Shown one piece after another: positions 1-64,000 of a DNA stretch of 64,000 bases. Made by a program: the position numbers and the translations under genes. The stretch comes from Streptomyces sp. NBC_01304 (GTDB lineage Bacteria > Actinomycetota > Actinomycetes > Streptomycetales > Streptomycetaceae): assembly GCF_035975855.1 (NCBI RefSeq), contig NZ_CP109055.1, forward strand, positions 434,001-498,000, given 5' to 3'. How positions within the stretch are numbered: the first letter of the stretch is position 1; each line of letters opens with the position of its first letter. The notes below the pieces were generated by a model, which was not told the DNA's origin, did no database searches, and worked only from the letters and a program-made list of their open reading frames with translations.

Positions 1-120
1 AAGGCCATCAGCCGTGAGGTGAACGACCTCTGCCACAAGATCCGGCCGATCGCCGTCGACCTCGTCGACGCGTGGGGCATTCCGCCGGTGATGCTGCGCT
101 CGCCCGAGCTGATCGGCTGA
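1..120 (+). CDS. acyl-CoA oxidase/dehydrogenase, C-terminal end only
   Basis: The frame is open from the first base and stops at TGA 118-120, giving the last 39 residues of a protein that begins outside the window. The tail reads REVNDLCHKIRPIAVDLVDAWGIPP, here split as REVNDLCHKI followed by RPIAVDLVDAWGIPP. A basic helix followed by LVDAWGIP resembles the end of peroxisomal-type acyl-CoA oxidases and related flavin dehydrogenases, in which a LVDAFGIP segment closes the C-terminal helical domain. If so, the enzyme oxidises acyl-CoA to the 2-enoyl-CoA in beta-oxidation. A GC-rich hairpin follows directly. The call rests on 39 residues and is therefore only moderate. Confidence 0.55.
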   Translation, partial: KAISREVNDLCHKIRPIAVDLVDAWGIPPVMLRSPELIG

Positions 121-133
121 CCCGTACGCGGGT

Positions 134-168
134 GAGGGCGGCGCTCATGCATGGGCGCCGCCGCCCTC
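134..168 (+). terminator. hairpin terminator after the acyl-CoA oxidase gene
   Basis: GAGGGCGGCG (134-143) pairs perfectly with CGCCGCCCTC (159-168) across a 15-nt loop, starting 14 nt after the stop codon. There is no clear T run, as is common for Streptomyces terminators. Confidence 0.5.
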
Positions 169-281
169 CGTTCCGCTCCTCGGGGTGGGCGCCGGACATC
201 CAAACCTGGCCCACTGGGCGGGATAGGGCCCGCAGAGACCGGTGTCCGCGCCGTGCGACCGCTGCAGCGGCCCCGCGCGGC

Positions 282-1304
282 TCAGTCCTCCCAGTCCGCG
301 TCGTCGCCGCCGCGCATGGTGCGCCATCCCTGGAGGTCTTCCAGCGCCTTCCGCGTCAACTGGGCGTACTGCACCGGGCACTCCCACAGCTCACGGGCCG
401 ACAGCTCGACGGGCACGGGGGTTTCGGGATGGTCCTGCGGCGCGTACAGGTGGACCACCGCGCGGTACCGGGACCGCACGTCGGAACTGGCGGTGGACCA
501 GGGGTGCTTCGGATGCTCGCAGGAGACGTCCAGGTCGATGGTGGCGAGCGCGGCGGCCAGGTCGCGCGCGTAGGAGGGCGGCAGACCGGCGTACGACTGG
601 GCGATGCCCATCCACAGGCACAGGAACAGGCCGATCCGCTCCTCGTCCCGCACCTGCCCGGTGAGCCAGCGGCGGGCGGACCACAGGGCGACCGGGCCGG
701 TGTTGTCCTCCCAACTACGGCTGATCGCCTCCTGCATGGCGACGAGGTCGAGGCGGCCGTCGTCCAGGACGAACTGTGCGTCCAGAGGGGAGACGTCGAT
801 GCCACCGAAGAGCTGCTGCTGCGCCTCGCGCAGGCGGCCCAGGGCCTCATCGACCAGGTCCGCGAGAAATCCCTCGCAGTCGAACACCACCAGCTCTTGC
901 TCGTCGAGACCGTAGTCCTCGGCGAATGCGGCCCGTCCGCCCTCGGTCAGCATGCTCACCCCCGCCTCGACCTGGTACTCCGAGTCCAGCTGCGCCGGGT
1001 GGGCGCCGGCCGGGCAGATGCAGGAGGCCCGGTCCAACTGCGTACGGAACCCGTCCAGGGCCCGTATGTACGAGGCGAACACGGACTTGCTGAAGATGCG
1101 TGCGCCGACGTACCAGCAGGTGGCATGCAGGAGCATCGTGTACCCGGTCCGCTCCCGGCGACCCTGCGGGGTGGCGTCGCGGCCGAGCGCCTCCCCCGCG
1201 TCGTCGGCGAGGACGGCGAGGGTCGATTCGGGATCCACATAGGGGTAATCACTGACGATCCCGGACAGGTCGGAGATCAGTTCGCGGTGGTCGGCAGACA
1301 GCAT
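282..1304 (-). CDS. hypothetical protein, about 340 residues
   Basis: I do not recognise a family. The protein starts MLSADHRELISDL and ends with an acidic tail (GGDDADWED). It is soluble, with no signal peptide or membrane segment, and appears largely helical. A cysteine pair lies in ASCICPAGAHP, and a tryptophan/tyrosine-rich stretch follows (WYVGARIFSKS). The ATG at 1304 is preferred because sequence upstream in the same frame is arginine/serine/proline-rich and looks non-coding; its ribosome site is weak, so the start is uncertain. The gene lies 196 nt downstream of the GNAT gene on the same strand and may follow it in a transcript. Confidence 0.7.
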   Translation of the reverse strand: MLSADHRELISDLSGIVSDYPYVDPESTLAVLADDAGEALGRDATPQGRRERTGYTMLLHATCWYVGARIFSKSVFASYIRALDGFRTQLDRASCICPAGAHPAQLDSEYQVEAGVSMLTEGGRAAFAEDYGLDEQELVVFDCEGFLADLVDEALGRLREAQQQLFGGIDVSPLDAQFVLDDGRLDLVAMQEAISRSWEDNTGPVALWSARRWLTGQVRDEERIGLFLCLWMGIAQSYAGLPPSYARDLAAALATIDLDVSCEHPKHPWSTASSDVRSRYRAVVHLYAPQDHPETPVPVELSARELWECPVQYAQLTRKALEDLQGWRTMRGGDDADWED

Positions 1305-1500
1305 GGGCGTCACTTCAGTCACATCCGTAACTGACGACTGCGCAGGTCTGACGGTTCCCCCGGCACACGTCACGGATGGCCCCGTCGGCCTCGCCCTGAG
1401 TCCGGAGGGCGGGGAGGCACGCGACGTTCTGCGTGAGGATGTCGAGCGGTTCGGGTTCGGATGAATCGGCCGCAGCCATCCACGGGCCTGCATGCGGGCA

Positions 1501-2388
1501 CTACGCGGCAGGGCTTCCCGAGGTGGCGCGCGAGAAGTCGTACACCGCCCAGTCGGTGAGCGTGCGATAACCGAGGCGCTGGTAGAGGGCGTTGCTCGTG
1601 GGGTTGGCCAGGTCCGCGAACAGCACGACGTCCCGCGCGCCCGCTGCCAGCGCGGCGCGGCTCACCTCCGCGGCCACTGCGCCCGCATAGCCGCGGCCGC
1701 GCAGTTCGGCCGAGGTGTAGACGATGTCCACCTGGATCTGGCCGCCGATCAGCGGGTTCATGCCTGCGACGGAGACCGGCGTGCCGTCCGGGGTCTCCCA
1801 GAGTGTGTAGCGCTTGTCGGCGAAGCGGGTGTCGGCCCATATGCCGGCATCGATGACCACGTCCTCCCCCACAGCCCGGGCGAACTCACCGCACCAGAAC
1901 ATCACTTGGTCAAGCTCCTGCTCGCCCAGGACACGACCGCGGCCTGCCGGCATCGGCTCCGGCGGGGTCAGCCTGTCGAGGCGATACAGACGCAGCCGCG
2001 TGTCGCGCAGTTGCGGCGTCACGCCGGTGTGCCGCTGCCAGGCTTCGGCGAAAACGGTGGCCGTGCTGTGGTCGGCACTGACGTAGGGAAGGGAGTACCC
2101 GAGGGCGGCCAGGCGAGCCGCAAGGGAGTCCGCCTGCTCCGCCGTGAGCGGGGAAAGGCCGAAACCGCGGGTCGGCAGGCGATAGAAGGTGGCACGGACC
2201 TCGCCTGCCTGCTCCAGTACGCCGAAGACGGGAGCCTCAGTGCCCCACGCGCCCGCCCCACGCTTTCGTACTCTCTCGGCCCAGGTGAGCTGCATGATGT
2301 GCCGACCGGGCTGCGCGCACAGGAAGTCCCCGGCGCGGGCGAGGAAGCCGTCGACGTCTTCGGTCAGGTGCCAGTCATCCGGTCGCAT
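1501..2388 (-). CDS. GNAT family N-acetyltransferase
   Basis: This 295-residue protein has the GNAT acetyl-CoA binding signature in its C-terminal third: a beta strand (IQVDIVYTSAELRG) leads into RGRGYAGAVAAEVSRAA, the Q/RxxGxG/A pyrophosphate loop and helix, then DVVLFADLANPTSNALYQRLGY, quoted here in parts as DVVLFADL, NPTSNALYQ and RLGY. The N-terminal 130 residues do not resemble a second canonical GNAT motif but have the length of the degenerate first domain of two-domain FR47-like enzymes. The acceptor is unknown. The next gene on the same strand (282-1304) is unrelated. Confidence 0.8.
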   Translation of the reverse strand: MRPDDWHLTEDVDGFLARAGDFLCAQPGRHIMQLTWAERVRKRGAGAWGTEAPVFGVLEQAGEVRATFYRLPTRGFGLSPLTAEQADSLAARLAALGYSLPYVSADHSTATVFAEAWQRHTGVTPQLRDTRLRLYRLDRLTPPEPMPAGRGRVLGEQELDQVMFWCGEFARAVGEDVVIDAGIWADTRFADKRYTLWETPDGTPVSVAGMNPLIGGQIQVDIVYTSAELRGRGYAGAVAAEVSRAALAAGARDVVLFADLANPTSNALYQRLGYRTLTDWAVYDFSRATSGSPAA

Positions 2389-2630
2389 GATTCATGATCT
2401 TAAGGCTGCGGGGGCGCCGCTCGTATCCTGCCGGACTCGGCATGGACCCTTCGGTTTGCAAGTCCCTCTGTGGCAGCGGTGGTTGAGGTGACGGCTTGGG
2501 TGCTGCACGCATCCTCGGATGGATTGGTCAGTGTTCAGGTTGGGCCCTCGCCGCCAGCGCATGCTTCAGCCCCGTCGGCCCCGGGCGAGAGGGTTTCACG
2601 GTGCATCCGCGAGCCGCGCGACCTGAGCCG

Positions 2631-4046
2631 TCAGCACCGGCCGGGCCGGGCGTACAGGCTGATGCGCGCGCCCTGGACCCGGCGGGTGCCACACGCCTCG
2701 AAGTGATCGGCGAGCACTTGCCGTTTGACCTGCTCCGGGGCTGCTTGGTCCGGTGGCTGACCCGCCGGGTCTGTCACCACCACGATGCGTGCCGTTGCCA
2801 GCATGCGGGCCCGAATCACGGGCGCGGCTGCCTCGATGCCGTACAGCGTGTGCGACGTGACCGGACCGCGGTCCAGGGCCAGATCGCGCAGCCCGCGCAC
2901 CGATGTGGGATCCGCCAGTGACCACACGCGGCGCCATGACGGCAGGTACAGCACGCTGTCGCCGTCCCGCCCTGCCGCGCGAATCGCCTCCGCCACGGCG
3001 GTGACGTTGTCGGTACGGCTCTGCGGAGTCCGCAAGTGCAGTGTGACGGGCAGCAGGACGAGGGTGCAGGCACCGGCGGTGAGCACGGTGGCCACCCGGA
3101 TCCGGCCCCGTGCCCGCGGCAGCCGGTCGAGGGCGGTCCCGACGAGCAGGGCGGTGCCTGCGTGGCCGTAGAGGACGTAGCGGTCCACATAGAGCGGCTT
3201 GAGCGGGGTGGCCAGCAGGAGCAGGAGCGCGGGCAGGACGAGCAGGGACAAGGCGAATGCGGGCAGCGGCCCGCGGCGGATCAGCGCCGCGCAGGCCGCC
3301 CCGAGCACCGTGACCCCGGCGAATCCCAGGAGTGCGCCCGCGTGCACGCCGCCGATCCACGACACCTGGTCGGACTGGCGGATACTCACCGCGACAAGGG
3401 GGGCGAGGCAGAAGGAGACCACGGCTGCCACCCGCATGCCGTTGCGGCGGGCGGCTCGCGGGAGTGCAACCAGGTGCGCGAGGACGGCCAGTACGGCGAA
3501 CTCGTGCAAAAGGCAGGCCGCGAGCGCGACAGCGCCGTAACCCGCCCACATCCGGTGCGAGCGCGTCTCGACCGCCCGCACCAGCAGGTACGACGCCCAG
3601 ACCACCAGCATGCAGACGAGCGCATAGGACCTGCCCTCCTGCGCATAGCGCTGCACCGGCGGCAGCAACGCGAAGACGCCCCCGGCCAAAAGCCCCGGGC
3701 GCGGGCCGGCCAGCCGACGGCCCAGCAGCGCCAGCGTCCCGGCCGCGAGGGCAGTCGCCAGAACCGAGGGCAGGCGCAGCACCAGCAGCGGGTCGGCGTC
3801 GCCGGAAGCCCTGAACAGTCCGTGCAGCAGCAGGTAGTACAGGCCGTGCACGGCGTCGGCGTGCACCAGCGTCGCCGCCAGGTCGGGCAGGGAGCGGTGC
3901 GCCATGTCGTACGACACCGCCTCGTCCCGCCACATGCTGCCGCCGCGCCGCACTCCCCACAGGCCAAGAGCGAGGGAGAGCACGGCGGGGAGGAGCACGG
4001 TCGAGTACGCGCGAGGGCGCGGTGGCTCGGCGGGCGCGTGCGGCAA
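2631..4046 (-). CDS. GT39/ArnT-like membrane glycosyltransferase (GT-C fold)
   Basis: This integral membrane protein of about 471 residues has roughly ten hydrophobic segments. The first extracytoplasmic loop carries the acidic GT-C motif in GSMWRDEAVSYDMAHRS, corresponding to the WWxDE-type metal/substrate site of polyprenyl-phosphate-dependent mannosyl and arabinosyl transferases. A HAVHGLYYLLLH segment follows, resembling the HPPLYY helix of the same superfamily. It would transfer a sugar from a lipid-phosphate donor to a cell-envelope acceptor outside the membrane. The start is uncertain: position 4046 is a TTG with a poor ribosome site, and a GTG about 13 codons further in is an alternative. 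No neighbouring gene names the pathway. Confidence 0.7.
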   Translation of the reverse strand: MPHAPAEPPRPRAYSTVLLPAVLSLALGLWGVRRGGSMWRDEAVSYDMAHRSLPDLAATLVHADAVHGLYYLLLHGLFRASGDADPLLVLRLPSVLATALAAGTLALLGRRLAGPRPGLLAGGVFALLPPVQRYAQEGRSYALVCMLVVWASYLLVRAVETRSHRMWAGYGAVALAACLLHEFAVLAVLAHLVALPRAARRNGMRVAAVVSFCLAPLVAVSIRQSDQVSWIGGVHAGALLGFAGVTVLGAACAALIRRGPLPAFALSLLVLPALLLLLATPLKPLYVDRYVLYGHAGTALLVGTALDRLPRARGRIRVATVLTAGACTLVLLPVTLHLRTPQSRTDNVTAVAEAIRAAGRDGDSVLYLPSWRRVWSLADPTSVRGLRDLALDRGPVTSHTLYGIEAAAPVIRARMLATARIVVVTDPAGQPPDQAAPEQVKRQVLADHFEACGTRRVQGARISLYARPGRC

Positions 4047-4247
4047 CCGTGTGGGCAGCAGGGAGGGTCTGGGTGAATGGGTGGTGGCGATGGCCGGCTC
4101 CGTGACTCATGGGCGAGTGGCGTGGCGGTCGTGCACCGACGAGTCCAGAGGCGGGCGCGTTGATGGGCAGCCCTGATTGCGGGCGTCAATCAATGGGCCC
4201 GGGGCGGTTGTTAGCGTGTGGGCCGGCCGTGAGCGAGGGGGACGTGC

Positions 4248-7200
4248 ATGGGGCGCCGCGAGAAACCGCTGGACCCGGGGAGGGGCGCGGTGCAGCGGTT
4301 CGCGTACGAACTGCGAAAGCTGCGCGACGAGGCGGGCACGCCGACCTACCGTGCGATGGCGCAGCAAGCCGGGTACTCGGGGCCCACGCTGTCCGCCGCG
4401 GCGGCCGGCGAGCGGCTGCCGACGCCGGCGGTGGTCCGGGCCTACGTCGTCGCGTGTGGGGGCGACCCCGAGAAGTGGGAGGGGCGCTGGCGAAGGGCGG
4501 TCGCCGAGGCAGGCGACGCGCGTCTGTCCGGCGGTTCGGACGACGAGCCGGCACCGTATCCGGGGCTGGCTCGCTTCAGTACCGGCGACGGGGAGCACTT
4601 CCATGGACGCGGCGATCTGATCGACGATCTGGTCCGGTTGACCGGGCGGGCGAGGATCACCGCAGTCGTGGGTGCATCGGGGAGCGGCAAGTCGTCTCTG
4701 TTGCGGGCCGGGTTGATACCGGCCCTGCGGGGAATCGAAGGCCCGGCGGGCGGGCGCGTGCGGGACGTCGCCGACCCCGTGGCCGCCGGCGACGTGCAGG
4801 CCCGGCCCGCTGCGATCCGCCTGTTCTCCCCCGGTGCCCACCCCGCCCGCGCCCACGAGGCCCTCTTCGCCCCGCACTCCGGGCCCGGCGACATCCTGCT
4901 CGTCATCGACCAGTTCGAGGAGGTCTTCACCCTCTGCGCCGATCCGGCGGAACGGACGCGATTCCTCGCTCTGTTGCTCACCGCGGCCGAACCGTCGGCG
5001 CGGCTGCGGGTGGTGCTCGCCGTCCGGGCCGACTTCTACGGGCGCTGCGCCGAACACGGCCCGCTCGCCGAGGCGCTGCGCGATTCCACCCTGCTCGTCG
5101 GACCGATGACCCCGACGCAGCTGCGGCAGGCCGTCGTCCGTCCCGCCGCGGCACGACGGATCGTCGTCGAACGCTCCCTGACCGCACGGATCGTCGCGGA
5201 CGTCACCGGCGAACCCGGCGGGCTGCCGCTGATGGCCCACGCCCTGCGCGAAGTCTGGCGGCGGCGTACCGGAAAGACCCTCACCCTCGCCGCGTACGAG
5301 GCCGTCGGCGGTGTCCAGGCCGCCGTCGCGCACACCGCGGAGGCCGCCTACGCCGCTTGCACGCCGGCCGAGGCGCTTGCCGTCCGAGCGCTGCTGTTAC
5401 GGCTGGTCACCCCCGGCGACGGCACCGAGGACACCCGGCGCCCCGTCGACCGTACGGAATTCGACGCCGACGACACCACCGCCCGCGTCCTCGAACGATT
5501 CGTCCACGCCCGCCTGCTCATCGTCGACGGCGACACCGTCGAACTCGCCCACGAGGCGCTCATCTCCGCCTGGCCGCGGCTGCACGGCTGGGTGGACGAG
5601 GATCGCGACCGCTTGCGCCTGCACCGCAAACTGACCGAAGCCGCCCGTGTCTGGAACGAGTTGGCACGGGACGCGGGAGCGCTGTATCGGGGAATACGGT
5701 TGGCTGAGGCGCGGGAGGCCTTCGGGAATGGGGACGGCGAAAGGACGGGTGCAGGCGCGTCGGGGCCGCCCGCAGGTGGCGTCCCCGGAGGGGGTGAACC
5801 CGGCGCCCGCTGCGGCGAGTTGAGCCGCCTTGAGCGCGACTTCCTCGCCGCCAGCGTCACCGAGCACGAGCAGAGCCGCCGGGCGGCGGCCCGGTCGACC
5901 CGGCGGCTGCGGACGCTCACCGTCGGACTTGCCGTACTGCTGTGCCTGGCCGTGGTCGCCGGTGTCAGCGCCTGGCGGCAGAGCGACGTCAGCGTGCGAC
6001 AGCGCGAGGAGGCCGAGGCCCGCAGAGCGGCCACGCTGTCCGAAACGCTGCGCGCCACTCAGCCACGCACCGCGATGCGACTTGCCCTCGCCGCCTGGCG
6101 CACCGCCGACCTGCCGGAGACCCGACAGGCGCTGCGCACGGCCGCCGCACAAAACGAACAGGACGCGTTCGTCCAACCCGAGGACGGCGGCGGCGCACTC
6201 AATCCGCTCACCTGGCTCAGCCGGGACGGCCGGATCCTGACAACGGTCGTGCGTGACAAGGCCGTTCAGTGGGACGTACGCACCCATCGGCGTATCCGGA
6301 CCGTCCAGCGCCGGGGCCTGTCCGAGGGCATCCTCGACGTCAGCGCGGACGGCCGGTGGATCGCCTACCGCGAGCCGGGTCGAGCGGGCCTGGTGGTTGG
6401 CGGGCTGGCCGACGGGAGCACACGCCGCCTCGCGACCGGCTCGTGGACCGACACCAACGCCGCCTTCGGACCCAGCGGGCGCACTCTCGTCCTGCGCCGA
6501 CTCGTCCCCGGGTCACAGCACGGACGCGCGACGCTCGAGGTGTGGGACCTGCGCCTGCAGAAAGCAGTCATGCGCTACGAACGAGGCAGCGATGCCGGAG
6601 AGATGCCCGTGCTCAGCCACGACGACCGTCACCTCGCCTGGTGCGAGCAGAACAGCGAGCGCTTGCAGGTCCTCGACGTGGCCGACCGGCGCCCGGTCGC
6701 TGCCCTGGCGCCCGCGAAAACCCAACGCGACCTGTGCGAGGGACACCTCACGTTCACCCCCGATCAACGGGCAGTCGCGTCCGGCACCTCCGATGCGATC
6801 GTCACCTGGGACTTCCGGACCGGCCGGGAACGCCCACGGCTGCCGCTCTTGGGAGGCGCGCACTCCGTGAGGTTCTCCGGGCCCTACGCGCTGGCCTGGG
6901 GCGCCGGCGCCTTCAGCCTGTGGCGTACCGACCTTCCCGCCGCCGCCGACGGCACGCGTGCGCCGCTGCTCACCTATCCCGTCGCCAGCAGTCAGGTCTC
7001 CGACATCCGTCTGGATCCCGGCGCGGGCGTGCTGCGCTATCAAGTCGGCAGGCGGCCCAGCACGGTACGCACTCTCTCGCTGCAAGGGCTGACGGGCAGG
7101 GCCTGGCGGGAACGGGCCGCGTCCCCGAGGGAGAGCGCCTCTGCCGGTGACTCCCCGCTCGTGGCCGTCGAGCCGACAGGGCGCACCGGGCTCACCCAGC

Positions 7201-7727
7201 AGGGGACACTCGTCGACGCGTCAACGGGCAAGCAGCGCACGGGAAACAAGAGCCTGGAAGGCGAGGACTCCCTCACCACCGGAGCGTTCAGCCCCGACGG
7301 CAAGCACCTGGCCACCGCCGGCAGCGAGGGACGCATCACCCTCTGGGACGCGCGCACCTGGCGCCGGATCACGGTACTGCGCGCCGGTGCGTCGAGCGCG
7401 GGCATCGCCACCCTGGCGTTCTCGGGCGACGGTTCCCTGCTCGCGGCCGGGGCTCCCGACGGCTCCGTGCAGGTCTGGGAGACGGCCTCGCCGACCCAGC
7501 CCGCGGCCACCTTGCCGGTCGGGGACGGGCCGGCCCTCGGCATCGAATTCACCGGGAGCCAGGGAGAGTTGCGCATCGCCACCCCTCACCTGGACATGCG
7601 TGCCCGGGCCGCGGCGCCCGACCGGGCAGCCGTGGAGCTGTGCCGGCGAGCGGCGGGCGGGCTCGCCGAGGCGGAGTGGCGGCGCTACTTTCCGTCGGCC
7701 GATTACCGCGACACCTGCGGCCCTTGA
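4248..7727 (+). CDS. HTH - nSTAND1 NTPase - WD40 propeller protein (TTA-containing)
   Basis: The 1159-residue protein has four parts. Residues 10-85 form an XRE-like helix-turn-helix of the kind that precedes Streptomyces STAND proteins. Residues 95-520 are a novel-STAND NTPase with Walker A (GASGSGKSSLLRAGL) and Walker B (DILLVIDQFEEVFTL). Near residue 560 a hydrophobic segment (TVGLAVLLCLAVVAGVSAW) could cross the membrane. Residues 620-1159 form a WD40-type propeller, clearest in LATAGSEGRITLWDAR and LAAGAPDGSVQVWE. STAND proteins are ligand-triggered oligomerising switches; the propeller would sense and the partner is unknown. Codon 384 is TTA (5397-5399), so translation should depend on the bldA leucyl-tRNA. 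The ATG at 4248 has GAGGGGGA upstream. Confidence 0.85.
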   Translation: MGRREKPLDPGRGAVQRFAYELRKLRDEAGTPTYRAMAQQAGYSGPTLSAAAAGERLPTPAVVRAYVVACGGDPEKWEGRWRRAVAEAGDARLSGGSDDEPAPYPGLARFSTGDGEHFHGRGDLIDDLVRLTGRARITAVVGASGSGKSSLLRAGLIPALRGIEGPAGGRVRDVADPVAAGDVQARPAAIRLFSPGAHPARAHEALFAPHSGPGDILLVIDQFEEVFTLCADPAERTRFLALLLTAAEPSARLRVVLAVRADFYGRCAEHGPLAEALRDSTLLVGPMTPTQLRQAVVRPAAARRIVVERSLTARIVADVTGEPGGLPLMAHALREVWRRRTGKTLTLAAYEAVGGVQAAVAHTAEAAYAACTPAEALAVRALLLRLVTPGDGTEDTRRPVDRTEFDADDTTARVLERFVHARLLIVDGDTVELAHEALISAWPRLHGWVDEDRDRLRLHRKLTEAARVWNELARDAGALYRGIRLAEAREAFGNGDGERTGAGASGPPAGGVPGGGEPGARCGELSRLERDFLAASVTEHEQSRRAAARSTRRLRTLTVGLAVLLCLAVVAGVSAWRQSDVSVRQREEAEARRAATLSETLRATQPRTAMRLALAAWRTADLPETRQALRTAAAQNEQDAFVQPEDGGGALNPLTWLSRDGRILTTVVRDKAVQWDVRTHRRIRTVQRRGLSEGILDVSADGRWIAYREPGRAGLVVGGLADGSTRRLATGSWTDTNAAFGPSGRTLVLRRLVPGSQHGRATLEVWDLRLQKAVMRYERGSDAGEMPVLSHDDRHLAWCEQNSERLQVLDVADRRPVAALAPAKTQRDLCEGHLTFTPDQRAVASGTSDAIVTWDFRTGRERPRLPLLGGAHSVRFSGPYALAWGAGAFSLWRTDLPAAADGTRAPLLTYPVASSQVSDIRLDPGAGVLRYQVGRRPSTVRTLSLQGLTGRAWRERAASPRESASAGDSPLVAVEPTGRTGLTQQGTLVDASTGKQRTGNKSLEGEDSLTTGAFSPDGKHLATAGSEGRITLWDARTWRRITVLRAGASSAGIATLAFSGDGSLLAAGAPDGSVQVWETASPTQPAATLPVGDGPALGIEFTGSQGELRIATPHLDMRARAAAPDRAAVELCRRAAGGLAEAEWRRYFPSADYRDTCGP

Positions 7728-7840
7728 CGTCGCAGGTCTGCACTGCGAGGAAACCTTTGGCCAACAATCCCTTTACGGCGCACAACTATTCGTACGCCAC
7801 AGGTGTCTCCCCAGCGAACCCCATCACCATGGAGGCACCT

Positions 7841-9301
7841 GTGCGTGTACGAACCGTCGCGATCGCCGCGTCCATAGCGGCAGCGGCCGCCACCGGCACC
7901 ACCCTCGCCGCAACGGCGTCCGGGAATGCCGTTGCGACGGGCAAGGCCACCGCGTACGACTTCAACGGCGACGGCTACGCCGACGTCGTCACCGCCACCC
8001 CGAAGGCCGTCGTCGGCGGTCAGGCGAGCGCGGGCAACCTCGTGGTCAGCTACGGCTCCGCCACCGGAACCTCGACCTCGCGCGCCGCAGTCCTCAGCCA
8101 GAGCTCCGCCAATGTGCCCGGGGCGTCCGAGGCGGGCGACCAGTTCGGCGCCCAGACGGCGAGCGGCGACGTGGACGGAGACGGCTACGACGACCTCGTC
8201 GTCACCGCCCCCGGCGAGGCTGTCACCGGTCACACCAACGCCGGTGCCGTCACTGTCCTGTGGGGCAGCGCGAGCGGCCTCGGCAAGACCGCCACGGCAC
8301 TCTCCAACACCGCCGACGAACTGGGCTTCGGCCGCGATGTGGCCATCGGCGACCTCGACGGTGACGGCGGCGCCAACCTCGCCGTCCTGGCGGACCGGAA
8401 GATCCTCACCTACCCGGACGGCATCTCACGCACCACACCCGCCGCGCCCACGGCGGTCACCGGCGGTCTCGCCGACGTGTCCGCGCGCTCCCTCGTCACC
8501 GGCGACTTCACCAGGTCCGGGAGTGACGGCCTTGCCGTCATCGGCTCGGCGGACGAGTGCGACGCGAGCTCCTGCCCCTGGCTCGGGTACTACACCGGCG
8601 GCCCCGGCGGCGTCACCTTCCAGTCGAACCTGTCGACAGGCGCGCCGGTCGCCGCGGCGGCCGTGGGCGACATCGACGCCGACGGCTACGACGACCTGAT
8701 CACCGGGCAGGCCGGGCCGTTCCCGGACGAGGTCAACGACCCGTCGGGCGGTGCCGGTTACGTCACCATCCGCTACGGCCACCCGGACGGCCCCGGCAAG
8801 ATCGACACCGCCAACTACAGCCAGAACACCTACGGCATCCCCGGCACCGACGAGCAAGGCGACGCCTTCGGCTCGGCCCTCGCCGTCGGTGACATGACCG
8901 GCGACGGCATCGACGACATCGCCGTCGGCGCCCCGTACGAGACCGTCGACGGGGTGCAGAACACGGGCTCCGCCTACCTCATGAAGGGCAGCGACTACGG
9001 CGTCGACCTCGGCACCAACGTCCGCTACCAGTCGTACGCCGGCGTCCCCGGCGCCGACGAGGCGAACGACTACTTCGGCTCCGACGTCTCCCTCGTCGAC
9101 GCCAACGGCGACGGCCACGCCGAACTCGTCGTCGCGGCCCGGGGCGAGGACGTGAAGGCCGGTTCCACCTCCGACGGCGCGAACTGGGTGATTCCCGCCT
9201 CGGGCGAAAGCCTGTCGCGGACCGGCAACAAGTCCTTCAGCGCCGACGACTTCGGCCTCACCTTCACCAACCGGCAGTTCGGCTCCGTCCTCAGCGACTG
9301 A
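7841..9301 (+). CDS. secreted FG-GAP/integrin-alpha-like repeat protein
   Basis: GTG 7841 is chosen because GGAGG lies at 7831-7835 with five-base spacing. The 486-residue product begins with a signal peptide (VRVRTVAIAASIAAAAATG, cleaved near ATA or ASG). It contains repeated calcium-binding loops of the DxDGDG type: DFNGDGYADVV, DVDGDGYDDLVV, DLDGDGGANLAV, DIDADGYDDLI, DMTGDGIDDIAV and DANGDGHAELVV. Several are followed by APGE or APYE as in FG-GAP blades, predicting a secreted seven-bladed propeller. Such proteins are common in Streptomyces and mostly without assigned function. The gene starts 113 nt after the STAND gene on the same strand. Confidence 0.85.
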   Translation: MRVRTVAIAASIAAAAATGTTLAATASGNAVATGKATAYDFNGDGYADVVTATPKAVVGGQASAGNLVVSYGSATGTSTSRAAVLSQSSANVPGASEAGDQFGAQTASGDVDGDGYDDLVVTAPGEAVTGHTNAGAVTVLWGSASGLGKTATALSNTADELGFGRDVAIGDLDGDGGANLAVLADRKILTYPDGISRTTPAAPTAVTGGLADVSARSLVTGDFTRSGSDGLAVIGSADECDASSCPWLGYYTGGPGGVTFQSNLSTGAPVAAAAVGDIDADGYDDLITGQAGPFPDEVNDPSGGAGYVTIRYGHPDGPGKIDTANYSQNTYGIPGTDEQGDAFGSALAVGDMTGDGIDDIAVGAPYETVDGVQNTGSAYLMKGSDYGVDLGTNVRYQSYAGVPGADEANDYFGSDVSLVDANGDGHAELVVAARGEDVKAGSTSDGANWVIPASGESLSRTGNKSFSADDFGLTFTNRQFGSVLSD

Positions 9302-9332
9302 CAACAGGCCCGACATCGGCAGCGACCACGCG

Positions 9333-9375
9333 GGGCGGGAGAAGGGCGGGAAGCGATCTCACCCCTCTCCCGCCC
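9333..9375 (+). terminator. hairpin after the FG-GAP gene
   Basis: GGGCGGGAGA (9333-9342) pairs with TCTCCCGCCC (9366-9375) over a 23-nt loop, 31 nt after the stop codon. Confidence 0.45.
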
Positions 9376-9552
9376 GGCCCGCTCACGCCCGGTAGCAAGC
9401 CGGCCGCGCCTGTGTACGTCCCGGGCCTGCCGCACTCCTCGCGCCTGCAACGACGCGGCGGACGCTCCCTCCCCTACGAGGTGGCCCAGGACTGGCGGCG
9501 GACTGCAGCCAATGGCACTCGGCCGCTTGGACGTAGATTCAGCGGCGTCCTT

Positions 9553-9596
9553 CACGCGGGGACGCGCTCCCCCTCCGTCTGGCGCGTCCCCGCGTG
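9553..9596. terminator. bidirectional hairpin between convergent genes
   Basis: CACGCGGGGACGCGC (9553-9567) and GCGCGTCCCCGCGTG (9582-9596) form a perfect 15-bp stem with a 14-nt loop, midway between the FG-GAP gene and the oppositely oriented Endo H gene. Confidence 0.6.
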
Positions 9597-9619
9597 TGAC
9601 GTCCTCGACCAACGTGCCA

Positions 9620-9651
9620 CCGCGCCCCCGACATCGTTGTCGGGAGCGCGG
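9620..9651 (-). terminator. hairpin downstream of the Endo H gene
   Basis: CCGCGC-C-CCCGAC (9620-9632) pairs with GTCGGG-A-GCGCGG (9639-9651); there is one C/A mismatch and a 6-nt loop. It lies about 70 nt past the Endo H stop codon on the minus strand. Confidence 0.5.
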
Positions 9652-9723
9652 CCTGCACGTTCGCGGCCCTACCGGATACGCCAAGCCCTGAGGGACCACG
9701 GCGCAGCGGCACGAGCAATCGTC

Positions 9724-10653
9724 CTACGGCGTGTAGACGGCGTCACTGCCGTACAGCTCCCTGGTGAAGGCGGAGACATCGGCGCTGCGGTCGGCGCCGT
9801 TGAGGTTGTACGTGAGGTAGACCCCGTATCCCTCGCTGACGGTGCGGCGGGCGAGGTCGGCGGCTGTGCTCTGCGAGGTCCGGCCGATCTCGACGGCCGC
9901 CGGTGACAGCTTCGACTTGGGCAGGTTGATGCCGGGGACCTGCCAGGAGCCGTAGTACGGGTTCCAGGCGTAGTCGAACTTGGACGTGACATCGACACCG
10001 CCGTAGGAGAGGCGCGATGCGGCCGGGCCGATGTTGTAGAGGCTGATGATCTTGTCTGGCATGTTGGCGCGCAGCGCCGTGACCAGGTGCACGAACGAGC
10101 TGTCGTTGGGCTGGCCGGTGCCGTTGTTGCCGTACTCGGCGTACTCGTCGTCGAAGTCGATGCCGTCGAGGCCGTACTCGGTCACGGCGTCGGACAGCTG
10201 CTTCGCGAACGCCGAAGCCGCCTGCTGGGACGGGAAGTTCGCGAAGCCCGCGCCCTGGTGGTTGCCGAGCACCGAGAGAACGACCTTGATGCCCTTCTGC
10301 TGCAACGGCCGTATCTCGGTGGCGGCGTTGTCGAGGACGCGCTGCACGTTCTCGTTGAAGTGCAGATACGCCGCCTTCGTGCCCGTGTCGTAGTTGATGT
10401 TCGCTGCGAAGATCACGGCGACGTCGAAGACGTTGCCACCGCCGTTGGCCAGGCTGTACTTGCCGACGTTGAGCATGCTGTTGTTGTTCACCTCGACGTA
10501 CGCCACCGAGGTCGGCCCCGCTTTCGCGGGAGCAGGAGCGGGAGCGGGGGCCGCTGCCGCGCCGGTCGTGAGTGTCGTGCCGAAGGCGAGGGCCGCGAGG
10601 GTCGAGAACACGAGTGCGGCCGTCCGCACTCTGCTCCGTACCAGAGTGAACAT
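9724..10653 (-). CDS. endoH: endo-beta-N-acetylglucosaminidase H (GH18)
   Basis: This 309-residue secreted enzyme matches the Endo H of Streptomyces plicatus almost residue for residue from memory. Shared stretches include VAYVEVNNNSMLNVGKY, VAVIFAANINYDTGTK, HFNENVQRVLDNA and the catalytic motif DGIDFDDEYAEYGNNGT, in which the final acid of the DxxDxDxE pattern is the general acid. Endo H cleaves the chitobiose core of high-mannose N-glycans, leaving one GlcNAc on the protein. A Sec signal peptide (MFTLVRSRVRTAALVFSTLAA) is followed by an alanine/proline linker. Ribosome site GGGAG lies 11 nt upstream of the ATG. It is transcribed alone, towards three hairpins. Confidence 0.95.
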   Translation of the reverse strand: MFTLVRSRVRTAALVFSTLAALAFGTTLTTGAAAAPAPAPAPAKAGPTSVAYVEVNNNSMLNVGKYSLANGGGNVFDVAVIFAANINYDTGTKAAYLHFNENVQRVLDNAATEIRPLQQKGIKVVLSVLGNHQGAGFANFPSQQAASAFAKQLSDAVTEYGLDGIDFDDEYAEYGNNGTGQPNDSSFVHLVTALRANMPDKIISLYNIGPAASRLSYGGVDVTSKFDYAWNPYYGSWQVPGINLPKSKLSPAAVEIGRTSQSTAADLARRTVSEGYGVYLTYNLNGADRSADVSAFTRELYGSDAVYTP

Positions 10654-10986
10654 CGTTGATCAATCTCCCATCGCATGGGCCGGCGCCCCGACTTGTTCGA
10701 AGGCGCCGAGTGAGCCCTCCGATCTTTCCGCTCTGGTGAACGAATCTGGAGAACCATGCGCGCACCCTTCACCACTCCCACCCACACCGCGCCGCAACCA
10801 TGGCACCAAGCCAGAGCCGAACTGCTCGGGCGCGGTCGCGCCGGGGTCGTCGCCGGCCTTGCACGCGGGGACTCGGGTCCCCGGAGAGGGGATTGGCGCT
10901 GGGCTCAGCTACTGGCCCTCAAAGCGTGGTGTCGTGAAGGTCGTCGGCGGAAAGAACTCGCGCTCGCAGCCTTCTGCGCCGCCGCT

Positions 10987-11637
10987 TCACGGCAAGCTGA
11001 GCTCTTCGCGGGCCCCTGCAACCCAGCGCAGGACGCCGTGGGAGTCAGTCTCCTTGGCGAGGTCCGTCGCCTCGCTGAGCAGCGCCGCCGCGTCCTCCCT
11101 CCGCTCCTGCTGGGCGGCGAGATAGGCCAGGCCGATCAGGTTGGCCGCGACCCCGGGCAGGAATCCCAGTTCCCGGCGCAGGCGAGTGGACTCCTCGAAG
11201 TGGGCACGGGCCTCGTCGAGGCGCTCTGCCATCTGGTCGATGAAGCCGAGGTGGCGCAGGGCGTAGGACATGGTGAGTCGGTCGCCGGCCTGGGTGGCGA
11301 GGTCCAGGGCTCGCTTGAAGGCGGGTAGGGCCGTGTCGTTGTCGTCGCGCACCACCTGGTGGAAGGTGCCGACCCAGAACACCGCCTCGCCCTCGCCCTG
11401 CACATCACCGAGTCGACCGTAGAGATCCGCCGCTCGATCGAACAGCTCCAGCTCTCGCTCGTCCTCAACTCGCTCCGCCAGGAAGCGGGCGTGGATTATG
11501 CGGCCGCGGGCCAGCGCGAGATCTGCCTCGACCGCATCGAGGCCCAGGTCGGCAGTGGCAAGAGCATCGGTGTCGCCGCCGAAGACGGCTCGTTCGTAGA
11601 GGAGTTGAGCCTGACCGATTCGCCCGTCCGCAGTCAT
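10987..11637 (-). CDS. tetratricopeptide-repeat protein
   Basis: The 216-residue product consists of helical pairs with TPR-like spacing, for example AFKRALDLATQAGDRLTMSYALRHLG followed by LDEARAHFEESTRLRRELG; each has the W-L-G-Y-A-F-A spacing in weak form (quoted parts: AFKRALDLATQAGDRL and ARAHFEESTRLRREL). It would act as a cytoplasmic protein-interaction scaffold. No effector domain is present. ATG 11637 (MTADGRIGQAQ) is chosen over an upstream in-frame start because the preceding sequence is low-complexity. A ribosome site is not obvious. Confidence 0.7.
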   Translation of the reverse strand: MTADGRIGQAQLLYERAVFGGDTDALATADLGLDAVEADLALARGRIIHARFLAERVEDERELELFDRAADLYGRLGDVQGEGEAVFWVGTFHQVVRDDNDTALPAFKRALDLATQAGDRLTMSYALRHLGFIDQMAERLDEARAHFEESTRLRRELGFLPGVAANLIGLAYLAAQQERREDAAALLSEATDLAKETDSHGVLRWVAGAREELSLP

Positions 11638-12010
11638 TCGGTGATCATAACGATCCCGGACAGGCAGACACAGTCCCCGAGCGTTCGTTCGTTCGTGAGC
11701 GTGCGGTGGGTGTCCGGAAGGGACATAGGTCTTCTGCTGACGCTCAAGACGTGACGTTGTGGGGGGGGGATCCGCTGGAGGCGGACCGGCCTCCAGACTC
11801 GCTTCTGCGCCGGAGAGTGGACCGCCGAACCGCTCTCCCACCAACGCGGTCAGTCCGGTCAGCCAGACCGCAGCGTCCATACCCACCCCGCCTCGGATCG
11901 GCCAATGCTGCTGTCACGGCATGCGCCGGAACACGCAGTGAGCATCGGGGCGTTCACTGTTGGCCCCCGTCAGGTGCACCGGCACGGGGGCCGCCGGGCG
12001 CCGCCGACGT
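11638..12010. other. intergenic stretch with a G run
   Basis: No gene is supported. A run of nine G lies near 11760. The minus strand between about 11770 and 11886 reads GMDAAVWLTGLTALVGERF in one frame, which looks protein-like but has no start site or recognisable family and may be a decayed gene end. Confidence 0.4.
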
Positions 12011-13051
12011 TCAGTGGTCTCTGCGGCTGATCAGCCGGGCCAGCGCGAGCAGTTCGCCGCGTGCCTGCGGTTCGGGGTACATCCGGGACAGGCCTTCCAG
12101 GGCCTGGCCGGCGGTCTCATCCGCCTGCGCGCGGGCCCACCGGCGGCCACCGGCCCGCTCCACGAGGTCCATGGCATGCGGCAGTTGAGCCGGCCGAAGT
12201 GGTGCGCCGGCCTCGAAGAGCGCGGCGAGTTCGTCCCCGGCGGCGGTGCCCGAGGCCAGCGCGGCCGTCACCGGCAGCGACTTCTTCAGGGCGACCAGGT
12301 CCGCTCCGGCGGGCTTGCCGGTAACGGCCGGGTCGCCCCAGATGCCCAGCAGGTCATCGACGAGCTGGAAGCAGAGCCCCAGTTGGCGCCCGCACCGATC
12401 CAGACTGTCGGCGTCCTTCTCGTCGGCGCCCGCATACAGTGCGCCGAGTGCGCACGCACAGCCCAGGAGGGCGCCCGTCTTGGCCTCGGACATGGTCAGG
12501 CACCCGTCGAGGCCGACCGTCGTCCGCTCCTGGAACGCGCAGTCCGCGTGCTGTCCTTCACACAGTTCGATCACGCAGGAGGCGAGCCGGGACGCCGCGG
12601 CCGACGCGGCAGGGTGCGGGTCGTGCGCCAGCAGCCGGGCCGCCAGGGCCTGCAGGGCGTCCCCCGCCAAGATGGCGTCCGGGAGGCCGAACACCGCCCA
12701 AGCGGTGGGCCGGTGCCGGCGCAAGGTGTCGGCGTCCATCACGTCGTCGTGCAACAGCGTGAAGTTGTGGACCAGTTCCACGGCTGCGGCCGCGCACAGC
12801 CCTCGGTCGTCGTCGGCCTTCGCGGCCTGCAGGGTGGCCAGCACCAGCGCCGGGCGGATGGCTTTCCCGGACCCGCCCTCCTGCAGGACGCCGCCCTGGT
12901 CCCACCATCCAAGGTGATAGCCCGCGATGAGCCGCATCCGTGCGGGCAGCGTGTCCACGGCGGCGCGCAGCACCGGGTCGACCCGCGCACGGGCCCGCGC
13001 CAGCAGGGCAGTTACCGCCACGTCTTCCTGGTCCCGCTCCTCGGTCTGCAC
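12011..13051 (-). CDS. polyprenyl (geranylgeranyl-type) diphosphate synthase
   Basis: The product of about 346 residues has both aspartate-rich motifs of trans-isoprenyl diphosphate synthases: LLHDDVMDAD near residue 100 (first DDxxD) and LVDDLLGIWGD near residue 228 (second DDxxD). Supporting blocks are GKAIRPALVLATLQAA (substrate-binding GKxxRP) and KTGALLGCACALGA. It would condense isopentenyl diphosphate with an allylic primer to give a C15-C20 or longer chain for terpenoids or quinones. GTG 13051 follows a GGGGGG stretch and starts VQTEERDQED; an internal GTG a few codons later is possible. No terpene cyclase or other isoprenoid gene lies near, so the product chain cannot be assigned. 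Confidence 0.85.
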   Translation of the reverse strand: MQTEERDQEDVAVTALLARARARVDPVLRAAVDTLPARMRLIAGYHLGWWDQGGVLQEGGSGKAIRPALVLATLQAAKADDDRGLCAAAAVELVHNFTLLHDDVMDADTLRRHRPTAWAVFGLPDAILAGDALQALAARLLAHDPHPAASAAASRLASCVIELCEGQHADCAFQERTTVGLDGCLTMSEAKTGALLGCACALGALYAGADEKDADSLDRCGRQLGLCFQLVDDLLGIWGDPAVTGKPAGADLVALKKSLPVTAALASGTAAGDELAALFEAGAPLRPAQLPHAMDLVERAGGRRWARAQADETAGQALEGLSRMYPEPQARGELLALARLISRRDH

Positions 13052-13745
13052 GGCCCCCCAGGATTGCGGGCATGAAGAATCTTCGAGGCGCCATTGAATT
13101 AACCCGACCAAAATGTTGCTGCCTGGACGGACCGCGACCCGGTAGCGAAATCCCTCCCGCACCGAAGATCCCCTTCCCGTACTGCGTAAAGCGCTCCGAA
13201 GCAGGGGTTGAAAGTCGTAAACCCTCACCCGCCCCCGGCTCCCAAGTGGGCAGGGGCAGGGAATCCCGCACACTTCCCCCTCGGTTGGATATTCGGCCGA
13301 ATCTACGCGATTCGAAACCTCTGTGCAGGCGGGTGATGAAAAGTCAGGCGTTTCCCGGGGTGACCGTGTGAAAGATGGCAAAATCCAATAGCCCAATATC
13401 GGACAGAGCAGATAGGACAGCAAATCTGCCGGAGATCTTGAGATTCCGAAGCAACTGCCCTGGCACCGCCAAAAACGTCGGGCAACTCGCGGGCTTCAAG
13501 GCATTCCTGAAATGCTTTCGCAGTGCGGCAACATGCCAACTGGCAGGCTCGGGCGTCCGAAGAGTGACTCGTCCGGTCGCCCGGCCGGCCGATTGCCACT
13601 TCACAGACCGGCCGCCGCCGAGGTTTCCACGAGCTGAATCGGCCAGTCCTGCCGCCTCGACGTGGCCACGGGCGAGACCTGGTCGTGAGCGGCAGCCGCT
13701 CGGCGGTCGAGGAGCTCGCGATCATGCCGGCCACCTACGGCAGTC
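13052..13745. other. long less GC-rich intergenic region
   Basis: About 700 nt upstream of the polyprenyl synthase carries no supportable gene. Stretches such as 13371-13460 are visibly richer in A/T than the surroundings, and codon third-position bias is absent in all frames. It may be a long leader or a promoter region for the synthase gene on the minus strand. I see no palindromes or promoter boxes that I can defend. Confidence 0.4.
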
Positions 13746-13774
13746 TTGACACGCCCATGACGACCACTTGTATG
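13746..13774 (+). promoter_or_regulatory. putative promoter of the LPMO-chitinase pair
   Basis: TTGACA at 13746-13751 is a perfect -35 box. A weak -10 (TGTATG, 13769-13774, 17-bp spacing, or TTGTAT one base earlier) overlaps the DasR-like operator, as expected for repression by occlusion. Confidence 0.5.
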
Positions 13775-13784
13775 GTCTAGGCCA
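13773..13784. promoter_or_regulatory. DasR-type operator (dre) upstream of LPMO
   Basis: TGGTCTAGGCCA matches the core of the DasR-responsive element (TGGTCTAGACCA) at 11 of 12 positions. DasR is the GntR-family repressor of GlcNAc and chitin genes in Streptomyces and is released by amino-sugar phosphates. The site overlaps the putative -10 region 180 nt before the LPMO start. Confidence 0.7.
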
Positions 13785-13965
13785 ACCGAACTCGCTCCTC
13801 CGCTTGGGGAGTTCACCCATTTCGGGTGCTACCGCCTGTCCGCGGAGAGCGAGACCTCGGCACCTTCCACCCCTCCTGGCCCCACCCGAGAGAGGCCGCC
13901 CCGACGCGCGCCTGGCCCCCCACATGGCCACGCACAACTGGTCGGCCGGATGTGAAGGAGTACCC

Positions 13966-14484
13966 ATGCACCCCAGCAGGAAGACGGCTGCCCTGATCGG
14001 CGCCGCTCTCGCCCCCGTCCTCGCTCTGAGCCTCCCCACCGGCTCCGCCAGCGCTCACGGCTACATCTCCAACCCGCCCAGCAGGCAGGCCCAGTGCGCC
14101 GCCGGCACCGTGTCCTGCGGCGACATCACCCACGAGCCACAGAGCGTGGAAGGCCCCAAGGGCCTGACCAGCTGTAGCGGTGGCAACAGCCGCTTCGCCG
14201 AACTGGACGACGACAGCAAGGGGTGGGCCATCACCCCGGTGCCCAAGACCACCACATTCTCCTGGCGGCTCACCGCCCGCCACTCCACCAGCACCTGGGA
14301 GTACTACGCCGGCGGCCGGCGCATCGCACTGTTCGACGACGGCGGCGCCCAACCCGGCGAAGTGGTCGACCACCAAGTCGACTTCGGCGCACTCAGCGGC
14401 AAGCAGAAGGTCCTCGCCGTGTGGAACGTGGCCGACACCGACAACGCCTTCTACGCCTGCATCGACGTCAACGTCGGCGGCTGA
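13966..14484 (+). CDS. lytic polysaccharide monooxygenase, AA10 (chitin-active type)
   Basis: AAGGAG at 13955-13960 fixes the ATG at 13966. The 172-residue precursor has a Sec signal peptide ending SASA, so the mature enzyme starts with His31 in HGYISNPPSR. This N-terminal histidine and His106 (LTARHSTSTW) would form the copper histidine brace. The single AA10 domain with no binding module, and conserved blocks such as YYAGGRRIALFDDGG (short form) and a terminal CIDVNVGG, match the small chitin-oxidising Streptomyces LPMOs. It would cleave crystalline chitin oxidatively outside the cell. The GH19 chitinase follows 109 nt downstream, and a DasR-like site lies upstream. Confidence 0.9.
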   Translation: MHPSRKTAALIGAALAPVLALSLPTGSASAHGYISNPPSRQAQCAAGTVSCGDITHEPQSVEGPKGLTSCSGGNSRFAELDDDSKGWAITPVPKTTTFSWRLTARHSTSTWEYYAGGRRIALFDDGGAQPGEVVDHQVDFGALSGKQKVLAVWNVADTDNAFYACIDVNVGG

Positions 14485-14497
14485 CGGGCCACTTCCC

Positions 14498-14524
14498 GGG
14501 CCGGCTCCGCCAAGGGGCCGGCCC
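14498..14524 (+). terminator. hairpin between LPMO and chitinase genes
   Basis: GGGCCGGC (14498-14505) pairs with GCCGGCCC (14517-14524) over an 11-nt loop. Since no promoter is evident after it, it could instead reduce read-through or stabilise the LPMO mRNA. Confidence 0.4.
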
Positions 14525-14593
14525 ACCCGGCGCGGGCCACCACCTCCCGCACACGATTCGCCCCACCATCAGCACCCCTGAGGAGTCGACACC

Positions 14594-15325
14594 GTGCACT
14601 CCCGCATCATCGGCCTGCTGGCCGCCACCGGCGCGACCGCAGCGATCACCGCACTGGCCCTCGCCCCGACAGCCTCCGCCCAGAAGGCGAACCAGGGCGC
14701 CGCCGCCGAATTCGTGGTCAGCGAAGCCCAGTTCGACCAGATGTTCCCGAACCGCAATTCCTTCTACACCTACAGCGGGCTCACCGCCGCGCTCTCGGCG
14801 TATCCGGGGTTCTCCAACACCGGCAGCGACACGGTGAAGAAGCAAGAGGCGGCGGCCTTCCTCGCCAACGTCAGCCATGAGACGGGCGGCCTCGTCCACG
14901 TCGTCGAGCAGAACACGGCCAACTACCCGCACTACTGCGACACCACGCAGCCCTACGGTTGCCCGGCCGGCCACGACAAGTACTACGGGCGCGGCCCGAT
15001 TCAGCTCAGCTGGAACTTCAACTACAAATCGGCAGGCGACGCACTCGGCATCGACCTGCTCAACAACCCCGATCTGGTGCAGAACGACTCGTCCGTCGCC
15101 TGGAAGACGGGCCTGTGGTACTGGAACACCCAAAACGGCCCCGGCACGATGACGCCGCACAACGCCATCGTCAACGGCGCCGGATTCGGTGAGACCATCC
15201 GGGCCATCAACGGCACCCTGGAATGCAACGGCGCCAACCCGGGCCAGGTTCAGAGCCGCATCGACAACTACCAACGCTTCACTCAGCTCCTCGGAGTCGA
15301 ACCAGGAGGCAACCTCAGCTGCTGA
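14594..15325 (+). CDS. family 19 chitinase, catalytic domain only
   Basis: GTG 14594 follows AGGAG at 14581-14585. The 243-residue precursor has a signal peptide (MHSRIIGLLAATGATAAI, cleaved after ASA) and a single GH19 domain. Catalytic Glu96 lies in FLANVSHETGG; the YYGRGPIQLSWNFNY block and the C-terminal AINGTLECNG segment are hallmarks of bacterial GH19 enzymes. There is no carbohydrate-binding module, as in the short ChiG-type Streptomyces enzymes. It hydrolyses chitin with inversion and would work with the upstream LPMO, from which it is separated by 109 nt on the same strand. A strong terminator follows. Confidence 0.93.
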   Translation: MHSRIIGLLAATGATAAITALALAPTASAQKANQGAAAEFVVSEAQFDQMFPNRNSFYTYSGLTAALSAYPGFSNTGSDTVKKQEAAAFLANVSHETGGLVHVVEQNTANYPHYCDTTQPYGCPAGHDKYYGRGPIQLSWNFNYKSAGDALGIDLLNNPDLVQNDSSVAWKTGLWYWNTQNGPGTMTPHNAIVNGAGFGETIRAINGTLECNGANPGQVQSRIDNYQRFTQLLGVEPGGNLSC

Positions 15326-15330
15326 ACCGC

Positions 15331-15358
15331 GTGGGGCCCACCTCCACGTGGGCCCCAC
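15331..15358. terminator. terminator of the chitinase operon
   Basis: GTGGGGCCCAC (15331-15341) and GTGGGCCCCAC (15348-15358) form a perfect 11-bp stem with a 6-nt loop, five nt after the chitinase stop codon. It abuts the end of the oppositely oriented SGNH remnant and could serve both strands. Confidence 0.75.
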
Positions 15359-15886
15359 TCACCGGGCCACGGTGACACCGTCGTAGCCCTTGCCCGCCGT
15401 GGCCGTGCACGCACCGGAAAGCCGGGCGCCGCCCTGCGGATCCGTGCCGTACAACCCGGCGAGGCACTTGCCCAAGGCCCGCTGACCGAAGGCGTTGGGG
15501 TGGATGGACTCGTTCATGTCGCCTTCGAACCGGCCGCTGGCGACGAATCGGGCCCACTCGCTGAACTGCCGAGATTTCGGGGTGCCCTGGGTGACCAGCT
15601 TGGCCTTGTCGGAGCAGACGGTGTGTCCGCGCAGCGCCTCGCGCAGGTCGAGGGAGCCGGTCCCGTGGTCCGCGGCGACGTTGCGCAGAGCGCTGCCCAT
15701 CTCGTCGATCAGCCCTCGGGCCCAGTCGAGGTCCTCGTCGTAGAAGGGGCAGCCTCCGGTGTGGAGGCGGTCCCAGCCGTCCCCGGGGTAGCGCACGTCG
15801 GCCGACGTGGCCAGGGGTGCAGGGTAGGACTGCAGGACGATCGGGCCTCTTGGGCCCGGCTGGCACGGACGGTTTCGGAACAGCCC
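15359..15886 (-). pseudogene. secreted SGNH/GDSL esterase, C-terminal remnant
   Basis: The open frame encodes only the C-terminal half of a Streptomyces secreted SGNH hydrolase. Block V is present (MNESIHPNAFGQRALGKCL, with the catalytic Asp-x-x-His region in degenerate form NESIHPN), and paired cysteines (GGCPFYDED, HTVCSDKAK, GACTAT) fit the family. In frame upstream it reads RPCQPGPRGPIVLQSYPAPL, then meets a TGA at 15887-15889. The N-terminal half with the GDS nucleophile is missing, and the 190 nt to the next gene cannot hold it. The piece is therefore read as a decayed gene; an internal ATG at 15796 is not a credible start. Confidence 0.65.
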
Positions 15887-16079
15887 TCAGATGGGCAACC
15901 GGGCGGCCGCGTCGTTCAGTCGACAGTGCCTGCCCCCGAGGAGCGCCTCTCCTGACCGCAGCGTGCCGGCCGGCCCGGGGAGGGGAGGGGACCGACCTCG
16001 TTTCCCCTTCTCCGTAAGGAGGTTGCGGAAAGCCGCCCGCTCCCCCACGGGCTCCGGGCACGCAGCCGGCTCGACAGGC

Positions 16080-17087
16080 CTAGTGGAAGGCGCCGCTGTA
16101 AGCATTGAGGGCGAGCTGTCCGCCGAGGTGGGCGTACAGGACGTTGGAATCCCGGGGGATTTCGTCATGGCGTACGAGGTCGATGAGCGCGGCCATCGAC
16201 TTGCCCTCGTACACGGGGTCGATGATCATGCCTTCGAGGCGTGCGGTGAGCCGTATGGCCTCCAGGGTGGACTGGACGGGAATGCCGTAGGCGTCCCCGG
16301 CCCAGCCCTCGAGGAGGGTGATCTCGTCGTCGCGCAAGTCCCGCTCCAGGTCGATGAGTTCGGCCGTTTGGCGGGCTATCTTCTCCACCTGGGCGCGGGT
16401 CCTGTCGAGCTCGGCTGAGGCGTCTATGCCCAGCACCCGGCGCGGTCGGTCCTGACCCGCGAAGCCTGCGATCATGCCGGCCTGGGTGCTGCCGGTGACG
16501 CTGCAGACCACGATCGTGTCGAAGAAGACGCCCATCTCCTGCTCCTGCCGACGTACCTCTGCGGCCCAGCCGGCGAAGCCGAGGCCGCCCAGGGGATGGT
16601 CCGAGGCTCCGGCCGGGATGGCGTACGGAGTGCCGCCGCCGGCGCGCACATCCTCCAGGGCCTGCTGCCAGCTGTCCTTGAACCCGATGCCGAACTCCGC
16701 CCTGACCAGGCGTATGTCGGCGCCCATCAGGCGGGACAGCAGGATGTTGCCGACCTTGTCGGTGACCGGGTCCGGCCAGTTCACCCAGCTCTCCTGGACC
16801 AGGACAGCCTTCAGTCCGGCCCGGGCCGCGACCGCGGCGACCTGCCGGGTGTGGTTGGACTGCACCCCGCCGATGGTGACCAGGGTGTCCGCGCCCTTGG
16901 CGAGGGCGTCCGGCAGCAGGTACTCCAGCTTGCGGGTCTTGTTCCCGCCGAATGCCAACCCGCTGTTGCAGTCTTCCCGTTTGGCCCAGATCCGGGCCCC
17001 ACCGAGGTGCTCGCTGAGGCGGTGCAGCGGGTGGACGGGGCTCGGTCCGAACAGCAGGGGATGGCGTGCGAAGGCATCGAGGGGCAT
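16080..17087 (-). CDS. acdS: 1-aminocyclopropane-1-carboxylate deaminase
   Basis: This 335-residue PLP enzyme of the tryptophan-synthase-beta fold has the residues that separate ACC deaminase from D-cysteine desulfhydrase. In Pseudomonas numbering these are Lys51, Tyr294, Glu295 and Leu322; here they are Lys50 ([12 protein letters not shown]), Tyr293 and Glu294 ([12 protein letters not shown]) and Leu321 ([10 protein letters not shown]). The enzyme opens the cyclopropane ring of ACC, giving 2-oxobutanoate and ammonia, which lets soil bacteria use the plant ethylene precursor. AAGGAG lies six nt before ATG 17087. It stands alone between two gene remnants. Confidence 0.93.
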
Positions 17088-17133
17088 GTGAACTCCTTGG
17101 GTCTCCGGGCGGTGGTGTCGGGCAGGTGCGGCG

Positions 17134-17379
17134 TCACGCCAGCCGCTTTCTCACCTCGCTCTTCGAGACCTTGCCCACCTTCGAGCGAGGCAGGCCGAGC
17201 CAGATATCCGCCTCTCCGGGGGCTTGACGCGACCGATCCGCTCTTTGGCGAACTCGGTCACCTCGCCGTCCGGAGCGCGGGACGCACCCGGCCCCGCCTG
17301 CAGCACGGCCGTGAGGCTCGCTCCACTTGTCGACGGCCACTCCCACCACCTCGCCGAGCCGGCCGGATCCGAGGTCCAC
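17134..17379 (-). pseudogene. AMP-dependent acyl-CoA synthetase, frameshifted C-terminal remnant
   Basis: The last 26 codons read GEADIWLGLPRSKVGKVSKS and EVRKRLA, the end of the ANL ligase family with the catalytic lysine motif PRSKVGKV. Just upstream, a different frame reads LTAVLQAGPGASRAPDGEV and TEFAKERIGRVKPP, and upstream of that the first frame reads EVVGVAVDKWSE. These three pieces together match about 80 C-terminal residues of an acyl-CoA ligase, broken by two frameshifts. No N-terminal part is present. It lies 46 nt upstream of acdS on the same strand. Confidence 0.7.
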
Positions 17380-17474
17380 CGGACCCGGCCACCCCGTACG
17401 CGTGGGAGGTTGGATCAGCCTGACGGGCAGCGGATCAAGCGGACACCCGCCTCAGGACGCCACGCCCCGAGCGG

Positions 17475-19469
17475 TCACCGTCCGTGCGCGGCCCGGTAGC
17501 CCAGGCCGAACCCGCGCTCGTACAACGGATTCGTCGTGTCGTCGGGCACGTCGCCGAGCTGGGCCTCCACCTCCTTCTGGGACGAAGGCAGCTCGAAGGG
17601 CAGCTTGCCGCCCGGACTGCGCTCGCCGAAGACGGTGTCGAGCAGGACGCTGTCGGAGACTCCGTAGTTGGCCAACACCGCGTCGGCCTGACGGGCCATG
17701 TCGGTGAGGACCAACGGCCGGTCCAGCTTGGGGATCGCGACGGTAGGAGTACCGCTCTTCGCGGCCGCCAGGAAGGCCTTGTACGCCGGGTCCGAGGCGC
17801 TGAACTCCAGGCCGGTCAGGTCGGCACCGCCCCGGGGGTCGGCCAGCCGTACGAGCGCCAGATCGGCGTCGTCCGGGTCGGCGACCACGTTCAACCCGCG
17901 AGCCTTCGCCTCGGCCGCGGAGATTCCGTACAGGTAGACGTCACGGACCTTGCCGCGCTTGGCCGGCAGCGTCCGGTCGCTGTTCTTGAGGAGGGTCAGC
18001 GAATCGGCCTGTGCCCGGTCGCCCAGGGCCTGGAAGCCGGCGTTGCCGACGATGCGGCCCGCTGCCTGCTCGGAGACGTACGGGTCCTCGAACAGGCCCA
18101 GTTGGAACTTCTGCTCCAGCACCCGCCGGGCCGACTCGTCGACCCTCTTCTCGGTGACGAGCTTCCGCCTGACGGCCTGCACGACGTACGACGGCTCGTC
18201 GCTGCCGCCGATCTGGTCGACGCCCGCGTTCAGTGCGAGTGCGAAGCGCTCCAGTACGGTCTTGTCCTCCACGCCCCACGACATGCCGACGCCCCACGCC
18301 CCGAAGAAGGGAGCCGGCGGGCGGGTGTTGCGGCACTCCTCGGGACAACTGCCGGTGATGCCCCAGTCGGAGACGATGAGGCCGTCGAAGTCGTACGTCC
18401 CGCGCAGGAGGTCCTTCAGCAGGTAGGAGTTGAAGCCCGCGCCGACCTGATCGAGCTTGTGGCCCTTGTACGTCAGGTCCTTGAGGATCGAGTACGTGGG
18501 CATGATGCCGGACGTGTTCGCGGCGAATGCGCCCTGGAACGGCGTGATGTGGTCCTGGAAGTTCTTGCCGGGGAAGGTGGCGTACCGGCCGTAGTAGTAG
18601 TGGCTGTCGTAGCCGTTGGCCTGGGCGCCGTAGCCCACCCAGTGCTTGGTGACGGTGGCGACGCTGTCCGTGTCCAGCCCCGTGGATCCGCCCTGCAGGC
18701 CCTTGACGTAGGCGTTCACCTGGCGGCCGGCGTCCGTGGGGTCGGAGCCGAAGGTTCCGTTGATCCTGGTCCAGCGGGGCTCGGTGGCGATGTCCGCCTG
18801 TGGGGAGAGGCCTTCGGAGATGCCGACGGCCCGGTACTCACGGCGGATGACGTCGCCGAGTCTCTCGGTGAGCCGCGGGCTGTGCGCGGCGGCGATGCCG
18901 ATGGCGTCCGGCATGGCGGTCGTACCCGCGCCGGCGACGGTCTGGCCCTCGACGACCGCGAAGCCGTTGCGCGGGTCGGTGGAAATCATCACCGGGATGC
19001 CCAACCGCTGCTTCTCGGCGACCTGTTGCACCTGGTTGCTTGCCGCCGCGACCTTCTGCGGGGACTGCGACAGCCGGGTGATGGCCGTCGTGACATGGCG
19101 CTCGCCCACAAGTTGGGCCGTCTTGGCCGCGTCGTAGCCTTCGCCGGAGGCGGTCAGGGTGCCGTGGACCAGAAGCCCGGCCTTCTCCTGCAGCGTCATG
19201 CGGGACACCAGGTCCCGGGCACGTGCGGAGTCGCTCAGGCGCCAGTCCTCGTACGGAGTGAGCGAGCCGTTGCGGTCCAGGTCGCGAAAGCGCAGTCCGT
19301 GGGACTCGATCAGCGGTATGTCACGCGAGCCGAGCCGGGGCTGTACGGAGGGCCGTCCATGGGCGCCGGCCGACGGGCTGAGCACGCCCGCCTGGGCCAG
19401 GAGTGCGGCGACGGCGGTCATCGCGGCCAACGCCGCCGGCCTTCTCGCGCCGCGGATACGTGAAGGCAT
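17475..19469 (-). CDS. secreted glycoside hydrolase family 3 (beta-glucosidase type)
   Basis: The 664-residue precursor starts MPSRIRGARR with an alanine-rich signal peptide ending near SAGAHG. The GH3 (alpha/beta)8 barrel carries the KHWVGYGA motif near residue 270 and the nucleophile Asp near residue 367 in DFDGLIVSDWG. The following alpha/beta sandwich domain has LLKNSDRTLPAKRG, as in plant-exoglucanase-type GH3 enzymes, and the protein ends with LYERGFGLGY. It would release glucose from beta-glucosides outside the cell; exact linkage cannot be read from sequence. An upstream in-frame start at 19505 is possible, but 19469 has an AGAGGA-type site. Confidence 0.88.
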   Translation of the reverse strand: MPSRIRGARRPAALAAMTAVAALLAQAGVLSPSAGAHGRPSVQPRLGSRDIPLIESHGLRFRDLDRNGSLTPYEDWRLSDSARARDLVSRMTLQEKAGLLVHGTLTASGEGYDAAKTAQLVGERHVTTAITRLSQSPQKVAAASNQVQQVAEKQRLGIPVMISTDPRNGFAVVEGQTVAGAGTTAMPDAIGIAAAHSPRLTERLGDVIRREYRAVGISEGLSPQADIATEPRWTRINGTFGSDPTDAGRQVNAYVKGLQGGSTGLDTDSVATVTKHWVGYGAQANGYDSHYYYGRYATFPGKNFQDHITPFQGAFAANTSGIMPTYSILKDLTYKGHKLDQVGAGFNSYLLKDLLRGTYDFDGLIVSDWGITGSCPEECRNTRPPAPFFGAWGVGMSWGVEDKTVLERFALALNAGVDQIGGSDEPSYVVQAVRRKLVTEKRVDESARRVLEQKFQLGLFEDPYVSEQAAGRIVGNAGFQALGDRAQADSLTLLKNSDRTLPAKRGKVRDVYLYGISAAEAKARGLNVVADPDDADLALVRLADPRGGADLTGLEFSASDPAYKAFLAAAKSGTPTVAIPKLDRPLVLTDMARQADAVLANYGVSDSVLLDTVFGERSPGGKLPFELPSSQKEVEAQLGDVPDDTTNPLYERGFGLGYRAAHGR

Positions 19470-19857
19470 GGAGGGGTTCCTCTCCGTCGAGGTGCAACAA
19501 GTCATTCAAGGTATGAAGTGGTGACTCGATTAAGCGCCTTCAAAGTAGGGGCCCGTATTCACTTGTGACAAGAGATGTGCACGGATCATGCTCGCTGAGT
19601 TCAACTCATGTCGGCGAAGGGGGCTTCACGCTCCAGGACGCTGCCGACCCGGCATCACGGCCGAGGCCTCGTCGAAGATGTCGGGGTGGGGGGTGAGCAC
19701 CATGCGCGGCCACCCACCGACCAGACCCAGCCAGGCCGCCGCGAGTGCGGCGCGACAGCCGAGGTGACGTCGCCGAGGACCTGGCCCCCGCCGGCCGATC
19801 CGCGTGGGGCGGGTCGATAGCCTGCCCGGGCAGTCGACGACAGACGAGGGGCCAGGC
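19470..19857. other. divergent intergenic region
   Basis: This 388-nt region separates the GH3 gene (minus) from the EF-Tu-like gene (plus). It contains a locally A/T-richer part at 19500-19580 suited to promoters. The minus strand from about 19700 to 19626 reads LVGGWPRMVLTPHPDIFDEA in one frame, protein-like but without start or family; it may be a gene relic. Confidence 0.35.
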
Positions 19858-20412
19858 ATGTGGGGTAGGCGGCGGAAAATCGGCCGGGGGCCGTTGGTAC
19901 AGGCGGCGGTCATAGGCGCCGCGGGGCACGGCAAGAGCACCCTGGTGCAGGCCTTGACCGAGGTCGTGCCCCAGGAGTTTCGGCAACCGGCGCAGCCACT
20001 CGGGCAATTCGGCACGGCACGCGGCTCCTACCAGCTGTACGACAGCCCCGACCTGGACTCCTTCCGCTCCCGACTCGCCGTCGGTGCCGGGCAGTTGGGC
20101 GGTGCAGTGCTGGCCGTCTCCGCCGAGGACGGTCCCATGCCGGACACCCGGGAGTATCTGGAGGCGGCACGGGCGGCGGGCGTGACACAGGTCGCGGTGT
20201 TCCTCGGCAAGTGCGACCTGGTCAACGACCCGGAGATCACGGAAATAATCGAGCTCGAAATCCGCGAGCTGCTGCACGAGCTGGGCTACCCCGGGGACCA
20301 GTGCCCGGTCGTGCACGGCTCCGCGTTGCGGGCGATGCACCAAGCCGGCTCCCGGCAGGGGCGCCGCGACGTGGTACGTCTGACGGAGGCCCTCGACGGT
20401 CACTTCGGCTGA
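19858..20412 (+). CDS. miniature EF-Tu-like GTPase (G domain only)
   Basis: The 184-residue protein corresponds only to the GTP-binding domain of elongation factor Tu; domains 2 and 3 are absent. The P loop is GAAGHGKST (residues 20-28), close to EF-Tu GHVDHGKTT. The DxPGH switch motif is degenerate (YDSPDLDSFRSR, near residue 62). The stretch AVSAEDGPMPDTREYLEAAR aligns with EF-Tu DGPMPQTREH. The NKCD guanine motif has become GKCD (FLGKCDLVNDPE, residues 117-120), and ELLHELGYPGDQCPVVHGSAL matches the end of the EF-Tu G domain (quoted in part). ATG 19858 follows GAGGGG; a GTG 18 codons upstream is less likely. It may bind or sense a factor rather than deliver tRNA. Confidence 0.75.
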   Translation: MWGRRRKIGRGPLVQAAVIGAAGHGKSTLVQALTEVVPQEFRQPAQPLGQFGTARGSYQLYDSPDLDSFRSRLAVGAGQLGGAVLAVSAEDGPMPDTREYLEAARAAGVTQVAVFLGKCDLVNDPEITEIIELEIRELLHELGYPGDQCPVVHGSALRAMHQAGSRQGRRDVVRLTEALDGHFG

Positions 20413-20602
20413 CACCGGATCGGCCTCCCCCGGCGGGGTGCTGCCGTGCGACAGCCTCGTACGGGTGCAAAGTCAGCAGCCCGCAGGCTTGGGGTATGGG
20501 CCGCCGGCACGGACAACTCGCTTGGACGCACTTGCGTGTGTGCGCCGTGCGAGAGCGCGCCGTGCGGCCCATCAGCTTCCCGGGCCCCGTCGAACGGGCG
20601 GA

Positions 20603-21436
20603 TCAGCGCAGTCCGGCGAAGAGATCGTCCTCGGGTGCGGTGGAGCCGGTGGCGTCCTTGACCCGCACGAAGGTCTCCATGCCCATCAGCTCGCCGAACC
20701 TCTCCTTGCCCATCTTGAGGAAGAAGATGTTCTCGCCCTGACTGGCGTGCGCGGCCAGCGCATCGAACTTCTGGCCGCTGAATGCGAGGGTGTCGACCCA
20801 CGTGGTGATCTCGTCGTCGGGCAGGCCGATCTCGGCCATCGCCGCAGCCTCGGCAGGATCCGGCTCCGGCATGTCCGGATGCAGCTCGCGCATGAGCTCG
20901 CCGAAGCGCTGCATCCCCGAGCGGGGCATCGTCGTCCAGTACACCTTCGGCGTCAGCTCGACCATCTCCAGCGCGGCCATCGTGATGCGGTGGGCCTGGA
21001 TGTGGTCGGGGTGCCCGTAGAAGCCGTTCTCGTCGTAGGTGACGACCACATCGGGCCGGTAGTGCCGCATGAGCTCCGCAAGGCGGGCGGCGCCCTCCTC
21101 CACCGGGGTCTGCCAGAAGGATCCGGGGGCGTCGTTGCTCGCCCAGCCCATCATTCCGGAGTCGGCATAGTCCAGCATTTCCAGATCGCTGATCTTCAGG
21201 ACGTCACAGCTCTCCTTGAGTTCTTGACGCCGCATCAGCGCGACGGCCGCCGGATCATGACCGGGATCCCCCGGCTTGACACCCCCCGGTCCGTCACCGC
21301 AGCCGCCGTCGGTACAGGTCACGAGAACCGTGCGGATGCCTTCCGCCGCATATCGCGCCAGGACCCCGCCGGTTCCGGTGGCCTCGTCGTCGGGGTGGGC
21401 GTGTACAGCCATGAGCGTCAACGGCCGGTCAGTCAT
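20603..21436 (-). CDS. PIG-L family deacetylase, Mca-like (mycothiol conjugate amidase type)
   Basis: AGGAGG eight nt upstream fixes ATG 21436. The 277-residue protein has the zinc motif AHPDDE at residues 12-17 and the matching GHPDHIQAH block near residue 145, with TYDENGFYGHPDH typical of the MshB/Mca branch. Mca cleaves mycothiol S-conjugates to mercapturic acids for export, and MshB makes GlcN-inositol during mycothiol synthesis. The length and the C-terminal ENIFFLKMGKERFGE segment fit Mca better than MshB, but paralogs of other substrate range are common in Streptomyces. It is monocistronic as far as can be seen. Confidence 0.8.
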   Translation of the reverse strand: MTDRPLTLMAVHAHPDDEATGTGGVLARYAAEGIRTVLVTCTDGGCGDGPGGVKPGDPGHDPAAVALMRRQELKESCDVLKISDLEMLDYADSGMMGWASNDAPGSFWQTPVEEGAARLAELMRHYRPDVVVTYDENGFYGHPDHIQAHRITMAALEMVELTPKVYWTTMPRSGMQRFGELMRELHPDMPEPDPAEAAAMAEIGLPDDEITTWVDTLAFSGQKFDALAAHASQGENIFFLKMGKERFGELMGMETFVRVKDATGSTAPEDDLFAGLR

Positions 21437-21765
21437 GAAGCAGTCCTCCTGCAGAAAAATGTCTTGGTCCGAGTGCACGGCAGGCGTACCGCGCCCCGAG
21501 GGCCCGGATCCTGGCGGGCCGGACGACCCTGGTGGTCTCCGCGTTCCCCGCCGTGCGGCGCCGGCCCCTCGGTCGATGCAACCGCGCAGGCCGGACCGAC
21601 TGTTCCCGGCACGGCCACTTGATCTTCCGAGCATCGGCCTTTCAAGGCAAACGACAGGCTCGACCCACACGTCGCAGCGCAGCCTCGGATCCGGCTTCCA
21701 TCCGGCACCGGAACGGATCGCTCGATGAGCGCGCGACCATCTGCCGTCTGTTCGGTAGAAGGCGG
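21437..21765. other. intergenic stretch, nothing recognised
   Basis: These 329 nt lie between the Mca-like gene start and the end of the phosphatase gene. No gene, clear hairpin or operator was found. Confidence 0.3.
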
Positions 21766-22386
21766 TCAGGGCGTGCGGAGCTGAGGGGGAAACCCGGTCC
21801 AGCGCAGCTCGTCCGGGAGGTGGCTCACGTCGTTGTAGACGAGGACGGTTGCGGGCCGGGCCTCGGCGTAGCGAATCACGGTCAGTGCCGCGTTACCGTG
21901 GGTGAGACTCATCCAGCGCCAGGGCGGCGCATCCAGAGCGGCACGGACGAGCCAGGCGACGAGGAACGCGTGGGTGACGACAAGGTCATGCCGGGGTGCA
22001 TCCCCGTGCTCCACCGGTCCGGTGAAGTCCGCGACTGCCCGGCGGGCAAGCTCCGCACCATGTGTACGCTCCGCGGCCGAAACCGAGCCCAGACGCGACA
22101 GCATGGCGTCGGCAATTTCCGAGGGGAGCTCGCCTCGATCCGGCACATACGGAACGTAGTCCCCAGCCGTCTCGCACTCGCGCAGTGGCACCCCGCTCAC
22201 CTGCTCTGCGATCAACCGCGCCGTCTGCGCCGCACGGGGCAGCGGACCGTGGTGGACCGCCGTCAGCGGTACCTCATGCAGACGCCGGCCCAGCAGCTCT
22301 GCCTGCCGCCGCCCGCCCTCTGTCAGCCCGCCCTCTTCGGAGGTGGCTTCACCGTGACGGGCAAGGTACAAATATCGATCTTGCAT
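21766..22386 (-). CDS. histidine phosphatase family protein
   Basis: The 206-residue product begins MQDRYLYLARHGEATSEEGG, with the RHG phosphoacceptor motif at its N-terminus. Further family marks are LTEGGRRQAELLGRRL, HHGPLPRAAQTARLIAE with the second arginine, and the late histidine in DLVVTHAFLVAWLV. It would remove phosphate from a small molecule or protein; the substrate is unknown. A GTG six codons upstream is an alternative start. The gene shares its strand with the downstream Mca-like gene but is 329 nt away. Confidence 0.85.
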   Translation of the reverse strand: MQDRYLYLARHGEATSEEGGLTEGGRRQAELLGRRLHEVPLTAVHHGPLPRAAQTARLIAEQVSGVPLRECETAGDYVPYVPDRGELPSEIADAMLSRLGSVSAAERTHGAELARRAVADFTGPVEHGDAPRHDLVVTHAFLVAWLVRAALDAPPWRWMSLTHGNAALTVIRYAEARPATVLVYNDVSHLPDELRWTGFPPQLRTP

Positions 22387-22471
22387 GCCGAGGTGGACGC
22401 CCACCTTCAGCCATCGGTTCCCACAACCAGAGATGGCCGACGGTCGCTTACATCGAAGCTCGAAACAACCA

Positions 22472-22494
22472 CGTCCCCGCCAGTGGCGGGGACG
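22472..22494 (-). terminator. terminator of the PQQ-type dehydrogenase gene
   Basis: CGTCCCCGCC (22472-22481) and GGCGGGGACG (22485-22494) form a perfect 10-bp stem with a 3-nt loop, 45 nt past the stop codon on the minus strand. Confidence 0.7.
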
Positions 22495-22539
22495 CTGTGT
22501 CGTGCGGCGGGCAGCGCCCCCGCAGGCCGACTCCCCAGG

Positions 22540-25374
22540 TCAGGGCAACGTCCATTTCTGGTTGGAGGTGGCGGCGCAGGTCCACAGGATGAGGCGGGTG
22601 CCGTTGGCGGAGCTTGCGCCTTCGACGTCGAGGCATTTGCCGGAGTTGGGATTGCGCAGCGTCCCGTCGGCTTGCGCCTGCCAGGACTGGGCCCCGGTGT
22701 TGTTGCAGTCATAGAGCTGGATCTTGGTGCCGTTGGCCGTGCCCGCCCCGGCGACATCGAGGCACTTGTTCAGGGCGCGCAGCGTGCCGTCGCCCGGCAG
22801 CGTCCACTTCTGAGCAGCGGTGCCGTTGCAGTCGTAGAGCTGGATGGCCGTGCCGTTCGCCGTGTTGGCGCCGGCCACGTCCATGCACTTACCGCCCAAC
22901 CCCTTCACCACCCCCATGCGCAAGCTGTGGCCCGTGGTGCTGAAGGCGAAGTCGTCCACGTCGAAGAGCGAGCCGCTGCCGCCCTTGAAGACGAGGTAGA
23001 GGGTGGTCGTGGTGGCGGGCTGGTTGGCCAGGGCGGTGCTGACGTCCTGGAAGGTCACCCAGCCACCGGTCACCGGCACCTGAACGGTGCCGAGCAGCGC
23101 CCCGGTGGTGGAGCCGGCGCGCACCTCGATGGTGCCGCCGGCGCCGCCGGAGGAGACGCGTGCGGTGAATCGGGTGGCGTCGTCGAGGGCGTACGGCTTG
23201 AAGGAGATCCAGTCGCCGTTCTCGATGTAGCCCACCGTCTTGCCGCCGTGCGCGGGGTCGTGGCTGGTGACCTGTACGCCCTGTGAATCGCCGTAGTGCT
23301 CCGCCTGGCGGTGGCTCGGCTGGCTGATGTGCTGGTCGTGGGTGGTCAGCGCGGGCTGTCCGTTCGCGCCCTTGTCGGTGTACTCCGCGTCCCAGACGCC
23401 GAAGATGTTGGCGTTCGGGTCGTGCTCGCCGTCGGCGAGGGTCTGTACGGTGCCGGAGCAGCCGGTCTTGGACGTCTGCGGGTGGCCGTGGCTGTCGTGC
23501 CCGACGATGAAACTGATCTTGACCTTGGCGCAGTCGATGGTGCCGTCCTCGCGGTCGGTCACGGTCACCTTGTACGGAACGGCCGCGCCCGGATCGATGA
23601 TCCGGCCCTCGACGGGCAGCTCCAGTTTCACGGTCGGCGCGGTGTTGCCGACGGTGATCTGCACGGAGGCCGAGCCGCTCTTGCCGGTGTTGTCGGAGAC
23701 GGTGAGCGTGGCCGTGTACTGGCCGTTGGTGGTGTAGGTGTGGGAGGGGTTGGCGGCGCTCGAGATGGCGCCGTCACCGAACTTCCAGGCGTAGGTGACG
23801 GGGTCGCCGTCCGGGTCCGAGCTGCCGGTGGAGGAGAAGGCGACGGTCAGCGGGGCCTTGCCGGAGGTCTTGTCGGCCTTGGCCTGGGCGATCGGGGAGC
23901 GGCCGCCGGTGACGTTCTCGATGCGGTACAGGGCGGAGTTCGCATCGCCGTTGAAGTAGCCGGTGCCGTAGTCCAGGACGTACAGGGCACCGTCCGGCCC
24001 GAACGCCATGTCCATCACCTGCGTCCCGCTCCACGGGAAGGAGTTGATGGACTGCACGGTGCCGTCCGTGCCCTGCGCGATCCGCTTGATCCAGCGGCGG
24101 CCGAACTCCCCGGCGAAGAAGTTCCCGTCGTAGGACTGGGGGAACTTCACGTCGGAGGGGTTGGCCGCGTCGTAGCGGTAGACCGGGCCGCCCATCGGGG
24201 ACTCGGAGCCACTGCCGAACTCGGGCACGGAGCCGCCGTCGTACGGGATCCACGCGGGCTGGGCGGCGGGCAGGTCCGTGAGGCCGGTGTTGCGCGGCGA
24301 AGTGTTCTTCGGTGCCGCGCAGTTGAACTTGGCACCCGAGGTGTTGGTGGCGAAGTCGTAGTCGACGTAGGCGTCGTTCTTGCCGGTGCAGTACGGCCAG
24401 CCGTAGTTCCCGGCCTTGGTGATCCGGTTGAACTCCACCTGTCCTGCCGGTCCGCGCGAGGCGCTGGCGGTGCCGGCGTCGGGCCCGTAGTCCCCGACGA
24501 ACACCGTCCCGGTGGGCTTGTCGACGCTCATCCGGAACGGGTTGCGGAAGCCCATCGCGTAGATCTCGGGCCGGGTCTTGGCAGTTCCGGGCGCGAAGAG
24601 GTTGCCGGAGGGTATGGCGTACGAGCCGTCCCCGTTGACCTTGATGCGCAGGATCTTGCCGCGCAGGTCGTTGGTGTTCCCGGCGCCGCGCTGGGAGTCG
24701 TACGCGGGATTGCGGTTGGCCCGCTCGTCGATGGGCGTGTAGCCGTCGGAGGCGAAGGGGTTGGAGTCGTCGCCGGTCGACAGGTAGAGGTTGCCGGCCT
24801 TGTCGAAGTCGATGTCGCCGCCGACGTGACAGCAGATGCCGCGGGAGGCGGGCACGTCCAGGACCTTCTTCTCGCTCGCGGCATCGAGCGTGCCGTCCTG
24901 CTTCAGGACGAAGCGGGAGAGCCGGTTGACGCCGTCGAAGGGGGCGAAGTCGGCGGCGCTCCCGGTGGCGGGGGCATCGCCCGCAGGGGTGGAGAGCTTG
25001 GGCGCGTAGTACAGGTAGACGTACCGGTTGGACGAGAAACCGGGGTCGACGCCGATGCCCTGCAGGCCTTCTTCGTCATGGCTGTAGACGTCGAGCTTGC
25101 CGGACACCTTGGTGGTTCCGGCGGCGTCGGTGAGTCGCAGCGTGCCGTCGCGCGAGGTGTGCAGGACCGAGCGGTCCGGCAGCACCGCCATGGTCATCGG
25201 CTCGCCCGTCTCTGCGACGCCCTTGGCGAGGGTGACCTGCTGGAACTCCTCCGCTGCGGCTCGTGGTCGAGGTGCCTCGGCCGCACCCGCCGCGGGTGCG
25301 AGCAGGCCTGCCGCAAGCAGGGTGGCGGCGGCTAATGCGGTGAGCGGGTACCACGTTGATCGTCTCTTGCGCAC
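22540..25374 (-). CDS. secreted PQQ-type sugar dehydrogenase with PKD, CBM6-like and ricin-lectin modules (TTA codon)
   Basis: GTG 25374 follows GGGAGG with six-nt spacing. The 944-residue precursor has a signal peptide (residues 1-32). Residues 45-480 form a glucose/sorbosone dehydrogenase propeller, seen in HDEEGLQGIGVDPGF, ICCHVGGDIDFDKAGNLYLS and MGFRNPFRMSVD. A PKD domain follows (SSDPDGDPVTYAWKFGDG, near 510-585), then a linker with HDSHGHPQTSKTGC, a CBM6-like domain near 700-800 (YIENGDWISFKPY) and a three-fold ricin-B lectin at the C-terminus with repeated GKCMDVAGANTANGT and QLYDCNGTAAQKWTL. It probably oxidises a polysaccharide-bound sugar outside the cell. Codon 14 is TTA (25333-25335), implying bldA dependence. 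Confidence 0.87.
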   Translation of the reverse strand: MRKRRSTWYPLTALAAATLLAAGLLAPAAGAAEAPRPRAAAEEFQQVTLAKGVAETGEPMTMAVLPDRSVLHTSRDGTLRLTDAAGTTKVSGKLDVYSHDEEGLQGIGVDPGFSSNRYVYLYYAPKLSTPAGDAPATGSAADFAPFDGVNRLSRFVLKQDGTLDAASEKKVLDVPASRGICCHVGGDIDFDKAGNLYLSTGDDSNPFASDGYTPIDERANRNPAYDSQRGAGNTNDLRGKILRIKVNGDGSYAIPSGNLFAPGTAKTRPEIYAMGFRNPFRMSVDKPTGTVFVGDYGPDAGTASASRGPAGQVEFNRITKAGNYGWPYCTGKNDAYVDYDFATNTSGAKFNCAAPKNTSPRNTGLTDLPAAQPAWIPYDGGSVPEFGSGSESPMGGPVYRYDAANPSDVKFPQSYDGNFFAGEFGRRWIKRIAQGTDGTVQSINSFPWSGTQVMDMAFGPDGALYVLDYGTGYFNGDANSALYRIENVTGGRSPIAQAKADKTSGKAPLTVAFSSTGSSDPDGDPVTYAWKFGDGAISSAANPSHTYTTNGQYTATLTVSDNTGKSGSASVQITVGNTAPTVKLELPVEGRIIDPGAAVPYKVTVTDREDGTIDCAKVKISFIVGHDSHGHPQTSKTGCSGTVQTLADGEHDPNANIFGVWDAEYTDKGANGQPALTTHDQHISQPSHRQAEHYGDSQGVQVTSHDPAHGGKTVGYIENGDWISFKPYALDDATRFTARVSSGGAGGTIEVRAGSTTGALLGTVQVPVTGGWVTFQDVSTALANQPATTTTLYLVFKGGSGSLFDVDDFAFSTTGHSLRMGVVKGLGGKCMDVAGANTANGTAIQLYDCNGTAAQKWTLPGDGTLRALNKCLDVAGAGTANGTKIQLYDCNNTGAQSWQAQADGTLRNPNSGKCLDVEGASSANGTRLILWTCAATSNQKWTLP

Positions 25375-25703
25375 GGGTGCCTCCCGATCGGGGGGTGCCA
25401 ACAGCTGAACTGGGCTGTGGGGGGGAAGGCAGGCACGCGCCGTCGCGCCTGAAGAGTCGGCCTGTGTGGGGTAAGGCCGGTACATGCCAAGGAAGTTAGC
25501 GGCGTTCGTCCGTTCCCGGAACCCTCTTCGCGTGCCGAGGTCCAGCCTTTATCCACGATCAGGACAAAGGTGTAGGGCGTTCAATGACGCCGTTCCCGAT
25601 CACTGCCACGCCCGCCGCGTCCGGGCTGAGTCTTGGATGTCCGCCGCGTGAGGCAGATGGGGACCTCTGGTCGTCCAGTGCCCTTGATCAGTAGTGTCGC
25701 CGT
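25375..25703. other. divergent promoter region
   Basis: These 329 nt separate the PQQ-type gene (minus) and the DinB gene (plus). No operator palindrome or convincing promoter pair was recognised. Confidence 0.3.
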
Positions 25704-26207
25704 GTGATGAATTCCGAGCCGCGTGGCGATCTGCGACCGCCGAGTCTCAACGCCGATGAGAAGACGACTCTGCTGGCCTTCCTCAACTACTTGAGGGAAG
25801 CGGTCGCAGCCAAGGCGTCGGGGACATCCGACAAGGCACTCAGGACTGCTGGGGTGTCATCAGGGACCAGCATCCTCAGCCTCATCAAGCATCTGACCGC
25901 AGTTGAGCTCAATTGGTTTGCCTGGGCGTATGCCGGCGCTGACGTCGAGCCATGGGACGACGAGTCCCAACCTGGTGACGACGAGACTGCCGAGAGCCTG
26001 CTCACGGCTTACGATCAGGCGATCGGGCGGTGCAATGAGATCATCCACGCGTGCAATGACCTGGATCGGCCAGGCGCCCGTTCACTCCGCGAGACGCCTC
26101 CGCCAACGATGCGCTGGGTCTTGGTGCACATGATCGAGGAGACTGCTCGGCACGCCGGCCATGCTGACATCCTCCGTGAGCAGATCGACAGTTCGGTCGG
26201 CCGGTGA
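25704..26207 (+). CDS. DinB/DUF664 family protein
   Basis: The 167-residue protein shows the four-helix DinB/DUF664 pattern: an early arginine/leucine-rich helix (LLAFLNYLREAVAAK), a central histidine in LIKHLTAVELNWFAW, and the C-terminal metal motif HMIEETARHAGHADILRE. Three histidines could bind a divalent metal. Members include mycothiol- or bacillithiol-dependent S-transferases, but most actinobacterial copies have no proven substrate. Translation could start at GTG 25704 or at the adjoining ATG 25707. Confidence 0.85.
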   Translation: MMNSEPRGDLRPPSLNADEKTTLLAFLNYLREAVAAKASGTSDKALRTAGVSSGTSILSLIKHLTAVELNWFAWAYAGADVEPWDDESQPGDDETAESLLTAYDQAIGRCNEIIHACNDLDRPGARSLRETPPPTMRWVLVHMIEETARHAGHADILREQIDSSVGR

Positions 26208-26476
26208 GCCGACCCGGTGGGCAGGCCGGACCACGCCGCACTCGACCACGTACCGGGCCTTGTGGTCGCACCCGCAAGGAACGCACACGGGGAAAGCGAG
26301 CCTGTCCGAGCCCGCAGCCGGATCCACATCCAGAGCCTTGATCGTCAACGCTCGGCAAAGACGCTCCTTCAGGAAGTTCAAAGGACGGCGATGTGCGGCG
26401 CGCCTTGCTCCTTTCGGCTACAAGGTGGGCCTGTAGGCGGTTCAGTCATCCTCACCAACCGGAAAGCGTGCCAGGC

Positions 26477-27034
26477 ATGCACCACTCCGTGGCCGTTGTC
26501 CAGCGGGCCGCAGCACTTCTGTACCCACCCACCTCACCGTTCCTCGAGCGACTCCCCCTGGTCAGGGCATCCTTGACCGGGATGCCGGGTGAGGATGCAG
26601 AGATACTGCGACGCTTCTGCGACGCGGTCGTGGACTTGCCCGAGCGGGAGCTTGCCGCCCTCTACCGTGAAGCCTTCGCGTGCGGGGACCGCCTTTCGCT
26701 GTCACTGTCCTCGCGTGGCGGCGTCGGCGCAGCTCACGATCCAGCGATCTCCCCCGTGCGGTGGGAACGTCTCTATCGCCTGCACGGCTGGCGCTCACCC
26801 GTCGGCGAGGCACCCGATTTCCTGCCGTCGGTCCTGGAGTTCACGGCCTGTCGGCCGGTGCCGGGCCGTCTGGCGATGGAGGCGTACCTGGGCAGGCTCG
26901 ACCTGCTGCGGGTGTCACTGAGCCAGCGACAGAGCCCGTACGCCGACGTACTCGCGGCAGTGTGCACGGCCCTGCGCAGGCCGCCGCACACGCCGCGATC
27001 GGTGAGCACCGCCAGGCGTCGTCGCCTCAACTGA
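26477..27034 (+). CDS. orphan NarJ-like nitrate reductase chaperone
   Basis: The 185-residue protein resembles the delta chaperone NarJ over its full length: RAAALLYPPTSPFLERLPLV, LRRFCDAVVDLPERELAALY, then EAPDFLPSVLEFTA and SPYADVLAAVCTAL, the two most conserved blocks. NarJ inserts the molybdenum cofactor into NarG. However, the normally invariant Y(Y/W)xDGDTRRRG segment is replaced by the unrelated SLSLSSRGGVGAAHD, and no narG, narH or narI lies nearby. It may serve a distant reductase, have another client, or be decaying. The ATG at 26477 is preferred to a GTG at 26393. Confidence 0.6.
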   Translation: MHHSVAVVQRAAALLYPPTSPFLERLPLVRASLTGMPGEDAEILRRFCDAVVDLPERELAALYREAFACGDRLSLSLSSRGGVGAAHDPAISPVRWERLYRLHGWRSPVGEAPDFLPSVLEFTACRPVPGRLAMEAYLGRLDLLRVSLSQRQSPYADVLAAVCTALRRPPHTPRSVSTARRRRLN

Positions 27035-27076
27035 CCCCGGGGCGGCACAGGTTGTCCATGCCGCCACCGACACGAC

Positions 27077-27814
27077 TCACAGGCCGGGCCCCGCAGTCGG
27101 TGCGACCGCGCCACCAGACGACGCTGCCTGCACCCGCGCCTGCTCCGCCTGGGCCTGCTTGCGCCGGCTGTAGCGAATCGTCCAGAAGATCAGCGCACCG
27201 ATAACGACGTACGGCCCGATGCTGCTCACGCTCACCATGGCCGACGTCGACAACACGAAGGTCAGCACGATACGGATGACAGCCTCGATCACGAACGCGG
27301 CACCCCACACGACGGTGATCGTCCGCTGCGTCCGCCGGAAGCCGTCGTACTGCCACAGCCCTTCCCACCAGGCCCGGCTCGCCGCACTGCCGTCCGTCGC
27401 GAACTTGCGACCCATGTAGTACGCGAACGGGCGGGCCATCAGCAGGGTCGACAGGATCGCCAGACCGACCGTGCCCATCACCACCGATTCTTTGATCAGG
27501 ATCGCTCGGGCACTGTTGAAGGCCAGCATGCTGAGCAGCGTCAGGCCCATCGTGAACAGCGTGAACACCCCGAAGTCGTCGATCCGTCGGCGCAGCGCGT
27601 ACAGGACGCAGATCTCCGCCACCGGCAGCAAGGAGGCGACCATCAGGGCGTGTGCCTTGCTCCAGCCGTGATCGGTCAGGTAGCCGTAGAGCAGGATCGG
27701 CCCGGCGATGTTGAAGACGATCGTGGGACCCCAGTGCGCCAGCAGACTGCGCGCCGAAGGAGCAGACCTCTCCGGCTTGCCGACGCCCCCTGGCGAAGTG
27801 ATGGCAGCATTCAT
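27077..27814 (-). CDS. VC0807-like integral membrane protein
   Basis: The 245-residue protein has six predicted membrane helices (for example GPTIVFNIAGPILLYGYL and VVIGALIFWTIRYS) with a cytoplasmic tail rich in glutamine and alanine. A central FAYYMGRKFATDG and the WWEGLWQYDGFRRTQR loop agree with the VC0807 family, whose role is unknown. Nothing in the flanking genes suggests a partner. It converges with the NarJ-like gene, 42 nt away. Confidence 0.7.
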   Translation of the reverse strand: MNAAITSPGGVGKPERSAPSARSLLAHWGPTIVFNIAGPILLYGYLTDHGWSKAHALMVASLLPVAEICVLYALRRRIDDFGVFTLFTMGLTLLSMLAFNSARAILIKESVVMGTVGLAILSTLLMARPFAYYMGRKFATDGSAASRAWWEGLWQYDGFRRTQRTITVVWGAAFVIEAVIRIVLTFVLSTSAMVSVSSIGPYVVIGALIFWTIRYSRRKQAQAEQARVQAASSGGAVAPTAGPGL

Positions 27815-27986
27815 CTCGGCATGTCCCCCGTAGTCACCTTGATCATGAATAGTGGGCCGAGGCTAGAAGGCGATCACCCATCGCACAAGGTCATACGCGG
27901 AACCCGTCGGACCCACCCTTGCGGCCGGCCGGCCACCAGCGTTGGCACTCCGCCTCCGGGGCCCTGCCCGTGACCGCCTGACAGTG

Positions 27987-28691
27987 TCACTGATTGCTGG
28001 GTTCCCAGACGGAACAGTCGTGCGCGAAGAGCACTCTGCGTGGGTCGAATGCGAGGAGCCGCTCCAGCCAGGGCTGGTAGGTGGGACGGGGCGGTTCGAG
28101 GCCGTCCAGGGCGGCACGCCGGGCCAGGTCTTCCGAGGCGAAGTGCGTGGCGAAGTCGTGTGCCTGGCCTGCCAGGACGACGGTGCCGTCATTCTGCTGG
28201 ATCACCAGTGATTGATGTCCCTCGGTGTGGCCGGGAGTAGGGATGATCCAGACCCCGGGCCAGAGCTCCGTTTCACCGGTGACTTCCTCGTAGTTGGCGC
28301 CGGGGAAGTCGACGAGTTCCTCGATGGTGTAGCCGCCTCGGCGAGCGGCGGCAAGCTCCGCGGCCTGCACCACGATGGGCTTGTCCCTGAACAAGGGGTT
28401 GCCGCCGCAGTGGTCGAAGTGCAGGTGGCAGTTCACCACCAGGGAGATGTCAGCCCGGGTGACTCCCGCGGCCGCGAGGGCGGCCTCAAGGCGCCGGCGC
28501 CGGGGACGGTAATGGGCCTCGGTTTCGGGGTCGGCAGCCCCGATACCGGTATCGAAGAGGACCAGTCCTTCCTCGCGCCGAACCAGGTAGGCGAGCACGG
28601 GTTCCACGCGTGGTTGTGGGGTCCCGGCTTCTGATGCCGGTCGGACGAAGTAGCCGAGATCGAGCCGACGCACTGCCGTCTTCTTCTCCAT
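27987..28691 (-). CDS. metallo-beta-lactamase fold hydrolase, AHL-lactonase-like
   Basis: The 234-residue protein has the dinuclear zinc motif HLHFDHCGG near residue 107, the second histidine in PTPGHTEGHQSL and a bridging aspartate in AGQAHD, plus a C-terminal FAHDCSVW. This arrangement, the FDTGIG strand and the size fit the N-acyl-homoserine lactonase branch (AiiA-like). It would open a lactone or ester ring in the cytoplasm. Streptomyces also uses this fold on gamma-butyrolactones and other lactones, so the substrate is open. No strong ribosome site precedes ATG 28691. Confidence 0.8.
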   Translation of the reverse strand: MEKKTAVRRLDLGYFVRPASEAGTPQPRVEPVLAYLVRREEGLVLFDTGIGAADPETEAHYRPRRRRLEAALAAAGVTRADISLVVNCHLHFDHCGGNPLFRDKPIVVQAAELAAARRGGYTIEELVDFPGANYEEVTGETELWPGVWIIPTPGHTEGHQSLVIQQNDGTVVLAGQAHDFATHFASEDLARRAALDGLEPPRPTYQPWLERLLAFDPRRVLFAHDCSVWEPSNQ

Positions 28692-28972
28692 CGGGACATG
28701 CTGGCAGGCCCCTGTGCCATCCCCAGAAGAGTTCCGCCCACAGCAGACCGCGTCGAGCTCACGTGATGGTCATGCTGCCCCGCAGCCGTCGTGCCCATGG
28801 ACGCTTCGAGACGGCGTCCCCCTGGTCGGCCGTACGAGAATGAGTGCCTGGCTTCCCTGGCAACCGGCAGGGCCATTCGGGGCCGTCGGCCGACGGCCGA
28901 CGGCATGACAACGCGGCCTCACCACAGCGCGCCGCCGACGTGCCCCGTACGGGCAGGTCTCAGGATGCCTCC

Positions 28973-31066
28973 ATGATCGCTAATCGCATGAAGACCGGTC
29001 GCCTGGGGGCCGTTTCCCTCGTGGTGGCCACCGCGCTGGCGGCCCCGGTGGCGACTGCGCAGGCGGCGGATCCGCCGCCCCAGCCCACCGCGCCGATGGC
29101 TGCGCTGCCCGAGGAGTGTGAGCCCGGCGCCGGCAAGGTACCGCCGTGGCTGCGGAAGCTCCCCGTCGCCAAGCAGAAGGAGTTCACCAGCAAGCAGTGG
29201 TACCAGGACTGGCTGAAGACGACGCTGTCCCTGTGTACCGACCTGACACACCTGGCCGCCGACAACCCCGGCAGAACCCTCAAGTGGCGCACCGACAAGG
29301 CGTTGCTGTTTCGCGGCGCGGGTCTGGGCTCGCACAGCGTCCCCGAGCACGTGTTCACGGCGGGCGCCGATCCCTGGGACCTGACGGCCGGCGGCAACCT
29401 GACGATCCGCCCCGGCGAGAAGATCAAGAACAGCGCACTGTCCAGCACCACCTACCGCAGTCGCCATTCCCGGCACTTCGGCCTGTGGAACTACGTCATC
29501 GACGCACCTGGCGGCATCCAGGTCGACGGGATGCTGTACGGCGATCCGATGGACAACGAGTCGGAGATCGCCTTCCCCGGCGGCATCAGGCCCGAGTACG
29601 TCATGGCGGCCTACCGGCTCGCGGACAAGGGGGTATGGCAGAAGGCCGTCGAGTACCGGTGGAACCCCAACTACAAGGGCAGTGTGCCCAAGCCGAACGC
29701 CGACGAGATCAACGTCGTCCTGGGCACCGGCCCCCGGCTCCCGGGCGCCGCGATGACGGCGAAGGGCGGCCGCTCCGTCGACCCCCTGGGGCGGGTGCTC
29801 CGGTTGCCCAAGTCCGCCACCGGCACCACCCTTGCCACCGACACCAAGACGAACGACCCGCTGTACGTACCGTGGGGCTCGGTGCCCGGCTATTGGGCCA
29901 CCAAGCAGCAGGACCCGTCCATCGACAGCCGGGCCATGCCGTACGCGACCTGCCACACCCTCGACCAGTACGAGTTCGCCCCGGGCATCGGCGGCATGGT
30001 CGACGCGCTGTGGATCAGCGAGGGCAGCAAGGTCGCTCCGCTGAAGAACAAGTTCCTCATGGAACCCGCTACTTGCTACAACTCCGGCAAGCCGCCGCAG
30101 CTCGTCCAGGGCATCGCGAACGGCAACAAGACCGCCCTGACGGTCTCCTGGACGGCCCCGGGCGAGGACGGCATCAAGGCGTACGCGATCTACGGGCGGG
30201 CATCGGACACCTCCGCCTGGAAGCGGCTGGCCACGGTCGGCTCCCCGCAGCAGACCCAGCGGGTGCTCAAGGCCGCGGAGCTCAAGCCCTTCACCCTGGC
30301 GGATGTCGATCCGGCACAGCACCGGCGCCGGCTCGCCGTCACCGCCGTCGCGGCGGACGGCGGGCACACGACGATGATGGCCGCGTGCGGCTTCCCGGTG
30401 GTCGAGCCGTATGCCACGAAGTGGCAGGCGGCGGGCGGCGAGGCGGGTCCCTTCGGGTGCCCGACCACACCGGTACGCCCCAAGGCGAACGACGGCGCGT
30501 ACCAGGGCTTCGAGACCGCCATGATCTACGCGACGAAGGCCGGTGGAGCGCACGCGGTGACCCAGCCGTTTCTCCATGCCTACAGCAGGGTCAAGTACCA
30601 GAGCGGAGTGCTCGGCTATCCCGTCTCGGACCTGGTGAACACGCCGAACGGCCGGCGCCAGGACTTCCAGGGCGGCGGGCTCGTCTACGACAAGAAGACC
30701 AAGAAAGTCACCGTCGAGCGGAAGTGCCACGTCACGCCGTACGGGTCCTTCGCGGTCAAGTGGCAGCAATTCGGCGGCATGGCGGGGAAGTTGGGCTGCG
30801 CCACGGCATCCCAGGGCCGTGCTCCCGCGGGCGGTCAGGTCCAGTACTTCCAGGGTGGCGTCATGTTCTGGTCCAAGGTGACGGGCGCGCATGTGGTTTC
30901 GGGCCCGTTCCAAGGCGCGTACGCCAAGCTCCACTACGACCAGGGTCGGCTCGGCTACCCGTCCAGCGACGAAAGGTCCGACAGCCGCTCCTCGTGGCAG
31001 CACTTCCAGCACGGCGCCCTGATCCGGGACAAGAAGACCGGCAAGATCACAACCAAGTGGACCTAG
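28973..31066 (+). CDS. secreted ADP-ribosyltransferase toxin (pierisin/scabin type) with FN3-like and LGFP repeats
   Basis: ATG 28973 begins a 697-residue precursor with a signal peptide cleaved near TAQA-ADPPP. Residues 105-260 carry the three ADP-ribosyltransferase marks of the cholera-toxin/pierisin class: the arginine in ALLFRGAGLG (residue about 115), the STT pattern in SALSSTTYRSR (about 156) and the ExE glutamates in DNESEIAFPGGIRPEY (about 196-198). An FN3-like domain follows (TALTVSWTAPGEDGIKAYAI), then a C-terminal region of LGFP-type cell-wall-binding repeats (FGCPTT, LGYPVSD, LGCATAS, LGYPSSD). It would modify DNA or protein in a target after secretion. No immunity gene is obvious nearby. 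Confidence 0.8.
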   Translation: MIANRMKTGRLGAVSLVVATALAAPVATAQAADPPPQPTAPMAALPEECEPGAGKVPPWLRKLPVAKQKEFTSKQWYQDWLKTTLSLCTDLTHLAADNPGRTLKWRTDKALLFRGAGLGSHSVPEHVFTAGADPWDLTAGGNLTIRPGEKIKNSALSSTTYRSRHSRHFGLWNYVIDAPGGIQVDGMLYGDPMDNESEIAFPGGIRPEYVMAAYRLADKGVWQKAVEYRWNPNYKGSVPKPNADEINVVLGTGPRLPGAAMTAKGGRSVDPLGRVLRLPKSATGTTLATDTKTNDPLYVPWGSVPGYWATKQQDPSIDSRAMPYATCHTLDQYEFAPGIGGMVDALWISEGSKVAPLKNKFLMEPATCYNSGKPPQLVQGIANGNKTALTVSWTAPGEDGIKAYAIYGRASDTSAWKRLATVGSPQQTQRVLKAAELKPFTLADVDPAQHRRRLAVTAVAADGGHTTMMAACGFPVVEPYATKWQAAGGEAGPFGCPTTPVRPKANDGAYQGFETAMIYATKAGGAHAVTQPFLHAYSRVKYQSGVLGYPVSDLVNTPNGRRQDFQGGGLVYDKKTKKVTVERKCHVTPYGSFAVKWQQFGGMAGKLGCATASQGRAPAGGQVQYFQGGVMFWSKVTGAHVVSGPFQGAYAKLHYDQGRLGYPSSDERSDSRSSWQHFQHGALIRDKKTGKITTKWT

Positions 31067-31495
31067 AGGGCCGTTGAAGCAGCTGGGCTCGACTCTGCCG
31101 GGAATCTCTGATCGGTCGAGTTCAGCTGCCGAGGGTTCGTCAGGACTTTGATCGAGGGATCTCGTGTTGGTCCAGGACGTGCTTGAAGGCGGTCGGCGGT
31201 CGTGGTGTGCGGGGCTCCTCGGGCGAAGTCAGGCCGCTGAGCCGCTCACCGTCCACTGCGGCCGCTCCGTCTCGGCACCCGCGGGGTCAGGAAGCCTGGT
31301 GTGGTTGCCACCAGGAGCAGTTGGGGCGGGACGTCGCCGGCAAGCCGGCAAGGAATTGCGGCTGCCCGGGCATCTGGGCGAGGCGTCGGGCCCGTCCGGC
31401 GGATCGTGGGCCGAGCCAGGGCCGGACCGAGGCGCGGGCCGGCCGGTTCCCTAATCGTGTTGACCACCCCCGGCAGGCAGTGCTGGAGTCGGCAC
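31067..31495. other. intergenic stretch, no gene recognised
   Basis: These 429 nt lie between the toxin and methyltransferase genes. Several frames are open because of GC richness but none has a start site or family resemblance. Confidence 0.35.
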
Positions 31496-32236
31496 GTGGA
31501 CAGCATCCCCGCCAACCGGCGGCTCTGGAACCAGATCAGCAGCGCCTACCAGCACAAGCACGACCCGCAAATCGGCGCCACACCCCGACTGTGGGGCATG
31601 TACTCCATCCCCGACGCGCACCTGCACGCCCTGGGCGACGTCAGCAGCAAGCGCGTCCTCGAACTCGGCTGCGGCGCCGGCCAGTGGTCCAGGGCACTCG
31701 CCGCCGAGGGCGCCACCGTGGTCGGGCTCGACCTGTCCGATGCCCAACTCGCGGCAGCAGCCCGCGCGATGGGAGCGTCCCCCTACCCGCTGGTGCAAGG
31801 CGCCGCCGAACAACTCCCCTTCGCCGCCGACACCTTCGACCTGGTGTTCTGCGACTTCGGTGGGCTCAGCTGGGCATCCCCGCACCTGGCCGTCCCGCAG
31901 GCCGCACGCGTCTTGCGCCGAGGTGGGCGCCTGGTGTTCAACGTCGCCAGCCCATGGTTCGAAGCTTGCTACGACGAAGCCGCCAGCCGCGTGACCACGA
32001 CGCTGCAGCAGGACTACTTCGGGCTGGACACCATCGCCGAAGGCGACGGCGCGACCAGCTATCAGCTCACCTACGGCGGCTGGGTCAAGGTCCTGCGCGG
32101 CGCGGGTCTCATCATCGACGACCTCATCGAGCCGCGGCCCGAACCCGGAACACCCAACGGCTACAACGAAACCGACCCACCCGACTGGGCACACCGCTGG
32201 CCGGCGGAACTGCTCTGGGTAACCCACAAACCGTAA
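31496..32236 (+). CDS. class I SAM-dependent methyltransferase
   Basis: GTG 31496 has GGAG eight nt upstream and starts VDSIPANRRLWNQIS. The 246-residue protein has the SAM-binding motif I VLELGCGAGQWSRAL near residue 60, the acidic end of beta2 (VVGLDLSDAQL), motif post-II (VQGAAEQLPFAADTFDLVF) and ARVLRRGGRLVFNV. This is the UbiE/COQ5-like Methyltransf_11 type. The C-terminal YNETDPPDWAHRWPAELLWV is typical of a large Streptomyces subgroup with no assigned substrate. Confidence 0.88.
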   Translation: MDSIPANRRLWNQISSAYQHKHDPQIGATPRLWGMYSIPDAHLHALGDVSSKRVLELGCGAGQWSRALAAEGATVVGLDLSDAQLAAAARAMGASPYPLVQGAAEQLPFAADTFDLVFCDFGGLSWASPHLAVPQAARVLRRGGRLVFNVASPWFEACYDEAASRVTTTLQQDYFGLDTIAEGDGATSYQLTYGGWVKVLRGAGLIIDDLIEPRPEPGTPNGYNETDPPDWAHRWPAELLWVTHKP

Positions 32237-32376
32237 GATCCGCCACGCCGCAACGTGAAGGCATCCCCTCGCCGGGCAGGCCTGGGCGGGTTGAGGCCGT
32301 TGGTTCGGGTGGCCGGGGCCGCCTGCAGAGCGCCACTCAGCATGCGGACTGGTGAACCTGAACCGGCCGTAAGGCC

Positions 32377-32974
32377 TCACTCGCCGCCTCCGCCACCGCC
32401 GCAGCTGAAACCGCCGCCGGAGTGTGCCCCCGTATCCGGGGCGTGGTCGGAGTCGTCGTCAGGGTCTTGCCCATGCGCCTCAGAGCCCGACCGAGACCGG
32501 ATGGAGCCGCCGCCGCAGGCCCCACCCAGCGTTGCGTCGTCCCTTTCGGGGAAGGAGTGATCCCGCGGAAGACGTCCGTCGGCACGTTCGCGCCGTGCTT
32601 GGCTTCCTCTAGTTGTCGCCTGCCCCTGCGGGTCACCCGGCGACTCGCTCCGGCCACCAGGGCCCGTGCGGCCAGCCGCCGGGCGATCTCCTCGACCTCC
32701 GGCGAGCGTTGCATGGCAGCGCGTACGGCCTCGATGCTCTTGCTGCGCCTGCAGAAGGCGAGCCCGGCACCCTCGACCGCATGCTCTCGGGGCGCTCCCC
32801 ACCCACAGCACGCACCCGCCAGGCGTGCATCACGACCAGCCCGCGCCTGTTCAGCGCGATGATCACGCAGTCCGCCACCCGCTGGGCCCCGCCCGCCAGG
32901 AACGCGACGCCATACACATCCAGAGCCCGCATCTCGCCCGAGCCTCTTGCAAACCGCCGGATCACCAACCGCAT
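32377..32974 (-). pseudogene. frameshifted small membrane-type protein (TIGR04222-like tail)
   Basis: Three overlapping minus-strand frames together resemble one Streptomyces protein type. The first, from ATG 32974 with a GGGGGG site, reads ALDVYGVAFLAGGAQRVADC and ends after VVMHAWRVRA. The second continues SIEAVRAAMQRSPEVEEIAR and GASRRVTRRGRRQLEEAK. The third ends SGGGFSCGGGGGGE, the glycine/cysteine tail common in this family. Each alone is incomplete, so either two frameshifts have inactivated the gene or the sequence has errors. The family has no known function. Position of the frame changes is approximate. Confidence 0.5.
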
Positions 32975-33130
32975 ACCAGCCCCCCGTTTCGGCCCACAAC
33001 ATCTGCCAGCAATGTCACCTGACAGCACTGCGCCCAACCCTCTCCCCGCCCTCTCAGAGCAACACTTGAGCCACGGCCTGGGCCACAATTGCCTCGCACC
33101 CGAGCCGCCCCGCGATCTACCCTCGCGGAC

Positions 33131-33730
33131 ATGACGTCACGCGATGCGCCTGCAGGCTCCCGGATCGCTCCCGGTGGTGCCGGTCTGGTGATCCGGCAAG
33201 AGGCCGCTGACGATCACCGAGAGGTACGCGAGGTTCACACCCGCGCCTTCGGTGACAACAAGCGGGTTCCCGGGCTCGTGGAGGCACTTCGCGTTGCGGA
33301 GGCCGCATTGGCGCCGATGTCCTTCGTCGCCACTGTTGATGACCGGGTCGTCGGGCATGTCCTGTTGAGCGCGACACGGTTGGACGCTCCGCGCCGGATC
33401 GTGGATGTCCTGTCGCTGTCACCGCTGGGCGTGGTCCCGGAGTTCCAGCGCCAGGGCATCGGTACGCAGCTCATCGCCCACGCCCTCGCGGCGGCCGACA
33501 GCCAAGGCGTGCCATTGATATTCCTGGAGGGTTCGCCGCGCTACTACGGCACGCGCGGCTTCGAGGGTGCCGGCGCGTTGGGCTTCCGTTCGCCGTCGCT
33601 GCGTATCCCTGAAGCCGCGTTCCAGGTCGCCCGGTTGTCCGCTCACGAGCCGTGGATGACGGGCACCTTCGTCTACTCAGAGGCCTTTTGGGCCTTTGAC
33701 TGCGTCGGCCTGCGCGACCCCGAGGGCTGA
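33131..33730 (+). CDS. GNAT N-acetyltransferase, YhbS-like
   Basis: This protein of 199 residues from ATG 33131 has a complete GNAT domain. It contains FVATVDDRVVGHVLLS (beta3-beta4), LSPLGVVPEFQRQGIGTQL with the QRQGIG acetyl-CoA loop, IFLEGSPRYYGTRGFEGAGALGF (quoted in part as LEGSPRYYGTRGF), and a C-terminal FQVARLSAHEPWMTGTFVYS. The order and the LEGSPxYY block are those of YhbS-type enzymes, whose substrate is not settled. A hairpin lies 14 nt after the stop. Confidence 0.87.
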   Translation: MTSRDAPAGSRIAPGGAGLVIRQEAADDHREVREVHTRAFGDNKRVPGLVEALRVAEAALAPMSFVATVDDRVVGHVLLSATRLDAPRRIVDVLSLSPLGVVPEFQRQGIGTQLIAHALAAADSQGVPLIFLEGSPRYYGTRGFEGAGALGFRSPSLRIPEAAFQVARLSAHEPWMTGTFVYSEAFWAFDCVGLRDPEG

Positions 33731-33744
33731 CGGGCAACCGGGGA

Positions 33745-33765
33745 GGCCCGGGAATGGTTCGGGCC
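33745..33765 (+). terminator. short hairpin after the YhbS-like gene
   Basis: GGCCCG (33745-33750) pairs with CGGGCC (33760-33765) over a 9-nt loop. Confidence 0.35.
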
Positions 33766-33933
33766 GCGGTCGCGCGCAGCCCGCCACAACCATGGTGACC
33801 TGGTATGCCGTGCCTCACATTCGAGGTGTCCGCGCAACCTCCCGAGCCCTGAAGTCCTCTACAAGGATGGGGCCTCAAGGGGAGAACCAGAGGCGCATAA
33901 AGAACACATAAAGGCTCATAGTAGTCTTCGCGG

Positions 33934-34710
33934 GTGAACATCCTGAAGAGGCGGCCGCGCCTACTGATACTCCTGACGCTGGCCGTAATAACCGCCGTGA
34001 CGGTGACCGTGGTCATGGTGATCCGGGCGAACGAGATGAAGACGCTCTCCCCGGGCGACGAACGCGAACAGGCCGCGGCATCCGGAGACAAGCCGACGGG
34101 GCAGGTGGACTGCCAGAAGGCCAAGTGCATCGCGCTCACCTTCGACGGCAACCCCGGAGAACCCACCGACCGCCTGATGGACCTCCTGGACCAGTACAAG
34201 GCGCCGTCGACCTTCTTCCTGGAGGGCCGGCGCATCCACAAGTTCCCCGATGTGGTGCGACGGATGGCCAAGGACGGCCATGAGATCGGCAACCACACCT
34301 GGACCCATCCGCGGCTGACCGATGTCTCCGACGACCAGATCCGCGACGAGCTGGGCCGCACCGAGCGGGCCATCTCCAAGATCACCGGCACCAAGTCGAC
34401 GCTGATGAGGCCGCCGCAGGGTCGCACCGACGACCGCGTCTCGAAGGTCTCGAAAGAGCTGGGGATGGCGCAGGTCCTGTGGACGGTGACCGCGAAGGAC
34501 TACGAGACCGACGACATCAAGCTGATAGCCGAGCGCGTTCTCGAAGGTGCCGGTCGCGACGGCATCGTATTGCTTCACCCGCTGCACAAGGGCACCTTGC
34601 CCGCCATGCCCACCATCCTGAAGAAGCTCCACGCCGAGGGCTACACCTTCGTGACCGTCTCCCAGCTCCTCTCCCCCGCCAAGCCCGAGCCCGGCGGCAT
34701 CTACCGGTGA
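33934..34710 (+). CDS. membrane-anchored polysaccharide deacetylase-like protein (CE4/NodB)
   Basis: The 258-residue protein starts with a basic region and one membrane anchor (LLILLTLAVITAVTVTVVMV), placing a NodB domain outside. Motif 2 is intact (HEIGNHTWTHPRL), motif 3 is RPPQG, and a late LLHPLH keeps a catalytic histidine. Motif 1 reads CIALTFDGNPGEP: the first Asp is present but the second Asp of TFDDGP, normally a metal ligand, is Gly. Streptomyces proteins with TFDAGP-type motifs are common, so activity is possible but altered. It may deacetylate peptidoglycan or another envelope glycan. GTG 33934 is the start. Confidence 0.82.
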   Translation: MNILKRRPRLLILLTLAVITAVTVTVVMVIRANEMKTLSPGDEREQAAASGDKPTGQVDCQKAKCIALTFDGNPGEPTDRLMDLLDQYKAPSTFFLEGRRIHKFPDVVRRMAKDGHEIGNHTWTHPRLTDVSDDQIRDELGRTERAISKITGTKSTLMRPPQGRTDDRVSKVSKELGMAQVLWTVTAKDYETDDIKLIAERVLEGAGRDGIVLLHPLHKGTLPAMPTILKKLHAEGYTFVTVSQLLSPAKPEPGGIYR

Positions 34711-34934
34711 CCGTCTGACGGGCCGTTTGCCGCAATGACGCCGGCCCGGCGATCGCTCGGACCGTGGCGCGGAGAAGTTCGCGACCCGGCGCCCGGGCGG
34801 GGCCGGGTCCGGCGGGCCGCACTGCGCAGTCGTGCCGCGCAGACACATGGTTGTCCTGCCTCACGACGCGCGGGTCGCACTGCTCGTGCATAGCCCCGGA
34901 CTGCGGCCACGCCACCGCGCCATCCGCCGCCCGG

Positions 34935-35276
34935 TCACTCGCCCTCGGACATCCGCAGTGCGATCTTCTGCAGCAGCTCCGTGGACTTGACCTCGTCGTG
35001 GCCCTCGTCGTGCACCTTCGCAAGCTGGGTGTACAGAAACGAGAACGCCTCCACGAGCGACACGCTGGCCGGCAGGAGCGCGCCGATGGTCAGCTCCGCT
35101 GCCTCTTGGGCACTGGCACCTGTCGGGATCTCCACCGCCGGGAACACCTCGGCCACCAGCTGGCCCAACTGGTTCTGCTCCGTGTCGAGTTCCTCCCCCT
35201 CTCCCAGCCGGCGCACCATCTCGTGCGTTTCGGTCAGGACCCCGATCGCCCGCAGGATGATCTCTTTCTGTTCCAT
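34935..35276 (-). CDS. small helical hypothetical protein
   Basis: The 113-residue acidic protein (MEQKEIILRAIGVLTETHEM) appears all-helical and soluble, without cysteines. I do not recognise a family. ATG 35276 follows a weak purine stretch. It is convergent with the CE4 gene and divergent from the PD40 gene, so it is transcribed alone. Confidence 0.7.
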   Translation of the reverse strand: MEQKEIILRAIGVLTETHEMVRRLGEGEELDTEQNQLGQLVAEVFPAVEIPTGASAQEAAELTIGALLPASVSLVEAFSFLYTQLAKVHDEGHDEVKSTELLQKIALRMSEGE

Positions 35277-35583
35277 ACGTGGAGCCTAGGTGTCCGCGGG
35301 TGGTACGGGACCAGGGCGGCTGCGACAACACCCGGCCGTGTCAGCGCGCCCGGCCGAGCCGAGATGCGCGGGGGACAAGTTGGCGCTGGCGCGGACGAGG
35401 GACGCTCCCGTTCCGGCCGGCACCCCGGCGTTCACACACCTAATACGCCGTCAGATCTTTTGCGCCCCGTGCATTGACCTGTGCAAGGCGACGCGCTTCG
35501 ATCCTGCGGAGTCCGCCGCGCAGGGCGGGGGACTTGTGCCGCGCGAGGGCGTCGCGCCCTGCGGGCCGAAGGGGGAACCAGCG
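35277..35583 (+). other. leader/promoter region of the PD40 gene
   Basis: The 307-nt region has no gene. A hairpin AGGGCG-TCG-CGCCCT at about 35545-35560 precedes the ribosome site AAGGGGGAA of the next gene and might influence it. Confidence 0.3.
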
Positions 35584-36828
35584 ATGACATCCAGATCAGC
35601 CTTCTTACGCGTCCCGGTACTGGCCGCATGCGCTGCCGCTGCCGCCGTGCTGATGCTGCCCGGCCCGGTGCAGGGCGCGGACGCGGTCGCGAGCACCGAG
35701 CGGATCAGCGTCGCGCCCGACGGCACGGGCGGCAACTACCACTCCTCGAATCCGGCGGTGAGCGCCGACGGCCGCGTCGTGGCCTTCCAGTCCGCCGCGT
35801 CGAACCTGGTCCCGGGGCCGGTCGTGCAGCCCGACGTCTACTACCGCACCGCGCCGGGCAGCCCGCTCGGCCGCATACACGTGGAGGGGGAATCGACCTC
35901 TTCCCCGCAGGTGTCCGCGAACGGCCGCTATCTGACGTTCGGTTCGTACTCGAGGACGACCACCAAGTCGTCCGTGCACGTGATGGACCTGCGTACGCAA
36001 CGGACCGAACGCCTTGCGCCGGCGCTCGCGAAGAACTGGGAGGTGTCCTACGGTCGCGCCCCGGTCAGCGCGGACGGCCGCTACGTCGCCTTCGTGGCCC
36101 GGCCCACCGTCGACGAGGACGGCGACGGCGTGCTCCCCTGCCGGATCTACGTACTCGACCGGACGACCGGGCAGGCCGACCGGGTCAGCAAGCCGGACGA
36201 CTCCTCGAAGCGGTTCCATGACTGCTACGGGATGTCGATGAGCGCCGACGGGCGGAAGGTCGCCTACTTCGACGGCTGGAGCAATGGCAGTGACAGCGAC
36301 GGCGACCAGGGCGACATCGTGGTCCACGACCGCAGCACGGGCCGGGACGTGCAGGCGGATGCCACCCATGACGGCGGGCCTGCCGATCTGTCGTCCGTGC
36401 AGCCGGTGATCAGCGCCGACGGCTCGAAGGTCGCCTTTGACTCCCGGGCGAACAACCTGGTGCCGGGAGAGGACCCGAACCGCGACTGGAACGCCTTCGT
36501 GCGCGACCTGCGCACCGGCGCCCTGCAGCGCATCGACGGCCGCGCCCCGACCGATGTCACGCTCGCCGAGGACCTCTCCATGAACGGTACGAAGATGGTC
36601 GTGAACACGGCCGACGCGAACCACACGACCCTCGGACTGCAACTGCGTGACCTGCGCACCGGCCGGGACACCCTGCTCGCGCCCGGCGTCGACGGCAAAC
36701 CGGTCACGATCGCAGCCGCCACGCTGAGTCTGGACGGCTCCACGGTCGCCTTCTACTCGTACCATCCAGGGCTCGTCCCCGACGACAACAACCTCATCGG
36801 GGACGTCTTCCTGCGTCACCTGCGCTGA
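35584..36828 (+). CDS. secreted TolB/PD40-type beta-propeller protein (TTA codon)
   Basis: The 414-residue precursor has a signal peptide (residues 1-32, ending VQGADA). It contains repeated PD40-like blades, seen in NPAVSADGRVVAFQSAASNL, APVSADGRYVAFVAR, MSMSADGRKVAYFDG, PVISADGSKVAFDSRANNL and TLSLDGSTVAFYS. Each is followed by a variant of VxxRDLRTG. The fold is that of TolB and related propellers, and it probably binds a ligand or partner at the cell surface. Codon 8 is TTA (35605-35607), so expression should require bldA tRNA. ATG 35584 has AAGGGGGAA upstream. Confidence 0.85.
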   Translation: MTSRSAFLRVPVLAACAAAAAVLMLPGPVQGADAVASTERISVAPDGTGGNYHSSNPAVSADGRVVAFQSAASNLVPGPVVQPDVYYRTAPGSPLGRIHVEGESTSSPQVSANGRYLTFGSYSRTTTKSSVHVMDLRTQRTERLAPALAKNWEVSYGRAPVSADGRYVAFVARPTVDEDGDGVLPCRIYVLDRTTGQADRVSKPDDSSKRFHDCYGMSMSADGRKVAYFDGWSNGSDSDGDQGDIVVHDRSTGRDVQADATHDGGPADLSSVQPVISADGSKVAFDSRANNLVPGEDPNRDWNAFVRDLRTGALQRIDGRAPTDVTLAEDLSMNGTKMVVNTADANHTTLGLQLRDLRTGRDTLLAPGVDGKPVTIAAATLSLDGSTVAFYSYHPGLVPDDNNLIGDVFLRHLR

Positions 36829-36866
36829 CGGCCCGCCCCGACCGAAGCGGCGCGGCGGCCGCCCGC

Positions 36867-37388
36867 TCAGTGTCCGGTGACCACCTTCACCATCACCACA
36901 CCCAGGCCGATCGCCGCGTCCAGCAGCCCCGCCACACACGACAGCAACACCCCTCCACCCATTCGCCGCCCGCCCGCGAAGCCCCACGCCGCCAGCGCGG
37001 CGACATCCACACCGACCGCGATCCACAGTGCGGTGGTCAGATCGAGGGCACCCCACGCCGACAGCGCGACCATCAGCAACGGGCCCGCAGCGCAGCTGAG
37101 CAGCGGGCTGCTGACGAACAGCAGTTGTCGCACCTCGCGCCGATTGGGCAGGCGTTGCTGAACGGCACGGTGGGCCTGCGCGTCAGCCACCAACGTCGCC
37201 AGCCACAACCCCAGCGCGGTGCCCGAGACGTACAGGGCCGCCGTGCCGTGACGGGTCTCAGCGTTCTGAGCCAAGCCGACACTCACGGCGAGCATCGTGA
37301 TGGCCGCATAGATCCGTTCCTTCAGCCGCTCCCCCAACGCGTCAAGCCGCTGGGAAGAAGGCCCCTGACCAGCATCGAGCTCGGACAT
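36867..37388 (-). CDS. hypothetical integral membrane protein
   Basis: The 173-residue protein has a soluble N-terminal 25 residues followed by four to five hydrophobic segments (AAITMLAVSVGLAQ, ALYVSGTALGLWLATLVAD, LLMVALSAWGALDLTTALWI, GLLDAAIGLGVVMVKVV). I do not recognise it. It converges with the PD40 gene. Confidence 0.7.
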   Translation of the reverse strand: MSELDAGQGPSSQRLDALGERLKERIYAAITMLAVSVGLAQNAETRHGTAALYVSGTALGLWLATLVADAQAHRAVQQRLPNRREVRQLLFVSSPLLSCAAGPLLMVALSAWGALDLTTALWIAVGVDVAALAAWGFAGGRRMGGGVLLSCVAGLLDAAIGLGVVMVKVVTGH

Positions 37389-37601
37389 GACGGAACCGTA
37401 CGATCCACCACGAAGCCCATCCGCCCCGACGCGCGGTGGCGGAGATTCGGTGCCCGAGGCGGAGCGGTCGGTGACCTGGCGTGGGCGTCACCGCCGGTCA
37501 CCATTCGACTCCGGGCCGACGAGGGCTCAGGCATGCTCTGCGGCGATCAGGTGGTCCCGCCGGTGCCGGCAGCGAGGCGGCGTCCAGCCCGAAGAAACCC
37601 G

Positions 37602-37632
37602 TTGGGCCAACCACGGCGACCCCTGCTAACCT
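37602..37632 (+). promoter_or_regulatory. putative promoter before the attenuator leader
   Basis: TTGGGC at 37602-37607 and an extended -10 (TGCTAACCT, with TAACCT at 37627-37632) are separated by 19 nt. This would start transcription about 30 nt before the leader-peptide start codon. Confidence 0.35.
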
Positions 37633-37669
37633 CCCGGAGGCCGTGCAACAGAACGAGGAGGTGGTACCC

Positions 37670-37720
37670 GTGAACGTATCGACATGGGTGCTCCCCTCTG
37701 GAGTCATGGTCGGGCGATAG
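37670..37720 (+). CDS. leader peptide of the alpha/beta hydrolase gene
   Basis: A very strong ribosome site (GAGGAGGTGG, 37655-37664) precedes GTG 37670. The short frame encodes VNVSTWVLPSGVMVGR and stops at TAG 37718-37720, 45 nt before the hydrolase start. Its position and strong initiation signal, and the competing hairpins over and after it, suggest a regulatory peptide on which the ribosome may stall. Confidence 0.65.
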   Translation: MNVSTWVLPSGVMVGR

Positions 37721-37765
37721 GTCGTCCGGGAGCGCCGTATTTGAGCACTCCCGAAAGGCACGACC
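37687..37765 (+). promoter_or_regulatory. translational attenuator with mutually exclusive hairpins
   Basis: Downstream of the leader stop, GGTCGT (37720-37725) pairs with ACGACC (37760-37765), and CGGGAG (37727-37732) pairs with CTCCCG (37748-37753), with an extra GC/GC pair inside. The hydrolase ribosome site GAAAGG (37753-37758) is held in the internal loop between these stems, directly before ATG 37766. The leader codons GGTGCTCCC (37687-37695) can instead pair with GGGAGCGCC (37728-37736) through nine pairs including one wobble. A ribosome paused near the leader stop would cover 37720-37732 and free the hydrolase ribosome site. Confidence 0.65.
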
Positions 37766-38500
37766 ATGCGCTTCACTTCTGAACAGCGTCTCGACGACGG
37801 CGTCCTCGAGCGCGAATTCACCCTCGGCGAGATCCCCGGCATCCTGTGGACGCCCGCGTCCGCATCCGCACCGGTCCCGCTGATCCTGATGAGCCCCCCG
37901 CCGCTCGGACTGCGCAAGGCCTACCCCCGTCTGGTGGCCCGGGCCCAGCACGCCGTGGCGGATGGCTTCGCCGTAGCCACCATCGAGCTCCCGGGAAGCG
38001 GGGACCGGCCCCGCCTGGCCACCGCCGAGCAAGCCCTCGCCGATCTGCGGCGGGTGATGCAGGCCGGCGAGCCGGTCAGCGACGAGATCATCGACGCCCT
38101 CATCCTCCCGCTCGTCGACAAGGCGGTCCCGGAGTGGCAGGCCGCCCTGGACGCACTCCTTGAGCTGCCCCAACTCGGCGGCCCGGTCGGCTACTCGGGA
38201 GGCGTGATCTCCATCGGCGTCCGCCTTGCGGTGGTCGAGCCGCGCATCGTGGCCGCCGGGCTCTTCGCCGGGAGTTTCGTGCCGCGCGCCATTCTCGAAG
38301 AGGCCCGCCAGGTCACCATTCCCCTGCACGTCCTGCTGCAGTGGGACGACGAAGGAAACGACCGGCAGGCGGCCCTGGACCTGTTCGACGCCTTCGGCTC
38401 CAAGGAAAAGACCCTGCACGCCAACATGGGCGGACACACCGGCGTCCCGCAGTTCGCGGGGGACGCCGCGGCCCAGTTCTTCACCCGGCATCTGAAGTGA
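37766..38500 (+). CDS. alpha/beta hydrolase under leader-peptide control
   Basis: The 244-residue protein has the alpha/beta-hydrolase nucleophile elbow GYSGG near residue 138, a DWDE-like acid region (LLQWDDEGNDRQAALDLFD) and the late histidine in HANMGGHTGVPQF. Strand LILMSPPPLGLRKAY supplies the oxyanion loop. It resembles dienelactone-hydrolase-type and dipeptidyl-peptidase-like esterases. Leader-peptide control is typical of ribosome-targeting-antibiotic resistance genes, so the enzyme may inactivate such a drug; this is inference. Initiation at ATG 37766 depends on the GAAAGG site embedded in the leader hairpin. Confidence 0.85.
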   Translation: MRFTSEQRLDDGVLEREFTLGEIPGILWTPASASAPVPLILMSPPPLGLRKAYPRLVARAQHAVADGFAVATIELPGSGDRPRLATAEQALADLRRVMQAGEPVSDEIIDALILPLVDKAVPEWQAALDALLELPQLGGPVGYSGGVISIGVRLAVVEPRIVAAGLFAGSFVPRAILEEARQVTIPLHVLLQWDDEGNDRQAALDLFDAFGSKEKTLHANMGGHTGVPQFAGDAAAQFFTRHLK

Positions 38501-38690
38501 GGCCCGGCCGGTAGCCGACGGTAGGCGCTGTCGGCCAGGACGCCGTCGTCGAGGACAGGCCCAGGCCCAGGCCCTCCTCGACGGCGGCGGCCGGCGGATA
38601 CACAACCGCCCCGGCCACCGGTACCGGTCGTCGTCGCCACCGCCGGTCGGGGCGGTGCTCGGCCCGTACGGTGCGGACCGCCGGGTCCGT

Positions 38691-38721
38691 TTGACCTTGA
38701 CACGGTGACAAGGTCTTCACT
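38691..38721 (+). promoter_or_regulatory. MerR-type promoter with dyad operator
   Basis: TTGACC (38691-38696) and TTCACT (38716-38721) are spaced by 19 nt, the over-long spacing characteristic of MerR-activated promoters. The spacer region holds a dyad centred on 38704: GACCTTG and CAC on the left mirror GTG and CAAGGTC on the right (38693-38715, 20 of 22 arm bases paired). It lies 22 nt before the HEAT gene start. Confidence 0.7.
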
Positions 38722-38742
38722 GCTTGCCAGGAGGTGGTCACG

Positions 38743-39414
38743 GTGACGATCACAAGGCAAGGCGCGGATGCGATGCGGGTACTCCAAGGCCTTGAGGACG
38801 GCCGTTCGTCCGTACGACTGCGGGCTGCTCTCGCGGTCGGTACGACACCTGACCCGCGCTTCGTCGACAAGCTCATCGAGCGCTGCGCGATCGAGCCCGA
38901 ATTCTTCGTCCGCGACATGCTGACCTGGGCGCTCACCCGGCACCCGGTGTCCTGGACGCTCCCCGTCCTGGTCCGCGAAGTGCGCTCGGAGCAGGCGCAG
39001 GCCCGGAGCCAGGCGCTGCACACGCTGTCCAAGATCGGGGACCGGCAGGCCTGGCCGACGATCACGCGGGCGCTGTTGTCCGACGCCGACGACGAGGTGG
39101 CGCGAAGCGCCTGGCGGGCCGCGGTCGTGCTGGTGCCGGACGGCGAGGAGACGGCGTTGGCCGCGGTGTTGGCGACGCAGCTCGGGCGCGGTGAGCGGGA
39201 GACGCAGCTGAGTCTCAGCCGAGCGCTGGTCGCGCTGGGCGAGGTGATCGTGCCGGCGCTGCGAGCTGCGACGACGGCCCCCGACCCGGGGGTGCGCGTG
39301 CACGCGCACGCCACGCAACGGCTGCTGCGCGAGCCGGATGCCGGATTCGAGTACGCGATCGAGGAGGCCAAGCGCGTCGTGGCCCTCGGCGGGTCCGGCC
39401 GGGAGAGACGATAG
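38743..39414 (+). CDS. HEAT-repeat protein, partner of the MerR-HEAT regulator
   Basis: GTG 38743 is chosen because AGGAGG at 38729-38734 lies eight nt upstream. The 223-residue protein consists of HEAT-like helix pairs: SSVRLRAALAVGTTPDPRFV, FFVRDMLTWALTRHPVSW, ARSQALHTLSKIGDRQAW, EVARSAWRAAVVLVPDGEE and GVRVHAHATQRLLREPDAG. It would act as a soluble protein-binding scaffold. The downstream MerR-type gene begins three nt after its stop codon and has HEAT repeats of the same style, so the two form a tight operon. Confidence 0.85.
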   Translation: MTITRQGADAMRVLQGLEDGRSSVRLRAALAVGTTPDPRFVDKLIERCAIEPEFFVRDMLTWALTRHPVSWTLPVLVREVRSEQAQARSQALHTLSKIGDRQAWPTITRALLSDADDEVARSAWRAAVVLVPDGEETALAAVLATQLGRGERETQLSLSRALVALGEVIVPALRAATTAPDPGVRVHAHATQRLLREPDAGFEYAIEEAKRVVALGGSGRERR

Positions 39415-39417
39415 GGC

Positions 39418-40422
39418 GTGTTGATCGGTGAGGTGGCGCGACGGTCCGGGGTCAGTTCCCGCATGCTCCGGCATTACGAATCGCTCGGCCTGGTGCGGCC
39501 GTCTGGCCGTACGGGCTCCGGTTATCGGGAGTATTCCGGCGACGACATCCGGCGGATCTTCCACATCGAGAGCCTGCGGTCGCTGGGCATGTCGCTGCGT
39601 GAGATCGGGCGCGCGCTCGACGATCCCGGCTTCACGCCCTCGACGCTCGTCGACGGCCTCATCCGTCAGACACGCGACCGCATCGCGGCCGAGACCGAGC
39701 TGCTCACGCGGCTGCGCCGGATCGATGCGGCAGAGCCCACCGGTTGGGAGGACGTCCTCCAGGTCGTGGCGCTGCTGCAGGCACTGGGGTCGAAGAGCGC
39801 CGACGCGCGTCAGCGCGCGGCCCTCTCCTCGGCCGGCGAGCTGCCGGTGCCGGTGGAGGCGCTGGTCGAGGCGGCTCTGAGCGAGGGGGATCCGAACGTC
39901 GCCGGAGCCCTGCGATGGGCGCTGGCTCGATCGGGCGACGGCGCTCCGGCACTGCTGGCGGAAGGCCTCGCCTCACCGCTGGCCGCGGTCCGCGAACGTG
40001 CCGTTCAGTGCCTTGCCGAGATGCCCGGTGATGAAGCCGCCGCGCAGCTGCGGGCCGCTCTCACGAATCCCGACGTCGTGGTCCGCGGGTATGCGGCTCT
40101 GGCGCTCGGGACGCGTGGAGTCTGCGAAGCGATGCCGACGCTCATCGACATGATTGTGGAGGGAAGGAACGACACCGATGCGGCCGACGCCCTGAGTGTG
40201 CTGGCGAGCGACATCGAGGCCGCGGATCAGATCGCGACCAGGCTCGTCGACCGCCTCGCCGACGACGCCACGCAATCTCCTGCACGTGGACGGCTGACCC
40301 AAGCCCTGGCGGCCGTCCCGGGGACGACGGCGTCACATGCCCTCGTCGAGCTGTCGCATGACGAGGACCGTGCCGTTGCGTTGACCGCGGCGTACCTTCT
40401 TCAGCTACGCAGCGCACGGTGA
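39418..40422 (+). CDS. MerR-family regulator fused to HEAT repeats
   Basis: The 334-residue protein begins with a complete MerR winged helix (MLIGEVARRSGVSSRMLRHY, SLGLVRPSGRTGSGYREYSG, IRRIFHIESLRSLGMSLREI) and the dimerisation helix to about residue 105. Instead of a small effector domain it continues with about 200 residues of HEAT repeats (DPNVAGALRWALARSGDG, SPLAAVRERAVQCLAEMPG, NPDVVVRGYAALALGTRGV, DRAVALTAAYLLQL). It probably autoregulates through the dyad in the 19-bp-spaced promoter upstream of its operon. The effector may be the upstream HEAT protein or a protein signal. GTG 39418 follows the upstream stop by three nt. Confidence 0.88.
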   Translation: MLIGEVARRSGVSSRMLRHYESLGLVRPSGRTGSGYREYSGDDIRRIFHIESLRSLGMSLREIGRALDDPGFTPSTLVDGLIRQTRDRIAAETELLTRLRRIDAAEPTGWEDVLQVVALLQALGSKSADARQRAALSSAGELPVPVEALVEAALSEGDPNVAGALRWALARSGDGAPALLAEGLASPLAAVRERAVQCLAEMPGDEAAAQLRAALTNPDVVVRGYAALALGTRGVCEAMPTLIDMIVEGRNDTDAADALSVLASDIEAADQIATRLVDRLADDATQSPARGRLTQALAAVPGTTASHALVELSHDEDRAVALTAAYLLQLRSAR

Positions 40423-40505
40423 GGGTCTCCCCCGGCATGCCTCAACTGCGGTTCAACAGGCGGCGCCGCCGTCGGCGCAAGGCGCTACGGCACATCGCCG
40501 AGCCG

Positions 40506-40538
40506 GTACGCGGGCGGGCATGACCCCCGCCCGCGTAC
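40506..40538. terminator. strong hairpin between MerR-HEAT and RIO genes
   Basis: GTACGCGGGCGGG (40506-40518) and CCCGCCCGCGTAC (40526-40538) form a perfect 13-bp stem with a 7-nt loop between convergent genes. Confidence 0.7.
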
Positions 40539-40566
40539 GGCAGCCGCGCCTGGGCGGCCGCCTGGT

Positions 40567-41508
40567 TCAAAAGGCGTGCGCCATGAGCTCCCCGAACAGC
40601 GCGTCCTCGTCGGCATCGAGGCCCCGCGAGCGGAACCAGCTGCAGATGTTCGCGCAGTCACGCTGGAGGAAGGTCATCCCGTTCAGGTTGCCGACCAGGT
40701 CGACGAGCTGTGGCAGGTCGATGATGACCAGCCGCTCGCCCGCCGCCAGGATGTTGTACGCCGAGAGGTCGCCGTGCACGACGCCGTTCTGCACCATCGT
40801 GGCGAGCGCATCGGTGAGCTGCTGGAAGTACGAGGCCAGCAGCTCAGGTGAGGGTCGGGTCTGGGCGAGCCGGGGCGCGGTCGCGACGGCGCCGTCCTCG
40901 TCGACAACCGTGATCCACTCCATCAGGATCTCAGTGCCGTCGATCTGTACCGGGTAGGGAACCGGCAGCCCGAGGCCCCAGAGCCGCACCAGCGCACCCC
41001 ACTCGGACACCGCCCACTCGCCGGCCGCGACCTGTCGGCCGAAGGTGCTCTTGCGTTTGACGGCCCGCTCGTCACGTGAGCGCTTCATCGAGCGGCCCTC
41101 GGTGTAGGACGCGGCGCGGTGGAAGGTCCGGTGCTCGGAAGAGCGGTACCGCTTGGCCGCCATGATCACCCCGCCGCCGGCGGGGTCGCGCGGGTCGGCG
41201 CGTTCGATGAGGTGGACGTCGGCTTCCTTGCCGGTCTTCAGGACGCCGAGTTCGGTGTCGATCGCGCCCTGCGAGGTCACCACCCAGTCCGGGAGCGGCT
41301 CGGGGCCTCGGCTGAGGGGTTCGACGCGCAGCCAGGTCGACCAGCGCTGGCCGTCCTCGAGGTCGTCGTAGGCACGGAAGTCGAAGATGAACCGGTCGTC
41401 GATGTCGCTCAGGTCGCGCCGGGGCGGGACGTAGCGGTAGGCGTCGGTGCTGAAGTCGTCAGGAAATGCCAGGGACTGAGGGTGCTGCGGGAAGTTGTCG
41501 TGAGACAT
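40567..41508 (-). CDS. RIO-type serine protein kinase
   Basis: The 313-residue protein has the RIO kinase core: a short P-loop equivalent (GVLKTGKEADVHLIER), the invariant lysine in MAAKRYRSSEHRTF, the catalytic loop VVHGDLSAYNIL near residue 245 and the metal-binding IIDLPQLVDL in place of DFG. The flexible loop and a missing activation segment agree with the family. In bacteria such kinases have no established target; archaeal and eukaryotic homologs act in ribosome maturation. ATG 41508 has only a distant GGAG, which is held in a potential hairpin with an upstream segment. Confidence 0.85.
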   Translation of the reverse strand: MSHDNFPQHPQSLAFPDDFSTDAYRYVPPRRDLSDIDDRFIFDFRAYDDLEDGQRWSTWLRVEPLSRGPEPLPDWVVTSQGAIDTELGVLKTGKEADVHLIERADPRDPAGGGVIMAAKRYRSSEHRTFHRAASYTEGRSMKRSRDERAVKRKSTFGRQVAAGEWAVSEWGALVRLWGLGLPVPYPVQIDGTEILMEWITVVDEDGAVATAPRLAQTRPSPELLASYFQQLTDALATMVQNGVVHGDLSAYNILAAGERLVIIDLPQLVDLVGNLNGMTFLQRDCANICSWFRSRGLDADEDALFGELMAHAF

Positions 41509-41575
41509 CGCTGGGGGTGCTCCATGAGGTGAGAGTGAGGCGGTCGGCGGGCAGGCCGAGGACAGTCGTGGTCAC
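41459..41575 (-). CDS. putative 38-codon upstream frame overlapping the RIO start
   Basis: AGGAGG (minus strand, 41588-41583) sits seven nt before GTG 41575, a textbook initiation site and far better than that of the RIO gene. The frame reads VTTTVLGLPADRLTLTSWST, runs through the RIO start in another phase and stops at 41459-41461. It may be a translated leader that opens the RIO ribosome site, or an accident of GC-rich sequence. Confidence 0.35.
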   Translation of the reverse strand: MTTTVLGLPADRLTLTSWSTPSDVSRQLPAAPSVPGIS

Positions 41576-41616
41576 GGTCGTGCCTCCTCTCGTGGAGCAC
41601 CGGGCGGCTCCCGGTG
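41516..41616 (-). promoter_or_regulatory. possible competing hairpins in the RIO leader
   Basis: On the minus strand, CACCGGG (41616-41610) pairs with CCCGGTG (41604-41598) over five nt. Alternatively, GGTGCTCC (41601-41594) can pair with GGAGCACC (41523-41516), which contains the only purine-rich ribosome-site candidate for the RIO gene. The two foldings exclude each other, and the second spans the putative leader frame. Confidence 0.4.
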
Positions 41617-41660
41617 GCTCGCCCATGGTGAGGGGCGGTCAGGGGAAGTGGCAACCGAAT

Positions 41661-41685
41661 AAAACCGGCCCGCGTCGAGCGGGCC
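41661..41685 (-). terminator. intrinsic terminator upstream of the RIO leader
   Basis: On the minus strand a 7-bp GC stem (GGCCCGC and GCGGGCC, plus strand 41667-41673 and 41679-41685) with a 5-nt loop is followed by TTTT. It either ends transcripts from the distant monooxygenase gene or forms part of the RIO leader. Confidence 0.55.
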
Positions 41686-41689
41686 CGGC

Positions 41690-42253
41690 TGTGCCGTGGG
41701 TTTCCGGCGTGATCCTCCGTACCGGACGCCTCCCAGGCCTGCTCAGGCTGGCATCGCCCGGTCGTTGCCCGCCGGACTCCTGGTGGACAAGCAGCCCCGA
41801 CGGCCCGTGCGCGAGCGGGACGGGTGCCCCGCACTTCGCACAGGACGGCATCGGGGCCACGTCGACGTGCTGCGTCACGGCGTCCGGGGCGGCTGCCCCT
41901 GCCGCACCGGGCGGGTGCACGGCCGGCCCTGTCCCCGATGCCCGCGACCTGCCGCGCCTCGCCCTCGACTTCCTGCCGCAGGTTCTGCTCGTCGCCGTCC
42001 CCGCAGCCGAGCGCCATCGCCGGCTGCCGGACGGCCCCTCCGACCACACTCGGCCTGGAGCTGACTGCGGGCTGTCCACTGCCGGCCCGCAGTCAGCCCC
42101 AACACCAGCCGGTGCTCTGCCAGTTGCATCCAGGTCACGGGGGTGGTCCTACCGCTCCTGACCTCGCCGCGAGGGCTCATCCCGCAGCTTCACCAGTGCT
42201 CGATTCGCGCCCTGGGCGCGGTGATCCGAACGGCTACTCCCCCGGGCCCTGGG
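41690..42253. other. intergenic region with a possible zinc-finger relic
   Basis: No complete gene is supported in these 564 nt. One minus-strand frame contains PSCAKCGAPVPLAHGPSG, a CxxC knuckle without a partner pair, which could be a remnant. No start site accompanies it. Confidence 0.35.
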
Positions 42254-43315
42254 TCACTGACCGCTGCCTCCGAAGGCCGCGGCGCCCTCTTGGCCCTTCA
42301 CCTGGTTTTCCGTCACGTACGGTCGCAACTCGGCCTCGTACGCGGTGAACGCGGCGGTGTGGTCGCCGTCGGCAGCGGCCAGGTGCCGGGCCAGGGCGCG
42401 GGCGCCCAGCAAGGCCTGCGAGGTGCCCATGCCGGCGGTCGGCGCGGCGCAGTACCCGGCGTCGCCGACGAGGACGACCCGGCCGGTCGACCAGGCGTCC
42501 AGGCGGACCTGGCTGGAGGAGGAGAAGTAGAAGTCGTCGGCGGCCGACATCGCCTTCAGGAGGTCGGGCACGACCCAGCCGGCACCGGCGAACGCGTCCC
42601 GCAGGGCCTGCTCCTGCTCGCTGCGTGGACGGCGGTCCAGGAGAGGCGCGTCGGTTGCGCACGACAGGCTCACCGACATCCGGTCGGCGTCCGCGGCGCT
42701 GAAGGCGTAGACGGCGGTGCCGTCGCCGGTGTGCAGCACACCGCTGTGGTCGAGGCCGAGGATGTTGTCGGCGGTGAACCCGGCGCCCGACATGCCCAGG
42801 TGACGCAGCGCCTGCTCGTGCGGGCCGAAGGCCAGGCGCCGGACCTTGGAGAAGAGTCCGTCCGCGCCGACCACCAGGTCGAAGGTACGAGGCGCGCCGT
42901 GCTCGAACTCGACCGCGACACCGCCGTCGTGCTGGGTGAGCGCGGTGATGGAGTCACCGAAGACATAGGTGAGCTCCGGCGCGGTCAGCCGGTGCAGGAT
43001 CCTCGTCAGCTCGGGCTTGGGTACCTCCAGTTCGCCCGCGAACGCCTCGGCCGGCAGGCGGCCGATCTCGGCCCCGTCCGCGTCGACCAGCGTGGTGCCG
43101 CGCATCGCGGTGTCGTGGCCGCGGATCTCGTCCAGGACTCCGAGTTCCCCGAGGACGTCGAAGGCGGCGCCGCGGAAGTCGACGGCGTACCCGCTGCCGC
43201 GCAGACCGGGGGCCAGTTCGACGACGGTGACGTCGTAGCCGTCGCGGTGCAGGAAGTGTCCGAGGGCGGCGCCCGCCACACCGGCACCTGATATGAGGAC
43301 CGTGGTGTTCGTCAT
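42254..43315 (-). CDS. FAD-dependent monooxygenase (PHBH/TetX-like)
   Basis: The 353-residue protein has the N-terminal FAD-binding GxGxxG variant VLISGAGVAGAALGHFL, the DG motif VVGADGLFSKVRR near residue 145, and the late FAD motif RVVLVGDAGYCAAPTAGMG near residue 280. These are the marks of class A flavoprotein hydroxylases, including TetX and secondary-metabolite oxygenases. Substrate cannot be inferred; neighbours are unrelated. ATG 43315 is chosen because MTNTTVLISGAG starts at the usual distance from the flavin motif, although no good ribosome site precedes it. Confidence 0.87.
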   Translation of the reverse strand: MTNTTVLISGAGVAGAALGHFLHRDGYDVTVVELAPGLRGSGYAVDFRGAAFDVLGELGVLDEIRGHDTAMRGTTLVDADGAEIGRLPAEAFAGELEVPKPELTRILHRLTAPELTYVFGDSITALTQHDGGVAVEFEHGAPRTFDLVVGADGLFSKVRRLAFGPHEQALRHLGMSGAGFTADNILGLDHSGVLHTGDGTAVYAFSAADADRMSVSLSCATDAPLLDRRPRSEQEQALRDAFAGAGWVVPDLLKAMSAADDFYFSSSSQVRLDAWSTGRVVLVGDAGYCAAPTAGMGTSQALLGARALARHLAAADGDHTAAFTAYEAELRPYVTENQVKGQEGAAAFGGSGQ

Positions 43316-43459
43316 GGGGCAGGACCGTAGCCCCTGTCCACCCACCTGGTCTGCCCAACTGCGTGAAGAAGAACGGCAGTCCGGCGCCGGATCAGGTCGC
43401 AAACGCGTACGGGCATCGGCCGCGTACGGGGTCGGGCCGCCTCCGCGCCGGGCGCCCCG

Positions 43460-44299
43460 TCACCGCCCCTCTGCGGCCTCCCACTCCTGGTGTGCGGCGT
43501 GGACGCGGTGCCACAGCTCCGCCCTCTCGGCGGCGTCGACGTCGCTCAGCTGCAGCTGGAACACGTCGGCCAGGACGTCGTACCAGTCGTCGGCCGAGTC
43601 GATGGTCCGCTCGTCCGTGCCTTCGGCGTCGATCCGGCGCAGCACACAGCCGCGCAGCATGTCCACGCCCTTGGCGTCGCGCAGTTGGGCCTGGAAGACG
43701 CGTACGAAGCCGGACTCGGGGGACGTGGACAGGTGGGCGTGCTTCGCGGCGAAGGAGGACAGTGGCACAGGTTCCGGCGCGAAGACCATCGCCGTGAACG
43801 CGCCGCGGGGATCGTGGGTGAACCGCCAGCCGCCGGGCACCACCGTCGACGGCGCCATCGCGTAGGTGAACGGCCCCTGGACATAGCTGCCTTCACACAG
43901 CGGCAACGGTTCGTACATGCCGCCGGCGAGCCCGGTGTCGACCAGCCACCGCTCGCCGTCCAGCAGCACGGTGAGCGCGAGATGGTCGCCGCCCGGACCG
44001 GCAGGGTCCTCGACCTCATCCTGCACCCCGGCCCGGTGCAGGGTCACGTCGTAGCCGAGCGCCTCCAGGAGCGCAGCGAAGGCCCCGTTGAGGTGGAAGC
44101 AGTAGCCGCCGCGCCCGCGCAGGATCCGGGCCACCGACTCCGCGGCACCGATGCCCGTCGGCCGTCCCAGTTGGTTGTCGAGGGTCTCGTAGGCGACCCG
44201 TTCCACCTGCGCCCGGTGCAGTGCCCACAGCGCCTCGGCGGTCGGGGCCGCCGGCCGGTCCACCCCCAACACGGCCAGATACCCGTCGATGTCGATCAT
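43460..44299 (-). CDS. nat: arylamine N-acetyltransferase
   Basis: The 279-residue protein contains the cysteine protease-like triad of NAT enzymes: Cys in GRGGYCFHLNGAF near residue 67, His in GGDHLALTVLL and Asp in WLVDTGLAGG. NATs transfer acetyl from acetyl-CoA to arylamines and hydrazines; homologs in ansamycin clusters close macrolactams, but no such cluster is present. ATG 44299 has GAGG six nt upstream; a GTG four codons before is an alternative. It follows two hairpins that end the DUF1906 gene. Confidence 0.9.
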   Translation of the reverse strand: MIDIDGYLAVLGVDRPAAPTAEALWALHRAQVERVAYETLDNQLGRPTGIGAAESVARILRGRGGYCFHLNGAFAALLEALGYDVTLHRAGVQDEVEDPAGPGGDHLALTVLLDGERWLVDTGLAGGMYEPLPLCEGSYVQGPFTYAMAPSTVVPGGWRFTHDPRGAFTAMVFAPEPVPLSSFAAKHAHLSTSPESGFVRVFQAQLRDAKGVDMLRGCVLRRIDAEGTDERTIDSADDWYDVLADVFQLQLSDVDAAERAELWHRVHAAHQEWEAAEGR

Positions 44300-44334
44300 G
44301 CTCTCCCTCACCGCCCGAACGGATGATCAAAGTA

Positions 44335-44368
44335 GTCGCCGGTGGGCTTCGCCCGCCACACCGGCGAC
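44335..44368 (-). terminator. long hairpin downstream of the DUF1906 gene
   Basis: GTCGCCGGTG (44335-44344) and CACCGGCGAC (44359-44368) form a perfect 10-bp stem enclosing a smaller GGGC/GCCC stem. A second hairpin, GGCCGG and CCGGCC (44392-44408), lies between it and the DUF1906 stop. Confidence 0.55.
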
Positions 44369-44535
44369 CGTGTGGGAATGCGTCGAGCGAGGGCCGGCGA
44401 AACCGGCCGGCTCAACCCCGCCACCGACACAGAGCGGAGAGGGGTACGGCCCTCCTGAAGGGAACACGAGTCGGCTGCTGCCGAGCCGCCCCTTCGCCGT
44501 CACCAGCCAGCGGGCGTATGAGCACCCTCACGCAT

Positions 44536-45381
44536 TCAGCCGGTGACGGCCACGGGTGCGTCCCAGGCGTTGCGGTCGACGGTGATCGTGTAACCGCCGC
44601 GCGTTTCCTTGCTGTTGACCATGTACTGGTGCCCACGGCTGTGGTTCGTGTACAGCGACGGCGACCACGGCCAGTCACTGGTCGTGGTGTTGATTTTGTC
44701 CCACTTCGCATACCAGAGGTAGTCCGGCAGATCGGTGCGGTTGGCAGCGGTGGCCACGGCCTTCGCACTGGAACTGCTGAACCCGTAGTACCCGGCCCGA
44801 TACGTCTTGGCGCGCAGGGTCTTGGTGAAGGCGCGCACGTACGTGAGCACCGCCTTGTTGCACGCGGTGTTCGCGACGTCGTACGGCTCCATGTCCAGGT
44901 AGATCGCGCTCCCCGCCTTCATGCCGAGCTTGGAGGCTTTGGTCACAGCATCCTTGCCATGGGCGACACCGAGGGTGGAGGCGTTGGCCGCGGTCAGTTT
45001 CTCCGGGCTGGAGCCCCTCTGGCAGTACGGCTGAGCACCCACGTAGAGGGGGATGAGCTTCCACCCCTGGGCGGTGACCTTCTTTGTCCAGGACGCGGTG
45101 AGGTTGGGCTGGGCGCAGCCGCGGTTCTTGCCGCCGATGTAGACGGCGGCCGCGCCGTAGAACCCGGTACGCCACGCCTTCATCGCGGCGGCCGAGGGAG
45201 CGGTACAGGTGTCGAAGGCACGACCGGTGTACGTCTTCTTCGCGGGCTCGGTCGTGCCCGCCGACGCGCTCTGCACGAGGACGCCGCCCCCCGCGACGAT
45301 CGTGACACCCGCGGCGCCCCAGGCGATGTAACGATTTCTCTTGGACAGCCGGTGCGCAGGCTTGCGCGACGTGCCGAACAT
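44536..45381 (-). CDS. secreted DUF1906 (Rv2525c-like) glycoside-hydrolase-like protein
   Basis: The 281-residue precursor has a basic N-terminus and one hydrophobic segment (YIAWGAAGVTIVAGGGVLV) ending near SASAG. The rest is the DUF1906 barrel: FDTCTAPSAAAMKAW, AVYIGGKNRGCAQPNL, KLIPLYVGAQ, the acidic IYLDMEPYD (putative catalytic Asp/Glu) and LWYAKWDK. Such proteins act at the cell wall, and Rv2525c of Mycobacterium affects arabinogalactan remodelling. The dyad TGCGCGC-TG-GCGCGCA at 45400-45415 lies in its upstream region and could be an operator. Confidence 0.85.
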   Translation of the reverse strand: MFGTSRKPAHRLSKRNRYIAWGAAGVTIVAGGGVLVQSASAGTTEPAKKTYTGRAFDTCTAPSAAAMKAWRTGFYGAAAVYIGGKNRGCAQPNLTASWTKKVTAQGWKLIPLYVGAQPYCQRGSSPEKLTAANASTLGVAHGKDAVTKASKLGMKAGSAIYLDMEPYDVANTACNKAVLTYVRAFTKTLRAKTYRAGYYGFSSSSAKAVATAANRTDLPDYLWYAKWDKINTTTSDWPWSPSLYTNHSRGHQYMVNSKETRGGYTITVDRNAWDAPVAVTG

Positions 45382-45992
45382 ACGGTCCCCACCCCTTGAT
45401 GCGCGCTGGCGCGCACTTCTGTTGCTACTGATCCCTGCAGGATAGACACCTCGGGGCGGTGACTCGTCAAGCGGCAACCGCAAGGTGGGCGGGGAATGCT
45501 GTCTTTTCCTCCAACAGCTTGCGCTGCTGCAGGCAGCAGCAGAACTGGCCGATCATGCGGTGGAAGAGAGGCTCCTCCGAGCGGCAGCATGCCAATCTCC
45601 GTGCTCGTCTCGGCGCCTGCGGTAGCAAGCCTTGGCGCCCCGGACGGCACCCGCTGGACCTACCGGAAGATCAACCCGGCGATGAACGAGCGCGGCCGAC
45701 TCAAAGCCGGATCCGGCTCGCTCAGGGCCCATCCGTGCGCAAGCGGCGCCAGCCCGTCCCGGTGATCTTCACTCCAGAAGCACTACACCCCATCGCGAAG
45801 TACGGCGGCCCCACCCGAGCACGGCCGACCGGCCGGGAACGACCGACGCCGGACGCCTGCGCGGGAGTCCCGGCACCAAAGGGCCGACAAATGACGGTAG
45901 TTGAGACCCCGTTGACGGACGCCCGCACTCCCGTCAGGCTCTGGCGTGCGCAGGCACCTCCCCCGTTCACCGGATCCCCCACGGAGTGCTTC
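45382..45992. other. divergent intergenic region, 611 nt
   Basis: Apart from the 7-bp-arm dyad at 45400-45415, no operator or gene is defensible. A plus-strand frame near 45640-45720 reads TRWTYRKINPAMNERGRL, protein-like but with no start; it may be a relic. No riboswitch was recognised before the carboxypeptidase gene. Confidence 0.35.
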
Positions 45993-46730
45993 ATGCCCAG
46001 ACGGCTCGCACGACTCCTCCTGTCACTTGTCATGATCATTGTTGCGTCGGTCGTCGGAGTCGTGGCCACGGCCGGCACCGCCCAGGCCGACGGCTGCTAC
46101 ACCTGGTCGCGCACCCTCTCCCAGGGAGCGACAGGCGCCGACGTCACCCAGTTGCAGATCAGGGTGGCGGGTCATGCAGGAAACGGCGGAGTCCTCGCCG
46201 TCGACGGCGACTACGGGCCTGCCACCGCGGCAGCCGTCAAGCGCTTCCAGGCCGCGTACGGGCTGGCGGCCGACGGAGTCGCCGGCCCGGCCACATTCAG
46301 CAAGATCTACACGCTGCAGGACGACGACTGCACGCCGATCCACTTCACGTACGCCGAGCTCAACGACTGCAACTCGACCTGGGCCGGCGGCGCGGTGAGC
46401 GCCACCACGGCCAAGGCCAACGCGCTGCGCACCATGTGGAAACTGGAAGCCCTGCGGCACGCACTCGGTGACGAGCCGCTCCGCGTGACCAGCGGCTTCC
46501 GCTCGAAGGCCTGCAACGACGCGGTCGGTGGCGCCTCGAGCAGCCGCCACCTGTACGGCGACGCGGCGGATCTCGGCGCGGGCCCGCATTCCTTGTGCAA
46601 GCTCGCCCAGCAGGCACGCAACCACGGGTTCAACGGCATCCTCGGCCCCGGCTATCCGGGACACAGCGACCACACGCACGTCGACCACCGCTCCAGCCGC
46701 TTCTGGTCCGCGTCCAGTTGCGGCATCTGA
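45993..46730 (+). CDS. secreted zinc D-Ala-D-Ala carboxypeptidase (M15A) with peptidoglycan-binding domain
   Basis: GGAG seven nt upstream fixes ATG 45993. The 245-residue precursor has a signal peptide ending TAQADG. Residues 40-108 form a PG_binding_1 domain (GADVTQLQIRVAGHAG, VDGDYGPATAAAVKRFQAAY). The C-terminal half is a peptidase M15 domain like the Streptomyces albus G enzyme, with zinc ligands in SSRHLYGDAADLG and SDHTHVDH, and substrate-binding arginine in VTSGFRSKACN. It removes or trims D-Ala from stem peptides in the wall. It stands alone. Confidence 0.92.
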   Translation: MPRRLARLLLSLVMIIVASVVGVVATAGTAQADGCYTWSRTLSQGATGADVTQLQIRVAGHAGNGGVLAVDGDYGPATAAAVKRFQAAYGLAADGVAGPATFSKIYTLQDDDCTPIHFTYAELNDCNSTWAGGAVSATTAKANALRTMWKLEALRHALGDEPLRVTSGFRSKACNDAVGGASSSRHLYGDAADLGAGPHSLCKLAQQARNHGFNGILGPGYPGHSDHTHVDHRSSRFWSASSCGI

Positions 46731-46979
46731 TTCGGTTGCGAGCACCTCGGGGAGTCGGTCTCGCTCGTGGCGACCACCTTCCTGATCGCCACGTTCCCGG
46801 CTCCCCCGACTCCCCCAGCGGGAGAGCGCTCATGATCCGAGAACCCTTTGCGTTCACCAACGGAAGGCATCAAGGGCCTCTTGCCGCGAGTCTTGCCAGG
46901 TGTTGAATGCGCCCCTACAGTCCGGCAATGAATCCGTGGGACCGCTCCCACGCCCATCCGTCCAAGCGCTGGAGCTTCG

Positions 46980-47714
46980 ATGGCACCCATCCATCCCAGG
47001 CCGAGCCGGAGACGCATCCTCGGCGCCGCTCTGGCAGCCGGCCCCACGCTGTTCCTGGCATCCCCGCCCGCACGAGCAGATTCCTGGGGCACACCACAGG
47101 CCGTCAACTCTTGGAACGTCATCAGCGGGAGGTGGACGGCCAACAACGAACTGGAGACGTACACGCCTGACTGCGTCTGGTACGACGGCGCAACGCTGAT
47201 GATCAAAACGTACAACGCGGGCGGCGGGGTGTACTACTCCGGCCGCGTGGAGTCCAAGGCCCTCTACGGTTACGGCACTTACCGCTTCACCGCGAACATG
47301 CCCAACGGGCAGGGCCTGCTGCCCGCCGTGTGGGCCGCCTACCTCAACCCGTGGCTGCCCGAGATCGACGCGGCGGAGATCGTCGGCTCCAGGCCCGACA
47401 CCGTCTACCAGACCTTCCACGACACCAACAACGCACAGACTCAGTGGGCCCCGAACAACCCGGCCGGCTGGACCAACAGCTTCCACACCTACTCGTTCAC
47501 CTGGTGGCCCGACCACATCGACTTCGCCGTCGACGGCAACTTCACGGGCACCAAGTGGTACACCACCCCCGCGGGCACCGGCATGCACTTCATCGTCAAC
47601 ACGGCGGTCGGCGGGGACTGGCCGGGCAACCCGGACTCCTCGACCTGGGCCACGGCGGACGGCGCAAGGTACCTGAAGGTCTCCTCGATCACCTACACCC
47701 CGTACTACCCGTGA
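46980..47714 (+). CDS. secreted GH16 beta-glucanase-type hydrolase (Tat signal)
   Basis: GGAG five nt upstream fixes ATG 46980. The 244-residue precursor starts with a twin-arginine-like signal (PSRRRILGAALAAG, cleaved near ARA-DS). The GH16 jelly roll follows, with the catalytic ExDxxE cluster in LPEIDAAEIVGS: Glu128 nucleophile, Asp130 and Glu133 acid/base. Other blocks are RVESKALYGYGTYRF and HTYSFTWWPDHIDFAVDG. It should cleave beta-1,3 or mixed-linkage glucans. About 155 nt upstream, AGAGCGCT resembles a partial LacI-type half-site pair. Confidence 0.9.
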   Translation: MAPIHPRPSRRRILGAALAAGPTLFLASPPARADSWGTPQAVNSWNVISGRWTANNELETYTPDCVWYDGATLMIKTYNAGGGVYYSGRVESKALYGYGTYRFTANMPNGQGLLPAVWAAYLNPWLPEIDAAEIVGSRPDTVYQTFHDTNNAQTQWAPNNPAGWTNSFHTYSFTWWPDHIDFAVDGNFTGTKWYTTPAGTGMHFIVNTAVGGDWPGNPDSSTWATADGARYLKVSSITYTPYYP

Positions 47715-47940
47715 ATGCCGGTCACGGTCCGCAGGTCGGCATACTCGTCGAAGTACTCAGGCGGGCAGAGCAGCTCCCGGCCATCCGTACCGCCTGAGCA
47801 TGTCAGCCGGCACGCCGACACCGACGAAGCAGCGGCGTCGGCTCGGCCTGCGGCTCCGTCTCTCGCCCGGGGCGCAATGCTGAGTACCGGCGCATCGGGC
47901 TCGGGTGGCACGCGAAGGGCGTACCTTCCCGGGTAGACGA

Positions 47941-48087
47941 TTGAAGGTCACCGAGTGGGCCCACGTTCGCTGCACGGGTCGCGAAGGTACGCCCGTACTC
48001 GTCGAGTCCGCCCAGCAACGATGGCGGGCCGTGAACGCGCCCCGCCTCGTCGCGCTCGTCGAACGCGTGCCGGCGACCGCAGCCTGA
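47941..48087 (+). pseudogene. possible transposase C-terminal remnant
   Basis: The short frame ends WAHVRCTGREGTPVL, ESAQQRWRAVNAPRLVALV and ERVPATAA. The RWRAVNAPxLVALV stretch resembles from memory the end of an actinobacterial transposase type, but the match is short and the preceding 220 nt contain no more of such a gene in any frame. Confidence 0.35.
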
Positions 48088-48128
48088 CGTGGGCGGTGCC
48101 GGACAGAGCCACCGTGAGAGAGGCAGCA

Positions 48129-48833
48129 ATGGACCAAGGCACCCGCGGGGAGCTCATCAGCCGGCTGGCCGAGGCGGTCACATCCGCCACGACCGCGCAC
48201 CCGCTGCGGGTCGCCATCGACGGGCCGCCCGCCTCCGGCAAGACCACGCTGGCCGACGAGCTCGCCGTCGTCCTGCGCGCGCAGCACCGCGACGTCATCC
48301 GCGCGACCATCGACGACTTCCTCGTCCCTCGTGCACAGCGCTACCGACGCGGCCAGTACTCGGCCGAAGGCTGCTACTTCGACGCCCACGACCGTGCCGC
48401 GCTGTGCCGGGTGTTGCTCGATCCACTGGGCCCCGGCGGAGACCGAAGGTTCCAACACGCGGTCTACGACAGAGACACCGACACCCCATCGTCCCCGCCG
48501 GCCACGACCGCCCCCGCGGACGCCGTCCTGCTCTTCGACGGCGTCTTCCTCCTGCGCCCAGAACTCATCGACCGGTGGGACCTGCGCATCTTCGTGTCCG
48601 TCCCCTTCGAGCAGACGGTGGATCGCGCCCGGAACCGAGGCACAGCGCCGGCCGGATCCACCGCCGACACTGCCGAGATCGAGCGGTCCTGGCGCAACCG
48701 CTACATCCCCTCCCAACAGCTCTACTTCGCCACAGCCCGCCCAACCGACCACGCCGACGTCATCGTGTACAACGATCAGCTCCAGCGGCCCGCCTGGGAA
48801 GTCGGACCGCACTCACCGATCCACCGGATCTGA
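48129..48833 (+). CDS. uridine kinase-like P-loop NTPase
   Basis: The 234-residue protein has the P loop DGPPASGKTTLADEL near residue 30, a phosphate acceptor region (RATIDDFLVPRAQRYRRG) and VLLFDGVFLLRPEL, where the DG of the uridine-kinase family follows the Walker B strand. The later RARNRG and RYIPSQQLYF blocks fit the same group. It would phosphorylate a nucleoside or related small molecule. ATG 48129 follows GAGAGAGG. It converges with the CMD gene. Confidence 0.85.
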   Translation: MDQGTRGELISRLAEAVTSATTAHPLRVAIDGPPASGKTTLADELAVVLRAQHRDVIRATIDDFLVPRAQRYRRGQYSAEGCYFDAHDRAALCRVLLDPLGPGGDRRFQHAVYDRDTDTPSSPPATTAPADAVLLFDGVFLLRPELIDRWDLRIFVSVPFEQTVDRARNRGTAPAGSTADTAEIERSWRNRYIPSQQLYFATARPTDHADVIVYNDQLQRPAWEVGPHSPIHRI

Positions 48834-48870
48834 CAGTCGCTCTCGCCCAGGGGATTGTCGCCGCTCTCCA

Positions 48871-49293
48871 CTAGTCGGGGTCGACCGGGAGCAGGCCGCG
48901 CTCGGCGAAGACCTTCTTGGCGGTGAAGGTGGCGTTCAGGGCCTTGGGCATCCCGCAGTAGACCGCGGAGTGCAGGAGTGCCTCGGTAATTTCGTGCGGG
49001 GTGAGGCCGACATTGAGGGCGGCGTTGATGTGGACCTCCAGCTGGGGCTCGCAGCCACCGAGGGCGGTCAGCATGCCGAGGGTGACCAGTTGGCGATCCC
49101 GCGGAGCCAGGCCGGGCCGACTGTAGATGTCGCCGAAAGCCCAGGCAACGACCTGGTGACCGAGTTCCGGTGAGATGTCGGCGAGCGAATCGATCACTCT
49201 CTGGCCGCCTTCGCCGTCGACCTCGGTGAGCACCTGCATGCCACGCTCGAAGCGGTCCTGGCGCGTCTCTGCGGTAGCAGCCTTCTCAGTCAT
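48871..49293 (-). CDS. carboxymuconolactone decarboxylase family protein
   Basis: The 140-residue protein has the gamma-CMD pattern: GLAPRDRQLVTLGMLTALGG, EVHINAALNVGLTPHEITEA and LLHSAVYCGMPKALNA, with the conserved histidine and the AYxG-like YCGMPKA. It is closest to PcaC-like proteins, which decarboxylate 4-carboxymuconolactone, though many members only share the fold. No other protocatechuate gene is near. A MerR-type palindrome with 19-bp promoter spacing lies 190 nt upstream on its strand. Confidence 0.87.
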   Translation of the reverse strand: MTEKAATAETRQDRFERGMQVLTEVDGEGGQRVIDSLADISPELGHQVVAWAFGDIYSRPGLAPRDRQLVTLGMLTALGGCEPQLEVHINAALNVGLTPHEITEALLHSAVYCGMPKALNATFTAKKVFAERGLLPVDPD

Positions 49294-49354
49294 GCTTGTT
49301 CCGTTTCCTGCTGCTCGCCGAGCAGCTGCTCGTAGTTCCCGGTTTCTCGCAGCC

Positions 49355-49459
49355 TCAGCGGATCGCCGGCCAGTTCGGGTCGGCAGCTGCGTAGCGGCGC
49401 TGGTTGCCCGTGGTGCGGCCAACCCGTTCGATGAGGTCGGCGCTGTCGTGGATGTTCCG
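49355..49459 (-). pseudogene. possible MerR-type HTH relic upstream of the CMD gene
   Basis: The minus strand reads SADLIERVGRTTGNQRRYAA before a stop at 49355-49357. RTTGNQRRY resembles the wing of SoxR-type MerR regulators, where RTxGNQRRY precedes the second helix. The rest of the regulator is absent, so this is a low-confidence relic between the palindrome and the CMD start. Confidence 0.3.
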
Positions 49460-49474
49460 CTGACGATGCAAGAA

Positions 49475-49505
49475 CCGTAGAACCTGGAGTTCACTCCAGG
49501 TGAAA
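49475..49505 (-). promoter_or_regulatory. MerR-type promoter and palindrome for the CMD gene
   Basis: The perfect palindrome ACCTGGAGT-TC-ACTCCAGGT (49483-49502) lies between TTCACC (-35, plus strand 49505-49500) and TACGGT (-10, 49480-49475) with exactly 19 nt between the boxes on the minus strand. Geometry and the ACCT-N-AGGT dyad match MerR-family operators such as SoxR sites. Confidence 0.6.
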
Positions 49506-49666
49506 CGGTCTCTCGCCCCGTATGGACGGGCCGTCGCAGATGGTCGGCTCGTCCGGACGTCGTCGGGGACGGCATGCACGATGTGCTGGATAGGCGTTGC
49601 CTTGGTCGTGAAGGGCCGGACCGGGAGCGGATATTCGGTGTTCTGCCCGCCCCCTGAGGACACAAG

Positions 49667-50260
49667 ATGATGCGCATGACTTTGGCCACGCCCGTACTGC
49701 ACACCGCCCGCCTGCGACTGCGCCCCTTCACCGACGCCGACGCGGACCCCCTCTTCGCGCTGCACAGCAACACCCACGTGATGCGCTACTGGGACTCCCC
49801 GCCGTGGACCGAACGGGCCCGCGCCGAACGCTTCCTCACGATGTGCCAGAAGATCGCGGACGAAGGCACCGGGGCGCGGGTGGCCATCGACCGTGCCTCT
49901 GACGGGGCCTTCGTCGGCTGGTGCGGCCTGACCGGATGGAACCCGGACTACCGCAGCGCATCGTTGGGCTACGTCCTCGACGAGGCGATGTGGGGCCACG
50001 GCTACGCGCCGGAGGCCGCACACGCCGTGCTGCAGTGGGCATTCGACACACTGGACCTGAATCGAGTGCAGGCCGAGACCGATACACGCAACGTGGCATC
50101 TGCCCGGGTCCTGGAGAAGGTCGGCTTCATTCGGGAAGGGACGCTGAGGGAAGACTGCGTCGTGAACGGCGAGGTGTCCGACTCCTGGGTGTTCGGGTTG
50201 CTCAGGCGAGAGTGGCAGCCGTCCGCCGGGCCGATTCCAGCTCGCGAAGTGCGGCGTTAA
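49667..50260 (+). CDS. GNAT N-acetyltransferase, RimJ/RimL type
   Basis: The 197-residue protein has the RimJ/RimL layout: TARLRLRPFTDADADPLFAL at the start, GWCGLTGWNPDYRSASLGY, GHGYAPEAAHAVLQWAFD with the acetyl-CoA loop, and RVQAETDTRNVASARVLEKVGF, quoted in parts as RVQAETDTRNVAS and RVLEKVGF. It would acetylate an alpha-amino group or small amine. GAGG lies seven nt before ATG 49667. Its TAA stop is the first bases of a repeated sequence. Confidence 0.88.
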   Translation: MMRMTLATPVLHTARLRLRPFTDADADPLFALHSNTHVMRYWDSPPWTERARAERFLTMCQKIADEGTGARVAIDRASDGAFVGWCGLTGWNPDYRSASLGYVLDEAMWGHGYAPEAAHAVLQWAFDTLDLNRVQAETDTRNVASARVLEKVGFIREGTLREDCVVNGEVSDSWVFGLLRREWQPSAGPIPAREVRR

Positions 50261-50336
50261 GTCCGTTTCTGGTAGAGACCCCGTCCGGGTTGAGTGCGGA
50301 TGCCTTGACGGGTGAGGCGTCCGAGACGGCTATGGG
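50260..50336 (-). repeat. 77-bp repeat, copy A (inverted relative to copy B)
   Basis: This segment matches 51759-51835 in inverted orientation at about 61 of 77 positions by hand count, with the first 14 bases identical. On the minus strand it encodes HSRLGRLTRQGIRTQPGRGL followed by YQKRT, which resembles the end of a winged-helix DNA-binding protein. Confidence 0.6.
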
Positions 50337-50429
50337 TGACGTTCATGGCCGGGTCGTCGGTGGGCATGCCGTGGAGTTCGTGCGGATCACGGACTCGGAA
50401 CACCTGATTGGGGTAGGTGTCGAAGGCGT

Positions 50430-50858
50430 TCACGATGCCTGGTCCTTGCCGTGGTCGGCGAGGTTGCGGCTGACGCCGCCGACGGTGCTGTCGACCATCG
50501 CGCCGTGGATGACATCCTCGCCCTTGGACTCCCGGTCCACCAGGGCCCTCACCAGGCGGTTCCCGCACTGTTCAGCGGCCTGGCCGAGCAGAGCCCTGCC
50601 GGCGGCGGCACTGTCGTGGGCCGAGGCGGCCGGCACGACGACGCCGATGATCAGCCCCAGGACGCCGACGGCCAGTCCCCGCTTGCGGCTCGGAGTCCTC
50701 TTGTTCGCACCCAGCCCCGTCGTGGGCGCTCGGGGACCTCCGCGGCCGCGTGCAGGGAGAGCGTGTCGATGACCACGAGGGACGGGTCCTCTGGTCGGCG
50801 GGCCTTCTCCCTCACCTGGCCCGTCCTGCTTCCCGGCCGTGATCATCGGCTCGCTCAA
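50430..50858 (-). pseudogene. IS5-type transposase remnant
   Basis: Two minus-strand frames give pieces of an IS5-family DDE transposase common in Streptomyces. The first reads EKARRPEDPSLVVIDTLSLHAA (in part PSLVVIDTLSLHAA), where IDTQS with the first catalytic Asp is expected. After a frame change, TTGLGANKRTPSRKRGLAVG and VLGLIIGVVVPAASAHDSAA follow, matching the KxxGRKRGLAVDVLGL block; here the second Asp position reads G. The remaining ORF drifts (RALVDRESKGEDVIHGAMVD). Both termini are missing and the element cannot be active. Confidence 0.65.
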
Positions 50859-51119
50859 CTCCCATTGCCCGTCCGGTAAGTCGCCGAGGACGGCTCTCTC
50901 TTCACACCCCGCATATCCGCATCGTCATGCTCACCAGGCGGCTCGTGCGGGGATCAATACCATGATCGAGCGAGGGCATAAGCGAGGTTAGTGCAATATG
51001 CGCGATATGGTCCCTTGAGTCGATCGGCTGCCACCTCGACAGCTACGGGACCCTGCCGGGCACCCGGGTCCCGCGGGTGGAGCTCAGCACCTCCCAGGAT
51101 TCGACACGAAGGAACGATC

Positions 51120-51710
51120 GTGGCTTTCGCTCTCGACACCGCCGCTCAGGACCTGCTGTTCCGTGAGGCCCACACCGTCAACAACTTCACCGACGAGCCG
51201 GTGACCGACGGGCAGATCCAGGAGATCTACGATCTCGTAAAGTACGGTCCGACCAGCATGAACGGTCAGCCGATGCGCGTGGTGCTGGTGCGCACCCCCG
51301 AGGCCCGCGAGCGTCTCGTCGGCCACATGGTGGACAGCAACAAGACCAAGACGGCCGCCGCCCCGCTGACCGCGATCCTCGCGCTCGACACCAGGTTCCA
51401 CGAGAACCTGTCGACCCTGTTCCCGCACGCCCACGACGCCCTTGAGATCTGGGCCCCCGAGGACTTCCGGATTGCGCACGGCAGGTTCAACGTCGGCCTG
51501 CAGGCCGGCTACTTCATCATCGGGATCCGGGCCGCCGGCCTCGCCGCAGGCCCGATGACGGGGTACGACCCCGAGGGCATCAACAAGGACTTCTTCAGCG
51601 ACGGCAAGCACATCGTGCTCGCCGTGGTCAACATCGGCAAGCCCGGCAAGCGGGCGTGGCACGACCGCGGCCCCCGCCTCGACTACGACCAGGTCGTCAC
51701 CACCGTCTGA
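51120..51710 (+). CDS. malonic semialdehyde reductase-like nitroreductase (RutE family)
   Basis: AAGGA six nt upstream fixes GTG 51120. The 196-residue FMN protein has AHTVNNFTDEPVTDGQIQEI, LVKYGPTSMNGQPMRVVLV, the FNVGLQAGYFIIGIRAAGLA helix and GPMTGYDPEGINKDFF, the last being diagnostic for the RutE/HadB-type branch of the nitroreductase family. RutE reduces malonic semialdehyde in pyrimidine catabolism, but no other rut gene is present, so the role may be another small aldehyde or quinone. A strong terminator follows. Confidence 0.88.
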   Translation: MAFALDTAAQDLLFREAHTVNNFTDEPVTDGQIQEIYDLVKYGPTSMNGQPMRVVLVRTPEARERLVGHMVDSNKTKTAAAPLTAILALDTRFHENLSTLFPHAHDALEIWAPEDFRIAHGRFNVGLQAGYFIIGIRAAGLAAGPMTGYDPEGINKDFFSDGKHIVLAVVNIGKPGKRAWHDRGPRLDYDQVVTTV

Positions 51711-51722
51711 CCGTTCAAGCGA

Positions 51723-51753
51723 AACGACCCCGTCCGCTCCGGACGGGGTCGTT
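51723..51753 (+). terminator. terminator of the nitroreductase gene
   Basis: AACGACCCCGTCC (51723-51735) and GGACGGGGTCGTT (51741-51753) form a perfect 13-bp stem with a 5-nt loop, 13 nt after the stop codon. Confidence 0.8.
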
Positions 51754-51758
51754 CGGCG

Positions 51759-51835
51759 CCCACAGCCGCCTCGGGCGACTCACTCACCAAGGATTCCTCG
51801 CCCAACCGGGACGAGGTCGCCACCAGAAACGGACT
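51759..51835 (+). repeat. 77-bp repeat, copy B
   Basis: Inverted partner of 50260-50336. Its plus strand encodes HSRLGRLTHQGFLAQPGRGR followed by HQKRT, the same peptide motif as copy A. It begins directly after the nitroreductase terminator. Confidence 0.6.
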
Positions 51836-51911
51836 CAACACCCTCTCAAAGCGGGGCCCGCATCCACACGAGCGCCCACTCCCCCGCCGGGGGATCAAGA
51901 AGGGCAATCTC

Positions 51912-53063
51912 TCAGGCCGTGTGCAGGGTCAGTCCGTAGCGGTTGAGTATCTCGTTGACCGGCTGGTACCAGGTCTCTCCCCCGCTGCTGCAGTTGCCCC
52001 AGCCGCCGGAGGTGACGCCTTGGGCCTGGTCACCGCTGATGAACGAGCCGCCCGAGTCGCCGGGTTCGGCGCAGGCGTTCGTCTTGGTCATCTGGTGGAC
52101 GGCGCCCTGGCTGTAGTTGACGGTCTCGTTCTTGGCCAGGACGGTGCCGCAGTGCCAGTGGGAGGTGGAGCCGGAGCGGCAGATGGAGGCGCCGATGGGT
52201 GCTTCGGCCGAGCCGCGGACGAGTTGGTCGGAGACGGTGCCCCAGCCGAGGACGACGGGGACGGTCCACCAGCCGCTGCCGACGTTGACCCAGGCGTAGT
52301 CGTTGTCGGGGAACGAGGATCCCTGGAAGTTCCCGATGTACGAGCCGTCCCAGCCGCTGACGCTCTGGCCGGCGCCGCCGCAGTGGCCGGCCGTGACGAA
52401 TCCGCCGTGCACGGAGAAGCCGATGGAGCAGCGGACGTTGCCCGTGTAGTACGGGTCGCCGCCGACCGTGCCCGCGGCGAGGGTGGTGGGCTTGTGGTCC
52501 ACGGTGCGGACCGTCAGCGGTGCTGCGTTGCGGGCTCGCGCGAGGAAGCGTCTGACATCGTTGTCGCCTTGCTGTTCGGCCTGCACCTCCACGACGACCT
52601 TGTTGGTCTTCCAGTCGACGTGCCAACTGTTCACGCCTGCCGGGGCCTTGAGGGCGTCCAGTCGCTTCTGGCTCGTCTCCAGCTGCCGGGCGCTGTGGGT
52701 GACCAGCTCGACCTTGGCGCCGGTGGCCCTCACCGCTGCGGCCTTGTTCCGGTCGGCGAGGGCGACCGTCAGGCGGCCGTCGTCGGGGGTGAACCAGGAA
52801 CCGGCGTAGCCGGATCCGGCTGCCGACCGGGCCTTCTCCTCGATGGCGGTGGCCTGCTTCTCCTCGGCAAGCCGGGCCTTGGCCTCGCTTCGATTCAGCC
52901 CGAAGTCGCGTTGCATGGCGGCGAGTACACCCGCGGAGGCCGGGGCGTGCGCGGTCTTCGGGGTGTCGTCCGCTGCGGATGCCGGTGGGGATCCGGCGGT
53001 TACGCATGCACCCGTGACGACAAGTGCGGACAGCAGGGTGCGCAGGGTTGTCGTACGTCTCAT
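51912..53063 (-). CDS. streptogrisin-like secreted serine protease (S1, alpha-lytic type)
   Basis: The 383-residue preproenzyme has a signal peptide ending PASA, a propeptide to about residue 197 containing the alpha-lytic-protease prodomain pattern (QRDFGLNRSEAKARLAEEK, GSWFTPDDGRLTVALAD), and a chymotrypsin-like domain of about 185 residues. The triad is His near 224 (GGFVTAGHCGG), Asp near 252 (PDNDYAWV) and Ser near 336 (AEPGDSGGSFIS). Six cysteines pair as in streptogrisins. It degrades extracellular protein after self-cleavage. A 16-bp LacI-type palindrome lies 57 nt upstream of the start. Confidence 0.92.
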   Translation of the reverse strand: MRRTTTLRTLLSALVVTGACVTAGSPPASAADDTPKTAHAPASAGVLAAMQRDFGLNRSEAKARLAEEKQATAIEEKARSAAGSGYAGSWFTPDDGRLTVALADRNKAAAVRATGAKVELVTHSARQLETSQKRLDALKAPAGVNSWHVDWKTNKVVVEVQAEQQGDNDVRRFLARARNAAPLTVRTVDHKPTTLAAGTVGGDPYYTGNVRCSIGFSVHGGFVTAGHCGGAGQSVSGWDGSYIGNFQGSSFPDNDYAWVNVGSGWWTVPVVLGWGTVSDQLVRGSAEAPIGASICRSGSTSHWHCGTVLAKNETVNYSQGAVHQMTKTNACAEPGDSGGSFISGDQAQGVTSGGWGNCSSGGETWYQPVNEILNRYGLTLHTA

Positions 53064-53119
53064 GTAGATCAGCCCTTCGTTGTTCCAGCGAATGTGGGGG
53101 TGGAACAGTGCGGTGCGTT

Positions 53120-53135
53120 CTGAGAGCGCTCTCAG
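53120..53135. promoter_or_regulatory. LacI-family-type operator upstream of the protease
   Basis: CTGAGAGCGCTCTCAG is a perfect 16-bp palindrome with the central CG-step form (GAGAGCGCTCTC) used by LacI/GalR regulators such as CebR, whose site is TGGGAGCGCTCCCA. It lies 57 nt before the protease ATG, where a repressor would block the promoter. Confidence 0.6.
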
Positions 53136-53372
53136 GGCATGTCGGTGGAGAGCCTAGCGACGGATCATGAGCAGGTCCATGCCAATGCGGCGATGTGAGC
53201 CGGGCATGTATGTACAGCCACGAATCCTCCCGGTGCAATGCTCAAGACCCACGAGGAGTGCAGGGTGACGGGCAACACCCGGAACCAGGTACGCAGCAGC
53301 GGCCCGAGGCCTCGGGCCGATGAGGTCACCGCTCCGGGAAGGTCACCGGCCGGCGGGGCACCGCTCCGCGGG

Positions 53373-53714
53373 TCACGGCTCCAGCCGGAGCGCCAGCTCC
53401 TCGGCCACCGCGACGTCCAGCGGGAACGAGTCGGCACCGATCATCTCGCCGGAGACCACCGCGGCGCCGTTGACCGGCTGGAAACCGTGCTCGGCCATGA
53501 GCCGGCTCGCGCCCGGATTGGGCGTCCCGTCACCTGCGACGTGCCAGAGCGTGACCGTGCCGAGCCTGGTGCTCGTGATGCTCTCCGACCGGAGCAGACG
53601 GCTGATCTCCTGCACCAGGTTCATCCCCCAGAGCTCCGTCGGGACGTGCTTGACGCGGCCGCCCTTGACCACCAGCAGTCGCTTCGATCCCTTGCTACGA
53701 CTGAAGATTCCCAT
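53373..53714 (-). CDS. small hypothetical protein
   Basis: The 113-residue protein starts MGIFSRSKGSKRLLVVKGGR after AGGA eight nt upstream. It has alternating strand/helix character (TSTRLGTVTLWHVAGDG, AAVVSGEMIGADSFPLDVAV) and no signal peptide. I do not recognise its family. It is monocistronic. Confidence 0.7.
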   Translation of the reverse strand: MGIFSRSKGSKRLLVVKGGRVKHVPTELWGMNLVQEISRLLRSESITSTRLGTVTLWHVAGDGTPNPGASRLMAEHGFQPVNGAAVVSGEMIGADSFPLDVAVAEELALRLEP

Positions 53715-53968
53715 CCGGTGATCCTAGGGTTCGCGCCCTGTGGACGTACCGCAACCAGCCCGCACCGTAGGGCAGTTGGAGGTCCGGATCGGGACCGAAT
53801 CCAGGCCGGGACTGTATCGCCGGGACCGACTCGGCGGGTCGACGCTCCGAGGGCGGGCACGAGAGACCCCTTCGACCCCATCTTCACCCTCAATATCAAC
53901 ATCACTCGCGACTGACCGACGCGACAGCGCCCCCGGTCCGCCGACCGGACCTGGGCGCAGCTACGCGA

Positions 53969-54214
53969 TCACCCGAGGTGTGTGATCTGCAGAATGCGTA
54001 GGAGTTGACGCGGGGCGTGGGTCAGGAGGAGTACGGCGACCGTGCGTTCCAGGACGAGGGTGCGTGTGACTCCGTCGTCGATGCCGTAGGGCTCGGTGGC
54101 GCCGTAGGGGTCTTCGCAGGCTGCGTGGACGGCACGGTCGAATTCGTCTCTGGCCTGTTGTGGCAGGGAGTCCCAGACGGCTTCGACGGTGGCGTCGTAT
54201 CGCAGCTCGTACAC
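53969..54214 (-). CDS. small RelE/ParE-like protein, second gene of a pair
   Basis: The 81-residue protein (YELRYDATVEAVWDSLPQQA, VTRTLVLERTVAVLLLTHAP) has the helix-helix-strand-strand order and final strand ILQITHL seen in RelE/ParE toxins, though the similarity is structural rather than sequence-based. GTG 54214 has no ribosome site of its own and lies 18 nt after the stop of the preceding gene, which suggests coupled translation. Confidence 0.65.
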   Translation of the reverse strand: MYELRYDATVEAVWDSLPQQARDEFDRAVHAACEDPYGATEPYGIDDGVTRTLVLERTVAVLLLTHAPRQLLRILQITHLG

Positions 54215-54232
54215 CCGCGACAGGCTGTCAGG

Positions 54233-54517
54233 TCAGGCGGCGCCCTGTGAGCGGATTCGTGCAGCTGCCTGCTGGAGACGAGCCTTGCCGTCGATCCACT
54301 CGCCGGGGGGCGCCTCCCCACGTGCCTCTGCGGCAGTGATTTCCCTGCCGCGTTCGACCGCGGCGAGAGTGTCCTTGGCGATCCGCTCCCACTTGGCGAA
54401 CACCTGGAGCAGCTGGTGAGCCGGCGCCTTGTTGATCTCGCCGAGGAAGCGTTGGGCCAGGGTGGGGTTGCCGAGGGCGTCACGGATGGACTCGATGGTC
54501 CACGGCTGCTCGCTCAT
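54233..54517 (-). CDS. small helical protein, first gene of a pair (antitoxin-like position)
   Basis: The 94-residue protein begins MSEQPWTIESIRDALGNPTL after GGAG with seven-nt spacing. It is helical and charged (LQVFAKWERIAKDTLAAVER, DGKARLQQAAARIRSQ). Its place before the RelE-like gene, with an 18-nt gap, is that of an antitoxin, but I cannot assign it to a known antitoxin family. Confidence 0.65.
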   Translation of the reverse strand: MSEQPWTIESIRDALGNPTLAQRFLGEINKAPAHQLLQVFAKWERIAKDTLAAVERGREITAAEARGEAPPGEWIDGKARLQQAAARIRSQGAA

Positions 54518-54830
54518 CGCAGTCTCCAGGCCGCTGGCTGTGGCAATACAGTTCCCGCTTGCTTCGAGCGTAGCGCCTGGCCGGCCGGCCAGGTGGCCGG
54601 GCGTCGCACTTCGCTGGTCCCCGTGGTGCGGCCCTCTTGGCGAGCGGCGACTTGCAGGCATTCGGTGTGCCCGCACTGCTCGCCACCGGCGCCCGGTCGA
54701 CTCGATTGCTTCGCGAAGCGCGGCGATGATCTGCGTCCGGTCGGCGTGCTCGGAGACGATCTGACCAGCCACGGGGTGGGGGGCAAGCAGGGCGGCGAGG
54801 CGCAGGTGAATCAAGGCCGCAGGTCGTCGA
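54518..54830. other. intergenic stretch between folA and the small gene pair
   Basis: These 313 nt have no gene. A minus-strand frame reads HADRTQIIAALREAIESTGR before the pair start, protein-like but without start site. No operator was recognised. Confidence 0.35.
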
Positions 54831-55334
54831 TCACCGGGTGTAGCGGCGGATGCGATAGCGCACCCCGGACGTAGAGGACCGCCAGCCACCGTCCTCGGCG
54901 ACTTGCCACGTCGGGTCCAGTGTCGGGGCGTAGGTGTCGCCCTTCACTGTCGAGTCGATTTCGGTCACCGACACTGTCGTGGCGTACGGCAAGGCGGCCC
55001 GGTAGATTTCCCCGCCGCCGATCACCCATGCCGCCGCAGGGGCAGCCGGCGCCGGCGACTCGGCGGCGAGTTCCAGCGCCGTGGCGATGGATCCGGCGCG
55101 CTCCGCGCCTTCGGCCGCCCACTGCGGATCGCGCGTCACGACGATGTTGCGCCTGCCGGGCAGCGGACGGAATCTCGGCGGCAGCGACTCCCACGTCTTG
55201 CGCCCCATCACCACGGGATGGCCGCTGGTGGTCGCCTTGAAATGCGCCATGTCCTCGGGCACTCGCCACGGAATCGCGTTGTCGGCCCCGATCACGCCGT
55301 CGAGGGTCTGCGCCCAGATCAGCCCGACGTTCAC
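54831..55334 (-). CDS. folA: dihydrofolate reductase
   Basis: The 167-residue enzyme has [20 protein letters not shown], the substrate-binding [16 protein letters not shown] with the catalytic acid Glu/Asp position, the NADPH-binding [20 protein letters not shown] and [15 protein letters not shown]. It regenerates tetrahydrofolate from the dihydrofolate produced by ThyA. Its GTG start overlaps the thyA stop codon by the GTGA pattern (55331-55334), so the two are translationally coupled. Confidence 0.97.
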
Positions 55335-56128
55335 ACTGCCACCGGGGCCTTGATCGCCGGGTGGTGCTGGTAATCGAGCACCTCCACATCGGCGTAGGCG
55401 TAGTCGAAGAGTGAGGCGGCCTGGCGCAGCTGCAGCCGGGGAAACTCGAACGGTGTGCGCGAAAGCTGCTCGGTGACCTGCTCGACGTGGTTGTCGTAGA
55501 TGTGGCAGTCACCGCCGGTCCAGATGAAGTCGCCCGGCTCGAGGCCGACCTGCTGCGCCACCATGTGCGTGAGCAGGGCGTAGCTGGCGATGTTGAAGGG
55601 GACGCCGAGGAACAGGTCCGCGCTGCGCTGGTACAGCTGGCAGGAGAGCTTGCCGTCGGCGACGTAGAACTGGAAGAAGGCGTGACACGGCGCGAGGGCC
55701 ATCTTGTCCAGCTCGGCGACGTTCCAGGCGGAGACGATCATCCGGCGGGAGTCCGGGTCGCGGCGCAGGGTGTCGAGGATCTCGCTGATCTGGTCGATGT
55801 GGCTGCCGTCCGGAGTGGGCCAGGAGCGCCACTGGACGCCGTACACCGGACCGAGTTCGCCGTTCGCGTCGGCCCACTCGTCCCAGATGGTGACGCCGTG
55901 CTCGCGCAGCCAGCCGACGTTCGAGTCGCCGCGCAGGAACCACAGCAGCTCGTACGCGATGGACTTGAGGTGCACCTTCTTGGTGGTGACCAGCGGGAAC
56001 CCCTGCGCGAGGTCGTAGCGCAGTTGGTGCCCGAAGATACTCCGGGTTCCGGTGCCCGTCCGGTCGGCTTTGGCCGTCCCGGAGGTGAGTGCCAGGTGCA
56101 ACAGGTCTTCGTACTGGGTGTCCGCCAC
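55331..56128 (-). CDS. thyA: thymidylate synthase
   Basis: The 265-residue enzyme is a full-length Thy[19 protein letters not shown] near the start, [20 protein letters not shown], the catalytic cysteine in [20 protein letters not shown], and [20 protein letters not shown]. It methylates dUMP using methylenetetrahydrofolate and releases dihydrofolate, recycled by the downstream FolA. Many Streptomyces use ThyX, so the operon is worth noting but not unusual. GTG 56128 is the start. Confidence 0.97.
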
Positions 56129-56226
56129 AGGCGTCGAGTCTACTGGCCGCCCACCGCTCTACTCGCCACCTGCCGCGCCTCGACCATTCCGCACTTGGAG
56201 CACCAGAGCCACCGCGCGGTGCGACG

Positions 56227-59106
56227 TCACCTCGCCACATAGGCATTGAGCGGCGAAAGACCGGTCATGCTGACCTGCAGCCCTTTCAGCTTCGTCGAGT
56301 GCAGGTAGGTGAGCGTCGGCACGTACGCCGGGATGGCCACCGCCTCCGCCATCACCAATTCGTCCACGTAGGACCACTGTCTGCCCGCGTCGCTGATGTC
56401 CTCCACGTCGTTGGCGATGTCGATCCTCTGGTTCACCTTCTCGTTGCTGAAGTGGTTGTAGTTGCTCGATACCGGATAGCCCGGCTGGCGGCCGTCGAAG
56501 TAGTCGGGCAGATAGGTGGAGGCGGTCGGCAGGCCGCTGCCGACCGAGACGCGGTACAGGTCGAACTTGCCGTCCCGCACGCCGTCCCAGAACTCGGTGG
56601 CGCTGACCTTCTTGATCGTCACATCGATCCCGGCCTTCTTCAGGCCCGCTTGGACGGCCTCGGCGCGCTGCGTGTCGGCGACGCTGGTGTCCCGGACGCC
56701 GAGCGTGAGGCGGAGGTCGGTCTGGCCGGCCTCGATGAGGTATTTCCGGGCCTCGGTCGGATCGCCGTTCCGGCCTGCCCCGTAGATGTCGCGCTGGTCC
56801 GCGCCGACCACACCGGGCGGCATCAGACGATGGGTCACGGTGCCGTTGCCGCCGCTCGCCTTGCGGATGTCGTCGGCGGGCAGGGCGATGGCGATGGCCT
56901 GGCGCGCCTTGACGTTCTTCACCCGGTCGATATTGATCATGTACGACTGGACGTACCAGGTGGGGGACTTGACGGACTTGAGGGTGGCGTCCTTGGCGCC
57001 GGCCTGTCCGGCCGTGAGCAGGGGATCGTCGGATCCGTTGAAGGTCGCGACGGCCTTGCCCTCCCCCGCCGCCACGGTGATCCGGGCCCGGAGCTCCTGG
57101 AGCTGGACGCCCGCCTCGACCGTGTATCCGTCCGGGTATGCGGTGCGTACCGGGTCGGTGCTCTTCTGCCACTGGGGGTTGCGGGTGAGGGTGAGGGACT
57201 TGCCGTTGGTGAAGCCGCCGGCCTTGTACGGGCCGGTGCCCGGCAGCCCGGTGGCGGCCAGCGCGCTGCTCGCGGTGTCGGCGGACCCCTCGGGCAGGGG
57301 CGCGGCCGACGGGCTGGCGAGGGCGACGTTGAAGTCCCAGTGCACGTCGGCGAGATGGAAGACGAGGGTGCGGTCGTCCGGCGTCTCGATCGCGCCGGCC
57401 TTCGGCGGTTTGCCGCTCTCGCTCTCGCCTGCCTTCGGGCCGTACAGGAAGCTGCGCACCGTCCGGTCGCCGCTCGACAGGCCCGGCTTGGTGGTGCGCT
57501 CGATGGCGTACCGGAAGTCCTTGGCGCGTACGGGGGTGCCGTCGCTGTAGGTGAGCCTGGGCTTCAGCTTGAACGTCCATGCGCGGCCGTCCGACGACTG
57601 GCCGGTGTCCGTCGCGAGGTCGCCGACCAGCTTCACGTACCCGGTCGGATCGCTCTTGAAGGCGGTGAGGCGTCGATAGAGGAGGTCCGCGATCTGCTGG
57701 TCGGTGCCGGGCCACATCTGGCCGGGGTCGATCGTGGAAATCGGGTTCGGTTCCAGGACGCTGACCGTGCCGCCCTTGCGCGCTCCCTTGACGGCGGGCG
57801 CGGGGCCCTTGGAGTCGGCGGCGGAGCCGAGCGAAAGGAACATGGAGCTGGCCACCGGGGACACGCCTCCGCCGGAGTTGTCCTGTTCGGAGGTGTTGTT
57901 GCCGCCACCGCCGCTTCCGCCGCCCGGTTCCTCCTTCTTGAAGGGGTTGAACACCACCAGCGTCGCCACCAGGGCGCCCACGGCCACCGCCGCACCCGCG
58001 CTCACCCACCATGCCTTGGCCCGCGATCTGCGCCGCGGCGGTGCGGGGCCGGAGGAGCCCATGTCCAGGGAGGTCGGGGCGTACGCGGGCACGGCAGGGG
58101 ATGCTGCCGGTGTGAAGGGCGCCGGGCTTGCCGGTGCCGGCGCGGACGCCGCGGCCGGTGGTGGTGCTTGGGGCATCGGGGGCAGGGACGGCTGCGGAGC
58201 GAAAGGGTACGAGTCGGCGTCCGCGGGTGGGGGCGGTGCGGGTGCGGGGTTCCCGGCCTGGGCCCGCGCACCACCCAGCGCCTCGAAAGCGTCCAGCGCC
58301 TCCTGCGCGTCCGGCCGGTCGCCGGGCTGCTTGGCCAGCATCCGCACGACGAGTTCGTCCCAGGCCGGGGGCAGTCCCGGGCGGCGTACCGACGGGGCCT
58401 CCGGCATCTCGTACACATGGCAGTGCATGAGCGAGGCGGCCGAGCCCGGGTCGAACGGCGGTTGCCCGGTGAGGAGTTGATGCACCATGCAGCCCAGCGA
58501 GTACACGTCGGAGCGGCCGTCGTCCGGGCCTCTGGTGAAGCGCTCCGGCGCCATGTAATGCAAGGTCCCCACGGGCGCGTCGGAGGTGCCGGTGAGATAC
58601 CCGGCGCCGGCCGTGGCGTCGAGGAACTTGGCGATGCCGAAATCGAGGACCTTGACCGTGTCCTCGTCCGTCACCATCACATTCGCGGGCTTGATGTCCC
58701 GGTGCACGATGCCCGCCCGATGGGCGGTGACCAGGGCACGGCAGACCTGCGCCCCTATCGCGGCGACCCGTTCGAGCGGCGGAGGGCCCGACTCCAGCAG
58801 CAGGTCCCGCACGGTCCGCCCGGACAGCAGGGGCATCACCAGATAGGGGACGCCGTCCGCCGTCCCGTGGTCGAAGACGGGCACGATGTACGAACTGTCC
58901 AGGGCCGCGGCGGCCCGCGCCTCCCGCCCGAACATGGCAAGCAGCCGCTGGCCCTCGGCGGCCGACGTACCGGGCGGCATGCTGAGGACCTTGACCGCGA
59001 CCCGCCGCTGCAGGCGTGCGTCCTCGGCGCGCCACACCTCGCCCATGCCGCCCGCGCCGATGCGCTCCGCGAGCGTGTACCGCCCGTCCAGGACCGAGCC
59101 CCGCAT
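56227..59106 (-). CDS. Ser/Thr protein kinase fused to an extracellular family-5 solute-binding domain
   Basis: The 959-residue protein combines a PknB-like kinase with an ABC peptide-binding protein. Residues 8-270 carry IGAGGMGEVWRAEDARLQ (P loop), VAVKVL (Lys), HRDIKPANVMV (catalytic Asp), VLDFGIAKF and GTLHYMAPERF. A proline/alanine-rich linker and one membrane helix near 363-383 (WWVSAGAAVAVGALVATLVV) follow. Residues 420-955 form an SBP_bac_5 domain (ISTIDPGQMWPGTDQQIADL, LTYSDGTPVRAKDFRYAIER, GTGPYKAGGFTNGKSLTLTR). The outer domain would bind a peptide or similar ligand and switch the cytoplasmic kinase. No permease genes are adjacent. Confidence 0.9.
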   Translation of the reverse strand: MRGSVLDGRYTLAERIGAGGMGEVWRAEDARLQRRVAVKVLSMPPGTSAAEGQRLLAMFGREARAAAALDSSYIVPVFDHGTADGVPYLVMPLLSGRTVRDLLLESGPPPLERVAAIGAQVCRALVTAHRAGIVHRDIKPANVMVTDEDTVKVLDFGIAKFLDATAGAGYLTGTSDAPVGTLHYMAPERFTRGPDDGRSDVYSLGCMVHQLLTGQPPFDPGSAASLMHCHVYEMPEAPSVRRPGLPPAWDELVVRMLAKQPGDRPDAQEALDAFEALGGARAQAGNPAPAPPPPADADSYPFAPQPSLPPMPQAPPPAAASAPAPASPAPFTPAASPAVPAYAPTSLDMGSSGPAPPRRRSRAKAWWVSAGAAVAVGALVATLVVFNPFKKEEPGGGSGGGGNNTSEQDNSGGGVSPVASSMFLSLGSAADSKGPAPAVKGARKGGTVSVLEPNPISTIDPGQMWPGTDQQIADLLYRRLTAFKSDPTGYVKLVGDLATDTGQSSDGRAWTFKLKPRLTYSDGTPVRAKDFRYAIERTTKPGLSSGDRTVRSFLYGPKAGESESGKPPKAGAIETPDDRTLVFHLADVHWDFNVALASPSAAPLPEGSADTASSALAATGLPGTGPYKAGGFTNGKSLTLTRNPQWQKSTDPVRTAYPDGYTVEAGVQLQELRARITVAAGEGKAVATFNGSDDPLLTAGQAGAKDATLKSVKSPTWYVQSYMINIDRVKNVKARQAIAIALPADDIRKASGGNGTVTHRLMPPGVVGADQRDIYGAGRNGDPTEARKYLIEAGQTDLRLTLGVRDTSVADTQRAEAVQAGLKKAGIDVTIKKVSATEFWDGVRDGKFDLYRVSVGSGLPTASTYLPDYFDGRQPGYPVSSNYNHFSNEKVNQRIDIANDVEDISDAGRQWSYVDELVMAEAVAIPAYVPTLTYLHSTKLKGLQVSMTGLSPLNAYVAR

Positions 59107-59238
59107 TGCCCCCGCCTCCCCCGTGGCCGACGCAACCCCCTAGCCGTCGGTGATCTCAACCTACCGTTCGAGAAACCGGGTTGGGCGCGGTTCTTGGCTC
59201 CTACAAGATTCCGTAGGGCGGATACTGGTGATCGCTTG

Positions 59239-60426
59239 TCAGCGGCGCGGTGGCCCGGGTGGGCTCTGCTCCGCGCGTACGCGGTCGGCGATGCCCGTCG
59301 TCAGGGCCTCCGCCTGGTCCTCAAGGTTCCATTTCCCTTCCCGGTAGGCGTGGTTGCTCACCCAGTACACGAGGACGCCGTCACGCAGCGACCGTGCGAG
59401 GACGGCCAGCGACCAGTCGTTGCCGCCGTCGTGCCAGGCCAGCCGGCCGTCGGCGGTGTCGCGCACGTTCCAGCCGTAGCCGTACGAGCCGGTGGAGTCC
59501 GGGACACGCACGCGTGGCGTGAACAGCTCCTGCCTGGCCCGCGCCGGCAGGAGCGCGTCGCCCAACAGGGCCCGGTGCCAGCGGAAGACGTCGTACGCGG
59601 TGGAGAGCATGCCGCCGTTGCCGCGCAGGTTCCAGTACGGCCCGTCGGCGGCCCAGGGATGCTCGAAGGGCCGGCCCCGGCTGTGCCCCCGGCTGTCGTA
59701 CTCCACCGCGACCAGGTGCCGCGGCCACCGGGGCAGTACGTACCCGGTCTGGTGCATCCCGGCCGGTGCGAACAAATGCCGGGCCAGGAACGCCTCGTAG
59801 CCCTCTCCCGACGCCTGCTCGACGATCGCGGCGAGCAGGCTGTAGCCGGTGTTGGAGTAGTGGAATCGCGTGCCCGGCACCGCTCGCAGCTTCGAGGCGA
59901 GAGCCCGGTGCACCAACTGGCTGCGCGAGATGCGCTCGTAGTCGTCGCCGAGCGATTCCGCCAGGCCCGAGGTGTGCGTCAGCAGCTGCTTGATGGTGAT
60001 GTCGCGCTTGTCCTTGGGCACCGGCCCGAGGAACCGGCTGATCCGGTCGCCCACCCGGAGCCGGCCCATCACCTGCAGCTTCACGATCGCGGCCGCAGTG
60101 AACTGCTTGGTGATCGACATGACGTCGTACACGGTGCGGCAACTCGCGGGGGTGCGCGCGTGGCGGTCCGCTGCCCCGAATCCCCCGCAGTACGCAAGCT
60201 CGCCGCCGCGCGCCGCGAGCACGGTGCCGCCGGCCCCCTCGGGCAGCGTACGGCGCAGGAAATCGGCGACCGACTCGCCGGCCCGCCCCGGCGGTGGGTC
60301 ACTGCCAGGGCCTTCGGCGCACCCGCTCAGCATCGACAGCGTCAGCAGCGCCACGACGGCCAGCGCCGTGGCACACCGGCGGCGCCCCCGACGGCAGCAG
60401 GAACGGCAACGGCAAGCAAGACGCAT
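59239..60426 (-). CDS. lipoprotein serine hydrolase (class C beta-lactamase/DD-peptidase fold)
   Basis: GGAGG five nt upstream fixes ATG 60426. The 395-residue precursor has a lipobox (LTLSMLSGCAEG), so it is a lipoprotein. The catalytic SxxK is SITKQF near residue 115, the YxN is YSNTGYS near 190, and WHDGGNDWS replaces the KTG box with HxG, as in EstB- and Drp35-like members. It would be an esterase or D-aminopeptidase rather than a true beta-lactamase. It diverges from an HTH gene. Confidence 0.87.
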   Translation of the reverse strand: MRLACRCRSCCRRGRRRCATALAVVALLTLSMLSGCAEGPGSDPPPGRAGESVADFLRRTLPEGAGGTVLAARGGELAYCGGFGAADRHARTPASCRTVYDVMSITKQFTAAAIVKLQVMGRLRVGDRISRFLGPVPKDKRDITIKQLLTHTSGLAESLGDDYERISRSQLVHRALASKLRAVPGTRFHYSNTGYSLLAAIVEQASGEGYEAFLARHLFAPAGMHQTGYVLPRWPRHLVAVEYDSRGHSRGRPFEHPWAADGPYWNLRGNGGMLSTAYDVFRWHRALLGDALLPARARQELFTPRVRVPDSTGSYGYGWNVRDTADGRLAWHDGGNDWSLAVLARSLRDGVLVYWVSNHAYREGKWNLEDQAEALTTGIADRVRAEQSPPGPPRR

Positions 60427-60547
60427 GCGACCCTCCAACATCCTGAATGTGCACCGAGGTTGACCGGCCGCGTCGCGGTTGCTCAAGCTGTCAGGGTGTT
60501 CGAGCTTGTACGAGCCTGTGTACGGCCAGCTCACGAGGGGGGCCACC

Positions 60548-61030
60548 ATGCGCACCGCACCACCCGCACCGCCCGGCACCGACGCGGCCGCCTTCACGGC
60601 GGCGCTTCGCCGCCTCAAGGCTTGGTCCGGTCTGAGCTACCGCGAACTGCAGCGCCGCGCGGCTGACGCGGGTCACGTACTGCCTCACTCCACGGCGGCG
60701 ACCATGCTCGGCAGGGACCGGCTGCCTCGCGAGGAACTGGTCGTCGCGTTCGTCGCCGCATGCGGGGTGCGGGGTGCGTCCGCGCAGGCGTGGGTGGACG
60801 CACGCATCACCATCGCGTGCGGTCTGCTGGAGACCCCGCCGGAGCACACCGTGCAGATAACGCCCGTACGCCGCCCACGGGTTCGTCGGTCGCGGTGGGC
60901 CTTCGGAGCGGCTGCGGCGCTCCTTGCCGCACTCCTGGGCGGGGCGGCGGCCGGGGGCGTCTTTACCGACCATGAGGAAGTGCAGCAGACCCAGGTGTCG
61001 TCCGGCGCCGACCTGAGCTCCGGTAAGTGA
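60548..61030 (+). CDS. HTH protein with C-terminal membrane segment
   Basis: GAGGGGGG five nt upstream fixes ATG 60548. The 160-residue protein has an XRE-like helix-turn-helix (LKAWSGLSYRELQRRAADAG, STAATMLGRDRLPREELVVA) at residues 20-90, then a basic linker and one membrane helix (WAFGAAAALLAALLGGAAAG), ending in a short outside tail. This layout is common in Streptomyces with unknown role. It is divergently oriented from the serine hydrolase. Confidence 0.8.
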   Translation: MRTAPPAPPGTDAAAFTAALRRLKAWSGLSYRELQRRAADAGHVLPHSTAATMLGRDRLPREELVVAFVAACGVRGASAQAWVDARITIACGLLETPPEHTVQITPVRRPRVRRSRWAFGAAAALLAALLGGAAAGGVFTDHEEVQQTQVSSGADLSSGK

Positions 61031-61077
61031 TCAAAGTCTGACCGGCAACTCCCGCCCCAAAGCGTCTGCCGCAGGCC

Positions 61078-61857
61078 TCAGATCTCGTCCCACGGGACGC
61101 CCTCGTACACCTCGCCGAGCGTCTGCATCAACTTCTCGTCCACGCCGAAGGCCACCTCGTCGATTCCCGACACCGGGGCGATGCCGCGCGAGTTGGTGAG
61201 GAACGCCGCGCGGTATCGCGACAGGTCGCCGAGTGTGACTTGGGCCCGGCGCGCAGGCAGGCCCGCCTCGGCGAGACGGGGCTCGAGGAGCAACTTCGTG
61301 ATGCCGGGCAGCTGCGGAGCGTCGGGCCACACGATGCCCGAGCCGTCGTAGAAGGCGATGTTGGCGATCGCGGCCTCCGCGATCGCCCCGTCGTCCTGGG
61401 TGAGCAGTACGTCGTCGAAGCCGTCCCGGCGCGCCACGTCCCCGTAGTGCACATGCGCGAAGCTGCTCAGGTGCTTGATGTGCGCGACCGCTCTGCGGTG
61501 GGCCACGGACCGCAGCCGCCAGGCACCGGCGGGCATTTCGCCGGGCGGCCGCACGGTCACCAGGACGGACGGCCCGTCGTCGCCCCGGCGTACCACTACC
61601 CGTACCGACGCGTCCTGGCGCGCACCGAGCGCTTGGCGCACCAGAGCGCGCACCCGCTCCCCGTCGAGCCGCAGCCCCCACAGCTCGTGCGAGGCCTCGT
61701 CCAAACGCGTCAGGTGGAGGCCGAGCCCGCGCGTGCGACCGCCTCGCACTTGCAGCGCGGTGAAGTGGCCCGCGGAGTCCAGGGCGTGCGGGATCAGTTG
61801 CTCGACGGTGGCGGTCCGGCCGTCGATCTCGATGTTCAGCAGTGCTGGGGTCGTCAT
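61078..61857 (-). CDS. class IV PLP aminotransferase-like protein
   Basis: The 259-residue protein has the fold-IV pattern of D-amino acid aminotransferase, branched-chain aminotransferase and ADC lyase. PLP lysine lies in AVAHIKHLSSFAHV near residue 150, the phosphate-binding glutamate region in DDGAIAEAAIANIAFY, and LPGITKLLLEPRLAEAG is the conserved GIT loop. Streptomyces copies of this subgroup have no proven substrate. ATG 61857 starts MTTPALLNIEIDGR. Confidence 0.87.
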   Translation of the reverse strand: MTTPALLNIEIDGRTATVEQLIPHALDSAGHFTALQVRGGRTRGLGLHLTRLDEASHELWGLRLDGERVRALVRQALGARQDASVRVVVRRGDDGPSVLVTVRPPGEMPAGAWRLRSVAHRRAVAHIKHLSSFAHVHYGDVARRDGFDDVLLTQDDGAIAEAAIANIAFYDGSGIVWPDAPQLPGITKLLLEPRLAEAGLPARRAQVTLGDLSRYRAAFLTNSRGIAPVSGIDEVAFGVDEKLMQTLGEVYEGVPWDEI

Positions 61858-62288
61858 GGGGTCACGGTACAAAGGGGGTTGACCTGGCCGCACAAAGGGG
61901 GGGCTGGCCTGGCCGCGGTCCCGACGGCCTGGACGCCGCGCAGTGCCGCGTACGTCCGCCCGGCGTTCGGAAGCAGCAGGTTCACCACTCCCCCGGGCCG
62001 CAGCCCCAGGGGCAGGAAGCGGTTGGCCGACTGATGGACACGGGCGAGCGAGACCGCCTTTCGCGTCGGGCCGCCGACGGCTAGGGTTTCGGCGCAGCGA
62101 GTCACCCCCGAGGAGCGAAGACATGCCCGGCCTTCCGAGCGCGCGTTGACGTTGTAGGCCCTGACCGGCCTGTCATCGCGTGCTGCCCTTGATGTTGCGG
62201 CACAGCGAGCCCTTCCCTGCCCGCACCCTCGACGCACCTTTCGTGTGCTCGGTCGCGGGCCTCGTTGTCGGCAACCCAGGGGATCTCC
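61858..62288. other. divergent region between aminotransferase and MFS genes
   Basis: Apart from the acyl-CoA synthetase relic, no gene is supported. No operator or regulator for the MFS gene was recognised. Confidence 0.35.
61878..62110 (-). pseudogene. acyl-CoA synthetase N-terminal relic
   Basis: A minus-strand frame reads VHQSANRFLPLGLRPGGVVN, LLLPNAGRTYAALRGVQAVG and TAARP. LGxxPGxVVxLLLPN and the following AxxGxQAxGxA are typical of residues 50-100 of AMP-dependent acyl-CoA ligases. The rest of the enzyme is missing. Limits are approximate. Confidence 0.5.
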
Positions 62289-63647
62289 GTGCCGTCCGCT
62301 CCCTCCGCTGTATCCGATTCCGGTCGACCTGTTCCGTCAAGCCTGTGGCGGGACGCCGACTTCCGAAGACTCTGGGTGGGCCAGACGGCCTCCCAATTCG
62401 GTGAACAGGCAAGCCTGGTGGTGCTGCCGCTCTTCGCCGTCCTGACACTCCACGCCGGTGCCGGGGAGCTGGGCGTCCTTCGCGCGGTGGGGCAGGCGCC
62501 GATCCTGTTGCTCTCGCTCTTCGTCGGCGCGTGGGTGGACAGGTGGCGGACCCACACGACGATGGTCCTCGCCGACATCGGCCGGGCCCTGGTCCTGGGC
62601 GCGGCCGCCGTGGCCGGCCTCCTCGGCCGGCTCGGCCTGCCCGGCCTGTTTGTGCTTGCCTTCGCCGTCGGGGCCCTGTCCGTGTTCTTCGACGTGGCAT
62701 ACCAGGCGTCTCTCGTACGGCTCGTGGAACGCGACCAACTGGTGCGCGGCAACAGCGCGCTCGAGGGCAGTCGGTCCGCGGCGCAGATCGGTGGTCCCGC
62801 TCTCGGCGGTGCACTGGTGTCCCTGCTGTCGGCGCCGATCGCTGCCGCCTCCGGCGCGCTGCTCTTCGCGCTGTCGTTCCTGTCGATCCGGCGTATCCGC
62901 CGTGTCGAGTCGATCCAGAAGCACTTGGAACATCCCCCTCGGGTCTGGCGGCGGATCCATGAGGGCCTACGTTTCGTCGCCGGCGATACCTCACTTCGGA
63001 CCGTGTGCCTGGCCTCAGCCGCTTTCCAGTTCTTCTTCGCGGCCGTGATGACCGTCTATCTGCTCTTCCTGCCGCGGGAACTGCACCTGTCGGGCACCGT
63101 CGTAGGGCTGACGCTTGCGGCGACGGGGCCGGGCGCGCTTCTGGGCTCGGTATTGGCCGCTCGCCTGCCGAGCCGGTTCGGTCATGGCGCGGTGCTCGTG
63201 GGTGCGGCGGCGCTCGGCGACAGCGTGTTCCTGTGGGTGCCCACGCTGAGTGACTCCTCTGTGGTGACGGTTGCCGTACTCCTTGCGGTCGGCTTCGTGT
63301 TCGGGCTCGGCGGCCAGTTGGTGAACGTCACGGTCATGGCAGTCCGGCAGGCCGTCACTCCGGACGGGATGCAGGGCCGCGCGGCCGCGACGATCACGTT
63401 TGTCGGCATGGGCCTGACCCCGCTCGGTTCTCTGCTCGGCGGATTCCTCGCGGAAGAGTGGGGGCTGCGCCCCAGCCTGCTGGTCACGGCCGGAGGCATG
63501 ATGCTGTCCCCGGTCGTGATGGCCTTCTCCCCGCTCGCACGCCTGGGACAGGAGCTTCCGGCCCTGCATGACGCGCCGCCGGCTGCCGCTCACTCTCAAG
63601 CCCGGGGGACGACCCTTCGCGCCACTGGCGAGGCCGGGGCCAAGTAG
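62289..63647 (+). CDS. MFS exporter, MFS_3/EntS-like
   Basis: AGGGGA five to six nt upstream fixes GTG 62289; a TTG 24 nt before is less likely. The 452-residue protein has about 12 membrane helices. The N-terminal RDADFRRLWVGQTASQFGEQ and the loop GAWVDRWRTHTTMVLAD (GxWxDRxxxR signature) are typical of the MFS_3 group with EntS-like siderophore and macrolide exporters. No biosynthetic neighbours identify the substrate. Confidence 0.88.
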   Translation: MPSAPSAVSDSGRPVPSSLWRDADFRRLWVGQTASQFGEQASLVVLPLFAVLTLHAGAGELGVLRAVGQAPILLLSLFVGAWVDRWRTHTTMVLADIGRALVLGAAAVAGLLGRLGLPGLFVLAFAVGALSVFFDVAYQASLVRLVERDQLVRGNSALEGSRSAAQIGGPALGGALVSLLSAPIAAASGALLFALSFLSIRRIRRVESIQKHLEHPPRVWRRIHEGLRFVAGDTSLRTVCLASAAFQFFFAAVMTVYLLFLPRELHLSGTVVGLTLAATGPGALLGSVLAARLPSRFGHGAVLVGAAALGDSVFLWVPTLSDSSVVTVAVLLAVGFVFGLGGQLVNVTVMAVRQAVTPDGMQGRAAATITFVGMGLTPLGSLLGGFLAEEWGLRPSLLVTAGGMMLSPVVMAFSPLARLGQELPALHDAPPAAAHSQARGTTLRATGEAGAK

Positions 63648-63863
63648 TGGCTGTGGACTTGAGAGCGGCATCGAGTTGGGTCAGCTTGTCCTCGGCGCCG
63701 TCCGGACTCCATCTGTCCGGTCATTCGGCCGACTTGCCTGGTCAACAGCGCTTTCGCGGCTCTGCGCAGAGCGTGCCGCGCAGAGTTAACCGTTTCGCCT
63801 CGCGTCATGGCGGTTACACGGTGTGAAACACCAAACGCACTCGAGGCCTGGAAGGTGATGGTC

Positions 63864-64000
63864 ATGTCGCTCGGCTTGTGGATCGTCCTGGGTATGGCGC
63901 TTGCTGTTGTGGCGGTGGTTTGGGCGGCTCCGCCGGTGCGCAGGCAGGGCGCAGGACGCCTGCAACGGAGATTCGGTCCGGAGTACGAGCGAGTCTGTGC
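63864..64000 (+). CDS. membrane protein, N-terminal part only
   Basis: ATG 63864 (GGAAGG about eight nt upstream) starts a membrane segment (LGLWIVLGMALAVVAVVWAA) followed by a basic region, LQRRFGPEYERVC, at the window end. The RRFGPEYxR block occurs in a Streptomyces membrane-protein family of unknown function. The remainder lies outside the window. Confidence 0.65.
   Translation, partial: MSLGLWIVLGMALAVVAVVWAAPPVRRQGAGRLQRRFGPEYERVC

Follow-up and report, generated by a model that had tools for sequence, protein, structure and literature searches.

Translational attenuators of the erm and cat type combine a short leader open reading frame (ORF), mutually exclusive stems and a masked downstream ribosome site. 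In E. coli, infC is autoregulated via an AUU start codon. In Streptomyces, LSAP (lincosamide-type) drugs stall ribosomes at the start codons of upstream ORFs (uORFs), and the uORF attenuators of the ARE5 ABCF genes are5sc and tiaA are predicted to act via premature transcription terminators, according to the consulted parts of PMC12421871. Riboregulation by the wblC/whiB7 uORF responds to many ribosome inhibitors in actinobacteria (PMC7157823 and PMC12421871, likewise in part).

Here we analysed a stretch of 64,000 nucleotides from Streptomyces sp. NBC_01304 (NZ_CP109055.1, positions 434,001 to 498,000; the window), in which an alpha/beta-hydrolase gene is preceded by a leader that is one copy of an apparently undescribed actinobacterial regulatory RNA family. 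The leader shares its short ORF, its mutually exclusive stems and the masking of the downstream ribosome site with the erm/cat attenuators. It differs from them in that the peptide is not conserved family-wide, in that the leader ribosome site and start codon themselves form one of the pairing segments (segment 1), and in that RNAs of one kind are found upstream of five or more unrelated protein families. As in E. coli infC, a near-cognate start codon occurs in an initiation-factor-linked system, whereas here AUU or AUC begins a short leader and not a protein. As far as the consulted parts of the papers describe them, the are5sc and tiaA attenuators would share with this element the signal that we propose, a ribosome held at the start codon of a Streptomyces uORF; unlike their predicted premature terminators, no terminator-like site was found here and the stems flank the downstream ribosome site. 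A proposed uORF-mediated response to ribosome inhibitors in actinobacteria likewise recalls wblC/whiB7, but that system, in the same consulted parts, is a transcription attenuation of one regulator gene, whereas here enzyme and translation-factor genes are concerned, part of them behind WblC-like promoter geometry. Overall the element looks like a leader-ORF attenuator, yet it lacks the peptide-arrest feature of erm/cat and is unusual in its target range, mobility and start codons.

Among titles and the beginnings of abstracts in the literature library searched, no paper was recognised as describing the element, and the consulted parts of PMC8079986 and PMC4833913 do not show it. Eight leader peptide strings had no occurrence in the literature searched, and the papers listed there made no mention of the rifamycin-associated element. 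In nine loci no Rfam family covered the leader: five were searched at E up to 1, with three matches elsewhere in the loci, and four at gathering thresholds, with none. The parts of the window locus are as follows.

37594..37632, forward strand: candidate promoter of WblC/WhiB7-like geometry (GAAACC, 3 nt, TGGGCC, 18 nt, TAACCT), two letters off the published consensus
37655..37664, forward strand: leader ribosome-binding site GAGGAGGTGG; in 139 leaders every column from GGAGGTGG on is invariant or reaches 90% identity
37655..37672, forward strand: segment 1 (leader ribosome site and start codon), forming stem P1 with segment 2; the 14 pairs from 37657 on are paired in 99.7% of cells
37670..37720, forward strand: leader ORF with GTG start, 16 codons, encoding VNVSTWVLPSGVMVGR and a stop; the commonest peptide in relatives is VNAVSTWVLPSGVTVGR
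37683..37698, forward strand: segment 2 (leader codons), pairing with segment 1 in P1 or, through 37687-37695, with segment 3 as an antistructure (fold and alignment)
37712..37727, forward strand: hairpin H (GGGCGA/TCGTCC) across the leader stop codon; covariation not significant
37720..37725, forward strand: 5' arm of stem P4, GGTCGT (pairing and covariation)
37727..37736, forward strand: segment 3, CGGGAGCGCC, whose partner is segment 2 or segment 4 (pairing, alignment)
37748..37753, forward strand: segment 4, CTCCCG, the 3' arm of stem P3 (pairing and covariation)
37753..37758, forward strand: hydrolase ribosome-binding site GAAAGG, between P3 and P4 (sequence, alignment)
37760..37765, forward strand: 3' arm of P4, ACGACC, adjoining the hydrolase start codon (pairing and covariation)
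37766..38500, forward strand: alpha/beta-hydrolase-fold protein of 244 aa with Ser144, Asp194/195 and His224 (fold and alignment)

The earlier note had described a 16-codon leader frame with the ribosome site GAGGAGGTGG whose stop lies 45 nt before the hydrolase ATG at 37766, a GAAAGG between two stems (GGTCGT/ACGACC and CGGGAG/CTCCCG), and an alternative pairing of the left part of this hairpin with leader codons. We found the frame where it had been placed, all four arms (those of P3 at 37727-37732 and 37748-37753) and the complementarity between GGTGCTCCC (37687-37695) and GGGAGCGCC (37728-37736). The minimum-energy fold contains a further hairpin that the note had missed, in which 37655-37672 pair with 37683-37698 and hide the leader's own ribosome site and start codon. 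The segment pairings 1:2, 2:3 and 3:4 are therefore in competition. The fold of 37640-37800 has a z value of -2.57, with equal stability in 2 of 200 shuffles. The window has ATGGTCG where most relatives have ACGGTCG; in its predicted equilibrium fold the hydrolase start region is paired with leader codons and not with GGTCGT, whereas pairing with GGTCGT prevails in the predicted folds of a class-1 sample of 40. Downstream of the hydrolase, at 38734-40422, the window encodes a HEAT-repeat protein and then a MerR regulator with HEAT repeats.

At E 0.001 the hydrolase has relatives in 272 of 392 same-genus genomes. Out of 500 confirmed hydrolase loci, the best 80 span Streptomyces, Micromonospora, Nonomuraea, Nocardia, Kutzneria, Georgenia, Parafrankia and others. 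Selection by the hydrolase alone gave 110 loci (the closest relatives, approximately 80-90% identical, plus the window's own) with 102 distinct upstream sequences. In the search for the leader before related hydrolases that the earlier note had proposed, it was present by reading and pattern in all 102, the window's included, and in 20 out of 20 harder cases, hydrolases from genomes without an exact pattern match, it was found by the covariance model. The exact leader pattern itself occurred in 173 of the 392 same-genus genomes, the reversed-pattern control giving 0 in every row. A further 43 loci (L111-L153) were selected by the leader and are not counted as evidence; in all 43 the leader is followed by the hydrolase or, where the contig ends, by its first part. 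An alignment of 139 distinct leaders (A1), gathered through either the hydrolase or the leader, shows identity of at least 90% at most of the window's 112 positions. Identity at four-fold sites in the final 11 leader codons is 92% when pooled over 135 leaders (69-100% for single codons); for the hydrolase it is 77% over 131 proteins, with a column median of 82% and the top tenth of columns above 94%. This indicates that the leader RNA itself is probably under constraint, though some hydrolase columns are equally conserved. An intact leader also stands before shortened, remnant or split coding sequences at L142, L143, L302, L328 and L379.

The family extends well beyond these hydrolases. The A1 covariance model matched 98 of 394 genomes of the class, including a second, diverged group. 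Behind 40 weaker matches of this model, reading, motif and BLAST identified 20 Rox, 10 hydrolase, 8 GNAT (acetyltransferase) and 2 patatin-like genes. One Rox protein was scored (L187) and reached 831 bits against the cut-off of 800 of NCBIfam NF033145 (rifampin monooxygenase), also matching the solved Rox 5vqb; the remaining Rox proteins were assigned by motif or by BLAST to L188. A second model, built on an alignment of 43 rows (A2), matched 168 of 397 genomes of another order. From its matches we took 90 loci, 30 supplied by the search and 60 chosen for spread (L273 being the same place as L186), and found 43 Rox, 30 hydrolase, 9 GNAT and 6 patatin-like genes downstream, with two unclassified (L297 and L328; at L328 an N-terminal remnant stands alone behind the leader). 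In a sample of the phylum whose make-up by class is not given, 17 of 396 genomes matched, all 17 in the window's own class.

Translation factors recur among the genes of the family. A gene for initiation factor IF-1 (infA) lies in the same fetched stretch in 21 out of 21 GNAT loci (20 distinct places), near the GNAT gene at L186, L210, L212, L214-L216, L218, L221, L273, L279, L288, L306, L308, L318, L329, L331, L332, L348-L350 and L357, and at L380 IF-1 stands directly behind the leader. Two of the IF-1 genes were scored, at 106 and 112 bits against the infA cut-off of 61. A third class of leaders, reached via weak matches, has AUU, AUC, AUA or GUC at the position of the leader start codon and precedes a PrmC-related methyltransferase. 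Ten of these 22 leaders were found with the models of AUG/GUG leaders and twelve with a model of the first ten plus one AUC hydrolase leader. Their start codons are AUU in 13, AUC in 7, AUA in 1 and GUC in 1, with AUG or GUG in none. Three of the 22 proteins were scored and all passed the TIGR03704 cut-off of 249 (417, 419 and 399 bits); for the others BLAST gave 62-75% identity to L339. An AUC start codon was also seen in four hydrolase leaders, three of which have a frame that closes. In a set made up of the window's own genome and 26 relatives, this third model matched 23 of the 27, some of the matches being class-1 or class-2 leaders. The window's own genome holds a second copy of the family (L373, G000:C1:1832506-1832632), which has AUC as its start codon and lies ahead of a PrmC-related methyltransferase gene.

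The diverged leaders allowed the stems to be examined for covariation, a check that the earlier note had put forward. The class-1 alignment A1 alone was uninformative in this respect since its stems are nearly invariant (99.3-99.6% of cells paired); the 2:3 complementarity is kept in 99.9% of its cells. In A2, the P4 duplexes of arms from the same leader have -10.30 kcal/mol against -8.85 for swapped arms (33 distinct pairs; 0 of 5000 permutations, relatedness ignored), and those of P3 have -16.07 against -15.56 kcal/mol (42 pairs; 1 of 5000 permutations, relatedness again ignored). Five arm controls with reversed or complemented arms and one control from an unrelated region were null. No significant difference between own and swapped arms was seen across A2 for P1, 2:3 or H, because these pairings hardly vary. 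The check thus came out in favour of P4 and P3 and left the other pairings without significant covariation. Unguided RNAalifold on A2 recovered 2:3, with 42 or 43 of the 43 rows paired at each of 8 pairs. Besides it RNAalifold gave only weak pairs, and P3 and P4 were not recovered, which may be due to misaligned P4 arms. These comparisons suggest that the stems around the downstream ribosome site are kept by compensatory change, and that a conserved 2:3 complementarity would be mutually exclusive with 1:2 and 3:4.

We then considered whether the leader frame is translated. In A1, 136 of the 139 frames close at TAG or TGA and three run on (L023, L048 and L120). The commonest class-1 peptide, VNAVSTWVLPSGVTVGR, occurs in 42 of 139 leaders and its internal residues vary. 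For the class-2 type, 103 distinct leaders were collected, 7 of which could not be parsed. All the 96 analysed close before segment 3, compared with 63 of 192 unused frames, in counts that ignore relatedness (97 of 97 without removal of duplicates). Even among class-2 leaders outside the commonest frame state 42 of 42 close where 23 are expected. The PrmC type behaves alike (22 of 22, against 10 of 44 for the other frames), one stop overlapping segment 3 by 2 nt. Among class-1-type hydrolases of the second order, five of the 21 frames pass segment 3 (L283, L287, L292, L322 and L324), or 4 of 24 when leaders are sorted by the type of ribosome site. Closure is thus kept while other frames close less often, which makes it probable that the leader undergoes translation and that its frame has to stop ahead of segment 3. 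Its peptide appears largely free: the class-2 frame through segment 2 and the tail shifts between seven frame combinations, the frames of codons 7-9 differ, and C-termini as unrelated as VGRLT and SRSGD stand behind the same class-2 RNA.

Published WblC promoters of S. coelicolor have the geometry GAAAWY, 3 nt, TKGMNN, 16-19 nt, TANNNT (consulted part of PMC7157823). A scan with this geometry loosened at three positions hit 57 of the 139 class-1 upstream sequences (mean of shuffles 0.1; none on the reverse strand), and these hits lie mostly 62-64 nt upstream of the leader ribosome site; as only 57 fit even the loosened pattern, most class-1 upstreams are without a strict match. The same scan hit 22 of the 43 A2 rows (shuffles 0.0), 27 of the 90 second-order loci (A3) and 1 of the 22 PrmC-type leaders. 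A plain sigma-70 scan of the window region gave no promoter. The main text of PMC7157823, as consulted, makes no mention of infA, prmC or monooxygenase. The link to an antibiotic response that the earlier note had drawn is supported by this WblC/WhiB7-like geometry at part of the copies and by the rifampin monooxygenase behind the same RNA.

The window protein has an esterase-like fold with the Ser-Asp-His residues of a serine alpha/beta hydrolase; it matched no Pfam or NCBIfam family at E 0.001 and had no match in a defence library. Among the conserved neighbours no other protein family occurs in more than 6 of 80 loci, frames overlapping the hydrolase excepted. Hydrolase and leader are also carried by plasmids, with 40 matching records, 34 of them over at least 80% of the query. 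In the A4 alignment, class-2 hydrolases such as L190 and L208 have Gly, Ala, Phe or another residue in place of the nucleophile serine but an otherwise preserved fold. That the window hydrolase inactivates a ribosome-targeting drug, as the earlier note had suggested, is uncertain, because relatives behind the same kind of leader are without the nucleophile serine and the other targets are translation factors or act on a transcription inhibitor. At L280 the hydrolase frame is open for 558 residues, possibly as a fusion.

The Rox proteins offer a hint as to how the leader reached unrelated genes. Ahead of the Rox domain, 14 of the 20 class-2 Rox proteins carry at least 15 extra N-terminal residues (the other six have 12 or fewer). 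In eleven of the 14 this extension, of 38-43 residues, resembles the N-terminus of class-2 hydrolases: its alignment to their first 42 residues spans 37-42 positions with 49-67% identity (E 4e-6 to 2e-14, database of 8 proteins). In the second-order set an extension of at least 30 residues is present in 19 of the 42 motif-bearing Rox proteins, and 16 of these 19 match the hydrolase N-terminus at E 1e-3. With approximately 41 hydrolase-like N-terminal residues on 11 of the 20 class-2 Rox proteins, the leader has apparently moved as a cassette; judging from the sequences, the simplest reading is that the leader and the 5' end of the hydrolase gene were fused to rox.

To examine the mechanism we folded the RNA with a ribosome footprint masked at different codons, in the full leader and in the nascent RNA, that is before segment 4 exists. 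In nascent RNA without a ribosome, predicted 2:3 pairing was 0.00-0.04. With a ribosome on the start codon it took up 0.63 of segment 2 in class 1 (a sample of 40 from 132 leaders), 0.71 in class 2 (38 leaders) and 0.62 in the window, with one at codons 3, 5, 8 or 11 it was 0, with one at the last codon 0.02 in class 1 and 0.30 in class 2, and with one at the stop codon 0.00 and 0.10, respectively. In the full leader at equilibrium, on the other hand, the closed state wins unless the ribosome is at the last codon or the stop, the only positions that remove P4 and much of P3. A start-codon ribosome changes the cost of opening the downstream ribosome site by approximately 0 kcal/mol, compared with about -2 (class 1) and -4 kcal/mol (class 2) for a ribosome near the stop codon. 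In class 1, a ribosome at codons 7 and 8 changes it by -2.6 and -2.0 kcal/mol.

Nascent and equilibrium folding thus leave two readings standing, a kinetic sensor at the start codon and a sensor of late positions. We prefer the former, because it explains the conserved 2:3 complementarity, the masked leader start, the near-cognate start codons and IF-1 as a target; these modelled folds do not settle the choice. That the family is one of leader-frame RNA attenuators which sense, independently of the peptide, ribosomes held at the leader start codon seems to us about evenly balanced between right and wrong. In such a mechanism the leader would be translated, and by default 1:2 and 3:4 would form and keep translation of the downstream gene low. 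With a ribosome held on the leader start codon during RNA synthesis, segment 1 would be covered and segment 2 left free for segment 3; with segment 3 taken, segment 4 and the downstream ribosome site would stay open. A normally elongating ribosome would instead cover segment 2 and halt before segment 3. The state sensed would then be slow or arrested initiation, or slow first steps of elongation, whatever the peptide. At the hydrolase locus the WblC-type promoter may add a transcriptional layer.

The alternative that fares best has any ribosome that lingers on the last codons or the stop, through slow elongation or slow termination, cover the P4 5' arm and segment 3 and so open the hydrolase site, 1:2 merely limiting entry into the leader. 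In the masked folds this is the position that eases opening in both classes and removes P4, 92 of 103 class-2-type leaders have 8 or 13 nt between the stop codon and segment 3, and a PrmC-related methyltransferase is among the targets. We nevertheless regard it as unlikely, since it leaves the 2:3 complementarity kept in 99.9% of cells unexplained, the class-1 distance from stop to segment 3 varies by insertions, some leaders are without a stop, and class-1 codons 7-8 ease opening as much as late codons do.

Drug arrest as in ermC and cat, with the stems rearranged when a ribosome carrying the drug halts at one particular codon of VNVSTWVLPSGVMVGR, corresponds to the drug-inducible attenuators of chloramphenicol and macrolide resistance with which the earlier note had compared the architecture. 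The leader frame, the exclusive stems around the downstream ribosome site and their conservation across genera bear out the attenuator that it described; peptide-dependent arrest is not supported. The architecture is of that kind and the class-1 peptide is well conserved (VNAVSTWVLPSGVTVGR in 42 of 139), but the synonymous sites of the leader are conserved too, the class-1 peptide has variable internal residues, and the class-2 frameshifts, which yield unrelated C-termini while RNA and closure are unchanged, argue against arrest by a specific peptide. The conserved arrest peptide that is the mark of erm/cat is absent from class 2, and in class 1 the conservation of the peptide is inseparable from that of the RNA. 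We therefore consider this explanation improbable. A ligand-binding RNA with an incidental frame, whose binding site would account for the approximately 112 nt of nearly invariant primary sequence in 139 leaders and for conservation at sites that the peptide leaves free to vary, is more improbable still, given that frame closure appears selected, that the strong leader ribosome site is kept and that we read some patatin-type leaders as carrying two compensating indels. Attenuation at the TGG (Trp) codon was set aside by argument: with segment 2 covered by a ribosome at that codon, the closed state should be favoured. No terminator-like site was found in 37560-37900, which makes transcription attenuation unlikely.

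Returning to the sensor of ribosomes held at the start codon, its broader form would be a mobile, peptide-independent sensor of stalled initiation, spread through actinobacteria as a cassette of leader plus N-terminus, placing antibiotic-inactivating enzymes together with IF-1 and a PrmC-related methyltransferase under one signal, with a branch that starts at AUU or AUC. We put this forward tentatively, as a possibility that we would sooner doubt than assume. The Rox fusions suggest a route by which a regulatory RNA may pass between unrelated genes, carried with a stretch of coding sequence. If this is right, an apparently undescribed attenuator family would be common among actinobacteria, with 168 of 397 genomes of one sampled order and 98 of 394 of the class sample. 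A single translational signal would then connect rifampin monooxygenase with uncharacterised hydrolases and with translation factors, which would help to work out what the hydrolase, the PrmC-related enzyme and the GNAT-IF-1 pair do.
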